Shown here: positions 1-43,822 of the stretch, in pieces | Position numbering within the stretch: the first letter of the stretch is position 1 | How the letters are laid out: every line of letters begins with the position of its first letter | IMG/VR virus record: IMGVR_UViG_3300037487_001578 | Span: 1-43,822 of that record | From: a virus | DNA: 43,822 nucleotides | Reading direction: 5' to 3' (one strand) | Made by a program: the position numbers and the translations under genes | The notes under the pieces: model-generated | The model's input: the letters and a program-made list of their open reading frames with translations, nothing else | Told to the model about the DNA's origin: nothing | Database searches by the model: none

Positions 1-127
1 TCAAACATCTAGCAACTCTACTTCTTATCGTTTGATATTCCATTGCCCGACTACTGCGACCGCTGCATGGTCTTTAAAGTTAGATAATGTTTGTGTGTGC
101 CCTAGCCAGTACGTTTATGGAAGTCCT
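1..127. repeat. Left copy of 127-base direct repeat X (pairs with 43186-43312)
   Basis: Bases 1-127 are identical to 43186-43312; the first mismatch is at base 128 (A against G). Both copies are read in the same frame within a fibre protein and encode the end of its carbohydrate-binding-like domain. The identity marks the upstream border of the exchanged cassette. Confidence 0.97.
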
Positions 128-1387
128 ATGACTGATTTTGCTGGTGTATTAACTGGAAATGTTACTGGTACAACTTCTGGAAGTTTGGCAATCGGTACAG
201 GTGGTGGTGCTACTTATTCAGTTCAAGCAAAACGAATTGGCGATGAGGCAATAGTAAAATATAGCATTCGTGTCGGCACTTCTGGCGCATCGGACGTTGT
301 TGGTGCTTATTTATTTCCATTTCCAACAGGAATAACTCCGGCGACTTTCAGTGTTAACGAAACCCTTGGGTATGGTGACGTGACTGTACAAGCTACAATC
401 AACCCCGCTGCTAGATTGATATGCAAAGCTTTTGGCACTGGTTTCATTGCAGATGTAAATGATGGTCTACTACTTTCTGGCGGTGGTGTATTATTCACTA
501 ATGCTAATGTTACTAGCATGACAATTCGCTATAAAGTACAAGGCTGGTCTTCAAACGTGCAAATGAGTGACTCTGCGGATACTAGGGTTGTTGATTTTAT
601 TGGTGCACAATCATCTCAAGCGGTAACTGCCAATGTAACTAATATTGCGTTCACTACTGTTAAGGACTCACATGGAGTTTGGACTGGTTCGACTTATGTG
701 GTCATTGTGCCAGGTGACTATGTTGTTAATTCCTCATGGTTAACTTCAGGGACTGCGGCTGGAGCTGTTTATAAAGACGCAGCATTTTTTGCTTACCTTG
801 GAACTGGTGGGGCGGCTCAAGCCTTAGCAGGTTCAGCTTTAGTGCCTTGTGTTGCTGGTACAGTTTTATCTGTGCGAAGTACAGGATCGGTAACGGTAAC
901 AAGTGGAGCAATCGGAATTTATCGCCTTTCCGGTCCCAGCGCAATTGCTGCGACTGAGACGGTGGCTTTCTCTGCTTATAACAATGCAAATGTAGACCTT
1001 TCGCCGGAAGATAATACATTAATTCCGTTTATCAATATTTCAGTTAATACCCACAATGTCTTACAATTTGGCGATAGAGTAGTTTTTCCCATAGCGGGCA
1101 CTTACAACATAAATGCAGAAGTTGCTGCTGAGCCTACTATTGGTGGAGTTAATCCACGACAATATTATGTTGTGAGTTTTAAGAAAAATAATTCAGAAAG
1201 TGGCTTACCACCAAATCGACCTATTTATTGGATGGATGGTACTACCCAAAAATCTTTATGGCGAATAAATACAATTATTAAAGTAAAAGCAGGGGATTTT
1301 TTTGAAATTTACGCTTCTTTAGATCAAAATTCAGATGGAATGCTATTTTGGCTAAATAACATTAATATTTCAAAGGTTGGGATGTAA
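2..1387 (+). CDS. Tail fibre / receptor-binding protein, C-terminal part (5' end outside the left edge), cassette variant a
   Basis: The frame is open from base 2 to the TAA at 1385-1387, so the true start is missing. In-frame sequence identical to bases 1-127 lies at 43186-43312 inside the gene starting at 42710, so this is probably the end of that gene across a circular junction (about 620 residues in total). Visible order: the end of a jelly-roll carbohydrate-binding-like domain (to about base 127), a variable beta-rich module (128-541), then a linker beginning GWSSNVQMSD and two beta-rich modules resembling C1q/TNF-type trimer heads ('VVDFIGAQSS...', 'AFSAYNNANVDL...'). Modules of this kind form the host-binding tip of phage fibres. 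That role is inferred from composition and position, not from a database hit. A small fibre accessory gene follows. Confidence 0.7.
   Translation, partial: QTSSNSTSYRLIFHCPTTATAAWSLKLDNVCVCPSQYVYGSPMTDFAGVLTGNVTGTTSGSLAIGTGGGATYSVQAKRIGDEAIVKYSIRVGTSGASDVVGAYLFPFPTGITPATFSVNETLGYGDVTVQATINPAARLICKAFGTGFIADVNDGLLLSGGGVLFTNANVTSMTIRYKVQGWSSNVQMSDSADTRVVDFIGAQSSQAVTANVTNIAFTTVKDSHGVWTGSTYVVIVPGDYVVNSSWLTSGTAAGAVYKDAAFFAYLGTGGAAQALAGSALVPCVAGTVLSVRSTGSVTVTSGAIGIYRLSGPSAIAATETVAFSAYNNANVDLSPEDNTLIPFINISVNTHNVLQFGDRVVFPIAGTYNINAEVAAEPTIGGVNPRQYYVVSFKKNNSESGLPPNRPIYWMDGTTQKSLWRINTIIKVKAGDFFEIYASLDQNSDGMLFWLNNINISKVGM
542..646. repeat. Left copy of direct repeat Y, at least 105 bases (pairs with 43718-43822)
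   Basis: Bases 542-646 are identical to 43718-43822, where the window ends, so the real repeat may be longer. It encodes the linker starting GWSSNVQMSD and the first strands of the C-terminal module. It is the downstream border of the exchanged fibre cassette. Confidence 0.97.
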
Positions 1388-1388
1388 T

Positions 1389-1805
1389 ATGTTTAAAATA
1401 AAAGTTTTTTCTAATAACAGAAAATTTTCAAATACATTTAAAACTGAAATTGAGTGCAATGAATGGTTTTTAGAAACAAATAAAAATGAAGTTTTTGGCA
1501 AACCCGCATACACAGAAATCATCCCAGAGGTCTTAGAAATTAAAGATGAACTGGGTGAAGTGATCCAAACTGCGGTCCCTGCGCATGACATTGTTCACCC
1601 TTCAGAATACACTATCGAAGTGACTGACATCACGGCGCAAGTCTTAGCTGAACAAGCTCAGATTCAAGCTGTGAAAGATGCGCAAACTCAAGCTGGGCTT
1701 AGACTTCAGGCATTTCCTGCCGAAGTAGATACCTGTCAAGATCTTGAATCTTTAAAAGTAGTTATCAAACAAATGGTCCAGGACGTAGCAGTTCTCTTAA
1801 AATAA
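1389..1805 (+). CDS. Probable tail-fibre accessory or assembly protein
   Basis: A 138-residue protein beginning MFKIKVFSNN two bases after the fibre stop codon. I chose the ATG at 1389 over an upstream in-frame ATG (1377) because that one lies inside the fibre gene. The N-terminal half is a compact alpha/beta region (FKIKVFSNNRKFSNTFKTE). The C-terminal half is an alanine- and glutamine-rich helix (AQVLAEQAQIQAVKDAQTQ) likely to be coiled coil. Small genes directly after a fibre gene are often fibre chaperones or accessory proteins. Function here is inferred from position only. Confidence 0.6.
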   Translation: MFKIKVFSNNRKFSNTFKTEIECNEWFLETNKNEVFGKPAYTEIIPEVLEIKDELGEVIQTAVPAHDIVHPSEYTIEVTDITAQVLAEQAQIQAVKDAQTQAGLRLQAFPAEVDTCQDLESLKVVIKQMVQDVAVLLK

Positions 1806-1814
1806 AGGATTGTT

Positions 1815-2060
1815 ATGACTGACTTGATCACTCTTTTATCGACGGCAAAAGCAATGGGATTTGATTTCGGGTCCCTTGCTTCATTAGTTACAATTTATTT
1901 TATGTTAAAAAAATTTGTAGCAAAACAAAATGACGAGTTAAAAATAGTAGTCAGTTCACAAGTTGACAAAATTGTAGTCGCCATCGGTGCACACAATGAT
2001 AGACTTGAATCGTTAGAAAAAGATGTAGGCAACATTAAACAACAACTCAAAGGAGAATAA
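1815..2060 (+). CDS. Small membrane protein with coiled coil, possible holin or holin-associated protein
   Basis: An 81-residue protein with one hydrophobic segment at about residues 20-31 (SLASLVTIYFML), flanked by lysines, then a hydrophilic helix with heptad character to the end (NDRLESLEKDVGNIKQQLKGE). This one-membrane-helix plus coiled-coil plan resembles small phage lysis-cassette proteins. It opens a run of small genes (1815-2706) with one-to-two-base spacing or overlap that ends in a lipoprotein. A holin role is plausible, but a structural membrane-anchoring role cannot be excluded. Confidence 0.55.
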   Translation: MTDLITLLSTAKAMGFDFGSLASLVTIYFMLKKFVAKQNDELKIVVSSQVDKIVVAIGAHNDRLESLEKDVGNIKQQLKGE

Positions 2061-2061
2061 A

Positions 2062-2283
2062 ATGGCAGAAATTAAAGATGAAGTTTTAGTTATCGCGGAA
2101 GCTGCAGCAAAGGCACTTGTAGATGCGTCTTATGATCGTCTTATGGAAGTTATTTTTGAAGAAATCAAAAAAGCTATTCCAGGAACTATCGACGACGCTG
2201 TTATTGATATGTTGAAGCCTATCATTGCACCAAAGTTGAAAGAACTTCTTTTAGCTGAAATCGCAAAGATCGACGGTAAATAA
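2062..2283 (+). CDS. Hypothetical small helical protein in the lysis region
   Basis: A 73-residue, acidic, almost entirely helical protein (EVLVIAEAAAKALVDASYD... FEEIKKAIPGTIDDAVIDM). It starts one base after the preceding stop, behind an AAGGAGAA ribosome binding site at about 2050-2057, and its TAA overlaps the next ATG (TAATG at 2281-2285). There is no clear membrane segment or signal peptide. The amphipathic helices could be peripheral to membranes. I do not recognise the family; its place between a possible holin and a lipoprotein suggests a lysis or release function. Confidence 0.6.
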   Translation: MAEIKDEVLVIAEAAAKALVDASYDRLMEVIFEEIKKAIPGTIDDAVIDMLKPIIAPKLKELLLAEIAKIDGK

Positions 2284-2483
2284 TGCAGTCATTTCTTGTC
2301 GCTCTCTGTATAGCTATTTTAGATAAGATCTTAGTCAGGGGCACGATTGCCTTTAAAAAATATGAGGATCTCAGAAAAGAGCTTGAGGAGAACGACAAGA
2401 AATCTCAAACCTATGACAAAGTAGTAAACTCCCCCTCAACACGAGAGGAGCGCCGTCATGCTGAGGACGATCTTTTGTCTTAG
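2283..2483 (+). CDS. Possible inner-membrane spanin-like (Rz-like) protein
   Basis: A 66-residue protein with an N-terminal hydrophobic segment (SFLVALCIAILDKILV, about residues 3-18), then a charged helical stretch (YEDLRKELEENDKKSQTYDK) likely to be coiled coil. Its 3' end overlaps the next gene, a lipoprotein, by 26 bases in another frame. An N-terminal anchor plus coiled coil overlapping a lipoprotein gene is the classical Rz/Rz1 arrangement, but the periplasmic region is shorter than usual for an i-spanin. The assignment is tentative. Confidence 0.5.
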   Translation: MQSFLVALCIAILDKILVRGTIAFKKYEDLRKELEENDKKSQTYDKVVNSPSTREERRHAEDDLLS

Positions 2484-2706
2484 CCTAGCATTAGTAGGGT
2501 GCAGAACTATAAACGATGCGCCTATCACGACGTTATATGTAGTCGATACTGACCACGGTGTATGCTCCAAGCGAGCCATCACTAACAAGTCCACGCTTGC
2601 ATCAACTTGGGTGGCAGATTTACCTTTAGAATTGTGTGATGGTAACATCGGGTTATCTGCAAAAGAATTTTTAAACCTAAGAACTTACATGAGGGAAAAT
2701 CAATAA
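2458..2706 (+). CDS. Small lipoprotein, probable outer-membrane spanin (Rz1-like)
   Basis: An 82-residue protein with a lipoprotein signal peptide: MLRT, a hydrophobic core (IFCLSLALV) and a lipobox ending in cysteine (LALVGC, Cys15). After acylation it would be anchored in a Gram-negative envelope. It overlaps the preceding anchored coiled-coil gene by 26 bases out of frame, as spanin pairs often do. The mature part contains two further cysteines (GVCSKR and LELCDG) that could form a disulphide. It is longer and less proline-rich than classical Rz1, so it may be a different lysis or exclusion lipoprotein. Confidence 0.6.
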
Positions 2707-2870
2707 TGCCACTTAAAAAAGGGTCTAGTCAAAAAACAATTTCTTCTAACATTGCCAAACTTATGCATGAAGACTACCCTCAAAAGCAGGCCATTGCTAT
2801 TTCTATGTCTAAAGCTGGAAAAGAAAAGCCAAAGCAAAGCAAGTGGATGAAAATGAGGAATAAGAAATAA
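2706..2870 (+). CDS. Small basic phage protein ([13 protein letters not shown] family)
   Basis: A 54-residue, lysine-rich protein starting [20 protein letters not shown]. Its ATG shares one base with the preceding TAA (TAATG at 2704-2708). The N-terminal motif is one I recognise as recurring in many phage and some bacterial small proteins of unknown function ([15 protein letters not shown]...[12 protein letters not shown]). It ends 16 bases before the tail tubular B-like gene. The function is unknown; a basic, possibly nucleic-acid-binding virion or assembly protein is a guess. Confidence 0.6.
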
Positions 2871-2886
2871 CTTTTAGAGGTAAAAT

Positions 2887-5670
2887 ATGGCTGATAGACA
2901 AGGCTTTGAAAATAATGACTTTTCAGGTGGTCTTACTGATGAGTATGTAGCTCTTAAAGATAATAGGCTGGAGGCTGCTAATAACTTATGCCTTGATTAT
3001 GATATGACCCCGATCCAAAGACCAGGCACAGGAAAGCTTTCTGGATCGAATACTAGCTTTGGTAAAATAGCAGATCAAGATGGTCCTATAGTAGGGTTGA
3101 TTGCTAGAGATGATAAGCTGATAGCATTTACAACTTCTAAAGCCCATAGTTATACAAGTGGACCTGCATTTGTTAAAGAAGAATCCGTACAAGACAGACT
3201 TACCCCACAGAATATTTTCTATGACATAAAAGAGTATAGTCAGTCTGATCTTACCCCAGAACCTTATGTACCATGTGCAACAGGTACTATAAATGGATTT
3301 TCTAAGAAAAATATTATCTACGCTGTTAACAATACATATACACATCCTAAGAAATTCTTAACTACTAGCTACGGGCTTGCAGGAACAGACTTTTCAGGCC
3401 CAAAGGTCATCCCTGTTGGTCTTCCTCGTATGATGGAAATGATTATAAGTGATATATTTAGTTCACCTATTGATGGGTATATAAATCACGTAGCAGGAGC
3501 AGGTGGTTGCACGTTTAGGCTAGGTCACGTAGCAAGTAGTTCAAGTGTTGTAATAGAAGCAAATTCAGGGACTACAAAAAACGATATAAGTGATATACCT
3601 ATAAAAACAACTGCTCTTGGCAGTACAGGATATGTAGATTTAGTAACTTATTCTCATTCGTATCTTTTAAGTTTTGTTTTTAGAATAAACTACTACGTTG
3701 ATGGGGTTCGATATACAAAAAGATCCAGACCTTCAACTCCATTTTATTTTTTATCAGACCCCGATTTAGCTACAGGTGGGACCGCTACAACTCCTTATGT
3801 GATTGAAGCAACATTAAATTTAAGTAATATTAGAGCAGCAATGGAGCAAATGAATGTACCATTGTTTGATATAGATTCCGAACCAGATCAAGTAGGACCA
3901 TATACATCTAAAGGAGATGGAAGTGTTTCTTTTGAAATAGAGGCATTTTTATCAGATACAAATGGGGCAATATTAAAGCACGTAGATGTGTATAATAGTC
4001 CAACTGGTAGTCCTCAAACAGATACATATTACTACACAAGATTTAATCAAAATCTTACTAACACAATTATATTATATTTGAATTTAAGAGGGACACTGCC
4101 TGAAAGAAGAATCCCTTTATACACTACTGGGGGTGTATTAGCTTATGATCCTCCTCCTCCATGTAAGTATATAGCGCAAGTAGGTGAATTTACTTACTAC
4201 GGGAATATAAAAGAAGAGTCATTTACAAATGCTAATAATCAACAAAAGTATAGAATAACTGAAGTTCCGTATAGAATTAAGCAGTCTAATGTATCCGACC
4301 CCGATTCTGTTCCCGATGGAAACTATGTAGACTTACCGGATGAGGTAACAGGTATTGCTGGTATTCTTGATAGGTGCATAGTAGCCACTACTAATGCTAT
4401 ATACAGAATAGATGGAAGGTACGATGACTTTGGTTCTGGATTAGTTAGTACACAGATTCTCACTTCGGAAGTAGGCTGTATTTCCCATAGATCAATGGTC
4501 GTTGTAAAAGATAAACTATTCTTCTGTGGTGATGATGGTATCTATGTAACTGATGGGGTATTTGTTGTTAACATATCAAGCCATATTAGTCGTACTTACA
4601 AACAGTTAGTAGCAAGTATAATTACTGATACTTCTGGTGATTTGCTTGTAATGAATACAAATACACAAGATAAAATTTCCGCAGTCCACGATAAAACCTA
4701 TGATAGAGTTTTATTTTCTTTTGGCAATAAGGTGTTAGCAGTAGAACTCAAGGCCAGTACATTAGAGAATGGACAAGGAAGCTTCTTTGGTCCGTGGACT
4801 ACTGGAGGAGATGAGACAAATCCTCCACAAAGTTTTACTACTATATCTACATATCAAAACAATATTATAAAAGGCGATGTATTAGGATATGTGACTCAGT
4901 TTTCGTCTGGGTATCTAGCGGACCCAAATATGTCTTTATCTGCACCTACAACCTGGGGAATCCAGCCAATTATATATCGCTTAAGGACAGCCAAATTTAA
5001 CTTCGGGTCTTTAGTTATTAAGAAATGGGTAAGCCTTTTGACGTTTATTCTTAAGAGAAGAAAAGTCTTACAAGGTGGAGTTACTGAGATAGACGTAGCT
5101 ATTCATTCTTATAATGATGGTGAAAGAACAAGACAATATTTAAAGCCTGTTCATTATACAGGTACAAAGGATTGCGTATATGACCAAGACCCTAAAACTG
5201 GTTCAATATCAGTTCCTAAAACAATTACAGATACTCTTGTTAATGAGCAAAGGCGTTTTGGAGCTGGTGGGCTTAGATGTCTTACTAAGAGCGTTGAGTT
5301 TACTAATGGGTATCATCTTGCGTTTAAATCAGATAATTACGAGCTTGCAGTAACATCGTCAATGTTTGCTTCATTGCCTGTTCTAAGTTGGCCTTCAGAA
5401 GTAGTTACTGCACTGAACCCAGTATATTTTATCTGTTTTGCATACGATAACTATGCTACAAAATTTCATATAAATAGTGCAACTTCAGCAACATTATCGC
5501 TTTCTTCTGCACCTATAGCTGGAAGCCATAAGTGGAAGATATATTCTGTTTCCGCAACTCAATTTTTTGGATTGCATAGTTTTGGAATGGTATACACATC
5601 TTTTGGGTCAAAACATGAGTCATACGCATACAATACACAAGGTGGAAACGTAGGAGATACAGGTGAGTAA
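2887..5670 (+). CDS. Tail tubular protein B-like (tail nozzle) protein
   Basis: A 927-residue, beta-rich protein with a ribosome binding site (TTTAGAGGTAAAATATG) before the start. The N-terminus (GFENNDFSGGLTDE...RLEAANNLCLDYD...RPGTGKL) matches the pattern of podovirus tail nozzle proteins, where a short N-terminal arm leads into a beta-propeller platform. Later segments such as 'LDRCIVATTNAIYRIDG' and 'KDKLFFCGDDGIYVTDG' look like propeller blades. The tail tubular A-like gene (6004) lies just downstream, as is common in podoviruses. The assignment rests on size, N-terminal pattern and order. Confidence 0.75.
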   Translation: MADRQGFENNDFSGGLTDEYVALKDNRLEAANNLCLDYDMTPIQRPGTGKLSGSNTSFGKIADQDGPIVGLIARDDKLIAFTTSKAHSYTSGPAFVKEESVQDRLTPQNIFYDIKEYSQSDLTPEPYVPCATGTINGFSKKNIIYAVNNTYTHPKKFLTTSYGLAGTDFSGPKVIPVGLPRMMEMIISDIFSSPIDGYINHVAGAGGCTFRLGHVASSSSVVIEANSGTTKNDISDIPIKTTALGSTGYVDLVTYSHSYLLSFVFRINYYVDGVRYTKRSRPSTPFYFLSDPDLATGGTATTPYVIEATLNLSNIRAAMEQMNVPLFDIDSEPDQVGPYTSKGDGSVSFEIEAFLSDTNGAILKHVDVYNSPTGSPQTDTYYYTRFNQNLTNTIILYLNLRGTLPERRIPLYTTGGVLAYDPPPPCKYIAQVGEFTYYGNIKEESFTNANNQQKYRITEVPYRIKQSNVSDPDSVPDGNYVDLPDEVTGIAGILDRCIVATTNAIYRIDGRYDDFGSGLVSTQILTSEVGCISHRSMVVVKDKLFFCGDDGIYVTDGVFVVNISSHISRTYKQLVASIITDTSGDLLVMNTNTQDKISAVHDKTYDRVLFSFGNKVLAVELKASTLENGQGSFFGPWTTGGDETNPPQSFTTISTYQNNIIKGDVLGYVTQFSSGYLADPNMSLSAPTTWGIQPIIYRLRTAKFNFGSLVIKKWVSLLTFILKRRKVLQGGVTEIDVAIHSYNDGERTRQYLKPVHYTGTKDCVYDQDPKTGSISVPKTITDTLVNEQRRFGAGGLRCLTKSVEFTNGYHLAFKSDNYELAVTSSMFASLPVLSWPSEVVTALNPVYFICFAYDNYATKFHINSATSATLSLSSAPIAGSHKWKIYSVSATQFFGLHSFGMVYTSFGSKHESYAYNTQGGNVGDTGE

Positions 5671-6007
5671 TTCAAAAGGAAAACCGTTCTCTAGTAAAGA
5701 TACTTCTAGTATTGTAGATGGGGCTACAAAAACTTTATTGTTTAAGGTTCTCCATTATTTACAGAATAGCCCTATTCTTTCATTTGCGTTTGATTTGAAA
5801 GTATTTGAGGTCACTAGTGCGGTAACTAATTCGCCTTTTCCACATAGTCTAGGCTACGCACCAAAAGACATTATTTTGACTAGTAAAACAGGTACAGCTA
5901 ATGTTACGATAAATTACGACCTAACTGATAGTACCTATATATACATTACAACAAGTGCAGCAACGACAATTAGGCTATTAGTAGGAAGTTATAGGAGTGA
6001 GGCATGA
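5663..6007 (+). CDS. Small tail or neck structural protein, unknown
   Basis: A 114-residue protein overlapping the 3' end of the nozzle gene by 8 bases and the next gene by 4. The second half is predicted beta-sandwich with the motif FPHSLGYAPKDIILTSKTG followed by alternating Thr/Ile strands (TANVTINYDLTDSTYIYITTS). That motif is reminiscent of small beta-domain proteins attached to fibres or tail tubes. Its place between tail tubular B- and A-like genes argues for a tail component. No specific family was recognised. Confidence 0.55.
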   Translation: MSNSKGKPFSSKDTSSIVDGATKTLLFKVLHYLQNSPILSFAFDLKVFEVTSAVTNSPFPHSLGYAPKDIILTSKTGTANVTINYDLTDSTYIYITTSAATTIRLLVGSYRSEA

Positions 6008-6714
6008 CTTGGACTCTTTTGGGCGTAAAATCTAAAGTCAGAAAAGATCTTGATATAGATGAAGATGAATTAGTTAGTGACAGTGATATGGTCGAGTTCA
6101 TACACGACGCTGTTAGAGATATGGCGGCTGAAATGATTAAACTTGGAGCGGATGACCGTTATTACATGACTAACGGTAAAATGTCTCTTGTTCAAGGGCA
6201 AGAGGAGTATGCCTTACCAAGTGACATTTCCACTCAGAAAATCTATAAATTAATTCATACTAGAAGTAATTCTAGAGATAACTACGCAATTAGAAGACTT
6301 CGTGGAATCCATGAGTTTGAAAACTATCATTGGGAAAACGAGTATCCTACTTCTAATCCAACCTATCGCTATCTTCTAATGAATAGAAACCCTGTTGATG
6401 GAGCTAAATTAATGTTAGTTCCTATTCCTCAAGTAAGTGAGTCATTAGCTGTTACTATTTGGTATGTAAGAAAACCTACAAAAGCTACTACAGACGTTTC
6501 AATCATAGATGTACCAGAAGAGTTTATCAGTTTTGTACTTACTTTTGCTAAAGTGGAATGTCTTAAAAAAGATGTAGGCAACCCACTTCTAGGTGAAGCT
6601 AAGGATGAACTTGGTAGAATTAGAAAATTAATGGTAGATACTCTTACGGACCAAACAGCGGACGCTGATAATCTTATTGAGCAGGATCTTTCACTTTACA
6701 TGGAGATGGTATAA
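6004..6714 (+). CDS. Tail tubular protein A-like (head-tail adaptor/gatekeeper)
   Basis: A 236-residue protein with an N-terminal helical region (VKSKVRKDLDIDEDELVSDSDMVEFIHDAVRDMAAEM) followed by mixed strand segments (EEYALPSDI..KIYKLIHTRS) and a C-terminal helix. Length and pattern fit the tail tubular A/gp11-like adaptor family that forms a ring below the portal: a helical N-terminal core, then 'Y.LP.d...i..v' strands. It overlaps its neighbours by 4 bases and 1 base, so it is translationally coupled. Moderately confident. Confidence 0.7.
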   Translation: MTWTLLGVKSKVRKDLDIDEDELVSDSDMVEFIHDAVRDMAAEMIKLGADDRYYMTNGKMSLVQGQEEYALPSDISTQKIYKLIHTRSNSRDNYAIRRLRGIHEFENYHWENEYPTSNPTYRYLLMNRNPVDGAKLMLVPIPQVSESLAVTIWYVRKPTKATTDVSIIDVPEEFISFVLTFAKVECLKKDVGNPLLGEAKDELGRIRKLMVDTLTDQTADADNLIEQDLSLYMEMV

Positions 6715-7127
6715 TGAATCCTTTATTTTCTTCAGCAACTAATTCGCTGCCAGAAGCTTCTTCTAAGTGGCAGGCATTAAGCCAGAACCTAGCAGGCGTA
6801 CAACGACAAAAAGCTATGGATGCAAGTGCAGTAGGAGCCAATGCAGGAATGATTGGGGCTATGTCTGCTCTTGGAGAGCGTGGTAATAATGTGGGTGGAA
6901 GCATGGAAAGACTTGCTGGAAAAGGTGTCTCTGCATACGGCCAAGGAGCCGCAATGGGAGCTCAAGGTGTTAATCAAACTCTTGCCGGAAATATTGCTGG
7001 AGGTATCCAAGGTATTGATCTTCCTATGTTACAAGGACAGGATCTCGCAAGAACTCAGAAATATGCTTCTGATGTTAATAAAAAATCAGGAATTATGGGC
7101 TACATTAATTCATTTGCGGGAGGCTAA
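6714..7127 (+). CDS. Putative internal virion protein (glycine/alanine-rich)
   Basis: A 137-residue protein rich in Gly, Ala and Gln. It contains a small-residue helical stretch (MDASAVGANAGMIGAMSALGERGNNVGGSMERLAGKG) and ends in DVNKKSGIMGYINSFAGG. It is translationally coupled to the tail tubular A-like gene (TAATG) and begins a block of five genes with the same composition. Composition and order match small internal virion or ejection proteins of podoviruses, which cross membranes during genome delivery. No catalytic motif is visible. Confidence 0.55.
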   Translation: MNPLFSSATNSLPEASSKWQALSQNLAGVQRQKAMDASAVGANAGMIGAMSALGERGNNVGGSMERLAGKGVSAYGQGAAMGAQGVNQTLAGNIAGGIQGIDLPMLQGQDLARTQKYASDVNKKSGIMGYINSFAGG

Positions 7128-7835
7128 ATGGGATGGGGTATTAGCATTCCAGCTCTCGGAATCAATACAGGTGAATTTATACATGGAGATGCAGGTAAAC
7201 TTCTTGGAGACATATCTAGAGAAGCTGATACTCCTATAGGTAGGACTGTCATTGGGTCTTTGGTAGGTATGCCTGGACTAGGTTTAACAGCAGGTGCGGC
7301 TAAAGCATACGAGAATCAAAAAAAATCCATTGCTGGGATTCAAAAAGAAGGCACTGATTTTAACCAATTAACTTCTAAATGGGACCAGCTTCAAGAAGAC
7401 ATCACAGGATCTATGCCTCAACAAGCAATACAAGATTTAAGTAGCCAATCGCAAGCGGGTGTTGGTGCGGGTCTTCAGGCTCTTGGACAAAAGGGTGGGC
7501 AAGGTATTGGAGCTGCGGGCAGACTTCAGAGCCAAAGTAAATGGGACGTAGCTCAAGGAGCAGCAGGTATAAACCAAAATGCTCAAGAGATGGGGAATCA
7601 ATTTGCTATGAATAAAATCAAAGGCGTTGATATTCCAGTTATACAAGGTAAAGAATTATCATTAGCACAACAACAGGCCGCTTTAGAGCAAGGTAGGCAA
7701 GCTACAGGTTCTCAAATTGGTGGAATTATTGGGAGTGCTGCCGGGGCATATTTTGGTGGACCGATGGGTGCCCAAGTTGGTTATCAGGCTGGTTCAAATA
7801 TTGGCCGATCAGCATGGCCAGAAGCAAGGGGATAA
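7128..7835 (+). CDS. Putative internal virion / DNA ejection protein
   Basis: A 235-residue protein starting directly after the preceding TAA, behind a GGGAGG ribosome binding site (about 7117-7122). Small-residue stretches suggest membrane-active helices: GSLVGMPGLGLTAGAAKAY (residues about 42-60) and IGGIIGSAAGAYFGGPMGAQ near the C-terminus, a glycine-zipper-like pattern. The middle is glutamine-rich. It shares the segment form 'IKGVDIPVIQGKELSLAQQ' with the preceding gene's 'IQGIDLPMLQGQDLARTQ', so the two are probably paralogues. An ejection role is inferred. Confidence 0.55.
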   Translation: MGWGISIPALGINTGEFIHGDAGKLLGDISREADTPIGRTVIGSLVGMPGLGLTAGAAKAYENQKKSIAGIQKEGTDFNQLTSKWDQLQEDITGSMPQQAIQDLSSQSQAGVGAGLQALGQKGGQGIGAAGRLQSQSKWDVAQGAAGINQNAQEMGNQFAMNKIKGVDIPVIQGKELSLAQQQAALEQGRQATGSQIGGIIGSAAGAYFGGPMGAQVGYQAGSNIGRSAWPEARG

Positions 7836-7836
7836 A

Positions 7837-8433
7837 ATGGGATTAGAAGAAGAATTAGCAAGATCCGCAATGTTACAGGATGCTTCAAAAGGTTATGCAG
7901 ATCCAAAGGCAGGTCCTCCTGGTAGAATGGCTAGAAAGCTTGAAGGATTTGAAATGCCGTCTATGGGTAGTGAGTTTGCTCCTACTGATACATCTTATAT
8001 TGGGGCAGACACTAGCCTAAGTCCTACATTTAATGGATCTGAGACTGCATCTCAGGTAGCTGCTTCTGATCCCTCTATGTGGGACAAAATAAGTGGATGG
8101 GCAGGACAAAATAAAGATCTTATACTTGCTGGTTCAATGGCTCTTAATGATTATAGTAAACAGCAAAAAGCTGCGGATATTCAGAGCAACTTAAATCAAG
8201 CTTATGCTAAGTGGTCTGGATTCTCTCCAAATCTTGCATCTAATATTAAGCCTGTAGAATATCCTGATATTGCTACTTCTGCAATGAACGCATTTAAAGC
8301 TGGTCCTGTCTTATGGAATGATTTAGCGGGTATGTATGAAGCTAGAAAAAAGGGTCAGTTAGACCAATACTTAAAAGAAAAAAGAAATCAAGAAGCTTTA
8401 CGACAAGGACTTGCTTCTGGTGGGGGTAAATAA
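7837..8433 (+). CDS. Putative internal virion protein
   Basis: A 198-residue protein. I place the start at the ATG at 7837 (MGLEEELARSAMLQ), one base after the previous stop and behind AAGGGGATAAA. The same frame is open further upstream, but that part overlaps the preceding gene. The sequence is hydrophilic with a helical C-terminal third (YEARKKGQLDQYLKEKRNQEALRQG). The gene ends TAATG, overlapping the next start by one base. It is a member of the ejection-protein-like block by position, with no recognised domain. Confidence 0.5.
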   Translation: MGLEEELARSAMLQDASKGYADPKAGPPGRMARKLEGFEMPSMGSEFAPTDTSYIGADTSLSPTFNGSETASQVAASDPSMWDKISGWAGQNKDLILAGSMALNDYSKQQKAADIQSNLNQAYAKWSGFSPNLASNIKPVEYPDIATSAMNAFKAGPVLWNDLAGMYEARKKGQLDQYLKEKRNQEALRQGLASGGGK

Positions 8434-9758
8434 TGGCATTATCGGACATTATGCAGTCATTACTAGGACAACAAGCGGAGGCTGCACAACCCGCTACTCC
8501 TACGCCTGACATGACTAAATTCATGGCAGGTCTTATGGCTCCTCAAGATACTACTCCGTCTCCGTTGATGAAAGCACAAGAAAGACCAAAATCTCTTTCT
8601 AATCCTCAGATAACAGCTAAACCTAAAAAGAAAACTCCTCTACAAACTAAGAAAGAAGAAAAGCCTTCTGATGTAAAACCCGCTGCTGAAGCCCCTGTTG
8701 AAATTGCAAAACCAGTTTTAGACCCAACTACATTAGCCGCTACCGACTCAGTTTCAAGATTAAACGAGATGAGAAAAAAGTTTGCGGAGTTAACTGCTAT
8801 TGGAAGTCCTGGTGAGTCTTTAACACAAAAGCAATTTACAAATCTTGTACCTAATGATGTCGATTTTAATAGAGCGGTGAATCAGGGATTAAACATGGAA
8901 GCAGCAGCCATGCCTGAAGACGTTCTAAATACTGAGCAAAATAGATATGTTCAGGATACTGCTAAAAAACTTCTTGAAGAGAAAATGGCAAGTCCATATC
9001 GTAATGTGGATCTTGAAAGAATGGATAAACTTAGTGCAGCTCTTATGGGAGCTAAAGCACTAGGAATGAAAAATGAACCTTCTCCTCAAGAAGAATTGAT
9101 GTCATTGGCTAAGATGAATCAACTTAAACAAGCCTACGACCAATTTAAAGCTAAAGAAGTCGGAGACTACACTACTCGTATTCTTACTCCGTACAATGTT
9201 GGTGGAGCTACTTATACTGTTCCACAACCACCTGCTCCTAGAACTGGAGGAAAGCCTAAAGAGGTTCGTGGTCCTGAAATTACTAAAGCTGCGGAAGCGG
9301 GAAGAAAAGCTCTTGAAACCCAAGGATATGTTCAACAAATGGCTGAACTACTTAAGAAACCTTGGAGCTACGAAAATTCTTCTAAGTACGATACTTTAGT
9401 TAATAACGTAGTTAATAGAGTAAAAGAATTAGAAAAATACGGTGCCAATTTCTCTGGTATTGAGCAAACTTTATCAAGAGCGAATATGCCTGCTAGCTAT
9501 AATTTAGCTAAAATTCAAGGAAGTGCTGGGATGTTTAATAAAGCAGCCACTCTTGAAGCATTTGGGCAATCGCTTGGAGAAAAAGGTGTTCAAGAAAGAA
9601 AAAATCTTGATCTAGTATATACTCGACCTGGGGAACCTCAATTTGTAAATCAAGTATTTGAAGGTACAAAATCTGTTTCTCAAGCAGGTAAAATTGTAAA
9701 AGAAGTTCCTAAGAATATTAAAGATATTCTAGACAAAGTTAAAGGAGGTAAGAAGTAA
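8433..9758 (+). CDS. Putative internal virion protein, long and helical
   Basis: A 441-residue protein. Residues about 30-110 are low-complexity, rich in Pro and Lys (PKSLSNPQITAKPKKKTPLQ...EEKPSDVKPAAEAPVEI) and probably disordered. The rest is predicted helical with many Lys/Glu (MRKKFAELTAIG, AKKLLEEKMASPYRN). It is coupled to both neighbours by one-base TAATG overlaps. Disordered plus long helical composition next to glycine-rich proteins fits the larger ejection proteins of podoviruses. No enzyme motif, such as a lytic transglycosylase, was seen. Confidence 0.5.
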   Translation: MALSDIMQSLLGQQAEAAQPATPTPDMTKFMAGLMAPQDTTPSPLMKAQERPKSLSNPQITAKPKKKTPLQTKKEEKPSDVKPAAEAPVEIAKPVLDPTTLAATDSVSRLNEMRKKFAELTAIGSPGESLTQKQFTNLVPNDVDFNRAVNQGLNMEAAAMPEDVLNTEQNRYVQDTAKKLLEEKMASPYRNVDLERMDKLSAALMGAKALGMKNEPSPQEELMSLAKMNQLKQAYDQFKAKEVGDYTTRILTPYNVGGATYTVPQPPAPRTGGKPKEVRGPEITKAAEAGRKALETQGYVQQMAELLKKPWSYENSSKYDTLVNNVVNRVKELEKYGANFSGIEQTLSRANMPASYNLAKIQGSAGMFNKAATLEAFGQSLGEKGVQERKNLDLVYTRPGEPQFVNQVFEGTKSVSQAGKIVKEVPKNIKDILDKVKGGKK

Positions 9759-11884
9759 TGGCTGACTTATCACCAGAAGATTTAAGTGCTTTAAAAGGCC
9801 ACGTTAAATCTTTATACCCCGGAATGACTGACGATAATTTGAAAAATATTAACCAAGAAGAAATGGTTCAACTTGTTACACACGCCACTCAAACAGGAGT
9901 AAGCCCACAGGAAGAAGAAGCGTATGGGTCAACCCCCGCAGCGATAGCTAATGAGGCTTTACAAGCTATTACGGGAGATAATCTCCCTGCCATTGCTGCT
10001 GGAATAAATGCACCTTTTTCAGATCAATCTTATGAAGATTTAAAAAAGCTTTACGAAGAACAGATCAAGAAAAATATAGAAACACATCCAATAGCTGCAA
10101 AAGGGCTTGGTTTACCAGCAGGGTTATTTGCTGGTGGCGAGTTAATGAAGGCTCTAGGTATTGGTGGAAAAGCTGTAACTAAATTTGGATCACCTTTATT
10201 CAATAGAATGCTTACAGGTGCAAAACAAGGTGCCACAACGGGAGCAGCAAGCGGAGCAATACAAAACTCTGGTTCACCAGAAGCTTTCTACGAGTCACCA
10301 GAAGCAGCTATGCAAAAGGCACTTCAGATTGGTGGTGGAGCTGCTATTGGTGGAGTATTAGGAGCAGGAGGAGGGGGTCTAGCTGCGGGATTTGAAAAAC
10401 TTGGTAAGAATATATTTTCTACACCGTTTAGAAAAATAGATGCCCAGCTTCATAAAGAAAATCCAGAACTTGGTAAAAAACAATTCTCCGATCTTCTTTG
10501 GAAATATAAAACAAGTGGTGACTATGGGGATGTCCAAAAAGCAATGGAGTTAGTTGCTAAAGAAGAAAAGTATCCAGTCATCCAAGAAATGAAAAGACGT
10601 GTAGATGAAGGCACTCTTGGAATTGAAGGAAAAGACTTAGTTGATATGCTTAAAAAAGCTATTTCTCCTAAAACTGGGGAAGGCATTGAAGCTGGAAGTG
10701 TGTCGAACTGGATTGATAACCAAATTGAAGCCCATTACATTGCTAAAGGTATTCCAGAAGAAGCTGCTAAAGTAGCTGCTAATAGAGAGGCTATTCGACA
10801 AGCTAAACTTCATAATGAAGCTATAGCGCAACAAGAATTACCATTTATGGACACAGCACAAAAAACTGTAACAACAGCTGTACCTCTAACTGCACCTGAA
10901 AAAGCAATGCCACCAATTGAGCCCATTAATTTTAGTATGTATCCTGAGCAAACTAATTTACAGCTAAAAAACTTAATTACTGGGGTAGAAATTAATCCAG
11001 AAATTGCTAATAGAGGAGCTATTGGTGATGCCTATAAATCTATGGGTATGAGTATTCCTGAAGGACCTCAAAAAGGTTTAGTAATGCCAGTCAGATCTCC
11101 GTACATTGTACCTGAAGCAGAAAGACCAATATTTGGTGCGCTTCAATCTGAAATGACAAATGCAAATATTTTACCAGCAGAAAAAAGAAGTCTTGGTGAA
11201 GGGGTTATTAAAACAATCGAATTTAGCCCTCCAGGACATCAATTAGAAATGGGGTTTCCTACAATAAAACAAATGCCTATGGAAGTTCCAATGCCTATTC
11301 CTGAAAAGGGAGAAAAAGTTGCCTTCTCTGATTTGTCTGACTTTGTTAGAAAACTACAAGGTGAGGCAACATGGAATCCAATTAGTGCTGGGACTACAGA
11401 AAAGACTAAAGGTGGTCTATTCAGAAATGTAGCTACAAAAGCAAGAGAAGTGCGTAATAAAATGGCTAAAGAAGTTGCCCCGGAACTTTATCCAAAATAT
11501 GAAGCAGTACAAAAAGAATTAGGGACTATTGCAGCGGCAAGAAACCCACTTACTTCTTTGGTTAAAGCAGAGGAATCTAGTCCTTTTCTTCCATATAGAG
11601 ATGCAGTAATCGGAGCAGGGTTAGCAAATTTAGTTAGCAATGCAGGCCCCGGTTCTATAGGATCTAATAAAGATTGGTCTTACTGGGATTGGTTAACAGG
11701 TGCAGGACTTGTTGCGGGAGCAATGCGATCCCCCAGAGCAGGTCAAAGAATAGGTAAAATAGTTAGTGGGATTGGTAGTAAAGTCATTTCTCCAATGTCT
11801 GCTCCTGTATCAGCTAAAGCCGCTCAGAGTATTCTTCAAGCTATTCCGGAATATTTAAAACCTAATGAGGAACCACAACCATGA
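9758..11884 (+). CDS. Putative large internal virion / ejection protein with membrane-active glycine-rich segments
   Basis: A 708-residue protein, the longest of the ejection-like block. Two regions stand out: a small-residue stretch GLGLPAGLFAGGELMKALG (about residues 115-133), and a glycine-rich stretch ALQIGGGAAIGGVLGAGG (about 189-206) that could insert into or cross membranes. The C-terminal part contains WDWLTGAGLVAGAMRSPRAG, another hydrophobic hairpin. The remainder is helical and charged. The next gene overlaps by 4 bases (ATGA). The role in ejection is inferred from composition and location; a tail-tip or lytic function cannot be excluded. Confidence 0.5.
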   Translation: MADLSPEDLSALKGHVKSLYPGMTDDNLKNINQEEMVQLVTHATQTGVSPQEEEAYGSTPAAIANEALQAITGDNLPAIAAGINAPFSDQSYEDLKKLYEEQIKKNIETHPIAAKGLGLPAGLFAGGELMKALGIGGKAVTKFGSPLFNRMLTGAKQGATTGAASGAIQNSGSPEAFYESPEAAMQKALQIGGGAAIGGVLGAGGGGLAAGFEKLGKNIFSTPFRKIDAQLHKENPELGKKQFSDLLWKYKTSGDYGDVQKAMELVAKEEKYPVIQEMKRRVDEGTLGIEGKDLVDMLKKAISPKTGEGIEAGSVSNWIDNQIEAHYIAKGIPEEAAKVAANREAIRQAKLHNEAIAQQELPFMDTAQKTVTTAVPLTAPEKAMPPIEPINFSMYPEQTNLQLKNLITGVEINPEIANRGAIGDAYKSMGMSIPEGPQKGLVMPVRSPYIVPEAERPIFGALQSEMTNANILPAEKRSLGEGVIKTIEFSPPGHQLEMGFPTIKQMPMEVPMPIPEKGEKVAFSDLSDFVRKLQGEATWNPISAGTTEKTKGGLFRNVATKAREVRNKMAKEVAPELYPKYEAVQKELGTIAAARNPLTSLVKAEESSPFLPYRDAVIGAGLANLVSNAGPGSIGSNKDWSYWDWLTGAGLVAGAMRSPRAGQRIGKIVSGIGSKVISPMSAPVSAKAAQSILQAIPEYLKPNEEPQP

Positions 11885-12228
11885 AGCAAATGAAATTAGA
11901 AATTAAAATGGTCCACGGACAAGACCCCGCAGAAGCACTTTCTAGTATGGTTAAAAAAATTAAAGGTATATCTTCCATTAAAGACCTTAGAGCACTTCAA
12001 GAGCAGGTATCTAAAGAAGGCTATGGAGTACCTGAAGATATGATGACTGAAGAACCCGCTTCTGAAGAAGAATCTGCTGCACATGAAGCTATGCCCGGGG
12101 ATGTTCAAGAAGATTATAATGAAGGGGAGACTGAAAATACTCCCGACGATAAAGCTGAAAAAGAAGACAAACAGAAAAGAATTAAGAATTCTAAACATCC
12201 TACAACTGTAGGAAGGATGATGAAGTAA
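11881..12228 (+). CDS. Hypothetical acidic protein
   Basis: A 115-residue protein overlapping the ejection-protein gene by 4 bases. The N-terminal third is structured (MKLEIKMVHGQDPAEALSSMVKKIKGI). The rest is very acidic and probably disordered (EEPASEEESAAHEAMPGDVQEDYNEGETEN) with a short basic tail (KEDKQKRIKNSKHPTTVGR). The acidic centre with a basic tail resembles chaperones or packaged partners of DNA-binding virion proteins, but no family is recognised. Confidence 0.5.
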   Translation: MKQMKLEIKMVHGQDPAEALSSMVKKIKGISSIKDLRALQEQVSKEGYGVPEDMMTEEPASEEESAAHEAMPGDVQEDYNEGETENTPDDKAEKEDKQKRIKNSKHPTTVGRMMK

Positions 12229-12593
12229 TGGCTGAAATCATGGATGGGGTAGCCCCGACTAAGCAAAATACTGACACATCTTTTTCTGATATGTTAAATC
12301 AAAAAACAAACTTAGATTCAGTACAAGAAATTGTTAAGAGTAAAGGTTTGTCTAAAAGTAAAAAAATGATAATGCTCGCTCAACTTGGCTATTCTATGGA
12401 AGATGCTAAGAAGTTAGTGGAGACTTTTAAGCCTAAAGAAGACACACCACCTGATGAGATGTTCTTAGACTCTGATAAAGCTAAAAAAGAACCAAGTTCT
12501 CATGTACCTATGCAACCTAAAGTAAGTGCACCAGCTCTTGCTCCTGCTGCGCCTTCATTTGGTAAGAAAATGAAAAAAGGTAAAATGTTTTAG
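12228..12593 (+). CDS. Hypothetical protein, last gene of the structural operon
   Basis: A 121-residue protein starting with a one-base TAATG overlap. It contains a short helical region (VQEIVKSKGLSKSKKMIMLAQLGYSMEDAKKLVETF) that could be a small helix-turn-helix-like bundle, then a Pro/Ala-rich tail ending FGKKMKKGKMF, strongly basic. It converges with the minus-strand nuclease gene; the two coding regions overlap by 4 bases. The function is unknown, possibly a minor virion protein. Confidence 0.5.
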   Translation: MAEIMDGVAPTKQNTDTSFSDMLNQKTNLDSVQEIVKSKGLSKSKKMIMLAQLGYSMEDAKKLVETFKPKEDTPPDEMFLDSDKAKKEPSSHVPMQPKVSAPALAPAAPSFGKKMKKGKMF

Positions 12594-12898
12594 ATGATAC
12601 AGAGCCTAGTAATTTTAGAGTAAATTTGCTTCCAATTACTAGGCTCTGCTGTAAAACCATGCCCATTAGAAGATTCAATTCTATTTAGATTGTATGTCTG
12701 CAAAGGATCGGCTTCTAAGCCTTTTTCTCTTTTAAGTTCAAGAGCCACAAAATTACCATTTGCACATATTAAATAATCAGGTGTACCTCTAATACCTACT
12801 TGCTGGATCTTAACAAACCAAAGTACCCCTTTTTTCTCAAGCTTTTCTAGGTCTTTTCTAACTCTTCCTGAGAAGACTGTTTCTGCTTTTCTAGCCAT
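12590..12898 (-). CDS. VRR-NUC domain endonuclease (Holliday junction resolvase-like)
   Basis: A 102-residue single-domain protein with the VRR-NUC signature of the PD-(D/E)xK nuclease superfamily: G38-T-P-D41 ('GIRGTPDYLIC') followed by the E-x-K pair in 'FVALELKRE' (E54, K56). The N-terminal helix (VFSGRVRKDLEKLEKKG) is also typical. Phage proteins of this type cut branched or flap DNA during replication or packaging. Its start overlaps the 3' end of the DNA polymerase gene by 52 bases in another frame. It is the last gene of the replication operon and converges with the structural operon. Confidence 0.8.
   Translation of the reverse strand: MARKAETVFSGRVRKDLEKLEKKGVLWFVKIQQVGIRGTPDYLICANGNFVALELKREKGLEADPLQTYNLNRIESSNGHGFTAEPSNWKQIYSKITRLCII
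12600..12648. terminator. 15-bp perfect inverted repeat at a convergent junction (possible bidirectional terminator)
   Basis: The arms CAGAGCCTAGTAATT (12600-12614) and AATTACTAGGCTCTG (12634-12648) are exact reverse complements with a 19-base loop. They lie just past the end of the plus-strand structural operon and inside the last codons of the minus-strand nuclease gene. A hairpin this long is unlikely by chance in so small an interval. There is no strong T-run directly after either arm, so it may block or process transcripts rather than act as a textbook terminator. Confidence 0.55.
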
Positions 12899-14673
12899 TC
12901 GCTATAGTCCTCCATTTCAGACCAGCGTGTTCCTATTTCAATCCCTACATCCATTGGTAGAATGTCGTGAGTATAGGATTCTTTCATTATGGTAGCAAGC
13001 TTCGGGATCATATCTAACTCATTCTTATGCACATAAAATACAAGTTCATCATGCACACTAAGAACAAGTTTAGATTCTTTATCGCTTAAAAAATCCTCAC
13101 AGCCTATCATAGCAGTCTTTGTAATTTCAGAGCTACTTCCTTGAATAAGATAATTAACGGCTTTATAGGAATACTTCTTTTCAAACTTATAAATACGCCC
13201 GGCAATATTTGAAATCATACCTTTCTCAGCTTTACGCATAACTCTTCCTATGAAAGATTCTACATTCCTTAAGCCCTTAAAGTATTCATTTCTAAGCTCT
13301 TGTCCTTCAGCTAAAGATACTCCAAGTGCCCCCGCTAATTTAGTCACGCCCATTGAGTATAAAAGACCGAAGGAAATGGTTTTAGCCTGCTTACGTGATA
13401 CGCCTACTAGATCAGCAGTAGCTTGATGTACGTCTTTACCTGCAATGATCTCATCAGCTAGTACCTTCTCACCTGCCATATCAAGCATCATACGCATTTC
13501 TTGAGCTTGGTAATCTATAGATACAATATAGAAATCAGGAGGAGATATAAAGCAGCCCCGGATAGGAAATTCAGAATCATCATCATTGGACACATTCTGA
13601 AGGTTCGGAGACGAACAGCTTAGTCGTCCTGTAGATGTTTGAGATTGTCTAAAATTTGTATGGATGATTCTATTGTTGTCCGAGAGGTGGATAAAGTTGG
13701 CATAATACGTCCCACTCTTTTTATATGCCTTTCTATAGCGGATAATTGCCTTTGCAACTGGGTGTTCAACAGAACTAAGGAACGAATCTGTAAAAGACAC
13801 ATTTCCTTTCTCTGTTCTAGGTGCGGATCGGATAATATCTGAAGTAACTCCGAAAATCTCAATGAGTGCTTTTGAAGAGTCGATAAATGTTCTTCCTGTA
13901 ATTTCCTCAATTTCAGTTCTTGCACATTTATGTCTATTTTCTTCGCTATGAAGTCCTTTACTTGTGTACTCGTAGTCAAGCAATACTCCTCGTCGTTCCA
14001 TGTGGAACAATGTCTTGAGTAAATCTTCCTCTTTTTTAATAACTTTGAAAATACTTTTATCACCTGATAAGGAACGATTATATGTATCTAATGTACATAG
14101 TTTATTATTAAGGAATATAAATCCATCATAAGTGACTCTAGCATCTATAGAAGCATATCTATAGAGTATCTCGTCGGGCACTATATCAAAGCGAGGTATT
14201 TTTTCTAATTCTCCATTAGGTAATTTGTCATATCTATATGCTTTATTTTTTTGTATCCATTTCTTAACAGTATCATCCTTAGGTATACCTACTAATTCTC
14301 CAGTAGCTTCTAGACCTACTCTTAGAGCATCGCTATCGTATAGGCGCATAAGAATAGTAGTATCTGAAATGCGGGCATTTAAAGAAACTAATGTCCTACG
14401 CTGACTTAGTGCCATGTGTAGGTCAAACTTAGTATTTGTTCCAATAAGATGTATTTCAGGGTCTTGGAGTAATTTATAAAATTCATCGTAGAAATTAGTT
14501 GTGTGCGTCCTTCTCAGATCTACTATAAATTCTTGTGTATCTGTAGCAAAAGCCCATAGAAAGGCGTAGTCACCTTTTTGCCAATTTAATCCTGTAGTCT
14601 CTGAATCGAATGAAAATTTCTTGGCCTGTTTTAAAAGATCAAATAAAACTGCATGGTTTTCTATGACTGTCAT
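12847..14673 (-). CDS. DNA polymerase, family A (Pol I/T7-like) with 3'-5' exonuclease domain
   Basis: A 608-residue replicative polymerase. The exonuclease domain at residues about 15-190 carries D23-x-E25 (FDSETTGL), D84 (TKFDLHMAL) and the Exo III pair Y173...D177 (YASIDA). The polymerase domain has motif A with D387 (YIVSIDYQAQEMR), TSTGRLS (347-353), motif B R427...K431...F435-G436 (RKQAKTISFGLLY) and motif C H541-D-E543 (LSVHDELVF). All catalytic residues are present. Phages of this kind copy their own genome with this enzyme. It overlaps the upstream exonuclease gene by 4 bases and the nuclease gene downstream. Confidence 0.95.
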   Translation of the reverse strand: MTVIENHAVLFDLLKQAKKFSFDSETTGLNWQKGDYAFLWAFATDTQEFIVDLRRTHTTNFYDEFYKLLQDPEIHLIGTNTKFDLHMALSQRRTLVSLNARISDTTILMRLYDSDALRVGLEATGELVGIPKDDTVKKWIQKNKAYRYDKLPNGELEKIPRFDIVPDEILYRYASIDARVTYDGFIFLNNKLCTLDTYNRSLSGDKSIFKVIKKEEDLLKTLFHMERRGVLLDYEYTSKGLHSEENRHKCARTEIEEITGRTFIDSSKALIEIFGVTSDIIRSAPRTEKGNVSFTDSFLSSVEHPVAKAIIRYRKAYKKSGTYYANFIHLSDNNRIIHTNFRQSQTSTGRLSCSSPNLQNVSNDDDSEFPIRGCFISPPDFYIVSIDYQAQEMRMMLDMAGEKVLADEIIAGKDVHQATADLVGVSRKQAKTISFGLLYSMGVTKLAGALGVSLAEGQELRNEYFKGLRNVESFIGRVMRKAEKGMISNIAGRIYKFEKKYSYKAVNYLIQGSSSEITKTAMIGCEDFLSDKESKLVLSVHDELVFYVHKNELDMIPKLATIMKESYTHDILPMDVGIEIGTRWSEMEDYSEWLEKQKQSSQEELEKT

Positions 14674-15416
14674 AATAGACTAGGTGTCTTTCCTTTTCCA
14701 AGCATGATAACTGGAAAACTATATTTCTTATTTTCTTCAAACAAGTTTATTTCTCTAATTTTCTTTACCCATATTTTACGGTCTCCATCCCAATTATAAC
14801 CAGCTTTCTTAGCTAGGTCTTTGTTGTGAAAAGAAACATCTGCTCTTATCTCTACAAGAGGACTTGAGGCTGCTTGAGTAACTTTTTCTAAAGGAAATTT
14901 AAACAGTAACTTCATGCAAGCCATTGCGTCCGTTAAAGCTCGGTGCGGGAACGGATTTAAAAACTCAGCCTTATCCGCACATAAGAAAATAAGAGAATTG
15001 TTTTTAGGAGGGGCTTCATGTGGAAGGTCTACTCTTGTATCTACAATAGAACTAAATACTTCTATCTGGGCATGGGGCTTTAAAAAATCTAAGTACCTTT
15101 TTACTATCGGTAGGTCGTAGTCGATAATATTATGGCCTACAATAAACTGTGGTCTATAGGTATTTATAACATTCACCAAATCTAGAAAAGCTTCTTCGGG
15201 GTGTACTCCAAAACACTCTAATGTCTGTGGCTTAATACCTGTAATTTCTATGATGTCTTTAGAAAGAGATTCTTTGGTTAGGATTAAATGTGAGCGCATG
15301 ATGACCGGGGCTTCGTGAGATAACTCCGTATCGTAGAGAGCAAAGCCTAGTTCAATGACTTCACAAGTATTCACATCAAGACCCGTAGTCTCCGTATCTA
15401 ATGCTAAAAATCTCAT
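14670..15416 (-). CDS. DnaQ-like DEDDh 3'-5' exonuclease
   Basis: A 248-residue protein with an RNase T/DnaQ exonuclease domain: D7-x-E9 (FLALDTETTGLD), the middle Asp region 'FIVGHNIIDYDLPIV' (H95, D99) and Exo III H158...D163 (FPHRALTDA), giving the DEDDh class. After residue about 175 a C-terminal extension (ADVSFHNKDLAKKAGYNWDGDRKIWVKKI) resembles the small strand-rich tail seen in some exonuclease X-like proteins. It is coupled by a 4-base overlap to the polymerase, which already has its own exonuclease, so it may act in repair, primer removal or host DNA degradation. Confidence 0.9.
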   Translation of the reverse strand: MRFLALDTETTGLDVNTCEVIELGFALYDTELSHEAPVIMRSHLILTKESLSKDIIEITGIKPQTLECFGVHPEEAFLDLVNVINTYRPQFIVGHNIIDYDLPIVKRYLDFLKPHAQIEVFSSIVDTRVDLPHEAPPKNNSLIFLCADKAEFLNPFPHRALTDAMACMKLLFKFPLEKVTQAASSPLVEIRADVSFHNKDLAKKAGYNWDGDRKIWVKKIREINLFEENKKYSFPVIMLGKGKTPSLL

Positions 15417-15425
15417 GGTGTGTCC

Positions 15426-15701
15426 TTAGTTTTGTAGATTAAAATGGCAGCTAACTAAATCCAAAAATTCATACTTTGGTGAAACGTCTTCTTCACTTAA
15501 AGTATCATGTAACTCAGAATTTACTATATCAAGGACAAACAAAAGAAACCCCTCTTGAATGATGTAGTCTCTTACCATTGCTGCGGGTTCCTTTGTTTCT
15601 ATATCAATAACTGCTATTGCACCAATACAGCTATCCCCGATGGTTATAATTTTATCCATCTTACAACTTTTGGGGATAGAAAACTGTATTATGTGATTCA
15701 C
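15426..15701 (-). CDS. Hypothetical protein
   Basis: A 91-residue protein beginning MNHIIQFSIPKSCK. It is mixed alpha/beta with an acidic C-terminal half (NSELHDTLSEEDVSPKYEFLDLVSCHF). Its start shares one base with the stop of the upstream probable ssDNA-binding protein gene. No domain was recognised. Its position between ssDNA-binding and exonuclease genes suggests a replication accessory role. Confidence 0.55.
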   Translation of the reverse strand: MNHIIQFSIPKSCKMDKIITIGDSCIGAIAVIDIETKEPAAMVRDYIIQEGFLLFVLDIVNSELHDTLSEEDVSPKYEFLDLVSCHFNLQN

Positions 15702-16447
15702 TAGAACTTTTCTACTATCTCTGCCTCAGTCTCAAGAGGAGCTTGTTTCTCTGTATCTTCAGAAGCTACTTGAGCCTTGCCAGCTCTGAATGTTTGATTC
15801 CAAGTATATAGAGTATTCACATGGGTCTCAAAATCCTTAGTAGGATAAGCACCTGCAAACTTAAATACAAAAAAGCTTCCTTTGTCATTTTTAACAAAAG
15901 CAGGAGTAAGTTTAACAGTATACATTGAAAAAGGCTTATTTATACGAGCAGCATTTGTCTTAAGAGTAAGAATATCCTTACCACAAGCATAAGAAGTCAT
16001 GCGGAATGATAACATGACTGGAAGAGAATCCAGTGCATTTATCTCTTTCTCTTGCATACCAAGAAGATTGATAGTCTCCATATTTTGGTATTCTACTCCT
16101 GCAATCACTTCCTCACGTGGACGGTTGGCATTGGCGGGTGTGTAGTCTTCTTGCTTAAGATATTCAAACTTACCATTTACTTTGTGCTGAATAGTCCAAG
16201 TCTTAAAAGTATGAATAGGTATAATAGAAAGAGGATCTTTCTCATCACCAACTTTAATTTCTGTAATATTATTAATTATATCACCTGCTTGTGCCTTACG
16301 AGTAGATACTAACTCACTCATTTGCTGCATTAAAAGCAGACGAGGAATGCGAATATCCTTTGCTTCAACTACGTCATCATCCCAAGACATATTTGTTAAG
16401 TCTTGTACTGCCAAATTATTTGCTTTAACTTCTACGATATTACTCAT
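15701..16447 (-). CDS. Probable single-stranded DNA-binding protein
   Basis: A 248-residue protein. It lies within the replication operon between small genes and the exonuclease/polymerase pair, and its strand-rich core (residues about 30-215) is compatible with an OB-fold. The C-terminal tail (EDTEKQAPLETEAEIVEKF) is acidic and ends in phenylalanine, the arrangement used by T7 gp2.5 and bacterial SSB to contact partners. These observations are seen in the sequence; the ssDNA-binding function is inferred from them and from context. It overlaps the upstream gene by 8 bases. Confidence 0.55.
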   Translation of the reverse strand: MSNIVEVKANNLAVQDLTNMSWDDDVVEAKDIRIPRLLLMQQMSELVSTRKAQAGDIINNITEIKVGDEKDPLSIIPIHTFKTWTIQHKVNGKFEYLKQEDYTPANANRPREEVIAGVEYQNMETINLLGMQEKEINALDSLPVMLSFRMTSYACGKDILTLKTNAARINKPFSMYTVKLTPAFVKNDKGSFFVFKFAGAYPTKDFETHVNTLYTWNQTFRAGKAQVASEDTEKQAPLETEAEIVEKF

Positions 16448-16793
16448 TGTCTAGCCCTTTCATTGCTTGCGCTAGTTTAGCGGTAACTACTTCTTCACCT
16501 TTTTCCTCTGCCATCCACTCAAAATAAGATTGCTCCCATTTTGACATAACATCAATATACGCTTGTGCAGAAGAAAGAAATTTATTCCTACACTCTACAT
16601 ACTCCCCGATATTTTCAAAAGTATCAGAAGGACCGTCTAAGCGCATATATGTAACTTTATCTCTAAGTGCACTAAGATTTTTAGACACTATTGATAGTTC
16701 TTCTATCCGTAAAACTAAAGATTCCCAGATCTTACTTTTACGAGTTTGCTCCATGCGCTGTTCTTCGGGATTTACATTAGGGTTGATAATCAT
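16440..16793 (-). CDS. Hypothetical helical protein in the replication operon
   Basis: A 117-residue protein, almost wholly helical and charged (WESLVLRIEELSIVSKNLSALRDKVTYMRLDG... NKFLSSAQAYIDVMSKWEQSYFEWM). It starts MIINPNVNPEEQRMEQ one base after the upstream gene and overlaps the ssDNA-binding candidate by 8 bases. No recognised domain. The tight coupling suggests a replication accessory factor. Confidence 0.55.
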   Translation of the reverse strand: MIINPNVNPEEQRMEQTRKSKIWESLVLRIEELSIVSKNLSALRDKVTYMRLDGPSDTFENIGEYVECRNKFLSSAQAYIDVMSKWEQSYFEWMAEEKGEEVVTAKLAQAMKGLDNE

Positions 16794-16794
16794 A

Positions 16795-17220
16795 CTAAAC
16801 CTTTCTAAAACTTAATCTTACTGAAGAAACTGGATTGTTAATACCTGGTATAGTAAAAAGAATATCACCATTTTCAATGGCTGCTTCTTTCTCTTTTCTA
16901 TACCAGCCATTTAGCCATTGGCTATTTACTGTAACAACTTCATCGTATATTCCAACGTCTTTCAAGTAACTGAAAAACTCTTGTTTGCTATCACCTTTAG
17001 GAACTGAGATAGAGTCATATACTGCTGTATAAATTGTACCATGTTCTGACACATATTTAGTCTTCTCAGAAGCCTCCAGCATAGTCATAGCCTTCTTTTC
17101 TTCTTTATCTAAATACTCCTGAACCTTAGCTACATCCGCTTTCTTAGCAGCTATCTCCGCTCTTAAAAGAGATATGTTCTCACATACCTTTTCAAAATCT
17201 TCTACTTTAATATCTTGCAT
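16795..17220 (-). CDS. Hypothetical protein with N-terminal coiled coil
   Basis: A 141-residue protein. Residues about 8-50 form a heptad-like coiled coil (FEKVCENISLLRAEIAAKKADVAKVQEYLDKEEKKAM). A small alpha/beta domain follows, with the stretch EFFSYLKDVGIYDEVVTVNSQWLNGWYRKEKE. I have the impression that this C-terminal pattern (FF.YL...V.VNS..LN.WYK.E) recurs in other phage replication clusters, but I cannot name the family. The ribosome binding site AAAGGGAAATC precedes the ATG. Confidence 0.55.
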   Translation of the reverse strand: MQDIKVEDFEKVCENISLLRAEIAAKKADVAKVQEYLDKEEKKAMTMLEASEKTKYVSEHGTIYTAVYDSISVPKGDSKQEFFSYLKDVGIYDEVVTVNSQWLNGWYRKEKEAAIENGDILFTIPGINNPVSSVRLSFRKV

Positions 17221-17259
17221 GATTTCCCTTTCATTAGGACTAAAATTAAACTAATTTAT

Positions 17260-18654
17260 TTATAAGTCAATAGCTATCTTTTTAAGAAGCTCCGCTCCTA
17301 TTTCTTTTTTATCACGAAGTGCTTGCTGAATTTTCTCGTCTATAGTTTCGGGGACCACTATGTCGTATCTGGTAACAGACTTGTGGATCTCGCTTCCAGC
17401 GCGGTAGTTGCGGGCTTCTGACTGAATGTCGTGGGCTAAGTTAAATGTACGAGAGAAATATATCATCACATCCGAAGAGATTAAATTAACTCCAATACCA
17501 ACAGACTGATTGCCAACGCATACACGAATAGAAGGATCATTTTCAAAAGCTTCCATTGTCGCATCTTTCTCTGCCTTTGTTTGTTCTCCTGTAAGATAGA
17601 CATGATTGATATTAAGTTTTCCACAAAGCTTACCTATTTGTGCATGGTTCATTTTAAATGGTGCCCACACAATTACTTTATGGTTAGGGGTCAACTCAGT
17701 CAATAACTCCTCTAGTACATCTAGTCTATTATTATCCTCAAAGACTTTTGCTGTATCATCATCTAATGGCATATAGCCAGACAAAATCTGCTGAAGTCTT
17801 AGTGCTTTTGTAAGAGCTAACGTCGCCACACAAGCGGCGTCATTTACATAAGCTATGAAGTCTTTCTTCATAGCCTCATAAGCTTTCTTTTGATCTCCAG
17901 AAAGCTCGGCATATACTTCTGTTTTTAAAAGTGGTGGAAGGTCTAAGCAGTCTTCCTTCTTCACTGTCATGATTACATCGGAGATAAGAGAGTTTATCAT
18001 CTCCCTAGAACCGGGTCTCGGGTTCCAGTCTGGAAAATGCTTATGAGAAGGCATATTAGCATTTTTATCGAAGAAGTATTTTACTTTGAAAAAGTGGTGC
18101 TTACTCTCTAGGCGTTTACCTTTGTCTAAGAAGTAAAGGATACTCCAAAGATCTTCTGCGGAGTTTAGGACCGGGGTCCCTGTTAGTGCAAGCTTAAAAG
18201 GTACACTATCTGCTATCTTGTGGATGTACTTAGTCCGCTTAGAATTGTAGGTCTTAATATAGTGAGCTTCGTCTAAGATCATGAACATTGGTACGTTCTG
18301 TGCGAAGTGGTCTCTCACGTAGTCTGAGAGAAAAGATTCATAGTTTGTTATAATGATTTTTGGCTTACTTGCTAGTATCTTACGTTTCTTATCAGAAGAC
18401 CCATGAAGAATAGCGATATTCTTTTGTTCTATCTTTGTGTACTTAAGAATCTCTCTCTTCCAATTTTCTAAGGTTATAAGAGGAGATATAATAAGAGTGG
18501 GGAGCATTTGACCATGAAAGTTATATGTGTATCTTAGACACTCAAGAGCTGCCCTAGTCTTACCAGTCCCTACGTCAAAGAAAAATCCATAAGATCCCTG
18601 TGAGGACTTGAATTTTTCAATCCCTTCTTTTTGATGTATCCATAATTCTTGCAT
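17260..18654 (-). CDS. SNF2-like / superfamily 2 DNA helicase
   Basis: A 464-residue helicase with motif I D27-V-G-T-G-K-T33, Ia-like 'LIISPLITLENWKREI', motif II D127-E-A-H130, motif III 'LALTGTP' (155-160) and C-terminal motifs V ('GNQSVGIGVNLISSDVMIYF') and VI ('QSEARNYRAGS'). The spacing and the 'L.NW..E' and 'SEAR..R.G' forms match SNF2-family ATPases common in phages. It would couple ATP hydrolysis to DNA translocation or remodelling at the fork. It is separated from the next downstream gene by 39 bases. No nuclease domain is fused. Confidence 0.9.
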   Translation of the reverse strand: MQELWIHQKEGIEKFKSSQGSYGFFFDVGTGKTRAALECLRYTYNFHGQMLPTLIISPLITLENWKREILKYTKIEQKNIAILHGSSDKKRKILASKPKIIITNYESFLSDYVRDHFAQNVPMFMILDEAHYIKTYNSKRTKYIHKIADSVPFKLALTGTPVLNSAEDLWSILYFLDKGKRLESKHHFFKVKYFFDKNANMPSHKHFPDWNPRPGSREMINSLISDVIMTVKKEDCLDLPPLLKTEVYAELSGDQKKAYEAMKKDFIAYVNDAACVATLALTKALRLQQILSGYMPLDDDTAKVFEDNNRLDVLEELLTELTPNHKVIVWAPFKMNHAQIGKLCGKLNINHVYLTGEQTKAEKDATMEAFENDPSIRVCVGNQSVGIGVNLISSDVMIYFSRTFNLAHDIQSEARNYRAGSEIHKSVTRYDIVVPETIDEKIQQALRDKKEIGAELLKKIAIDL

Positions 18655-18670
18655 GATTTTTTACTTTCTT

Positions 18671-18943
18671 TTACTTAATACCTTTAGATAAATGTACAAT
18701 TACTCCGTGATGTATAAGATATGCTTTATAGAAATCAGTGATGAATTTATTTCTACTTGAATATCCAATAGCTAAATATATATGCCCTAAGTGCATCTTT
18801 ACTGTACTAAGGCTTACATTTAACTTATTAGCTATCTCTTTACTATTTTTACCGTCTAGAACAAGTAGTCCTACGGAAATTTGGTTCGGGGTCAACTCAT
18901 GCTCAAGAAATCTTGCTTTGAAAAAATTACTCATGTTCTGCAT
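18671..18943 (-). CDS. LuxR-type helix-turn-helix protein
   Basis: A 90-residue protein whose residues about 14-60 form a LuxR/GerE-like HTH: 'ELTPNQISVGLLVLDGKNSKEIANKLNVSLSTVKMHLGHIY'. This carries the conserved L-T..Q..V..L...G.S.KEIA..L..S..TVK.H pattern. There is no receiver or ligand domain, so it may be a stand-alone DNA-binding regulator. The start ATG at 18943 overlaps the end of the upstream gene; an internal ATG at 18934 is an alternative. It sits just before the helicase gene and could regulate the replication operon. Confidence 0.75.
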   Translation of the reverse strand: MQNMSNFFKARFLEHELTPNQISVGLLVLDGKNSKEIANKLNVSLSTVKMHLGHIYLAIGYSSRNKFITDFYKAYLIHHGVIVHLSKGIK

Positions 18944-19154
18944 TGAAATCCCTCACTTCCTCTGATATGCTTATCATTGCTTTTTTCTCAGGCTTGTAAA
19001 CAAAAGAAAATAGATGACTGAATTTATATCGCACAACTTGTCCATGCTGGAAAAATTCGTTCTTTCCTTTTTGCTCCATCTCCGCTGCAATATCTCGCAA
19101 AATTTGCGGGGTTATTGGCAGCTCATGTAAACTTTCGCACTCATTTATTTTCAT
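18927..19154 (-). CDS. Hypothetical small protein
   Basis: A 75-residue protein, MKINECESLHELPI... with 'ITPQILRDIAAEMEQKGKNEFFQHGQVVRYKFSHLFSFVYKPEKKA'. I use the ATG at 19154, which shares one base with the upstream TGA (TGATG) and is preceded by AGGGGAG; a GTG one codon earlier is too close to that site. It is the third gene whose start lies in the 24-base junction repeat. Function unknown. Confidence 0.6.
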   Translation of the reverse strand: MKINECESLHELPITPQILRDIAAEMEQKGKNEFFQHGQVVRYKFSHLFSFVYKPEKKAMISISEEVRDFNAEHE

Positions 19155-19172
19155 CACTCCCCTGCGCTTTCT
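19149..19172. repeat. Junction repeat, copy A (24 bases)
   Basis: This 24-base sequence also occurs at 19319-19342 and 19877-19900. On the minus strand it contains GCGCAGGGGAGTGATG. It encodes the last residues ESAGE and stop of the upstream gene, and at the same time supplies the AGGGGAG ribosome binding site and overlapping ATG of the downstream gene. Confidence 0.95.
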
Positions 19173-19324
19173 ATTTCTTCAAGTGCTTCTTGAACTATAA
19201 TCCAGTTTTGATCTGAGGTCGGATGTGATATTTTAATTATGTTCAAAACATCTTTAGCTATCTCAAGTTGCTTTTTTAATAATTCGTTTTCATTCCAAAG
19301 TCTAACTTCGTCTTTTGTTTTCAT
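19154..19324 (-). CDS. Small coiled-coil protein, C-terminal motif ESAGE
   Basis: A 56-residue protein, MKTKDEVRLWNENELLKKQ... ending EEALEEIESAGE-like (…ALEEIESAGE). The stretch 'ENELLKKQLEIAKDVLNIIK' is a coiled coil. It closely parallels the C-terminal half of the zinc-ribbon gene at 19882-20148 ('ISELKRQLETAKDTLQEIK' and 'KLESAGE'), so the two are paralogues. The start is within junction-repeat copy B and the stop within copy A. Function unknown; it may form homo- or heteromers with its paralogue. Confidence 0.7.
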   Translation of the reverse strand: MKTKDEVRLWNENELLKKQLEIAKDVLNIIKISHPTSDQNWIIVQEALEEIESAGE

Positions 19325-19342
19325 CACTCCCCTGCGCTTTCT
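19319..19342. repeat. Junction repeat, copy B (24 bases)
   Basis: Identical to copies A and C. Here the upstream gene (the Ser-Arg/Ser-Trp protein) reads the repeat in a different frame and stops at a TAG (19341-19343), so the ESAGE tail is lost. The ribosome binding site and ATG still serve the downstream coiled-coil gene. Confidence 0.95.
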
Positions 19343-19535
19343 AATTAGACCGAGACCGAGACCGAGACCGAGACCAAGACCGAGACCGAGACCGAGACCA
19401 AGAACAAGACCGAGACCAAGAACAAGACCCAGACCAAGACCGAGACCAAGACCCAGACCGAGACCGAGACCAAGACCAAGACCAAGACCAAGACCAAGAC
19501 CGAGACCAACCTTCTCGCATGATTACTGCAGTCAT
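19341..19535 (-). CDS. Low-complexity Ser-Arg/Ser-Trp repeat protein
   Basis: A 64-residue ORF beginning MTAVIMREGW, followed by about 27 Ser-X dipeptides where X is mostly Arg or Trp, with a few Gly and Cys, ending SRSRSRSN. It is encoded by a hexanucleotide repeat. Its ATG shares one base with the TAA of the upstream gene (TAATG on the minus strand), as for its neighbours, which supports translation. After its TAG the DNA is identical to the end of the zinc-ribbon gene but in another frame. The ORF is therefore probably a decayed relative whose body was replaced by repeat expansion. Function, if any, is unknown; Arg-rich repeats could bind RNA or DNA. Confidence 0.45.
   Translation of the reverse strand: MTAVIMREGWSRSWSWSWSWSWSRSRSGSWSRSWSGSCSWSRSCSWSRSRSRSWSRSRSRSRSN
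19347..19508. repeat. Degenerate hexanucleotide tandem repeat, about 27 units
   Basis: On the plus strand the unit is GACCGA or GACCAA, with rarer GAACAA and GACCCA variants, in uninterrupted 6-base phase over about 162 bases. Nearly all variation is at two positions of the unit, mostly G/A transitions. It is open in frames on both strands (Arg-Pro on the plus, Ser-Arg/Ser-Trp on the minus), but only the minus ORF is coupled to neighbouring genes. Repeats of this kind expand and contract by replication slippage. Confidence 0.97.
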
Positions 19536-19882
19536 TATTTTTGCTCTTTAATTAAAATCGGAAAAGGAGTCACGTCCAACATTGCTGATCTGTTTAACAC
19601 GACAGGCGCACAATAAGGCTCTGCTTCTTTATGCTTTCCAGTTTTTAAAAAGTCTGCCCATCTTTCTGTTTCTGCAATCCACGCGGCGTCTTCAATCAGA
19701 AACTCTTGCTCTGATATTGCTAAAAGTCTGCCCGTGTAAATCATTGTGACAAATCTAAAACAATAAATCGTCCCGACTGTCAAAAATGAATGCGCTTTGT
19801 CGCCTTTTGTCCCATCGTCAATTTGTTTTGTTTGTTCTGAATAATATGCTTTTCCATTAACGGTTATCGTTTCTACTTTCAT
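19535..19882 (-). CDS. Hypothetical phage protein
   Basis: A 115-residue protein starting MKVETITVNGKAYY at the ATG at 19882, which shares a base with the TGA of the zinc-ribbon gene and lies behind AGGGGAG in junction-repeat copy C. It is strand-rich, with the segment FVTMIYTGRLLAISEQEFLIEDAAWIAETERW and a C-terminal 'VLNRSAMLDVTPFPI'. I recall this general form (a 'GRL......ltdAawia.t.R' strand pair) in other phage hypothetical proteins. No function is assigned. Confidence 0.65.
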   Translation of the reverse strand: MKVETITVNGKAYYSEQTKQIDDGTKGDKAHSFLTVGTIYCFRFVTMIYTGRLLAISEQEFLIEDAAWIAETERWADFLKTGKHKEAEPYCAPVVLNRSAMLDVTPFPILIKEQK

Positions 19883-19900
19883 CACTCCCCTGCGCTTTCT
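19877..19900. repeat. Junction repeat, copy C (24 bases, 28 shared with copy B)
   Basis: Identical to copies A and B over 24 bases; copies B and C share four further bases (AATT). It encodes the ESAGE end of the zinc-ribbon coiled-coil gene and the ribosome binding site and ATG of the next gene. Confidence 0.95.
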
Positions 19901-20148
19901 AATTTAAACAAGCAGTCGCTAGCCAAATTATAACAAGTAATTTCTGACGATGTTTCATCACCTTGTAACGCTTCAAACTTTATTTCCTGCAAAGTGTCTT
20001 TTGCTGTCTCAAGTTGTCTTTTTAGCTCTGAAATCTCATCATGTAATGCTAAAGTCGGATCGTCGATCTCAACATACCGAACGCCATTGCCGCAGCATTT
20101 CACGCATCCATTGCCGTCGCATGATCTGCATATTACTTGTTTAAACAT
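19882..20148 (-). CDS. Zinc-ribbon plus coiled-coil small protein
   Basis: An 88-residue protein. Residues 7-22 carry C7-x2-C10 and C15-x2-C18-C19 in CRSCDGNGCVKCCGNG, a DnaJ-like zinc-binding arrangement. Residues about 35-60 form a coiled coil (ISELKRQLETAKDTLQEIK), and the protein ends KLESAGE. The coiled-coil half is paralogous to the 56-residue gene at 19154-19324. The start is adjacent to the upstream TAG. It probably binds a protein or nucleic acid partner through the ribbon. Confidence 0.7.
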   Translation of the reverse strand: MFKQVICRSCDGNGCVKCCGNGVRYVEIDDPTLALHDEISELKRQLETAKDTLQEIKFEALQGDETSSEITCYNLASDCLFKLESAGE

Positions 20149-20292
20149 CTAATTGTCCTTCCTGAAAATAATCTTTTCTGTGTAAGTTCCATCGGCTTGT
20201 CTTAGATAAACATATTCTAACTTTTTAACTGGTCTAGGTGGCTCTGTAGCAAATCCCAAACCAACAGCTACAATAATTAAAATGATGATCAT
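20149..20292 (-). CDS. Small exported or membrane-anchored protein
   Basis: A 47-residue protein, MIIILIIVAVGLGFATEPPR followed by a hydrophilic tail (VKKLEYVYLRQADGTYTEK...). The N-terminal 15 residues are strongly hydrophobic, with no positive charge before them, so this is either a membrane anchor or a weak signal peptide cleaved near GFA-TE. Its ATG overlaps the upstream TGA (ATGA), which supports the start. Function unknown. Confidence 0.6.
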   Translation of the reverse strand: MIIILIIVAVGLGFATEPPRPVKKLEYVYLRQADGTYTEKIIFRKDN

Positions 20293-20543
20293 AATAAACC
20301 TGCTACGTCGTGTTCATTTAAAATTTGATGGAACTTAGTTTCTAGTAGCCCAATAAGCTCCTCAGCGTTTTCGTTTGCATTAAACAAGTCTTGAATTTTC
20401 TGCTCGGGGTAACCATGCTTTCTCGCAGGCCTAAAAACATTTTGTCCAATTTCGTGCAAAGCAGATGCAAGTGAGTTTGCTTTAAGAGCTAAAAGCACAT
20501 CTTCCTTTTCTTCGTTATAATCATATTCAAGAGTAACTTTCAT
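20289..20543 (-). CDS. Hypothetical protein
   Basis: An 84-residue acidic, helical protein (MKVTLEYDYNEEKEDVLLALKANSLASALHEIGQNV..., then 'LIGLLETKFHQILNEHDVAGLL'). It overlaps the upstream gene by 17 bases and the downstream membrane-anchored gene by 4. The N-terminal motif and the 'ALHEIGQNVFRPARKHGY' stretch resemble small phage proteins found in many replication or early regions, but no function is known to me. Confidence 0.6.
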   Translation of the reverse strand: MKVTLEYDYNEEKEDVLLALKANSLASALHEIGQNVFRPARKHGYPEQKIQDLFNANENAEELIGLLETKFHQILNEHDVAGLL

Positions 20544-20742
20544 TTTCTTTTTCTTTCATAAAATCTATTGCAGCATTAAATCCTGCATCAAACATAATTT
20601 TATTATGTAATGTTTTTTTTATTAAGCATTTCTCAGTATAGGTAGCATCAATATAATTTATTTTACTAATTATACCCCCGCCAAATTTTGCATAAAATAT
20701 TCTATTTTTTTCAAAAGCTATTTCTTCTTTAGAAATGTCCAT
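20527..20742 (-). CDS. Hypothetical protein
   Basis: A 71-residue protein, MDISKEEIAFEKNRIFYAKFGGGIISKINYIDATYTEK. It ends in 'NKIMFDAGFNAAIDFMKEKENESYS', where the 'AGFNAAIDF' pattern resembles the C-terminus of small phage proteins of the 'F..G...A.ey' type. It is coupled to its downstream neighbour by overlap and begins two bases after the endolysin stop. Function unknown. Confidence 0.55.
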   Translation of the reverse strand: MDISKEEIAFEKNRIFYAKFGGGIISKINYIDATYTEKCLIKKTLHNKIMFDAGFNAAIDFMKEKENESYS

Positions 20743-20744
20743 TA

Positions 20745-21410
20745 TTAACCTATTAGACCCTTAATAATGGCAGCAACGCCTAACTGACTATCTCTTCTGA
20801 TAGGATTATATATCCCATCAGAGGTATACTTTCCTGTACTATAAAAAGAAGTACCAGACCAGACATACGGAGAATAGATACCTTTGTTTCTATAGCCCAA
20901 ACCGTTAAATAACTCTGCCTGCGCGCACATAAGTGCAGGAGTATTGATAATCTTTTTATCTAACTTATCGTACCTAAGAGCATCTATAGCACCTTCTGAC
21001 CATGTTTTAAATGGTCCCCTTCCTTTGGGAACTAATTTAGTTTTTCTAGAAAGAAGTTCACCATTACCTAAGTAAGTTTTAAAATCTAAAGATGATTCTC
21101 TATAATTAAGAGCTGCAATAAGCTCCCAAGGAACTCCTGTAGCTCTCTCAACTTCTTTATAGATATTGGCAGTAGATATAATTTTTTTAACTACGTTATC
21201 TAATTCTTTGGAAGGATAAACTTTACAGTTATCATACAAGTAAGAAAAGTCTGGGTATCTGGTACTTCCGTCATTAATATTATCTATTAATACACTAGGT
21301 AATGGTACAGCTACGGAAACATTGTCTTTGTGTACAATAATAATATCTTGTGCCTTAACATTTTGCCTTTTAAATAAAAATGGTAAAACTCTTTTTAAAA
21401 AATTAATCAT
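20745..21410 (-). CDS. Lysozyme-like endolysin
   Basis: A 221-residue protein using the ATG at 21410 (MINFLKRVLPFLFKRQ), which overlaps the end of the upstream gene; a longer frame exists but would start inside it. The core 'EVERATGVPWELIAALNYRESSLDFKTYLGNGE' (residues about 87-118) is the catalytic signature of a phage lysozyme/transglycosylase-like family, with E105 as likely catalytic acid. Conserved features follow: 'W.EGAIDALRYDK' and 'NGLGYRNKGIYSPYVW'. It would cleave peptidoglycan at lysis. The N-terminus is basic and hydrophobic but not a clear signal or SAR sequence. It lies on the replication strand, away from the lysis genes at 1815-2706. Confidence 0.8.
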   Translation of the reverse strand: MINFLKRVLPFLFKRQNVKAQDIIIVHKDNVSVAVPLPSVLIDNINDGSTRYPDFSYLYDNCKVYPSKELDNVVKKIISTANIYKEVERATGVPWELIAALNYRESSLDFKTYLGNGELLSRKTKLVPKGRGPFKTWSEGAIDALRYDKLDKKIINTPALMCAQAELFNGLGYRNKGIYSPYVWSGTSFYSTGKYTSDGIYNPIRRDSQLGVAAIIKGLIG

Positions 21411-21633
21411 GTAAAAATGCCTTTCCTTTGTTATTAGATTTACTTGTAATATATTCATTAATTTGCGGGTCTCTTCTTCTTAAGCTCATAGCGTAGTCAT
21501 AAGACATACCAACTTTTCTAGCAGAAACACAGAAAGACCACCCTTCATCAAACATTTTAAGAAGTCTTTTAGTGTCTTCTTGGATTATTTTTTCACGCAT
21601 TTGTAATCGGGTATTTACTTGCTTTGTACTCAT
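21403..21633 (-). CDS. Hypothetical small protein with possible HTH
   Basis: A 76-residue basic protein, MSTKQVNTRLQMREK, with 'DTKRLLKMFDEGWSFCVSARKVGMSYDYAMSLRRRDPQINEYI'. The segment 'GWSFCVSARKVGMSYDYAMSLRRRDP' has the spacing of a helix-turn-helix (A..VG.S...A...R...P). It overlaps the upstream HTH gene by 4 bases and the endolysin by 8. It may be a DNA-binding regulator. Confidence 0.6.
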   Translation of the reverse strand: MSTKQVNTRLQMREKIIQEDTKRLLKMFDEGWSFCVSARKVGMSYDYAMSLRRRDPQINEYITSKSNNKGKAFLHD

Positions 21634-21830
21634 AATCCACTCTCTAGAAAATCTTTTAATAACTTTTCTTGTGCCTCAGTAAGTCTTACTTGCCCTAGTA
21701 ATACTGCACTTACTTTTGATCTACTAATACCTGATCGAATAGAAAACTCTTTTCTAGTAATGCCTCTTTGATTAATATAGGCATTAATTAAATTTGCACT
21801 ATTAATCTTTTTCAAGTCTACTTTGGACAT
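21630..21830 (-). CDS. Helix-turn-helix DNA-binding protein (XRE-like)
   Basis: A 66-residue protein with an HTH at about residues 18-52: 'NQRGITRKEFSIRSGISRSKVSAVLLGQVRLT'. This has the R.....E....SGIS.S.VS..L.G pattern of the Cro/CI fold, with 'EKLLKDFLESGL' as the terminal helix. It overlaps the upstream gene by 29 bases and the downstream one by 4. Being HTH only, it is probably a repressor or Cro-like regulator. Confidence 0.7.
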   Translation of the reverse strand: MSKVDLKKINSANLINAYINQRGITRKEFSIRSGISRSKVSAVLLGQVRLTEAQEKLLKDFLESGL

Positions 21831-22023
21831 CTTCTTTCACCGCTCTATGATAAGCTGCTTCGTACTCAAGGCAGTCATTTATATCTATAGCTACTCCACC
21901 AAAATAGTCGGCAAGCCACTTAGCAATTTGTAAATCATTTAAAATTAAAGCGTAGTCATAATTAGAGTATCTACCAATAGAATTAATATATTCTCCACCC
22001 GAAAAAATAACGTACTCACTCAT
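21802..22023 (-). CDS. Hypothetical protein
   Basis: A 73-residue protein (MSEYVIFSGGEYINSIGRYSNYDYALILNDLQIAKWLADYFGG...EYEAAYHRAVKEDVQSRLEKD), alpha/beta with an acidic character. It lies between two HTH genes and overlaps both (4 and 29 bases), which suggests a shared regulatory function. No family recognised. Confidence 0.55.
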   Translation of the reverse strand: MSEYVIFSGGEYINSIGRYSNYDYALILNDLQIAKWLADYFGGVAIDINDCLEYEAAYHRAVKEDVQSRLEKD

Positions 22024-22259
22024 ACGCCAAACTCTTTCTTAATGCTTTCTACTTTGTCCTTGATATATATTCTACACACATCTTGTAAATCTAAATCTAA
22101 AGCCTTGCACATCCTAATTGCAAAATCAGGAGCACAATTCGCTCCTCGCTCCACATTAGATATATGCTGATTAATTGAAATCCCCATTTTATTAGCAACT
22201 TCTTTTTGTGTTAATCCCAGAGTCTCTCTATGTTTTCTAAAATACTCGCCTAAGTGCAT
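22020..22259 (-). CDS. XRE/Cro-CI-type transcriptional regulator
   Basis: A 79-residue protein with a textbook HTH_3 domain at residues 4-56: 'GEYFRKHRETLGLTQKEVANKMGISINQHISNVERGANCAPDF' (R...G.TQ.EVA...GIS...IS..E.G). It is the first of three consecutive genes with HTH-like segments on the minus strand. Upstream, at 22272-22290, an inverted repeat overlaps a -10-like element, so it probably controls its own operon. No dimerisation or cleavage domain is present. Confidence 0.85.
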   Translation of the reverse strand: MHLGEYFRKHRETLGLTQKEVANKMGISINQHISNVERGANCAPDFAIRMCKALDLDLQDVCRIYIKDKVESIKKEFGV

Positions 22260-22271
22260 AATGCCTCATTC

Positions 22272-22290
22272 CGTTATAGTATAAATAACG
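22272..22290 (-). promoter_or_regulatory. Inverted repeat overlapping a -10-like element (candidate operator)
   Basis: CGTTAT (22272-22277) and ATAACG (22285-22290) are reverse complements separated by 7 bases. On the minus strand the centre reads TATACT, a good -10 box, about 20-30 bases before the regulator gene's ATG. A convincing -35 is not visible. The arrangement fits autoregulation by the XRE-type protein, but binding is inferred. Confidence 0.45.
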
Positions 22291-22316
22291 AGAGTTTAAC
22301 TAAAAATCAATTTTAT

Positions 22317-22631
22317 TTATTTTACGCCTTGCGTATTAACTTTAAAAGAGAAAATATTACATAATTCTTTGCTTAGTCCGTGGGCGATGATCTCCTCCAT
22401 TTCTCCAGAAAGGCCCGCAATATATAAACCTTTTTCTGCTAAAATAGCGTGGATAACTTCGTGTATAAATACCTGAAGCTGTTCATCTTTTTTCATTCCG
22501 TGTACTAATAATATTTTTCTTTCTTGTGGCATTGTAAGACCCAGAGCCTCGGCCCCACCAAGGTCAATCCTCCATTTCATTTCTACTGCCCAAATTTTAC
22601 CTTCAATTCTAAATCGACTAGGAATCTTCAT
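22317..22631 (-). CDS. HExxH zinc metallopeptidase-like protein
   Basis: A 104-residue protein starting MKIPSRFRIEGKIW at 22631 behind AAGGGGG. A longer frame to 22694 exists but would consume the divergent promoter region. It contains H57-E-V-I-H61 and a downstream Glu-rich helix (SGEMEEIIAHGLSKEL) that could give the third ligand, as in zincins. Small HExxH proteins beside XRE regulators are known as ImmA/IrrE-type anti-repressor peptidases, usually longer. Phages also carry stand-alone SprT-like versions. I consider the zincin fold likely and the role open. Confidence 0.7.
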   Translation of the reverse strand: MKIPSRFRIEGKIWAVEMKWRIDLGGAEALGLTMPQERKILLVHGMKKDEQLQVFIHEVIHAILAEKGLYIAGLSGEMEEIIAHGLSKELCNIFSFKVNTQGVK

Positions 22632-22702
22632 AGGCCCCCTTGACTTGACTATAAGTCTATACTTAATCTCATAACTTCCAAAAAGAAAGGTCACTAAAAA
22701 TC
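22632..22702. promoter_or_regulatory. Divergent promoter region
   Basis: The 71 bases separate the minus-strand HExxH gene and the plus-strand primase/helicase. Two overlapping TTGACT hexamers (22640-22645 and 22645-22650), a TATACT (22658-22663) and a short dyad GACT-ATA-AGTC (22647-22657) are visible. Spacings are not the standard 17 bases, so I cannot place a single promoter in either direction. Divergent transcription from here is inferred from gene orientation. Confidence 0.4.
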
Positions 22703-25153
22703 ATGCACAATCTTCTAAAGCGCACAGACACAGGCTGGCAAATTGCGGGCACTACACATGATCTAGAGAGTGTACTGCAAGATCCAAGTCTAGTTATAAG
22801 TGCACAGGGACGTATTAACTTGCACTATACTTGTCACCATGTCTTGCCCGAAGGACAGCGGTCATTTTCATCAGGCGAATGGCTTTTCTTTGATTTCGAT
22901 GAACTATCTATTGACCCAAAAATAGCATGTAAAGAATTTGTCACTTGCATAGAAGAATTTTTAGGGGCAGAAAATTGTGCTTGGGGGATAGTATCGGGGC
23001 GCGGGGTTCACGTTCTTCTAAGACTTCCACCTTATTCAGAATATTACTTAGAAGTACACAAATCTACTTACACTCACTTGAGTGATCTTATCAAAGCAAA
23101 GCTAACAAACTTTTCTTTTAAAGTAGACCCGGTCTTTCATAAGGCGAAGTCCCTTAGACTTGCGGGAACTGTGAATAGAAAACCAAACCAACCAGACACC
23201 GAGTGCTTTGTTAGCATCAAACCAACAAACAAAAATATAAAAGATTATTTCACACTCTATCGGCTTACTTACGACTCTACTTTTAACTTGGAAGTAGAAG
23301 AAAAGAAAAAAGCCGACGCTGTTAAGCAATCGGCTCAGAAAAACCATGCGCTGACAGTAATATCTAGCTCCGGGGAGCAAGTCAATACTCTGCCTGAAAA
23401 ATCTTCAATCCTAGAAAAGTGCGGTTTCATCTCAGGACTAGAAAATGAGCTTGCAAATCTCCCTCGTGATGAATGGTTTAAGGGCGTGTCCCTACTAACT
23501 ACTCTAGGAATGACAGAAGAGGCCCACAATTGGTCATCAACGTCTCCATTATACAAACATTCAGAAGTAGAGAGTATCATCGAAGGAGTACAGGCTCGGG
23601 GGCTTTACCCAATGTCTTGTACGACAATAAAGACAGCTTTCTCAGCAGAACTCACCTCTTTTTGTGAGTCATGCGCTTTTAAGTCCTGTAAATCACCAGC
23701 TAACCTCCATAATGACCCTCTGTTGTCCGTTATGGGTTCGGGGTTCAAACATCTACCAGAGGGAGCTAAAAAGGCCGTTACAGACTACGACTCTTTATCT
23801 CTTTTTATGTCCAAGTACCTCTCAGTCATCTATGTAAAAGATAGAAAATCTTTCTACCAGTGGGAGAATGAAACTCAACTTTACACAGAAAAAACAGAGG
23901 CAGAACTAACAAATACTGCCTGTAAACTCATCAAACCGAGAGTCATTGACCCAAACTCAGTCATACAAAGAATTGCAGGAGCTATCGAAGTGAACGCCTC
24001 CAAAGTGGAACAAAAAATGCTTGCCCCAGACGGTACCATTCCCCTAAAAAACGGCCTATTTTCAATCCAAAATGGCACCCTAGATCCTTACACTCCTAAG
24101 ATACTAACTACCAACAAGCTGCCTTATAGCTACGATCCATTGGCCGAGTGCCCACATTTTGACAAGTTCTTAGAAGAGAGAATCGGGGACCCTGAACTCA
24201 TAGAATCTGTCATGCTATTTCTGTGCTATGCAATTGCAGGAATTAAGCAGCCTATTAGAAAGATATTAGTCTTAGAAGGTCCTGCTGCCACAGGCAAGTC
24301 CACATTTCTAACAGTTATCGGTGAATTGTTCGGGGACCTCTGCGCCTATGGACAACTACAAAACTTGGTTGGCCGCTTTGAAACGGCAAGCTTCATTGAC
24401 AAAAGAGTTGTTCTCTTCGATGAGGCCCTATCAAGTAGAGATCAAGCACTTATAGAGGTCCTTAAAAACTTGTCCGGTTCGGAAAAAATCAAAGTAGAAA
24501 AGAAAGGTAAAGATCCTCAAAACGTGCTTAACCTTGGCCGTATCGTTATTGCTTGTAATGAAATACCCAAGGGAGGGGCACTCGACTCGGGGTTCATGGA
24601 TAGACTCTTGATTGTCCCTATGCACTCCGTTCTAGAATATTCTGAAAGAAATTACGATGAGGTCTCTCAAATCCTCACTGAAGGTAGCGGTATTCTAAAC
24701 AAAATAGTGTCATACTATGCGCGTTTAAAAGAACTCCGTTTCATTATTCCACAGCCAAAGGCGTCCATTGAGGCCATAGCTACATATCAAGAAGAGGACT
24801 CTTCCCTTGTAACTTTCATTAAACAAGAATGTGAGCTTGTCCCTTTCCAAAAAAGTGAGTCAATGACTGAAATGATAGCCTCATGCCACAGACCTACGAC
24901 TGCTCTTGTCGGTGTATCTCTTAAAGACTTAAGAGAGGCAATTGTAGACTGGGCAGGAAAAGAGGGCGAGGGCTATTTTGAAAAATTATCGGCTAGGTCA
25001 CTGGGTAAAATGCTCGATCAACTCTCTAAAACAACTTATAAAAACAAAATAAAGACCCATATTGATCGAAAAAATAGAAAATATATTCAAGGATTAGTTT
25101 TATCGGACAAAACCCTTCATTCAACCCTTGTACAAAAAAAGGACTCTTTCTAG
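22703..25153 (+). CDS. Primase-helicase: AEP-like primase domain plus D5/SF3 helicase
   Basis: An 816-residue bifunctional replication protein. The N-terminal archaeo-eukaryotic primase-like domain has D64-x-D66 (FFDFDE), S98GRGVH103 and D142 (KVDPVF), followed by R152 (LRLAGTVN), the usual three catalytic motifs. Cysteines C321, C324 and C329 (FCESCAFKSC) may bind zinc. A D5-type SF3 helicase follows: Walker A G526-PAATGKST-534, Walker B 'RVVLFDEA' (569-575) and sensor 'IVIACNEIP'. It would prime and unwind at the origin. It is the only plus-strand gene between two minus operons, read divergently from the HExxH gene. Its 3' end overlaps a terminator hairpin. Confidence 0.93.
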   Translation: MHNLLKRTDTGWQIAGTTHDLESVLQDPSLVISAQGRINLHYTCHHVLPEGQRSFSSGEWLFFDFDELSIDPKIACKEFVTCIEEFLGAENCAWGIVSGRGVHVLLRLPPYSEYYLEVHKSTYTHLSDLIKAKLTNFSFKVDPVFHKAKSLRLAGTVNRKPNQPDTECFVSIKPTNKNIKDYFTLYRLTYDSTFNLEVEEKKKADAVKQSAQKNHALTVISSSGEQVNTLPEKSSILEKCGFISGLENELANLPRDEWFKGVSLLTTLGMTEEAHNWSSTSPLYKHSEVESIIEGVQARGLYPMSCTTIKTAFSAELTSFCESCAFKSCKSPANLHNDPLLSVMGSGFKHLPEGAKKAVTDYDSLSLFMSKYLSVIYVKDRKSFYQWENETQLYTEKTEAELTNTACKLIKPRVIDPNSVIQRIAGAIEVNASKVEQKMLAPDGTIPLKNGLFSIQNGTLDPYTPKILTTNKLPYSYDPLAECPHFDKFLEERIGDPELIESVMLFLCYAIAGIKQPIRKILVLEGPAATGKSTFLTVIGELFGDLCAYGQLQNLVGRFETASFIDKRVVLFDEALSSRDQALIEVLKNLSGSEKIKVEKKGKDPQNVLNLGRIVIACNEIPKGGALDSGFMDRLLIVPMHSVLEYSERNYDEVSQILTEGSGILNKIVSYYARLKELRFIIPQPKASIEAIATYQEEDSSLVTFIKQECELVPFQKSESMTEMIASCHRPTTALVGVSLKDLREAIVDWAGKEGEGYFEKLSARSLGKMLDQLSKTTYKNKIKTHIDRKNRKYIQGLVLSDKTLHSTLVQKKDSF

Positions 25154-25159
25154 AGTCCC
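25142..25159. terminator. Hairpin at the convergent junction, with a T-run on the minus strand
   Basis: GGACTCT-TTCT-AGAGTCC (stem 7, loop 4) includes the stop codon of the primase/helicase gene. Read on the minus strand it is followed directly by TTTTTTT, so it is a good intrinsic terminator for the minus-strand small-gene operon. On the plus strand a weaker T-rich stretch follows a few bases later. Confidence 0.75.
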
Positions 25160-25212
25160 TCTCGTATCCTTTTTATTTTCATAGAAGTAATTAAAAATTT
25201 ATTTTGTCTCAT
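25150..25212 (-). CDS. Micro-ORF, truncated duplicate of the following MRQNKF gene
   Basis: A 20-residue frame starting MRQNKFLITSMKIK. Its first seven residues equal those of the 71-residue gene at 25265-25480. The ATG overlaps the TGA of the DDWTEL micro-ORF before it, exactly as in the intact copy. The identical DNA spans about 38 bases with one mismatch. It is most likely a remnant of a duplication. Whether it is translated is unknown. Confidence 0.35.
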   Translation of the reverse strand: MRQNKFLITSMKIKRIREGL

Positions 25213-25268
25213 AGTTCGGTCCAATCATCCGGGAAGTCAGCGCGAAAGTCTTTTATGGTGTATTTCAT
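25209..25268 (-). CDS. 19-residue micro-ORF ending DDWTEL
   Basis: MKYTIKDFRADFPDDWTEL, with an ATG that overlaps the TGA of the preceding gene (ATGA). The last six residues are also the end of the 11-residue ORF at 25477-25512. The coupling and the conserved ending support a real leader or micro-gene. Function unknown. Confidence 0.4.
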   Translation of the reverse strand: MKYTIKDFRADFPDDWTEL

Positions 25269-25480
25269 GCGGCACCTACTTTCATAAGGTCAGCAATTCG
25301 CGTTGATAATTTCTTGCTCAGTTCATTGTCTTTTTTAGAGGCTTTAACTATTAAATATCCAGCGCCACAACGCTTGTTAGAAACTTTGGTTTTTACCTTC
25401 GGCAAATCCTCACGAACTATTCTAGCAATTTCTTTTCGCGCCTGTTTTTTAGCATACTTTAAAAATTTATTTTGTCTCAT
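25265..25480 (-). CDS. Small basic protein
   Basis: A 71-residue lysine/arginine-rich protein, MRQNKFLKYAKKQARKEIARI, using the ATG at 25480 that overlaps the TGA of the DDWTEL ORF. A longer TTG-start frame is less likely. It continues 'VREDLPKVKTKVSNKRCGAGYLIVKASKKDNELSKKLSTRIADL'. Its size and charge suit a nucleic-acid-binding early protein, but no family is recognised. Confidence 0.6.
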   Translation of the reverse strand: MRQNKFLKYAKKQARKEIARIVREDLPKVKTKVSNKRCGAGYLIVKASKKDNELSKKLSTRIADLMKVGAA

Positions 25481-25512
25481 AATTCGGTCCAATCATCTTT
25501 ATTTTCTTGCAT
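25477..25512 (-). CDS. 11-residue micro-ORF MQENKDDWTEL
   Basis: The ATG at 25512 lies behind GAGGTGC, a good ribosome binding site, and the TGA overlaps the ATG of the basic protein. It shares DDWTEL with the micro-ORF at 25209-25268. A start at 25545 would give 22 residues. It may act as a translational coupler. Confidence 0.35.
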   Translation of the reverse strand: MQENKDDWTEL

Positions 25513-25548
25513 AATTATGCACCTCGATAGAATAGAAATATTCATATT

Positions 25549-25725
25549 TTACTCTTTTACTCTTTTCTTTAATAATTTAAAAACCCCAATATGCCCAGCA
25601 TTTGTACGATATTCGCGCAAAGTATTAAGTCCATCGGCGCGGGAAATATCGCTTGTCTCATGCTCCCAACCGAAGCCGTAATTAGACCACAATTGCCATT
25701 CGTCAACCGTCTTGCGCTTATACAT
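25549..25725 (-). CDS. Hypothetical small protein
   Basis: A 58-residue protein, MYKRKTVDEWQLWSNYGFGW, continuing 'EHETSDISRADGLNTLREYRTNAGHIGVFKLLKKRVKE'. It is rich in aromatic residues and Arg, and the segment 'EWQLWSNYGFGWEHE...REYRTNA' is recognisable as a recurring form in phage early regions. It overlaps the upstream gene by 8 bases with a GAGGTAAAA ribosome binding site. Function unknown. Confidence 0.6.
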   Translation of the reverse strand: MYKRKTVDEWQLWSNYGFGWEHETSDISRADGLNTLREYRTNAGHIGVFKLLKKRVKE

Positions 25726-25906
25726 TTTTTACCTCTATTTTCTTTTTTATTGCTTTAATTATTAAGTCGTAAGAATAAAAATGCTCGTCGGCTTGCACAC
25801 CCAATACCGGAAGTGACTGCAAAACAATAGACTTTGCACCTTGGCGGCGCTTAAAGTCTGCAAAATTATTCAATAGCTTTATTTTCTGACTGTGGTGCAA
25901 AGTCAT
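25718..25906 (-). CDS. Hypothetical small protein
   Basis: A 62-residue basic protein, MTLHHSQKIKLLNNFADFKRR, with 'GAKSIVLQSLPVLGVQADEHFYSYDLIIKAIKKKIE'. It is preceded by GAGGGGGAGTC, a strong ribosome binding site. It overlaps the next gene by 8 bases. No known domain. Confidence 0.55.
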   Translation of the reverse strand: MTLHHSQKIKLLNNFADFKRRQGAKSIVLQSLPVLGVQADEHFYSYDLIIKAIKKKIEVKNV

Positions 25907-25931
25907 GACTCCCCCTCAACACCGAAAAGCG

Positions 25932-25945
25932 TACAAAGCTTTGTA
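25932..25945. promoter_or_regulatory. 14-bp perfect palindrome between early genes
   Basis: TACAAAGCTTTGTA is self-complementary over 14 bases in the 43-base gap between two minus-strand genes. It could be an operator, or a weak hairpin in the transcript. No binding protein is identified. Confidence 0.35.
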
Positions 25946-25949
25946 AACA

Positions 25950-26303
25950 TTAGTAATTACCGACTCTTTTATAAGGTTTATTCCACGCTCCGACTTTAAC
26001 GCCGTGAAAATAAAAATTAGGGATTGAACCATAGTCAGAATCTTCATGCACAATAGTTATAGGATTAATACTGTTAACGATATCGATCACTTTTATACCA
26101 ATAGCGCGTAATGATTCGTTTTTTGTAGATTGTGGATGATAATAACTTACAGAATCCTCAAAAGTTAAATCCATATCGCTTTCCATTAATCTAATTTCTA
26201 ACGACGAAGTATTCCCGCCAGTGATGGACCACTTGTAACTGGGAAAATTTGTTTTAATTTGTTTTGCGATAGTTTTGACGGTCTCTTTGCAAATATAGGG
26301 CAT
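25950..26303 (-). CDS. LPD29-like small protein
   Basis: A 117-residue protein, MPYICKETVKTIAKQIKTNF, then 'PSYKWSITGGNTSSLEIRLMESDMDLTFEDSV'. The form 'k.iKk.FP.yK.Sit.....s.leI.w' recalls the LPD29 domain found in large polyvalent proteins of phages and plasmids. Stand-alone copies also occur. The match is from memory of the pattern, not a search. The C-terminal half contains a strand-rich segment with Tyr/Phe (YGSIPNFYFHGVKVGAW). Confidence 0.5.
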   Translation of the reverse strand: MPYICKETVKTIAKQIKTNFPSYKWSITGGNTSSLEIRLMESDMDLTFEDSVSYYHPQSTKNESLRAIGIKVIDIVNSINPITIVHEDSDYGSIPNFYFHGVKVGAWNKPYKRVGNY

Positions 26304-26312
26304 AAAATCCTC

Positions 26313-26537
26313 TTATGTGTATGATAAATGGTGCTCAACAACACCATGGTCAAAGTTGTAATGCACTGACTCTAAAGTCATATTTTCGATGACTACTTCC
26401 CTAGTTTTTCTCACGACAAGTTTGTAAGCTTGCCTGTAATTAATAGTCATATTTTGTTCTAGCAAAACTAAGCCCATTCTTTTGGCTAGAACTCGTGCAC
26501 ATGAAAGCGCTTGCTTGTTTGTCATTCCTACAGTCAT
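26313..26537 (-). CDS. Hypothetical small protein
   Basis: A 74-residue protein, MTVGMTNKQALSCARVLAKR, followed by strand-forming residues (LLEQNMTINYRQAYKLVVRKTREVVIENMTLESVHYN). The ATG overlaps the preceding TGA by 4 bases (ATGA). Its alpha-then-beta plan is similar to small early phage proteins with unknown roles. Confidence 0.55.
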   Translation of the reverse strand: MTVGMTNKQALSCARVLAKRMGLVLLEQNMTINYRQAYKLVVRKTREVVIENMTLESVHYNFDHGVVEHHLSYT

Positions 26538-26743
26538 TTTAATACCTCTTTTTTAAATATATCAAATCTAGAAAATTCAAAAACTTCATCTGGAATTTTT
26601 TCGATAGAAGCCCGAAAAGTCATGGATTCAGTTGTCGCTTGTAGGTCAATATTATATGGATACCTACACAACGCGCTTTTTTCAGATTGATTTTCGCATT
26701 TTATAACAACTACTTTTTTTGCTCTGTGCCTGTACATTTTCAT
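26534..26743 (-). CDS. Hypothetical small protein
   Basis: A 69-residue protein beginning MKMYRHRAKKVVVIKCENQS. It is basic at the N-terminus and strand-rich, with cysteines at about 16 and 26 (KCENQSEKSALC). The ribosome binding site GAGGGTTAAAA precedes the ATG. It is coupled downstream by a 4-base overlap. Function unknown. Confidence 0.55.
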   Translation of the reverse strand: MKMYRHRAKKVVVIKCENQSEKSALCRYPYNIDLQATTESMTFRASIEKIPDEVFEFSRFDIFKKEVLK

Positions 26744-26745
26744 TT

Positions 26746-26901
26746 TTAACCCTCTATTTTTTCTTGAGCAATGAGTTGACTGTAAAACTCTTCAACCTCT
26801 TCTTGAGTGACATTGTAGTGACACAAGAACTCCCCGTCGCATAATGCGGAAAGTTGTTGAGATAAAGAAAAATCTTTTAAATCGTCGATTAAAGTTTTCA
26901 T
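26746..26901 (-). CDS. Hypothetical small acidic protein
   Basis: A 51-residue protein, MKTLIDDLKDFSLSQQLSAL, continuing 'CDGEFLCHYNVTQEEVEEFYSQLIAQEKIEG'. I choose the ATG at 26901 behind TTAGGTACTAAA; a longer frame would run into the upstream gene. It is acidic and helical. No recognised family; acidic small early proteins are often inhibitors of host enzymes. Confidence 0.55.
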   Translation of the reverse strand: MKTLIDDLKDFSLSQQLSALCDGEFLCHYNVTQEEVEEFYSQLIAQEKIEG

Positions 26902-26902
26902 T

Positions 26903-27190
26903 TTAGTACCTAACTCTAAAAAGATTTTCAGAAAAAAGGGGCGGGGGCAACACAGCATCAGAAAGTCCAATCGCTAAAAGTCTAGCCTGATGACGCTCCC
27001 AACGCTCACAAGATGCCACTTGCTCAGCAGCCATCTTATCTTTCTTCTCAATAATTAAAACCTCGGTCTCGAAAGGACAATAGTCTAGCCCCATCTCGCC
27101 AACATAATTGTCTTTTTTTATCTGAAGTAATCTAGATAAGCTCGTATACTTGCTTGGACTTGAACTAGAAAAAGCCTTAAGTTTTCTCAC
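26903..27190 (-). CDS. Hypothetical protein (GTG start likely)
   Basis: A 95-residue protein if it starts at the GTG at 27190 (VRKLKAFSSSSPSKYTSLSR), which is correctly spaced after AAGGGGAGTC. The ATG at 27205 would give 100 residues but lacks a ribosome binding site of its own. A serine-rich N-terminus is followed by 'YCPFETEVLIIEKKDKMAAEQVASCERWERHQARLL', a charged helix. It overlaps the upstream gene by 14 bases. Function unknown. Confidence 0.5.
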   Translation of the reverse strand: MRKLKAFSSSSPSKYTSLSRLLQIKKDNYVGEMGLDYCPFETEVLIIEKKDKMAAEQVASCERWERHQARLLAIGLSDAVLPPPLFSENLFRVRY

Positions 27191-27350
27191 GCGACTCCCC
27201 TTCATTTAAAGATGCTAGAAAATAATCGGCTTGGGAATGCTCCCCTTCAGAGAAAATACTCTCAATTTCTTTTTTAGTTTTAATATTTAAATAAGTAACT
27301 ATTAGTTCCCCATAATTATTTTTTCGACTGTCTAAAATTATCCAAGTCAT
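27177..27350 (-). CDS. Hypothetical small protein
   Basis: A 57-residue protein, MTWIILDSRKNNYGELIVTY, continuing 'LNIKTKKEIESIFSEGEHSQADYFLASLNEGESREKT'. It is alpha/beta, ending in an acidic tail. Its start is two bases after the TAG of the membrane protein gene. No family recognised. Confidence 0.55.
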   Translation of the reverse strand: MTWIILDSRKNNYGELIVTYLNIKTKKEIESIFSEGEHSQADYFLASLNEGESREKT

Positions 27351-27352
27351 AA

Positions 27353-27529
27353 CTATGCGCCTACTGCTAAAAAAAGAGTTCCAGCTAAAACGGCTAAACA
27401 GAACGCTATGACTAGAAAAGAATGTAAGAGTGAAACAATACTTTTTAAACTAATGTCACACTCTGTGACTGCTAGAAAAAAGATTGATAGAAAAATTATT
27501 GTCGCTGATATTTGAAAGATTGCTTGCAT
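27353..27529 (-). CDS. Small membrane protein with two transmembrane segments
   Basis: A 58-residue protein. Two hydrophobic stretches (FQISATIIFLSIFFLAV and LLHSFLVIAFCLAVLAGTLF) are separated by a short polar loop with Cys, Asp and Lys (TECDISLKSIV). The start at 27529 follows TTTAGGAAAAAAAATC. Two-helix proteins of this size can be class II holins, but this one sits in the early region far from the lysin cassette. It could equally be an early membrane-targeted or superinfection-exclusion protein. Confidence 0.6.
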   Translation of the reverse strand: MQAIFQISATIIFLSIFFLAVTECDISLKSIVSLLHSFLVIAFCLAVLAGTLFLAVGA

Positions 27530-27550
27530 GATTTTTTTTCCTAAAGAATT

Positions 27551-27571
27551 GAGCCTTTAGAATAAAGGCTC
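27551..27571. other. Hairpin with 9-bp perfect stem (GAGCCTTTA-GAA-TAAAGGCTC)
   Basis: The two arms (27551-27559 and 27563-27571) are exact reverse complements with a 3-base loop. The hairpin lies in the gap between the first gene of the early operon and the membrane protein gene. No T-run follows on either strand, so I read it as an RNA-processing or stabilising hairpin rather than a terminator. Confidence 0.6.
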
Positions 27572-27573
27572 GT

Positions 27574-27597
27574 GGTTATGGTTATGGTTATGGTTAT
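27574..27597. repeat. Four tandem copies of hexamer GGTTAT
   Basis: GGTTAT occurs four times without interruption between the hairpin and the end of the 27594-27812 gene; the gene's TAA lies in its last copy. It is a slippage-prone micro-repeat and a possible regulatory spacer. Confidence 0.9.
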
Positions 27598-27812
27598 GAT
27601 TTAGTATCAAGAGCAGATACTAAAGAGATTAATTTAATCTCGCACTGTGAATAGCGCTGAGTGTAGTTGTTAACTTCGTCATCAGTTAGTGCTAGAAGCA
27701 ATTTAGTTCTGTAGTAATTTTTATCGTCTGTAATTGACTTGATCCCCTTTTCGATTTCTTCTTTTGTGAATTGTGAATAATCTTGGCTTGTGAATTTTAA
27801 ATAGGCTTGCAT
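27594..27812 (-). CDS. First gene of the early minus operon, hypothetical
   Basis: A 72-residue protein, MQAYLKFTSQDYSQFTKEEI, using the ATG at 27812 behind AAAGGAAAAGAA. A longer frame to 27914 would cover operator-like repeats and lacks a ribosome binding site. It is acidic and helical with 'ITDDKNYYRTKLLLALTDDEVNNYTQRYSQCEIKLISLVSALD'. Function unknown. As the first gene after the control region, it is likely to be expressed earliest. Confidence 0.6.
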   Translation of the reverse strand: MQAYLKFTSQDYSQFTKEEIEKGIKSITDDKNYYRTKLLLALTDDEVNNYTQRYSQCEIKLISLVSALDTKS

Positions 27813-27895
27813 TTCTTTTCCTTTGTTTTGTTTGTTGATGAAGACACAATAAAACAAAGTTAGTTGCTTGTAAAGCAATTTAATTAATTTAGTTG

Positions 27896-27918
27896 ACTGT
27901 TGTAAAGAATACAACAGT
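27896..27918. promoter_or_regulatory. 23-bp inverted repeat upstream of the early operon
   Basis: ACTGTTGTA (27896-27904) and TACAACAGT (27910-27918) are perfect reverse complements around a 5-base centre. This is the size of a phage repressor operator. A second dyad TTGCTT-GTA-AAGCAA lies at 27864-27878. Both are within 110 bases of the first early gene and are candidate sites for the XRE-type regulators at 21630 and 22020. Confidence 0.5.
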
Positions 27919-28039
27919 GTGGTGCTGAAGGAAATAGGGGCGGGGACATAGTGAAGTATAAAAAGAGAAAGGGGAGGGGAAAAATTATAATCTATTAGTC
28001 AATAAATAAAAAGATAAAAAAAAAGATAAAAAAAATTGT

Positions 28040-28443
28040 GCCGCCTATGCCGCCTAAAATAGGTATTTTCAACTCGCTACGGGAAATTTTAAACACCCCA
28101 TCTCTATTATTTCTCTACTGATATACACTTTTAATGCGGCATTTGCGGCATTTGCGGCTAATGCACCGTACCAATGACACAGGGTCCCGCACCGTAAACC
28201 CATGATATCATTAAGAAAATATCTGCGGTGACAATTTGCGGACCGCGGTGCATCGTACCCACCGCGTCTAGGCGGCAAGTATGCGGCATTTATTGCGGCA
28301 TTCAGTTTACACGTAAACTTAAATGATTTATATGCAAAGCATCAAAACGCATAAATGCACAACAATTAAGCATGTAAACAGAAAATTATTTGCGGCACGA
28401 AAATAAAGTTTGCGGCGAGTCATCTTAAAAGTCGGGGCGCGGC
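28040..28443. repeat. Cluster of GCGGC / TGCGGCATT iteron-like motifs
   Basis: GCGGC or its complement occurs at 28040, 28049, 28136, 28145, 28154, 28272, 28283, 28295, 28392, 28412 and 28439 (start positions), in otherwise AT-rich DNA. Three copies at 28135-28161 are tandem 9-mers (TGCGGCATT, TGCGGCATT, TGCGGCTAA), and the first two at 28040 and 28049 lie in the opposite orientation, also 9 bases apart. Related GCGGTG and GCGGAC variants lie between. Two palindromes are interspersed: ATGATATCAT (28202-28211) and AGTTTAC-AC-GTAAACT (28304-28319). Iteron arrays typify replication origins and packaging sites. Confidence 0.6.
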
Positions 28444-28449
28444 ACAGGG

Positions 28450-28497
28450 TTGACATTACTTTCGACTTGAGCATGATGCCCGATTCTTAAGCATGAT
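28450..28497 (+). promoter_or_regulatory. Promoter-like TTGACA with paired 12-base repeats
   Basis: TTGACA (28450-28455) is followed after 16 bases by CATGAT, a 4/6 -10 match. CTTGAGCATGAT (28466-28477) and CTTAAGCATGAT (28486-28497) differ at one base and are exactly 20 bases apart, two helical turns, as expected for an activator or repressor bound on one face. It faces the terminase gene 420 bases downstream and is the best candidate for the late promoter. Confidence 0.4.
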
Positions 28498-28529
28498 TAC
28501 CCTAGTCTAAATAAACAATGCTTTGATTA

Positions 28530-28720
28530 TGGAAGTTGGGGTAGTTGGCCGAGGATCGGGGGGCTTGGATCGGGGTAGGTTGTTGCCGAGCAAGGCCGAT
28601 TGGGACCCTGGTCCACGGACCGGGGGGCTGGGGGGGTCAAGGCCGATTGGCTGCTTCTATAGTCTTTTCCCAAAAATCCCCCGACCCCCGCCCCTAGAAT
28701 ACCGCCCCCTAGACCTTTAA
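28530..28720. other. GC-rich island with G-runs, C-runs and a repeated 13-mer
   Basis: The left part carries runs of 4 to 7 G (for example GATCGGGGGGCTTGGATCGGGG and CGGGGGGCTGGGGGGGTC, which could form quadruplexes). The right part has matching C-runs (ATCCCCCGACCCCCGCCCC). CAAGGCCGATTGG occurs at 28591-28603 and 28638-28650, and GGTCC-AC-GGACC is a dyad at 28611-28622. The composition differs sharply from the rest of the genome. Such islands are found at phage cos/pac sites or origins. No gene is supported here. Confidence 0.55.
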
Positions 28721-28761
28721 TATCCACCATATTCTCCCCTTTACATCCTCCTAACAATTTT

Positions 28762-28808
28762 CTACCCTATTCTAGCCCCATTAAGTCCTACTGGGGCTTC
28801 AAGGGTAG
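28762..28808 (+). other. Nested RNA hairpin in the late leader
   Basis: CTACCCT (28762-28768) pairs with AGGGTAG (28802-28808), and inside it AGCCCCA (28774-28780) pairs with TGGGGCT (28792-28798) around an 11-base loop. The two stems are separated by a small internal loop. It precedes a second hairpin at 28845, giving a structured leader before the terminase gene. Confidence 0.5.
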
Positions 28809-28844
28809 GACGTTGGCTATGAGCTGTTCTACCCAGTCACGCTG

Positions 28845-28880
28845 GCCTTTATGGGGGCATTAGCCCCTTTAAAGGCTTTT
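28845..28880 (+). terminator. Terminator-like hairpin before the terminase gene
   Basis: GCCTTT (28845-28850) pairs with AAAGGC (28871-28876), enclosing GGGGC-ATTA-GCCCC (28854-28867), and the hairpin is followed by TTTT. A terminator between a late promoter and the first late gene would suit an antitermination or attenuation switch. CCTTTAAAGG at 28866-28875 is an alternative palindromic pairing. Confidence 0.5.
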
Positions 28881-28917
28881 ACTTTACTTCTAGAAAGCGA
28901 TAGCGCATATTTCAGAT

Positions 28918-29598
28918 ATGCGAGAAGTTAATAAAAACTACCAAAATGAGTCATATTCTAGTCAAAATGGCGAAGAAACTGTTATTTTTAATGAATTTAT
29001 GGAAGAAGTTTTATCTCTTGTCCCCGAAGCGTTAGCGGATAGTTACCGCACTCTTCCCAGGAAGGCATTTGAACAAGATGAGAGGACACTTCGTACTATT
29101 CTAAATCCATCAGAGCAACAGCAAATGCTACGCACAAAATTATGGCAGATATTAAACGAGCGGCTCGGGATTTCGGGTGCTCCCCGTATTTCTATTTCTG
29201 AAATTTGCAGGGGTGTGAGTAATACAGACTACTTAGAAAGGATATGTACTCTGCCTTATGTGGTAGCCTGGTTACTCTGCCCTACGCTTAACTATGAGAC
29301 CCGGGTCGAGGCTTTGGTTGAGAAGTCGTATGACAGGATGAGTGAGATACTAGATTTACCTATAAAAGATAATACGGGGGCTGTGGACATGAAGGTAGCT
29401 AATCTTGTTCTACAGGTAGCTAAGATGATAGATATGCGTAGTCGTGGGGGATATGTGGAGCGGATAGAGCAGAAGACGTTAAATGTGAACGCTTCAGCTA
29501 AGGAGGCTCAGGCGATGTTTGGTGGTAAGGAAATTCTTTCTTTAGATCAGATTGAGGAGAGGATTAAGATGTTAGAGACGGGTAAGAAGAATGAGTAG
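28918..29598 (+). CDS. Probable terminase small subunit
   Basis: A 226-residue, helical protein directly upstream of the large terminase, with which it overlaps by 8 bases. The central region 'SISEICRGVSNTDYLERICTLPYVVAWLLCPTLNYETRVEALVEKSYDRMSEIL' has the look of an HTH-containing small terminase. The C-terminus (SLDQIEERIKMLETG) is probably coiled coil. It would recognise the packaging site, probably the GC-rich or iteron region just upstream. The start at 28918 has a poor ribosome binding site, so an internal ATG (28999) is an alternative. Confidence 0.65.
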   Translation: MREVNKNYQNESYSSQNGEETVIFNEFMEEVLSLVPEALADSYRTLPRKAFEQDERTLRTILNPSEQQQMLRTKLWQILNERLGISGAPRISISEICRGVSNTDYLERICTLPYVVAWLLCPTLNYETRVEALVEKSYDRMSEILDLPIKDNTGAVDMKVANLVLQVAKMIDMRSRGGYVERIEQKTLNVNASAKEAQAMFGGKEILSLDQIEERIKMLETGKKNE

Positions 29599-31120
29599 AG
29601 ATAAAGATATTCTATCGGCCCGGGATCTGAAGCTTGCTAAGTTACAGGAATTAGAACGAAGGTCAATGCTCCCGCACCTTTACGGGCAAAAATGGTACAA
29701 ATGGGCATGGGATTTTTTTACCTGTAGAAATAGGATGGCTTTGCTTACAGCGGCCAATCAGGTATCTAAGTCTTCTACTCAGATAAGAACAATTATTGAC
29801 TGGGCTACAGACAAATCTAAATGGCAAGGACTTTGGCCGACAGAGGACTTTACAAGTAGATCCCCGGTTATGTGGTATTTATATCCTGATGCTACTCTAG
29901 CTACTACGGAGTTTAAGGACAAGTGGGAGACTGAGTTTATGCCAAGAGGGGTGATGAAGAATAGTTATCAGTATGGATGGGAAGAAGAATACGATTCACG
30001 TAAGAAGATATACTGTGTGAGGTTTAAGACTAATGCAGTAGTATATTTTAAGTCGTATGCACAAGATGTTCACTCTCTACAAGGGTCCACGGTTCATGCA
30101 ATATTTACAGATGAAGAGTTACCAGAAAATCTGTACTCTGAATTATACTTTCGTTTGAACTCTACAAATGGCTATTTTAGAATGGTATTTACTGCAACAA
30201 GATCGCAAGAAATGTTTAGATGTGCTATGGAAGAAATTGGTACAAGATTTGAGAAGTTTAAAGGAGCTTGGAAGAAGTCAGTGTCATTATTTGAATGTCA
30301 GGAGTATATGGATGGCTCTAAGAGCAAGTGGACTAACGAGAGAATACAAGACACTATAGATAACTGCAAGGACGAAAATGAAGTTCAGCGGCGTGTCATG
30401 GGGCGATTTGTCCGTTCAGACAGTCGTAGATATGTTTTTTCTAAGACAAAGAACTATGTAACCCCGCTCCCCGAGGATTGGAAGGAGACTCCTCCTGATG
30501 ATTGGCATATTTTTGCAGGGGTAGATATAGGTTCGGGGTCCCCTGGTAATGCTCCTTCTGCGATTTACTTTATAGCTGTGAGGCCAGATTTTAGGTTTGG
30601 TAGGATCTATAACGGATGGAGAGGTGACGGTATTCTAACTACTGCCGGGGACGTTTTTAAGAAGTACATGGAGATGAAAGATAGACAGCCATTAATGGCT
30701 TCTTATGATTGGGGCAGTAGCGATTTTGGACAAATAGCCGCTTCTAATAGTGAGCCATTTGTTAAGGCGATGAAAGATAGATCCAAAGGGGATGAAATAT
30801 TAAATACTCTTTTTAAGTTCGGGATGCTTGTTATTGATGATGTTGGTAATATCGAATTAGAAAAACTATCGAATGAATTAACTAATCTTGGTGTTGATTC
30901 TATTCATGGTGATGATTCAGCCGATTCTACAAGGTATGGAGTAGTACCGATACCATGGGACTTTACAGGAATTAAGAAGAATTTAAAATTAGAGAAACCA
31001 ATAGAAGATATGTCTCAACTAGACCAGCGTAGAGGAGGATATGTGACAGATACTCTTCCTCAGCCTGAATATAATATTGATATAGAATTGCAAGAGTGGA
31101 GTGAAATGTATGATTACTGA
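29591..31120 (+). CDS. Terminase large subunit (packaging ATPase and nuclease)
   Basis: A 509-residue protein. The ATPase domain has a Walker A-like loop in 'LLTAANQVSKSSTQ' (A55 to S62), the A-N-Q-x-x-K-S form found in podovirus terminases, and Walker B 'HAIFTDEE' (D174, E175) with the coupling motif 'VFTATRS'. The nuclease domain has 'FAGVDIGSG' (D312), 'ASYDWGSSDF' (D373) and a later Asp in 'SIHGDDSADSTRYG'. It cuts concatemers and drives DNA into the procapsid through the portal. It is followed within the same operon by the portal gene. Confidence 0.93.
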   Translation: MSRDKDILSARDLKLAKLQELERRSMLPHLYGQKWYKWAWDFFTCRNRMALLTAANQVSKSSTQIRTIIDWATDKSKWQGLWPTEDFTSRSPVMWYLYPDATLATTEFKDKWETEFMPRGVMKNSYQYGWEEEYDSRKKIYCVRFKTNAVVYFKSYAQDVHSLQGSTVHAIFTDEELPENLYSELYFRLNSTNGYFRMVFTATRSQEMFRCAMEEIGTRFEKFKGAWKKSVSLFECQEYMDGSKSKWTNERIQDTIDNCKDENEVQRRVMGRFVRSDSRRYVFSKTKNYVTPLPEDWKETPPDDWHIFAGVDIGSGSPGNAPSAIYFIAVRPDFRFGRIYNGWRGDGILTTAGDVFKKYMEMKDRQPLMASYDWGSSDFGQIAASNSEPFVKAMKDRSKGDEILNTLFKFGMLVIDDVGNIELEKLSNELTNLGVDSIHGDDSADSTRYGVVPIPWDFTGIKKNLKLEKPIEDMSQLDQRRGGYVTDTLPQPEYNIDIELQEWSEMYDY

Positions 31121-31388
31121 ATCTAATAAAATATTAGTACAGACACTTAGATTAGTTAAAATAGGTAAAAAGTATAATTTAAAATCAGTTGAAGTTACAG
31201 ATTCTTTCATTAGAATAGAATTTAATGAGAGTTCTACGCCTATTGCTGATAAAAAGTCCTCTAAACGTGATAAAAGAATACTAGAAGAGTTCAAAGAGAG
31301 TGCATATCTTGAAGAAATGCAGCTTTTAGACCCCGAAGCGTATGAAGAGGAGCTAATGAAAAAAGATGGTGGGCTTAAGGAGATTTAA
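31110..31388 (+). CDS. Hypothetical protein between terminase and portal
   Basis: A 92-residue protein starting MITESNKILVQTLRLVKIGK at 31110 behind GGAG; a longer frame at 31101 has a poor start. The N-terminal part is strand-rich. The rest is charged and helical (KSSKRDKRILEEFKESAYLEEMQLLDPEAYEEELMKKD). Its stop overlaps the portal ATG by one base (TAATG). No recognised domain. Confidence 0.6.
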   Translation: MITESNKILVQTLRLVKIGKKYNLKSVEVTDSFIRIEFNESSTPIADKKSSKRDKRILEEFKESAYLEEMQLLDPEAYEEELMKKDGGLKEI

Positions 31389-33535
31389 TGTCTAAAACAC
31401 TTCAGGATTTGAATAAAATGTACTCTGATGGTGAGGGTGTAGATAAATCCCTCTATGCTGAGATGAGATCAAACGTACTTCTTGTTGGTGGGGAACATTA
31501 CCACAAGAAAAATTGGAAGATGTATCAGCACATCAGAGAAAACAATAACATTCCAGAAGAACAAAAGATTCGTATTATGAAGAATCATACGAATAGGATC
31601 TTTAAGACTTATGTAAATAGAATTACATCGGTTGCCCCCGGAACTCATATTGTAGCCCATAATGAAAAAGAGTTACAGGATCAGAAATCAGCAGAAATGC
31701 ACCATGCAGTTTGGACACATTTCAAGAAAAAATTGAATATGAAAGAAAGAGTCCGACAATTTGCTGAGGATTATGTTGGTCTTGGTGAGTGTTGGGCACG
31801 TATTTCATGGGATTGGACTCGCGGAGATCTTAAGCATGAGCTTGGAGGTCAAGACGAAGAGGTTATGGACGAACAAACGGGCATACCTATGGTTAAGACC
31901 ACTCCTAAAGAGTATATATTCTCTGGAGAACCCCGCATCGATCGCATATTTGCCTTTAACGTATTTAGACCAAAAGCTTGTCAAAGCATGGACGATGCTC
32001 CTTGGCTTGGTTATCGTTATATGGAGCAAATAGATACTCTAGTTGAGCAGTACCCGGACCTTAAGGATAAGATTAAACCTGATGGTAAGAGAACTTTCCT
32101 AGTATTTGACCAGAACTCTGCGGACTATGCAGAGGCTAAGGATCAAGTATTAGTTAGAGAGATCTATTATCGTCCTTGCCCTGAATTTCCTAAAGGATAT
32201 TTTTATAAATGGGTAGATACTGATGTATTAGCCGAAGCCGAGTTACCCGAAGGTATATTTCCTCTTGTATATACTGGTTTTGACTCTATACCTACTCATC
32301 CACGTTATATGTCTCCTGTGAAACAATGGAAGCCTTATCAGATTGAGATAAATCGTATGGCGTCTAAGATGGCAGAGCACCAAGTTACTCTTGGTGATGA
32401 TAAGCTAATACTTCTTAATGGTGGGAAGCTTAGTAATGGCGGTAATGTGCCAGGTATTAGAGCTTTATCTACTACAGGTGGGAGTGTATCAGTTGTACCA
32501 GGTCGTACAGGGGAGCAATACTTAGGAGCATTAAGCAGCACTGTAGAAGAATTATACAATCAGGCTATGGTATCAGAAGAACTAGAGAACACGATGCCCG
32601 CACAAGTAGATCCTTATGCGATGCTTATGCAATCTGCTAAATGGAAAATGAGATTTTCTGCCCATGTAGAAAGATTTGAGAGATTTTTAACTCAGATGAC
32701 TGAAGTAGGTCTTAAGATAATTAAAGCATATATTGAAGAAGATGAACTTATACAAGTTGTTGGTAAAAACGAACAAGTTAATCTTAAAGAATATAAAAAT
32801 GCTAAGTCACTAGGATATTTAATTAGTTTAGAACCCGCATCGGAAGATATTGAGTCTCGTCTTGGTAAGAAACTAGCTCTAGATAGATATATTCAATATG
32901 CTGGTGCTAATATGGGTAAAGAAGATATTGGTAAGTTTTTAAGAATGGACCCATATCTAAATAAAGAACAAATCTTTTCTGATTTTACTATGTCGTATGA
33001 TAATGCAGTCAATGATATTCTAGCCTTAGATAGAGGTGACATACCTGCGATGAATAAGTACAGATATGCAGATCCTAAGTATATTATTCAGAAATTATCA
33101 AATAGAATGGGACAAAGTGATTTTCAATTCTTAAATCCACAGATTCAGAATAATTATTCACAAGTTTTACAGCAATATGAGATGTTAGTTACTCAGATGG
33201 CACAGGAGCAGGCTTCTCTTAATGCGGACATGATTCCTACTGATGGGGCATTGATTAGATGTGACTTGTGGGTAGCGCAGCCACAGAGAGATGGAGGAAC
33301 TAAGCAAGTACGTTTAGCACTTCCTTCAACTACTCTTCAATGGATTCAGCAACGTCTTGAACAACAAGGTGCTACTATGGATGTTCTACAGCAGCAGCAG
33401 CAAGCGGTAGTATCAGATATTTCCCAACAAATGCAAATGCAAAGAGCTGCCCAAGCACAACAGGCGCAACCACAGATGCCAGGTTATGCACAAAAATTTA
33501 TGAATATGGTTAAACAAATCCCCGGACAGGGATAG
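31388..33535 (+). CDS. Portal (head-tail connector) protein
   Basis: A 715-residue protein in the size range of P22-like portals. The N-terminal region 'NHTNRIFKTYVNRITSVAPG' and 'QKSAEMHHAVWTHFKKKLNMKERVRQFAEDYVGLGECWARISWDW' is typical of podovirus portals. A long helical middle ends in a Gln/Met-rich C-terminal barrel-like tail (VLQQQQQAVVSDISQQMQMQ). It forms the dodecameric ring at the capsid vertex. It is placed between terminase and scaffold, as expected. Confidence 0.9.
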   Translation: MSKTLQDLNKMYSDGEGVDKSLYAEMRSNVLLVGGEHYHKKNWKMYQHIRENNNIPEEQKIRIMKNHTNRIFKTYVNRITSVAPGTHIVAHNEKELQDQKSAEMHHAVWTHFKKKLNMKERVRQFAEDYVGLGECWARISWDWTRGDLKHELGGQDEEVMDEQTGIPMVKTTPKEYIFSGEPRIDRIFAFNVFRPKACQSMDDAPWLGYRYMEQIDTLVEQYPDLKDKIKPDGKRTFLVFDQNSADYAEAKDQVLVREIYYRPCPEFPKGYFYKWVDTDVLAEAELPEGIFPLVYTGFDSIPTHPRYMSPVKQWKPYQIEINRMASKMAEHQVTLGDDKLILLNGGKLSNGGNVPGIRALSTTGGSVSVVPGRTGEQYLGALSSTVEELYNQAMVSEELENTMPAQVDPYAMLMQSAKWKMRFSAHVERFERFLTQMTEVGLKIIKAYIEEDELIQVVGKNEQVNLKEYKNAKSLGYLISLEPASEDIESRLGKKLALDRYIQYAGANMGKEDIGKFLRMDPYLNKEQIFSDFTMSYDNAVNDILALDRGDIPAMNKYRYADPKYIIQKLSNRMGQSDFQFLNPQIQNNYSQVLQQYEMLVTQMAQEQASLNADMIPTDGALIRCDLWVAQPQRDGGTKQVRLALPSTTLQWIQQRLEQQGATMDVLQQQQQAVVSDISQQMQMQRAAQAQQAQPQMPGYAQKFMNMVKQIPGQG

Positions 33536-33547
33536 AAAGAAGGACCC

Positions 33548-34495
33548 ATGATCGAAGGAACAGTAGATTCAGAAGCAATGGATACAAATGTGGAGAGTAC
33601 ACCAGAAAGTACAGATACATCAGTTCAGGAAAGTTCAAATATAGATGTACCCGCCGAAGAGAATGTTTATCAACCTAACTTTTCTTATTCTGTGATGGAT
33701 AAACAGTTAGAAATTCCTGAACAGTTTCGCTCTATCATTAAAGACCAAGACACAGAGAAATTGGTTAGAGAGATTTTTGAAAAAGCAGAAGGTCTTAATT
33801 ATGTTAAGCCTAAGTATGAATCTGTTAAATCAGAATATGAAAATTTAAAAAATCAATTTGAGCCAGTCCAGAAAGATCTATCTCTTTTAGGAGATCTTTT
33901 AAAGAATAAAGATTTTGGTGGATTTTTTCAGGCTTTTAATTTGACAGATGAGGACATTGTTAAATACGCTATTGACAGGATGGAATATTTTCAACTGCCG
34001 CCGGAAAAGCGACAGATGATGGATGCCCAAAGACAACAAGGCTTAGATTATTATAGAATTAAGCAAGAGAATGACTTTTATAAACAACAGCAATCTCAAG
34101 CAGAGTTAAATAATACTTATAATGAGCTGAAATCGTCAACGACATCTCCCCATGTTTCTCCGATAGTGGAATCATTCAATGCTAGGGCTGGTCAGCCGGA
34201 CGCATTTGAAAAGGCCGTAATAGCTCACGCTCAATCACACTTCGCAATGTACAAACAGGACCTTAGTGTGCCACAAGCTATAGAGTCATTTATTAAGACT
34301 TTTGGATTAGCAGGAATGGCAAGCCAGTCATCCACTCAAAACGCAGGAGCGCAGGTAGGCGCAAACCTTGCTGAGAGAAAAGCAACACTCCCTAAGCCTG
34401 GTAGCGGTTCAATGAGTCCAGTTAAAGAAAGGGTCAAAACTCTTGCGGACCTTAGAAAATTGCAAGAAAAAGCATACGAACATGGGCATGGATAA
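33548..34495 (+). CDS. Capsid scaffold protein
   Basis: A 315-residue hydrophilic protein directly before the capsid gene. The N-terminus is acidic and Ser/Thr-rich (EAMDTNVESTPESTDTSVQE), followed by coiled-coil helices (YVKPKYESVKSEYENLKNQF). A basic C-terminal tail (SMSPVKERVKTLADLRKLQEK) may bind capsid protein. Charge layout, length and gene order are those of scaffolding proteins that guide procapsid assembly and then leave. A protease is not seen. Confidence 0.8.
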   Translation: MIEGTVDSEAMDTNVESTPESTDTSVQESSNIDVPAEENVYQPNFSYSVMDKQLEIPEQFRSIIKDQDTEKLVREIFEKAEGLNYVKPKYESVKSEYENLKNQFEPVQKDLSLLGDLLKNKDFGGFFQAFNLTDEDIVKYAIDRMEYFQLPPEKRQMMDAQRQQGLDYYRIKQENDFYKQQQSQAELNNTYNELKSSTTSPHVSPIVESFNARAGQPDAFEKAVIAHAQSHFAMYKQDLSVPQAIESFIKTFGLAGMASQSSTQNAGAQVGANLAERKATLPKPGSGSMSPVKERVKTLADLRKLQEKAYEHGHG

Positions 34496-34512
34496 CGCCC
34501 AAAGGATAAATA

Positions 34513-35775
34513 ATGGCAACTACTAGAACCTTCCAGACGATGCTGAATGAGTACCTACCTAACTCACTTTTTAAAGATGAGTTGATTGAGCGTGATTGGT
34601 ACTTAAAAACAATGACTAAAGATAACAATTGGAAAGGTGGCGATATTATCGTTCCGTTCCAAGGTAACTCTGCGACTTCTGTTAAATTTGGCGGCTTAAC
34701 TGCTGATACAGATATTTCTGAGTACGATTTTGTTCGTGGAAAAATCTCTGGATATAAAGAGGTATGGGGATCATTGATTTTCAATGAGACTGATATTATG
34801 CAACATGATGGTCGTGTAAACGAACAATCTTTCTTGCGTATTCTTCCAGATCAAATCGAAGATTTCATGATGTACATTAAAATGGCTACTTCTATCAATC
34901 TTCTTTCTGGACCACACTTTGCTAAGATCACTGATGTGACTAACAAAGCTACTGGGATCTTAGTTGTTGATAAAATTGACCGTTTTGAGATTCAACAAAA
35001 AGTTCAATTATGTGATGGTGCTACTACTCTTACAGTTTATGTAAAAGCTATTAACATCAACACTAATGAGTTAACTTTATCTGCTTCACGTGGTGGCGTT
35101 GCTGGTGGTGTTGGTACTGCAACTACTTCTTTCAAAGCATACCATGATGGTATATTGGCAGCTAACGTAGCAACTGGTGGTTTCATTACTGCTCGTCAAG
35201 CGTTACTTCCTGCTTCTTTAGGTGGAGCTGATTCACTTCATGGGCAAACTAAGTTGTCATATCCTGCGCTTCAATCTATTCAAATTGATGGAACAGGTAT
35301 TACTGCTATTACATTGTTGGATAAATTGTTTGATGCTTGGACAACTTTGAAAACTAAAGCAAAAGCCGCTTCTCCAGACAAATGTGTTATGTCTTACAAA
35401 CACATGGGCGCTGCGATGAAAGCTATTGAAAATGGTTTGGTTTCCGGTGGACAATCAATTGCTCGTGTAGTTGCTAAAACTCCTAAAATCTCTAAATACG
35501 GTTGGACCGAAATTGAGATCGTAGGCATTAAAGGATCTTTCACACTTGTAGGGATTCAAGAAATGGACGACGATGTTATCTATTTCATGGATATGTCTGC
35601 AATGACTTTCAGAACTAATGGATTCTTCCAAAAGAAGAAATCACCAGAAGGTTTGGAATACTACCGTATCCGTTCAACTTCAGGTTACAAATTAGTTTGT
35701 GATATTTGTTTGTTTGGTGAGCAAGAGTTTAGAAAACCGTCAACGTGTGCGGTTATTCACTCTATCAGCTACTAA
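34513..35775 (+). CDS. Major capsid protein
   Basis: A 420-residue protein (HK97-like fold inferred). It begins MATTRTFQTMLNEYLPNSLF, with N-terminal helices, then a strand-rich core: 'GGDIIVPFQGNSATSVKFGGLTAD', 'GKISGYKEVWGSLIFNETDI'. The codon choice is noticeably different (many CTT, GCT, GTT, AAA) and unusually regular, as expected for the most highly expressed gene. A terminator-like hairpin follows at 35784-35805. It sits after scaffold and before head-fibre or tail genes. Confidence 0.9.
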   Translation: MATTRTFQTMLNEYLPNSLFKDELIERDWYLKTMTKDNNWKGGDIIVPFQGNSATSVKFGGLTADTDISEYDFVRGKISGYKEVWGSLIFNETDIMQHDGRVNEQSFLRILPDQIEDFMMYIKMATSINLLSGPHFAKITDVTNKATGILVVDKIDRFEIQQKVQLCDGATTLTVYVKAININTNELTLSASRGGVAGGVGTATTSFKAYHDGILAANVATGGFITARQALLPASLGGADSLHGQTKLSYPALQSIQIDGTGITAITLLDKLFDAWTTLKTKAKAASPDKCVMSYKHMGAAMKAIENGLVSGGQSIARVVAKTPKISKYGWTEIEIVGIKGSFTLVGIQEMDDDVIYFMDMSAMTFRTNGFFQKKKSPEGLEYYRIRSTSGYKLVCDICLFGEQEFRKPSTCAVIHSISY

Positions 35776-35783
35776 TAAAAATA

Positions 35784-35809
35784 AGAGGGGGTGTAAAAAC
35801 CCTCTCTTT
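35784..35809 (+). terminator. Hairpin after the capsid gene
   Basis: AGAGGG (35784-35789) pairs with CCCTCT (35800-35805), followed by a short T-containing stretch (CTTTG). It could partly terminate the transcript so that capsid mRNA is made in excess. Confidence 0.55.
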
Positions 35810-35827
35810 GTATGAATTGAGGTAAGG

Positions 35828-36250
35828 ATGACTAGCCAAATAAAGCTAATTGAAAATTTAGCTATTTCCCTTGTACCAGTTGATACAGGTTTAAATAACT
35901 TTCCAATATCTTTAACTTCTACTTATCAAGATGTACCCGAGCAAAGAATGATAAATGTTAAGGGTGCGTGTACGATAGGATTCTGGGTTAGAGTTTCAGG
36001 TGGAAATGCAGTTAAATTTAGAGTTCAAGCAACCTTTGAAGAAGACCCTGTAAATTACTACAATCTGCCTATTCAATTAATTGGTGCAGCTTCAGTAGGT
36101 TTACAACCACAGATGTTTGAGTTAACATTAAGTGGAGACTATAACTTTGTCTTTAGTGTTCCTGTTTTTGGTCTAATTAAATATATTAAACTACAAGTAA
36201 AAGGAAATGGTCAATTAGACGACGCTAAAGTTTCATATACTGCGAGGTAG
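35828..36250 (+). CDS. Probable virion structural protein, beta-rich
   Basis: A 140-residue protein, MTSQIKLIENLAISLVPVDT, with alternating strands ('RMINVKGACTIGFWVRVSGGNAVKFRVQATF', 'YNFVFSVPVFGLIKYIKLQVKGNGQ'). This is typical of a beta-sandwich. It lies between capsid and fibre genes, so a head decoration, head-fibre or neck protein is plausible. No homologue recognised. Confidence 0.6.
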   Translation: MTSQIKLIENLAISLVPVDTGLNNFPISLTSTYQDVPEQRMINVKGACTIGFWVRVSGGNAVKFRVQATFEEDPVNYYNLPIQLIGAASVGLQPQMFELTLSGDYNFVFSVPVFGLIKYIKLQVKGNGQLDDAKVSYTAR

Positions 36251-36255
36251 CCTAA

Positions 36256-36630
36256 GTGGAAGAATGTGGAAATTTAGGCTCAGTAGCAAACGTATCACAA
36301 GTAGATTCAATACAGTCATCAAAAATTATTCCAATGGTGGGCACTATACCCGCCTTAACAACTGGGACAGTTGAGCTTCTTCCATATACAGGATTTTTTT
36401 CAGTTAGATATTTTATAGCATTACAGTCCGCAGATGGTAAAACGTCTAGTTTTGATTATTCTATAACTACTGATAATAATGGAGGTATATTTGAGACAAT
36501 TTTTGGTAAAATAATCGGTACTCTTAGTTACGAAGTAATTACTATTGTTGTATCAGGAAATATATCGTTTAATATTAAAAACAATGAGTCCACTTTGCTC
36601 ACATGGAAAGTGCAGAAGTTAGGATTCTAA
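36256..36630 (+). CDS. Probable virion structural protein, beta-rich (GTG start)
   Basis: A 124-residue protein starting at GTG 36256, five bases after the upstream TAG and correctly spaced from GAGGTAG. It is rich in strands (FFSVRYFIALQSADGKTSSFDYSITTDN, GTLSYEVITIVVSGNISFNI). It has a similar fold prediction to the preceding gene and may be a distant duplicate. A virion role is inferred from position. Confidence 0.55.
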   Translation: MEECGNLGSVANVSQVDSIQSSKIIPMVGTIPALTTGTVELLPYTGFFSVRYFIALQSADGKTSSFDYSITTDNNGGIFETIFGKIIGTLSYEVITIVVSGNISFNIKNNESTLLTWKVQKLGF

Positions 36631-36640
36631 GGAGTTAAAA

Positions 36641-37939
36641 ATGGGACGTGACTTTTTTACGGTAGAAAAAGGCTTTAGAATAGTTGGTGAGAATACCAAC
36701 GTCGGAGTATCGCACTTATTCGGCGCAGGTGCTCCTGGTACACAAGTCCAGGAAAATGATTGTGAAGTAGGTTCACTATATAATAATACAACAGATGGAT
36801 CGCAATACACTAAATTTACTGCTGGATCTGGTACTGACAAATGGGTTCGTTTAGCGACCTACACAGACGTTGCGGGTCTTAAGTGGAGATCTGAACAAGT
36901 TGCCGCCTTAACTTCAACTGCTGCACCAATTGAAGGCGCTACAATTGATCTAGGTGCAGTACATCTCGGTGGAGATGAGACTCCATTCCTAGTTGGCTCA
37001 GATTTCACAGTAGGCGAATATATTTTATTCGGTGCTGGTGGTACTGAAGTTCTAGCTAAAATTTCAAATATTGCCACTGATGTTTTAACTTTTACTTACA
37101 TTGGATTTTCCGCTCTAAGTGCTGGGGATACATTTGTTGTAAAAAATTACCTTCCAGATTCTCCTGGCACTCAGGAAGCACAAGCAATTGTTCTTTTCAA
37201 TGGTAGTGCCTACATCAAAATTGGGGATGTAAACTGGGATTTTGCTACAGGGATTAACATTGCAGCAGGTTACACAGCAGCAAGTGGAAATCCTTCAAGT
37301 GCTGATACTGTTCAATCTGCTTTAGAGAAAATTGACGGTAACGTAGATGCTATCAATACGCTAACTGGTATTGTGCAAGGTGGAACTGATCTTGGTGTTT
37401 TCACTGGTACAATCATCCCCGATTCATCTACTGTTAAAGCGGCTTTACAGGCTTTAGAGACCAAAGAAGATGCGCTTATCACTTTAAGTGGTGTTGCTTC
37501 TGGTGCAGTTGATCTTGGTAATTTTACAGGCGTAACTATTGCTGATAACTCAACTGTTAAAGTTGCTTTGCAGTCTTTAGAAACTTCTGTTGAAAATATC
37601 CAAGTAGCGGGTACTTTGACAGCTATCACAACAGCACAAACTGTCGATTCAGTTTTAGTCGATAATTATGGTGCGGTTGAATGGTATGTACAAATTACTC
37701 TCGATTCTGCTCCTGCTAGAAAAGTCGTTCAAAAACTACACGCTATGCACGATGGTACTACAAGTGCTGATGCTGCGAATGTTGATGATACTATTTTTGG
37801 CAAGATTCAATTGGGATCTGGATTCAATTATACAGTTAGTGTTGACTTAAACGGTAGCGCAGGCGCTCAAATCATGAGACTTCGCGTTGCAGCAACTTCA
37901 GCAGTAACCGTTAAATTTATTAGACGAGCAATAGCGTAA
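36641..37939 (+). CDS. Fibre or head-fibre protein with internal repeats
   Basis: A 432-residue protein, MGRDFFTVEKGFRIVGENTN, behind AAGGAG. Near residues 246-308 two degenerate units appear: 'LTGIVQGGTDLGVFTGTIIPDSSTVKAALQALETKED' and 'LSGVASGAVDLGNFTGVTIADNSTVKVALQSLETSVE', typical of trimeric coiled-coil or beta-helical fibre shafts. A less similar unit ('SADTVQSALEKIDGNVDAI') precedes them. The C-terminus is strand-rich. This is a fibre or neck-fibre protein. Confidence 0.65.
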   Translation: MGRDFFTVEKGFRIVGENTNVGVSHLFGAGAPGTQVQENDCEVGSLYNNTTDGSQYTKFTAGSGTDKWVRLATYTDVAGLKWRSEQVAALTSTAAPIEGATIDLGAVHLGGDETPFLVGSDFTVGEYILFGAGGTEVLAKISNIATDVLTFTYIGFSALSAGDTFVVKNYLPDSPGTQEAQAIVLFNGSAYIKIGDVNWDFATGINIAAGYTAASGNPSSADTVQSALEKIDGNVDAINTLTGIVQGGTDLGVFTGTIIPDSSTVKAALQALETKEDALITLSGVASGAVDLGNFTGVTIADNSTVKVALQSLETSVENIQVAGTLTAITTAQTVDSVLVDNYGAVEWYVQITLDSAPARKVVQKLHAMHDGTTSADAANVDDTIFGKIQLGSGFNYTVSVDLNGSAGAQIMRLRVAATSAVTVKFIRRAIA

Positions 37940-39441
37940 TGGCGCAAATAGATCCTCTCTCGGCATTTGAAGCAGACAACGGTTTTTCAGTTAGTGGATA
38001 TGCTGGATTTTATTCTGGTGTAGACTCACCAACATTCGATGCAGAGATTGGATCTATTTATTTAAAAACAGACGCAACCAGATATATCAAAATTTCAGCA
38101 GGGGCGGGTGGAGCAAATTGGCAGCAAGATTTGCCCATTGCTGCCTCTGCTGAATCTTTAGTAACTAATGTTTATAATAATTCAGGCGCAACAATTCTTA
38201 AAGGATCTATCGTATACATAGATGGATCGCATGGATTTTTGCCAACAATTCATCTTTCAAAAGCAGACGCAGAATCAACTAGTGCTAGAACTTATGGATT
38301 AGTAGTCAGTGATATAACCGATCAAGGATCAGGCACAGTTGTCCATTCAGGTATTATAGAAAATTTAGACACGCATGGTTTGACTGAAGGAGTAATACTT
38401 TATCTTAGTCCTACGGTAGCAGGTGAGTACACTGTCACAAAGCCATCGGCTCCAAATCACTTGGTCTATATTGGCGTATGCACTAGATCGCATCCTACTT
38501 TTGGAACAATTGAAGTAACAATTCAAAATGGTTATGAGCTAGATGAATTACATAATGTATCTGCAATATCACCGACTAATAAAAATATTATAAGATATAA
38601 TACAGCAACAAGTCTGTGGGAAAAGAATTCAGATTTAACTACTCTAGAAACAACAGTGTCAGGCCTTAAAGATGTTGCGATTACATTCTATGCGCTACCT
38701 AATGGAACGGGGCATAGTCACACTATTTATTTAACGTGGGATGAAGCCAACTCTTTGATGCGAGGGACCTCTGCTAGTGTTGTGAAAAATACAAGCGATA
38801 CGTCAAGTGGCACCGCACACGTTCATTCAACTACGATAACTTGGGATGGTGTTAATTATAAATTTGTTGCAATCACGGCAACAGCACTTGCACATATTCA
38901 CTCAGTAAATGCTAACTCTCCGAGTGATGGGTGGCAGATTTTAGGCAAAACACAACTAACGTCGGCAGCCAATGCAACTTCAATCATCACGATACCTCCT
39001 ATGACACTACTGAGAGTGACTTGCATAGTTACCGGATATTCTGGTGGTGGTATTGCATCGTTAAGATTTGGCACTACAGCTGGTGCGGTAGATTCAGGCA
39101 ACAATTATAACACTCGTTTTATTAGAATGAACTCAGGGGCAAATAATAATTTTACAGATGTTCCAACAACTTCGACAAACTTTCTACGACTAGCATCTCA
39201 AAACATTGTGTTAGGTCGGCAATACACTGTAAACATAACTAATTTTGCAACAGTCAGAAAGATGTGCAGCATTTCAACGGCTAGCGAAGCAGGAGCAGTA
39301 GGAACTGCGGCGAATCTAGATGTAGGTCAAGGAATGTATGCTAACACGACGGCTCAGATTATTACTGTCCAGCTTATTGCAACAGCTAATAATTTATCAA
39401 TTGGCAGTGGTTTTATTGTTGAAGGGATCAATCTAGTATGA
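37939..39441 (+). CDS. Tail fibre protein with HxH motifs
   Basis: A 500-residue protein overlapping the previous gene by one base. The N-terminal region 'AFEADNGFSVSGYAGFYSGVDSPTFDAEIGSIYLKTDATRYIKISAGAG' resembles common fibre N-termini. Residues about 258-320 contain three H-x-H motifs: HSH (38713-38721), HVH (38818-38826) and HIH (38893-38901). HxH motifs bind metal in the tips of T4-type fibres. The last third is a strand-rich domain (SIITIPPMTLLRVTCIVTGYSGGG). Probably a receptor-binding or needle-type fibre. Confidence 0.65.
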   Translation: MAQIDPLSAFEADNGFSVSGYAGFYSGVDSPTFDAEIGSIYLKTDATRYIKISAGAGGANWQQDLPIAASAESLVTNVYNNSGATILKGSIVYIDGSHGFLPTIHLSKADAESTSARTYGLVVSDITDQGSGTVVHSGIIENLDTHGLTEGVILYLSPTVAGEYTVTKPSAPNHLVYIGVCTRSHPTFGTIEVTIQNGYELDELHNVSAISPTNKNIIRYNTATSLWEKNSDLTTLETTVSGLKDVAITFYALPNGTGHSHTIYLTWDEANSLMRGTSASVVKNTSDTSSGTAHVHSTTITWDGVNYKFVAITATALAHIHSVNANSPSDGWQILGKTQLTSAANATSIITIPPMTLLRVTCIVTGYSGGGIASLRFGTTAGAVDSGNNYNTRFIRMNSGANNNFTDVPTTSTNFLRLASQNIVLGRQYTVNITNFATVRKMCSISTASEAGAVGTAANLDVGQGMYANTTAQIITVQLIATANNLSIGSGFIVEGINLV

Positions 39442-39878
39442 AGGTTTGTTATAACACTAATATTTTAAACGAAAATAAAGATCCTCTGATTCCTAATGAG
39501 TACCCTTGGATTGAGTACCACGTTGAAAATGACTTTATATGTCCTGAAGGTTTTTTAGAGCTGTCAGAAACAGACTTTGAAACAATGAAGTCAGCAATAG
39601 ATATTTCAGCTTTCAATAATGCTTTAGCAAAAGCCACAATTCACAACGTGACTCCAAGACAAATCAGACTAGCACTTTTGCAATATGGCATAAATGAATC
39701 AATGATCGATGCAGCTCTTAACTCATTACCTGAGCCACAGAAATCAATCGCTTTGATCGAGTGGAATTATTCCAGCTTTTTTGAACGGAACTGGCCTTTG
39801 GTTGATCAAGTTGCCGCTCTTTTGGGCTGGACTGAAAGGCAGATTGATATTCTTTGGATCTTAGCAGCCAATCTTTAA
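39438..39878 (+). CDS. Fibre-associated accessory protein (possible fibre chaperone)
   Basis: A 146-residue protein overlapping the fibre stop by 4 bases. The C-terminal half carries 'NVTPRQIRLALLQYGINESMIDAALNSLPEPQKSIALIEWNYSSFFERNWPLVDQVAALLGWTERQIDILWILA', a helical domain I recognise as recurring directly after phage fibre genes. Its function is not established to my knowledge; a chaperone or tail-fibre assembly role fits the context. Confidence 0.7.
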   Translation: MKVCYNTNILNENKDPLIPNEYPWIEYHVENDFICPEGFLELSETDFETMKSAIDISAFNNALAKATIHNVTPRQIRLALLQYGINESMIDAALNSLPEPQKSIALIEWNYSSFFERNWPLVDQVAALLGWTERQIDILWILAANL

Positions 39879-39879
39879 T

Positions 39880-39898
39880 AATAGCTTGATGCTATTTT
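39880..39898 (+). terminator. Weak hairpin after the fibre accessory gene
   Basis: AATAGC (39880-39885) pairs with GCTATT (39891-39896) around TTGAT, followed by TT. The stem is short and AT-rich, so termination would be weak. Confidence 0.35.
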
Positions 39899-39933
39899 AG
39901 ACGGGTGTAATAATTTATCATAGCGAGGAATTT

Positions 39934-40176
39934 ATGGTCGGAGATGTAATCAATAATAGAAGTTCATTATTAAAGTCTCATCAGCATGAGTATGTCAAAA
40001 GCTATACAGAATTTGATGCTTATGGAAGACTTGATAAACTTCATCAAACAACAAGTACGGCAAAAAACGGAGATCCAACAGTAGTTACTCAATATGCGTA
40101 TGTTGGGACTACTTCTCAAGTTGTATACATGAAAGAATATGAAGGCACCTGGGTATCAATATGGGAGTTATTCTAA
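39934..40176 (+). CDS. Hypothetical small structural protein
   Basis: An 80-residue protein, MVGDVINNRSSLLKSHQHEY, behind GCGAGGAATTT. It is rich in strands and Tyr: 'TQYAYVGTTSQVVYMKEYEGTWVSIWELF'. Its TAA overlaps the ATG of the next fibre gene by one base. A similar 'Y.G....v...E....W...we' form is seen in small proteins next to phage fibre genes. It may be a fibre-base connector. Confidence 0.55.
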   Translation: MVGDVINNRSSLLKSHQHEYVKSYTEFDAYGRLDKLHQTTSTAKNGDPTVVTQYAYVGTTSQVVYMKEYEGTWVSIWELF

Positions 40177-42701
40177 TGGGGGGCGCATTTTCAAAACATA
40201 GATTTCAAATTTGGAATAGTAATCAGCATCCTTATAAACATAGCACAAGTGAGTTTTCCTATTCAAACGGCGTAGTACCAGGAGTAAGTTCTGTTACAGA
40301 CGTATTAGATTACATCTTAGCCGTATTATATCCTCTTAGCCAGGCAAGTATTCCTACTAAAGCAGATTTGCCTGTAACAGCGACTTTTGTAGCGACTATA
40401 GGTTCTCCTGCGGTGATTGCTTTAACTGGCAATAAATACTACACAGGAGACCAAGTAAAACTTACTACAACTGGTACTTTACCAGCGGGTTTGAGTGTTT
40501 CTAATGTTTACTACTTAAAAGAAACAACAACTAATACTTTCCAAGTTTTCTCTGACAAAAATCTTCTAGTCCCCGTAGCTATTAGCACTACTGGATCAGG
40601 CGTTCATTCTGTAGTCAATTTACCTAACTCATACAGAGTGGTTTTAGATGATGGAGACGGTAAAGCAGCAGCATATAGATATGAAAAACGAGAAGGCGAT
40701 GTTGCTTATATTTGGTACAAAGTAGGTGATTTAGACTGGGGACAAGACTCAGTATTAACTGCCTTTGAAAATATCACACAAGATTTGTATATATACAAAC
40801 AAGGTAAGGATGACCGTGATGCTACTGGAGCTGTACTTACTGGAGATCAAGCTGGACAACACGTATATGGTGGTGCTTCAGCCAACACGAACCTCATTCT
40901 TCATGCGAATAGTGGAGATGGTACGGGAGCACAGACAGGAGCAATTGAAGTAGCCGACCCTATTCTTCCTTTAGTTAATACACTATCACTAGGATCATTA
41001 ACTAAGAAATTTGTAGATTTATTCTTAAGTGGAAATATTAAAGTTAGTACAATGACTATAACTGGTGGGTCTATTACTGACACCACAGGAGCAATTAGTT
41101 TTGATAATGAAAATCTTACAACTACTGGAAATGTAACTGGTAATACTGTAGGTGGGACAACTGTAACCGCAGGAAATTTATCTTTATCAGCAAGTCAGAT
41201 TACTTCATCGGCAACTGATATTTCTTTTGGATCAAATAAAATAAAAACTACAGGTGATGTAGAGGGTTTAAATTTAATTGCTAAAAATGGAGTTAAAACA
41301 ACTACTATTAGCAATGGTACAACAGATACTACTCTTACTTCAAGCCAAGGATCTTTTGATCTTCAAAATGCAAATTTAAAAGGTATTAATGCGCTTACTT
41401 CAACGAGTGCAGCAGCAGGTTCTATTACTGTTGATAATCTTACACTTGATGTTAACATTATTTCTTCTACTACTGATATTAATGTATCTCCAGCAGTAGG
41501 TTCAAAAGTTAAGCTTAACAAGTCTACAGATGTTACGGGGGCATTAGCTGCTACTGGTGCAGTATCAGGACTTACGGTATCTGATGGGCACACTACTCTT
41601 GATGGATCTAAGATCACATCTACAACTGGGTTCGTTGATGTTGATTCTTCTAAAGTTTTACGAGCAGGAAACATTGAAGGATCTGATGTTAAGGCAACGA
41701 CTTTAACAGCAGGTCTTGTATCAGAAAATGTAGCTGACATTGTGGATTTTCCATTCACAGGTGCCTCTGAAGGAAACACTATATTTTATCAATCTGGTCA
41801 TTGGGTAGCAGGTGCCCCAAGTCCCGGAGTAACAGACCACGGAGCATTGACTGGTCTTGCTTACGACGACCACACTCAGTATGCTCTTTTAGCGGGAAGA
41901 ACTGGTGGTCAAAATATCGTAGGAGGTACAGCAGCAGCAGATGTACTTACTTTAAAATCAAATGCAGCAGCAGCCAAAGAAATTAAGACAAAGGATACAG
42001 TAGCTCCATTTACCGATGCTACTTATTCTGGTGGATGGACTGGTCTTGATTTAGGTACAGCATCTTTAAACTTTAAAGACATATATACTAAAGGTGAGCA
42101 TAAAGGCCTACGTTTAGAAAATGTAGCAACACTTCCAGCAGCGAACGTAGTAAATATAGGAAGAACTGTCTTCCTTACTTCTGATAATAAGATTTACTAC
42201 GATACTGGTGGAGCATGGGTCGCTATTCCTTTAACAGCGGGTACAGCAAGCCCTTTGACTACTAAGGGTGACATTTATGTTTTTTCAACTACCAATGCAA
42301 GACTTCCAATAGGTACAGACGGGCAAGTGCTGGTTGCTGATTCAACACAAACAACAGGCCTTAATTGGACAAATGGCGTAAGTGAATTTATTAGTTCAAG
42401 TTTATCACTCACTGCAGGTGGTTCAATTTCAATTCAAACTACCTACAAACTGCAAACTTGGTTAGTTGCTGGCACCTCGGCTGTAAGTTTATCAACAACA
42501 CCATTTGGAGCAACAGCTCCGGTCGATGGCGCAGTCATTGTGTTGATTGGGAATGATGACACCAACACTGTGAATGTTGTCGCTAATGATGCCTCAAAGG
42601 GTGTGCTTGGGTATGACTACACTCTGGCAAGGGGCCAGACTATAACTTACAAATACAATACAACACTTGACCGATATGTCATTGTTGGAACTTCTAACTA
42701 G
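40176..42701 (+). CDS. Large tail fibre protein
   Basis: An 841-residue protein starting at the ATG at 40176, spaced correctly after GGGAG; an earlier in-frame ATG (40161) lies inside the previous gene. The N-terminal domain (VTDVLDYILAVLYP..., 'VTATFVATIGSPAVIALTGNKYYTG') is followed by a long Thr/Ser/Gly-rich shaft (residues about 270-520) with the repeated pattern 'T.GN..G.t...G.l...a..I.SS'. Later come the linker 'DHGALTGLAYDDHTQYALLAG', the segment 'TTKGDIYVFSTTNARLPIGTDGQVLVAD' and a small beta-domain. These features are standard in phage side-fibres that contact host surface sugars. Confidence 0.8.
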   Translation: MGGAFSKHRFQIWNSNQHPYKHSTSEFSYSNGVVPGVSSVTDVLDYILAVLYPLSQASIPTKADLPVTATFVATIGSPAVIALTGNKYYTGDQVKLTTTGTLPAGLSVSNVYYLKETTTNTFQVFSDKNLLVPVAISTTGSGVHSVVNLPNSYRVVLDDGDGKAAAYRYEKREGDVAYIWYKVGDLDWGQDSVLTAFENITQDLYIYKQGKDDRDATGAVLTGDQAGQHVYGGASANTNLILHANSGDGTGAQTGAIEVADPILPLVNTLSLGSLTKKFVDLFLSGNIKVSTMTITGGSITDTTGAISFDNENLTTTGNVTGNTVGGTTVTAGNLSLSASQITSSATDISFGSNKIKTTGDVEGLNLIAKNGVKTTTISNGTTDTTLTSSQGSFDLQNANLKGINALTSTSAAAGSITVDNLTLDVNIISSTTDINVSPAVGSKVKLNKSTDVTGALAATGAVSGLTVSDGHTTLDGSKITSTTGFVDVDSSKVLRAGNIEGSDVKATTLTAGLVSENVADIVDFPFTGASEGNTIFYQSGHWVAGAPSPGVTDHGALTGLAYDDHTQYALLAGRTGGQNIVGGTAAADVLTLKSNAAAAKEIKTKDTVAPFTDATYSGGWTGLDLGTASLNFKDIYTKGEHKGLRLENVATLPAANVVNIGRTVFLTSDNKIYYDTGGAWVAIPLTAGTASPLTTKGDIYVFSTTNARLPIGTDGQVLVADSTQTTGLNWTNGVSEFISSSLSLTAGGSISIQTTYKLQTWLVAGTSAVSLSTTPFGATAPVDGAVIVLIGNDDTNTVNVVANDASKGVLGYDYTLARGQTITYKYNTTLDRYVIVGTSN

Positions 42702-42709
42702 AGGTAAAA

Positions 42710-43822
42710 ATGTCCAGAATAATTGCTCTTGATAACATTGAGGGTCTTGCAACAAATAAGAATTATATTAAAAACGGAAAAGCTGAAAAAAACACTTTTG
42801 GTTTTGCCACCTATGCAGATGCCGTAGGTGTCTTTCCAGTCGACGGAATCGGAGGCACGCCGACTCATATTACCTTTTCAACAACAACAACAACACCGCT
42901 TGGAGATGTTGGCTCATTTTTAATTACAAATTCAGGATCAACTTCAGCGCAAGGTGAGGGTGCATCTTATAACTTTACGATAGATGCAAAAGACAAAGCG
43001 AAAGTTTTACAAATTAGTTTCGATTATATTGTAAACTCAGGCACTTTCGTTGCTGGATCTACAGGCGTTGATTCAGGCATTGAGGTTTACATTTACGATG
43101 TGACCAATGCACAGATAATACAGCCTTCTAGCTATAAGTTGTTATCTAATAGCACGTCTATTGCTGATAAATTCAACGGAACATTTCAAACATCTAGCAA
43201 CTCTACTTCTTATCGTTTGATATTCCATTGCCCGACTACTGCGACCGCTGCATGGTCTTTAAAGTTAGATAATGTTTGTGTGTGCCCTAGCCAGTACGTT
43301 TATGGAAGTCCTGTGACGGATTGGAAAACATTTACACCAACTGGCTCATGGACCACTAATACAACATATACAGGAAGATGGAGGCGCGTTGGCGATTCCA
43401 TGCACCTTCAAGTTTCTTTGTCTTTAACAGGTGCACCAACAGCCACGGCACTGGGGATTAACTTACCAAACGGATATGTAATAGATACGGCAAAATTGGC
43501 AGATACAAGCGGAGATACTCATCAACTTGGAATAGCAGGGTTCGTCGATAGTGGGACTTTGGCATTAATAAATGGTAAAATAATTTTCGGTTCAACTAAC
43601 CAAGTTAATGTTTATGGTACAACAAATGTCGGAGCAAATGGACAGGTAACTCATTTATTCCCTTTTACTTTTGGAGCACTTGATAGAGTTGCATGTATGT
43701 TTGAAGTCCCCATCCTCGGCTGGTCTTCAAACGTGCAAATGAGTGACTCTGCGGATACTAGGGTTGTTGATTTTATTGGTGCACAATCATCTCAAGCGGT
43801 AACTGCCAATGTAACTAATATT
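42710..43822 (+). CDS. Tail fibre / receptor-binding protein, N-terminal part (3' end beyond the right edge), cassette variant b
   Basis: The frame starts at the ATG at 42710 behind GAGGTAAAA and stays open for 371 codons to the window end. Residues about 1-200 (IIALDNIEGLATNKNYIKNG..., 'VLQISFDYIVNSGTFVAG', 'STSYRLIFHCPTTATAAW') form a jelly-roll domain of the carbohydrate-binding type common in phage fibres. The variable module (bases 43313-43717) reads 'DWKTFTPTGSWTTNTTYTGRWRRVGDSMHLQV...'. Then comes the linker GWSSNVQMSD, shared with the gene at the left edge. Joined across the circle the full protein would be about 617 residues. Confidence 0.8.
   Translation, partial: MSRIIALDNIEGLATNKNYIKNGKAEKNTFGFATYADAVGVFPVDGIGGTPTHITFSTTTTTPLGDVGSFLITNSGSTSAQGEGASYNFTIDAKDKAKVLQISFDYIVNSGTFVAGSTGVDSGIEVYIYDVTNAQIIQPSSYKLLSNSTSIADKFNGTFQTSSNSTSYRLIFHCPTTATAAWSLKLDNVCVCPSQYVYGSPVTDWKTFTPTGSWTTNTTYTGRWRRVGDSMHLQVSLSLTGAPTATALGINLPNGYVIDTAKLADTSGDTHQLGIAGFVDSGTLALINGKIIFGSTNQVNVYGTTNVGANGQVTHLFPFTFGALDRVACMFEVPILGWSSNVQMSDSADTRVVDFIGAQSSQAVTANVTNI
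43186..43312. repeat. Right copy of 127-base direct repeat X
   Basis: Identical to bases 1-127; divergence starts immediately after, at 43313 against 128. It encodes the end of the carbohydrate-binding-like domain, directly upstream of cassette variant b. Confidence 0.97.
43718..43822. repeat. Right copy of direct repeat Y, cut by the window end
   Basis: Identical to bases 542-646 up to the last base of the window. It resumes shared coding sequence after cassette variant b and fixes the downstream border of the swap. Confidence 0.97.

Follow-up and report, generated by a model that had tools for sequence, protein, structure and literature searches.

The control region

A cluster of eleven GCGGC sites occupies positions 28040 to 28443 (404 bp) of IMG/VR virus record IMGVR_UViG_3300037487_001578, a virus contig of 43,822 bp; this whole record was analysed and is called the window below. 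As a preliminary description of this DNA had stated, the cluster has leftward ORFs on one side, ending with the one at 27594-27914, and rightward terminase genes on the other, which start at 28918. It is non-coding by the ORF filter used. The features of the control region, and the genes discussed together with it, are as follows.

18671-18943: GerE protein, candidate for binding the array as an operator
22020-22259: HTH_3/HTH_31 protein, candidate for binding the array as an operator
22703-25153, plus strand: P4-family (D5_N / DUF5906) primase-helicase of 816 aa, proposed initiator (TIGR01613, PF08706, PF19263)
27958-28035: A-rich tract, candidate DNA-unwinding element (90% A+T in a 60-bp window at 27980)
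28039-28056, minus strand: two putative iterons, TGCCGCCTA twice, inverted relative to the rest
28135-28158, plus strand: three tandem putative iterons, TGCGGCATT, with a 9-bp period
28224-28265: candidate degenerate GCGG sites between the intact iterons, at 28225, 28238 and 28245 (plus) and at 28243 and 28262 (minus)
28271-28299, plus strand: three putative iterons, at 28272, 28283 and 28295, in 11- and 12-bp steps
28391-28443, plus strand: three dispersed putative iterons, at 28392, 28412 and 28439
28617-28694: G-tract/C-tract block, a separate element before the small terminase gene and a candidate packaging or late-control site
28918-29598, plus strand: probable small terminase subunit, from its position before TerL; no family match
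29591-31120, plus strand: large terminase subunit (phrog_2, E 9.4e-10)

Portal and internal-virion-protein matches were present in the window and suggest a podovirus-like phage. Two small proteins matched Pam3 phage families, which we take to be a weak hint of a cyanobacterial host. The terminase, portal and capsid proteins had no match among 50,697 isolated-phage records, and a search with the control-region DNA against isolated phages likewise gave no match. At both ends of the window (1-1387 and ~42700-43822) there are tail-fibre-like reading frames, with repeated blocks (FQTSSNSTSYRLIFHCPTTATAAWSLKLDNVCVCPSQYVYGS; GWSSNVQMSDSADTRVVDFIGAQSSQAVTANVTNI) in common. The contig may therefore represent a nearly complete genome whose break point is a repeat. 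Among all repeats of the record, the strongest is a 27-copy hexamer tandem repeat (AGACCA/AGACCG) at 19347-19509, among the leftward genes, and a similar long hexamer-type array (GCCGTA) was seen at 840-1750 of locus L095. Four exact copies of TGGTTA are found at 27573-27598, also among the leftward genes.

Structure and significance of the GCGGC array

Two of the GCGGC sites are on the minus strand (28040 and 28049) and nine on the plus strand (28136, 28145, 28154, 28272, 28283, 28295, 28392, 28412 and 28439); i.e. 9/11 point one way and 2/11 the opposite way. The consensus over the 11 sites is T (8/11), W (10/11), K (10/11), GCGGC and A (9/11). Eleven sites in about 400 bases, some of them in 9-base steps, had already been noted in the preliminary description; every site was found where it had been placed, the steps were correct, and TRF independently returned the same 9-bp unit, TGCGGCATT, at 28135-28158. 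This unit has four copies in the genome, all within the array, and TTGCGGC has six copies, five of them in the array.

The densest other 404-bp stretch of the record holds 2 GCGGC sites, compared with 11 in the array, and genomes simulated with a first-order Markov model held a maximum of 5 sites per 404-bp stretch. In 5000 Markov simulations of the array region itself, the mean was 2.0 sites and the maximum 10, 11 sites were never reached, and the three 9-base steps did not occur (0/5000). The presence of multiple short repeats of one motif in this non-coding DNA is thus beyond chance. The A-rich stretch said to flank the array proved to be real and adjoins the repeats, with 90% A+T over 60 bp at 27980, the highest value between 27.9 and 28.9 kb. 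Two other details of the earlier account were not borne out. The surrounding DNA had been called otherwise AT-rich, but the array stretch itself has a G+C content of 43.5%, above the ~38% of most of the genome; and two palindromes reported as interspersed with the sites were not above shuffles (DNA folds, z = -1.76 and -0.56). An Rfam search gave no match.

The proposed initiator

The primase-helicase scored 130 bits against TIGR01613 (phage/plasmid primase, P4 family; curated cut-off 108.7), 39.8 bits against PF08706 (D5_N; cut-off 22.4) and 68.5 bits against PF19263 (DUF5906, P-loop helicase; cut-off 27.6). With a three-sequence profile, the only PDB relative below E 0.01 was 7ola (E 1.5e-30), which we take to be the structure of SaPI5 PriRep. 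The C-terminus of the window protein had no Pfam match, and a winged-helix domain was not detected in it. Structure models of the primase and of its C-terminus had pLDDT values of 43 and 45, too poor to interpret. The primase stop codon is 2.9 kb upstream of the array, leftward ORFs lie in the interval, and no array was seen in the flanks of the primase gene itself in the window. Searches of viral contigs and of bacterial genome contigs turned up no close primase relative, and the window primase, small terminase and large terminase, used as single-protein queries of the viral contigs, gave no relatives.

Related phages and repeat arrays at their primase genes

Querying the viral contigs with the capsid protein yielded two near relatives, L040 and L041 (capsid identity 74% and 67%, respectively), and a three-sequence capsid alignment yielded 66 loci. 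L040 is an 8,452-bp fragment beginning just upstream of the terminase genes, so the array region is not covered by it. L041 belongs to record G003, of 44,905 bp. The two ends of G003 (L041 1-140 and L043 ~8770-8906) carry the same sequence, which falls inside the G-tract block preceding the small terminase gene. Although classed as linear, this record thus probably represents a complete genome, either circular or circularly permuted.

G003 showed no GCGGC cluster. Its control region has other repeats, including CTGAAGC and TGTAAAAATTAC, and its primase-helicase is only 26% identical to that of the window, compared with 67% for the capsid protein, as would be expected if motif and initiator change together. 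When the array region was aligned directly with the G003 control region, only the A-rich tract aligned (p 0.005), a match that is of low complexity and has to be read with that caveat.

A 7-mer cluster scan was carried out on nine family records encoding a primase-helicase, the window included; searching viral contigs with a primase alignment added three loci, and bacterial genome contigs contributed two more. Thirteen relatives were compared for arrays at the primase gene. A significant cluster straddling or abutting the 3′ end of this gene was present in three of the 13, with 0/400 shuffles as good in each, and eight of the 13 had no significant array at the gene. The arrays were the following.

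G021: CCAGCAC, eight copies, primase gene 3′ end, equalled in 0/400 shuffles
G010: AGTGCCA, six copies, primase gene 3′ end, equalled in 0/400 shuffles
L153: GTGCCCA, seven copies, primase gene 3′ end, equalled in 0/400 shuffles
G007: GGTGAC, primase gene 3′ end, borderline (p 0.048)
L154: AAGTATG, five copies, primase gene 5′ side

Repeats directly downstream of the initiator gene, the placement published for SaPI Rep and SCCmec Cch2, were found in G021, G010 and L153, but not in the window. In G021 and L153 the repeats stand on both sides of an AT-rich stretch. G010, G021 and G007 share the capsid family of the window; L150 to L154 were found via the primase, and sharing of the capsid is not established for them. 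At the primase C-terminus, Pox_D5 was above cut-off in G019 and weak in G003, G021 and L150.

A proximity test of the top non-coding cluster against the primase gene, which covered the genomes up to G010 and left out the last three, gave fractions of 0.05 to 0.5; closeness of array and primase is in any case weak evidence, because non-coding DNA is concentrated near the primase gene. The exact tandem pattern TGCGGCATTTGCGGCWTT was found at 37 loci in the viral contigs, most of them resembling coding repeats, and none of the 37 held a comparable array in AT-rich DNA. L019, considered as a relative after a stray match to this pattern, was unrelated.

Possible packaging or operator functions of the array

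A packaging site (pac or cosB-like) would also consist of repeats, bound by the small terminase subunit to start packaging. About 475 bp separate the array from the probable small terminase gene downstream of it, whose homologues occupy the same place in relatives (41% and 35% identity), and known cases of repeated small-terminase sites ahead of terminase genes include cosB of phage lambda. However, the G-tract/C-tract block at 28617-28694 is nearer to the gene and its DNA is conserved in both near relatives: it aligned with the equivalent DNA of L041 and of L040 better than any of 200 shuffles did. A pair of G-tracts was found upstream of the large terminase gene in 20/33 family loci, with a density of 0.373/kb there versus 0.0066/kb elsewhere on the same strand (~57-fold). 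The GCGGC array, in turn, was not conserved next to the terminase genes of relatives, being absent from G003 despite a 35% identical small terminase, and where relatives have significant arrays, these accompany the primase gene rather than the terminase gene. Judged by these comparisons, the block is a better candidate than the array for being recognised by the terminase, and a packaging role of the array appears improbable. Of the two kinds of binder originally suggested for the array, an iteron-like initiator site thus stands as the best reading, while the small terminase fits the conserved G/C element better.

Repeats near terminase genes were also seen elsewhere. At 10180-10300 of L124, which belongs to record G019, a reading frame that by eye resembles a tyrosine recombinase begins with short tandem repeats, first of ACACACCCACCAATA and then of CACGTCCAAT. 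In L126 (record G004), a longer unit, GAGTGTTGTATTTTAGTCACATATATATA, is repeated five times at 10690-10845, in the divergent control region that precedes the terminase genes; its position is the same as that of the window array, but the kind of repeat is different.

About equally unlikely is an operator array, in which an HTH protein of the phage would bind the repeats and switch between leftward and rightward transcription. Such proteins are indeed encoded by the phage, and promoter-like sites occur in the divergent control region that holds the array. These sites, however, were not above shuffles in number (5 versus 3.5). Operators usual for these HTH families are few and palindromic, unlike eleven short repeats mostly in the same orientation, and the arrays at the primase genes of relatives would be left unexplained. 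Least probable is an origin to which some other protein, be it an initiator of the host or a small phage protein that went unrecognised, binds before the primase-helicase is recruited: array and A-rich tract do resemble an origin and several small leftward ORFs are without a family match, but studied relatives of the primase-helicase bind their own origin repeats (PMC7581432, PMC4234260) and the arrays of the uncultured relatives are at the primase gene.

The array as a probable replication origin

We consider it fairly probable that the array represents replication-origin iterons for the phage's own P4-family primase-helicase. The preliminary description had mentioned this protein among possible binders, and it is the likely one: it belongs to the P4 family, studied members of which bind short iterons, and arrays adjoin the end of the corresponding gene in distant relatives. 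The primase-helicase would bind the GCGGC-A iterons as a self-loading initiator and form hexamers at them. The adjacent A-rich tract would then be melted by it, and unwinding and priming would begin, as for SaPI Rep, SCCmec Cch2 and P4 alpha. Between relatives, we infer, iteron motif and initiator change together.

A turn in GC skew and conservation in close relatives had been named as signs by which the array could be judged, and these gave a mixed picture: the cumulative GC skew did turn, with its minimum at 27391, but the GCGGC motif was not conserved in the nearest relative, G003. The skew minimum is compatible with an origin, although skew mostly follows gene direction. The third-codon-position skew of the primase gene was -0.17 on the plus strand, which would suit replication-driven skew, but it is not decisive given that some late genes were negative too. 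The distance of 2.9 kb from the gene and the lack of an array at the gene in most relatives weaken the case for an origin.

The array is most likely a known kind of origin in an undescribed phage group. Of moderate interest are its unusual distance from the initiator gene and the differing motifs of the arrays in distant relatives. A broader and more tentative possibility is that an uncultured lineage of tailed phages keeps a P4-type self-loading initiator which changes together with its motif, giving each phage a private origin, and that the array here has moved from the gene end into the control region ahead of the terminase genes, where it might couple the start of replication to the early-late switch.

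Together, the array and the primase-helicase make up a specific initiator-site pair that can be tested, in a phage group to which none of the isolated phages searched gave a match. To learn how P4-type primase-helicases read DNA sites, a set of distinct motif-initiator pairs is at hand (GCGGCA, GTGCTGG, AGTGCCA, GTGCCCA and GGTGAC), and within one control region a probable replication site could be told apart from a probable packaging site.

Comparison with known systems

The short iterons recognised by SaPI Rep lie immediately downstream of the gene for this protein (PMC7581432). The origins of SaPI Rep and SaPI5 PriRep, self-loading initiator helicases of staphylococcal pathogenicity islands, share with the window the primase-helicase family, short non-coding iterons and an AT-rich stretch. 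The SaPI origin is, however, directly downstream of the rep gene, whereas the window array is 2.9 kb off, has another motif and, unlike that of SaPI, belongs to the control region of a complete tailed phage. Cch2 of SCCmec binds and requires AAGTG iterons downstream of its gene, and its C-terminal dsDNA-binding domain was shown experimentally (PMC7581432). With the window it has in common a D5_N / P4-type helicase and short direct repeats; the Cch2 iterons, immediately downstream of the gene, number three, compared with eleven GCGGC sites in the window, and the C-terminal domain of Cch2 is without a detectable counterpart in the window protein. Because of its distance of 2.9 kb from the initiator gene, the array is described here as working like the SaPI and Cch2 origins and is not filed among them.

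The alpha protein of P4 is, like the window protein, a P4-family primase-helicase; its winged-helix domain, which has no detectable match in the window protein, binds the origin repeats, after which the protein unwinds and primes (PMC4234260). The arrays of the uncultured relatives (G021, G010, L153 and G007) differ from that of the window in having a motif of their own in each case, none shared with the window, and in their position at the gene 3′ end; like the window array, they consist of short, mostly G+C-rich repeats, and they stand beside a gene for a P4-family primase-helicase.

Follow-up and report, generated by a model that had tools for sequence, protein, structure and literature searches.

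A probable assembly-graph bubble with two fibre-gene alleles at the ends of an uncultured phage contig

The fibre locus at the two contig ends

The window, by which we mean the whole stretch of 43,822 nucleotides that was analysed (IMG/VR record IMGVR_UViG_3300037487_001578, classed as linear), holds parts of one gene at both of its ends and in the same frame: 42710-43822, which is 3'-open, and 2-1387, which is 5'-open. These parts are referred to as allele B and allele A, and by arithmetic the full-length alleles would count 617 and 620 residues, respectively. The gene closes the structural module and follows an 846-aa fibre-like gene for which no Pfam or PHROG match was found; the small gene downstream possibly encodes a fibre-assembly protein, judging from its position. 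The locus contains:

40161..42701, + strand: long fibre-like gene, 846 aa, directly upstream of the fibre locus
42710..43822, + strand: fibre gene allele B, 5' part (N-domain, linker, module B and the next 35 residues), open at the contig end
43186..43312, + strand: left flank, second occurrence, exact match to 1..127
43313..43717, + strand: module B, variable middle slot, 405 bases, with an RRVGD hairpin; predicted beta-sandwich (pLDDT 90.8)
43718..43822, + strand: right flank, second occurrence, stops at the contig end
1..127, + strand: left flank, first occurrence, exactly 127 bases, the assembly k-mer and the graph vertex before the probable bubble
2..1387, + strand: fibre gene allele A, 3' part (end of the N-domain, module A, linker and two C1q-like domains), open at the contig start
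128..541, + strand: module A, variable middle slot, 414 bases, with a KRIGD hairpin
542..646, + strand: right flank, first occurrence, carries the conserved linker GWSSNVQMSDSADTRVV
1377..1805, + strand: small gene, longest ORF 142 aa, directly downstream of the fibre gene

Direct comparison over the whole window showed that bases 1-127 are identical to 43186-43312, with the first mismatch at 128/43313, and that 542-646 equals 43718-43822 without mismatch, over 105 bases that reach the contig end. The shared bases thus total 232 with zero mismatches, and between them lie 414 bases (128-541) and 405 bases (43313-43717) that are both in frame and differ throughout. No other long perfect non-tandem repeats were found in the window, and the identity of these end repeats is far beyond chance. 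The perfect flanks around in-frame modules that the first-pass annotation had described were therefore exact on recomparison, with the correction that GWSSN, given there as the end of both modules, sits in the shared right flank and outside the modules.

Zero mismatches in 232 bases around a middle that is unrelated at the DNA level fit one backbone with two alleles, and we consider it very probable that the contig ends derive from an assembly-graph bubble at the fibre gene of a circular phage genome, with both alleles present in one population. The window would then represent a nearly complete genome, circular or circularly permuted and some 43.18 kb round, from an uncultured phage whose tail-fibre gene would occur in at least two alleles within the sampled population, probably from two strains. 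The assembler would have left the shared backbone along one allele and re-entered it along the other, which would account for why each contig end bears one of them. The alleles would differ by the clean replacement of a single middle domain of ~135 residues, bounded by a 'TD' linker and the linker 'GWSSNVQMSDSADTRVV', after which two C1q-like domains follow.

A chimeric contig, in which the B end would come from another phage species that chances to share the flanks, is very improbable. Chimeras do occur in metagenome assemblies and the linker is conserved across many phages, but even close pairs of relatives have linker DNA that is diverged, at 77-88% over 57 bases, unlike the window flanks with their identity over 127 and 105 bases. 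In addition, the B side is in frame with the fibre N-domain and comes directly after the upstream structural genes.

Flank lengths, contig ends and gene copies

The contig starts exactly 127 bases ahead of the divergence point, and two circular IMG/VR contigs with the same fibre family (G044 and G019), which together form the calibration of 127 as a k-mer length, have exact 127-base end overlaps. According to the CheckV paper, many of the end repeats seen in circular viruses after assembly are odd in length, likely equal assembler k-mers and arise on the breaking of a circular template (PMC8116208). On these grounds 127 is the assembly k-mer length, and the left flank marks a graph vertex and is no biological repeat; its length is consequently uninformative on the homology needed for swapping. 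The locus had initially been read as a homology-flanked swap of a host-range module. The allelic swap at one probable receptor-binding locus is supported, whereas the biological meaning attached to the 127-base flank falls away as a k-mer artefact.

The right overlap counts 105 bases and not 127, so that the bubble reading needs one extra assumption, for which our guess is either trimming of the contig end or a third allele or path with the same final 22 bases as module B. If the contig ends on a 127-base vertex, this vertex starts at 43696, 22 bases inside module B (105 + 22 = 127), and a third path would share precisely those 22 bases, which encode a family-conserved 'F.VPI' strand. Searches of the viral contigs for the exact left-flank DNA and for a degenerate right-linker pattern recovered no third allele, in a collection from which near-window records may be absent. 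In 10 of 45 relatives the fibre linker was no more than 750 bp away from a contig end, where 3.3 were expected (p ~0.0007), and for contigs of at least 10 kb it was near a contig end in 8 against 2.4 expected (p ~0.002); such an excess is expected if the locus is polymorphic.

A k-mer breakpoint arises from a polymorphic bubble and from a tandem repeat alike and hence does not discriminate between the two by itself. The tandem arrangement, which the first-pass annotation had named as the alternative, would put two complete fibre genes on every molecule, by a recent duplication after which the middle domain was replaced in one copy, and the assembler would have broken within the repeat. With a de Bruijn assembler the break would indeed fall at the same point, 127 bases ahead of where the copies diverge. 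There is also a related phage group with two fibre genes on each contig, which have the module region in common (94% identity over 1315 bp). However, the common parts would have to be perfectly identical next to a module that is unrelated in DNA. Moreover, counting with a family HMM of the linker plus the C1q-like region gave one fibre ORF per locus in the fetched relatives and two adjacent ORFs in none, the only two-copy records have their copies at a spacing of 38,262 bp, and a single copy is present in the complete relative MW202898.1 and in both circular contigs with the 127-base overlap. The perfect flanks around a DNA-unrelated middle, the lack of adjacent fibre ORFs in the relatives and the precedent of Bellas et al. 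(see below) favour the bubble, and we grade the tandem arrangement as unlikely.

The middle slot in the fibre family

We collected the relatives by a scan of the viral contigs for the motif QMSxxxDTRVV, which yielded 49 stretches in 47 records. Nearly all complete members have the same architecture: an N-domain that ends in 'GPQ..Y(G)xPVTDW', a variable middle slot, the linker GWSSxVQMSxxxDTRVV (in its typical form 'GWSSxVQMSNDTDTRVV') and two C1q-like domains. In the window protein the family HMM recovered two C1q-like repeats (E 1e-30 and 4e-8); no Pfam C1q match was found in this protein, and the Pfam C1q cut-off was passed by two of the relatives (L035 and L009).

Among 44 pairs of relatives with upstream DNA similarity extending as far as the linker, 39 lose it around the 'TD' codons at the 5' edge of the slot, in most cases 0-25 bases past them; the pairs are not independent because a single relative takes part in many of them. 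The pair L005 and L012 illustrates this: 89% identity upstream, 46% in the middle and the first C1q-like domain, 77% in the linker and 91% further downstream. In L025 and L028 it is the middle that is shared (96%) and the first C1q-like region that differs (53%), which points to a second exchange slot behind the linker. The content of the slot varies as well: in L046 (4760-5300) a phage tail-collar domain (Pfam Collar, 78.6 bits) lies between the linkers, and in L027 the slot is occupied by a glycine-rich stretch.

The two modules of the window had been called unrelated, which does not hold at the protein level. Module A scored 30.1 bits against a family profile that was built without module A and with the linkers removed, against 9.9 bits for the best of 1000 shuffles, and as judged from these profile scores modules A and B belong to a single domain family, within which they have diverged. 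The (K/R)R(I/V)GD hairpin noticed in both modules is real and marks homology, beyond an analogous fold. Folding of both modules by a predictor, as had been proposed, was successful for one of them: AlphaFold2 gave a confident beta-sandwich for module B (pLDDT 90.8) and a low-confidence model for module A (pLDDT 52.8). The shared fold therefore rests on sequence homology; the strand order of A and B agrees, which adds weak support.

The closest solved structures to module B were mostly receptor-binding heads, namely reovirus sigmaC, a phage tailspike (6f7k) and adenovirus knobs, all as weak matches (best PDB E 6e-3, the others above; TM 0.44-0.50). Against predicted viral structures module B had much better matches, to uncharacterised phage proteins (E 2.5e-10, TM 0.77), and the profile had no significant sequence match to solved structures. 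Given the weak fibre-head matches of module B and the poor model of module A, we take it as a well-grounded inference from family and fold that the variable domain contacts the host receptor. The breaks of DNA similarity at the same linkers throughout the family, together with the weakly fibre-head-like fold of module B, support the allelic swap.

A probable tropism locus with two in-frame cassettes resembles a switch, and programmed switching, from a stored cassette or by self-made diversity (an invertible segment, a cassette array or a diversity-generating retroelement), is a tempting reading, with meaningful 127-base repeats. Six-frame comparison recovered no second copy of module A or B in the window, nor any additional copy of the linkers, and there are no inverted repeats flanking the cassettes. 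At E 0.001 the window has no match to a reverse transcriptase (RVT_1), a serine resolvase or a tyrosine integrase, and the differences between the modules run throughout and are not confined to scattered positions. A diversity-generating retroelement was rejected for want of an RVT_1 match and a second module copy in the window, and an invertible or shufflon-type tropism switch for want of a resolvase or integrase, flanking inverted repeats or a stored copy there. Programmed switching is thus hardly credible at this locus, and a partner module stored in the genome finds no support; the partner would most likely be stored in the population.

Swapping by recombination is supported, and programmed switching is not. 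The simplest route of exchange is general recombination between co-infecting relatives: the two alleles may have originated when such relatives recombined, homologously or homeologously, at the linker DNA, and selection on host range may maintain them. The two conserved linkers are thereby indicated as the means by which this fibre family trades its probable binding domain. A broader reading, which we put forward tentatively and hold at slightly under even chances, is that TD and GWSSxVQMSxxxDTRVV are standing recombination ports in a widespread fibre family, through which many uncultured phages trade plug-in binding domains, with several alleles per population; the traded domains would be divergent fibre-head-like modules and even a tail-collar domain.

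Comparable loci and other features of the window

The case of the window resembles the 'metaviromic islands' that have been published for tail-fibre and C1q receptor-binding proteins, and the coexistence of such alleles is a recognised means by which phages vary their binding. Mizuno et al. (2014) reported that C1q genes rank with the most frequent identifiable genes of such islands in marine phages, which were defined by under-recruitment of reads while the remaining genome recruits near 100% (PMC3909814). As is probable for the window, coexisting near-identical phages differ there in host-recognition genes, C1q-domain genes included, and the recognition part of the gene varies while the rest is shared. 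The islands were defined via reads, whereas here the two alleles are seen directly at contig level, on a single contig that bears the k-mer mark of a bubble; unlike in the islands, the variable part is the domain that precedes the C1q-like domains.

Bellas et al. (2020), in their work on the flexible-gene pan-genomes of cryoconite phages, described that the assembler halts at regions with competing variants, that up to five variants of one gene coexist in a metagenome and that three of four variants of a C1q putative receptor-binding gene were co-present (PMC7468147). These phages resemble the window, on the bubble reading, in their co-present C1q receptor-binding variants, in the contigs that are broken at this place and in the recombination that was proposed. 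Their variants were rebuilt from reads, whereas the window presents a single-domain slot with defined linkers that was resolved by comparing relatives.

The fibre of podovirus ct8d5349 (MW202898.1, annotated as 'caprin-2 domain protein') has the same architecture, with an N-domain, a middle module, the linker GWGSTTQMSDSTDTRVV and two C1q-like domains, and follows a tail fibre gene, the same place as in the window. It shares 41% identity with allele B over 346 alignment columns (N-domain and module) and ~27% with the allele A fragment; the complete genome holds this one fibre copy and differs from the window in gene content.

No other record of the phage with either allele was found in the viral contigs, where near-identical records may be absent, and terminase, fibre or fibre C-terminus recovered no close relatives there, nor did the terminase among annotated phages. 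Relatives in prokaryote genomes were limited to one MAG contig, which provides no host name, and no tRNA was found in the window. Phage host-recognition genes are the most variable and are badly assembled, so that databases under-report their alleles; a single contig can nevertheless reveal two of them, and a k-mer check flags such flanks as assembly marks.

Several further repeats were observed. Related phage-like contigs of 70 and 104 kb (L033/L076 and L008/L078 (record G004), and also G002 and L041) carry two fibre genes at the above spacing, which are 94% identical over ~1.3 kb (middle module and C1q-like region) and have different N-domains; this sequence pattern suggests exchange between copies inside one genome. 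In the window, 19347-19520 is a long imperfect hexanucleotide array (AGACCG/AGACCA) with ORFs on both strands, encoding Arg-Pro repeats on the plus strand and Trp-Ser/Arg-Ser repeats on the minus strand. A 36-base sequence occurs in three copies that are 83-92% alike (19141-19176, 19311-19346 and 19869-19904), at or near the starts of minus-strand ORFs, and these resemble a repeated ribosome-binding and start region (GGGGAGTGATGAAA). Finally, 25191-25229 and 25459-25497 are direct copies of 39 bases, 97% identical, with a spacing of 268 bases.
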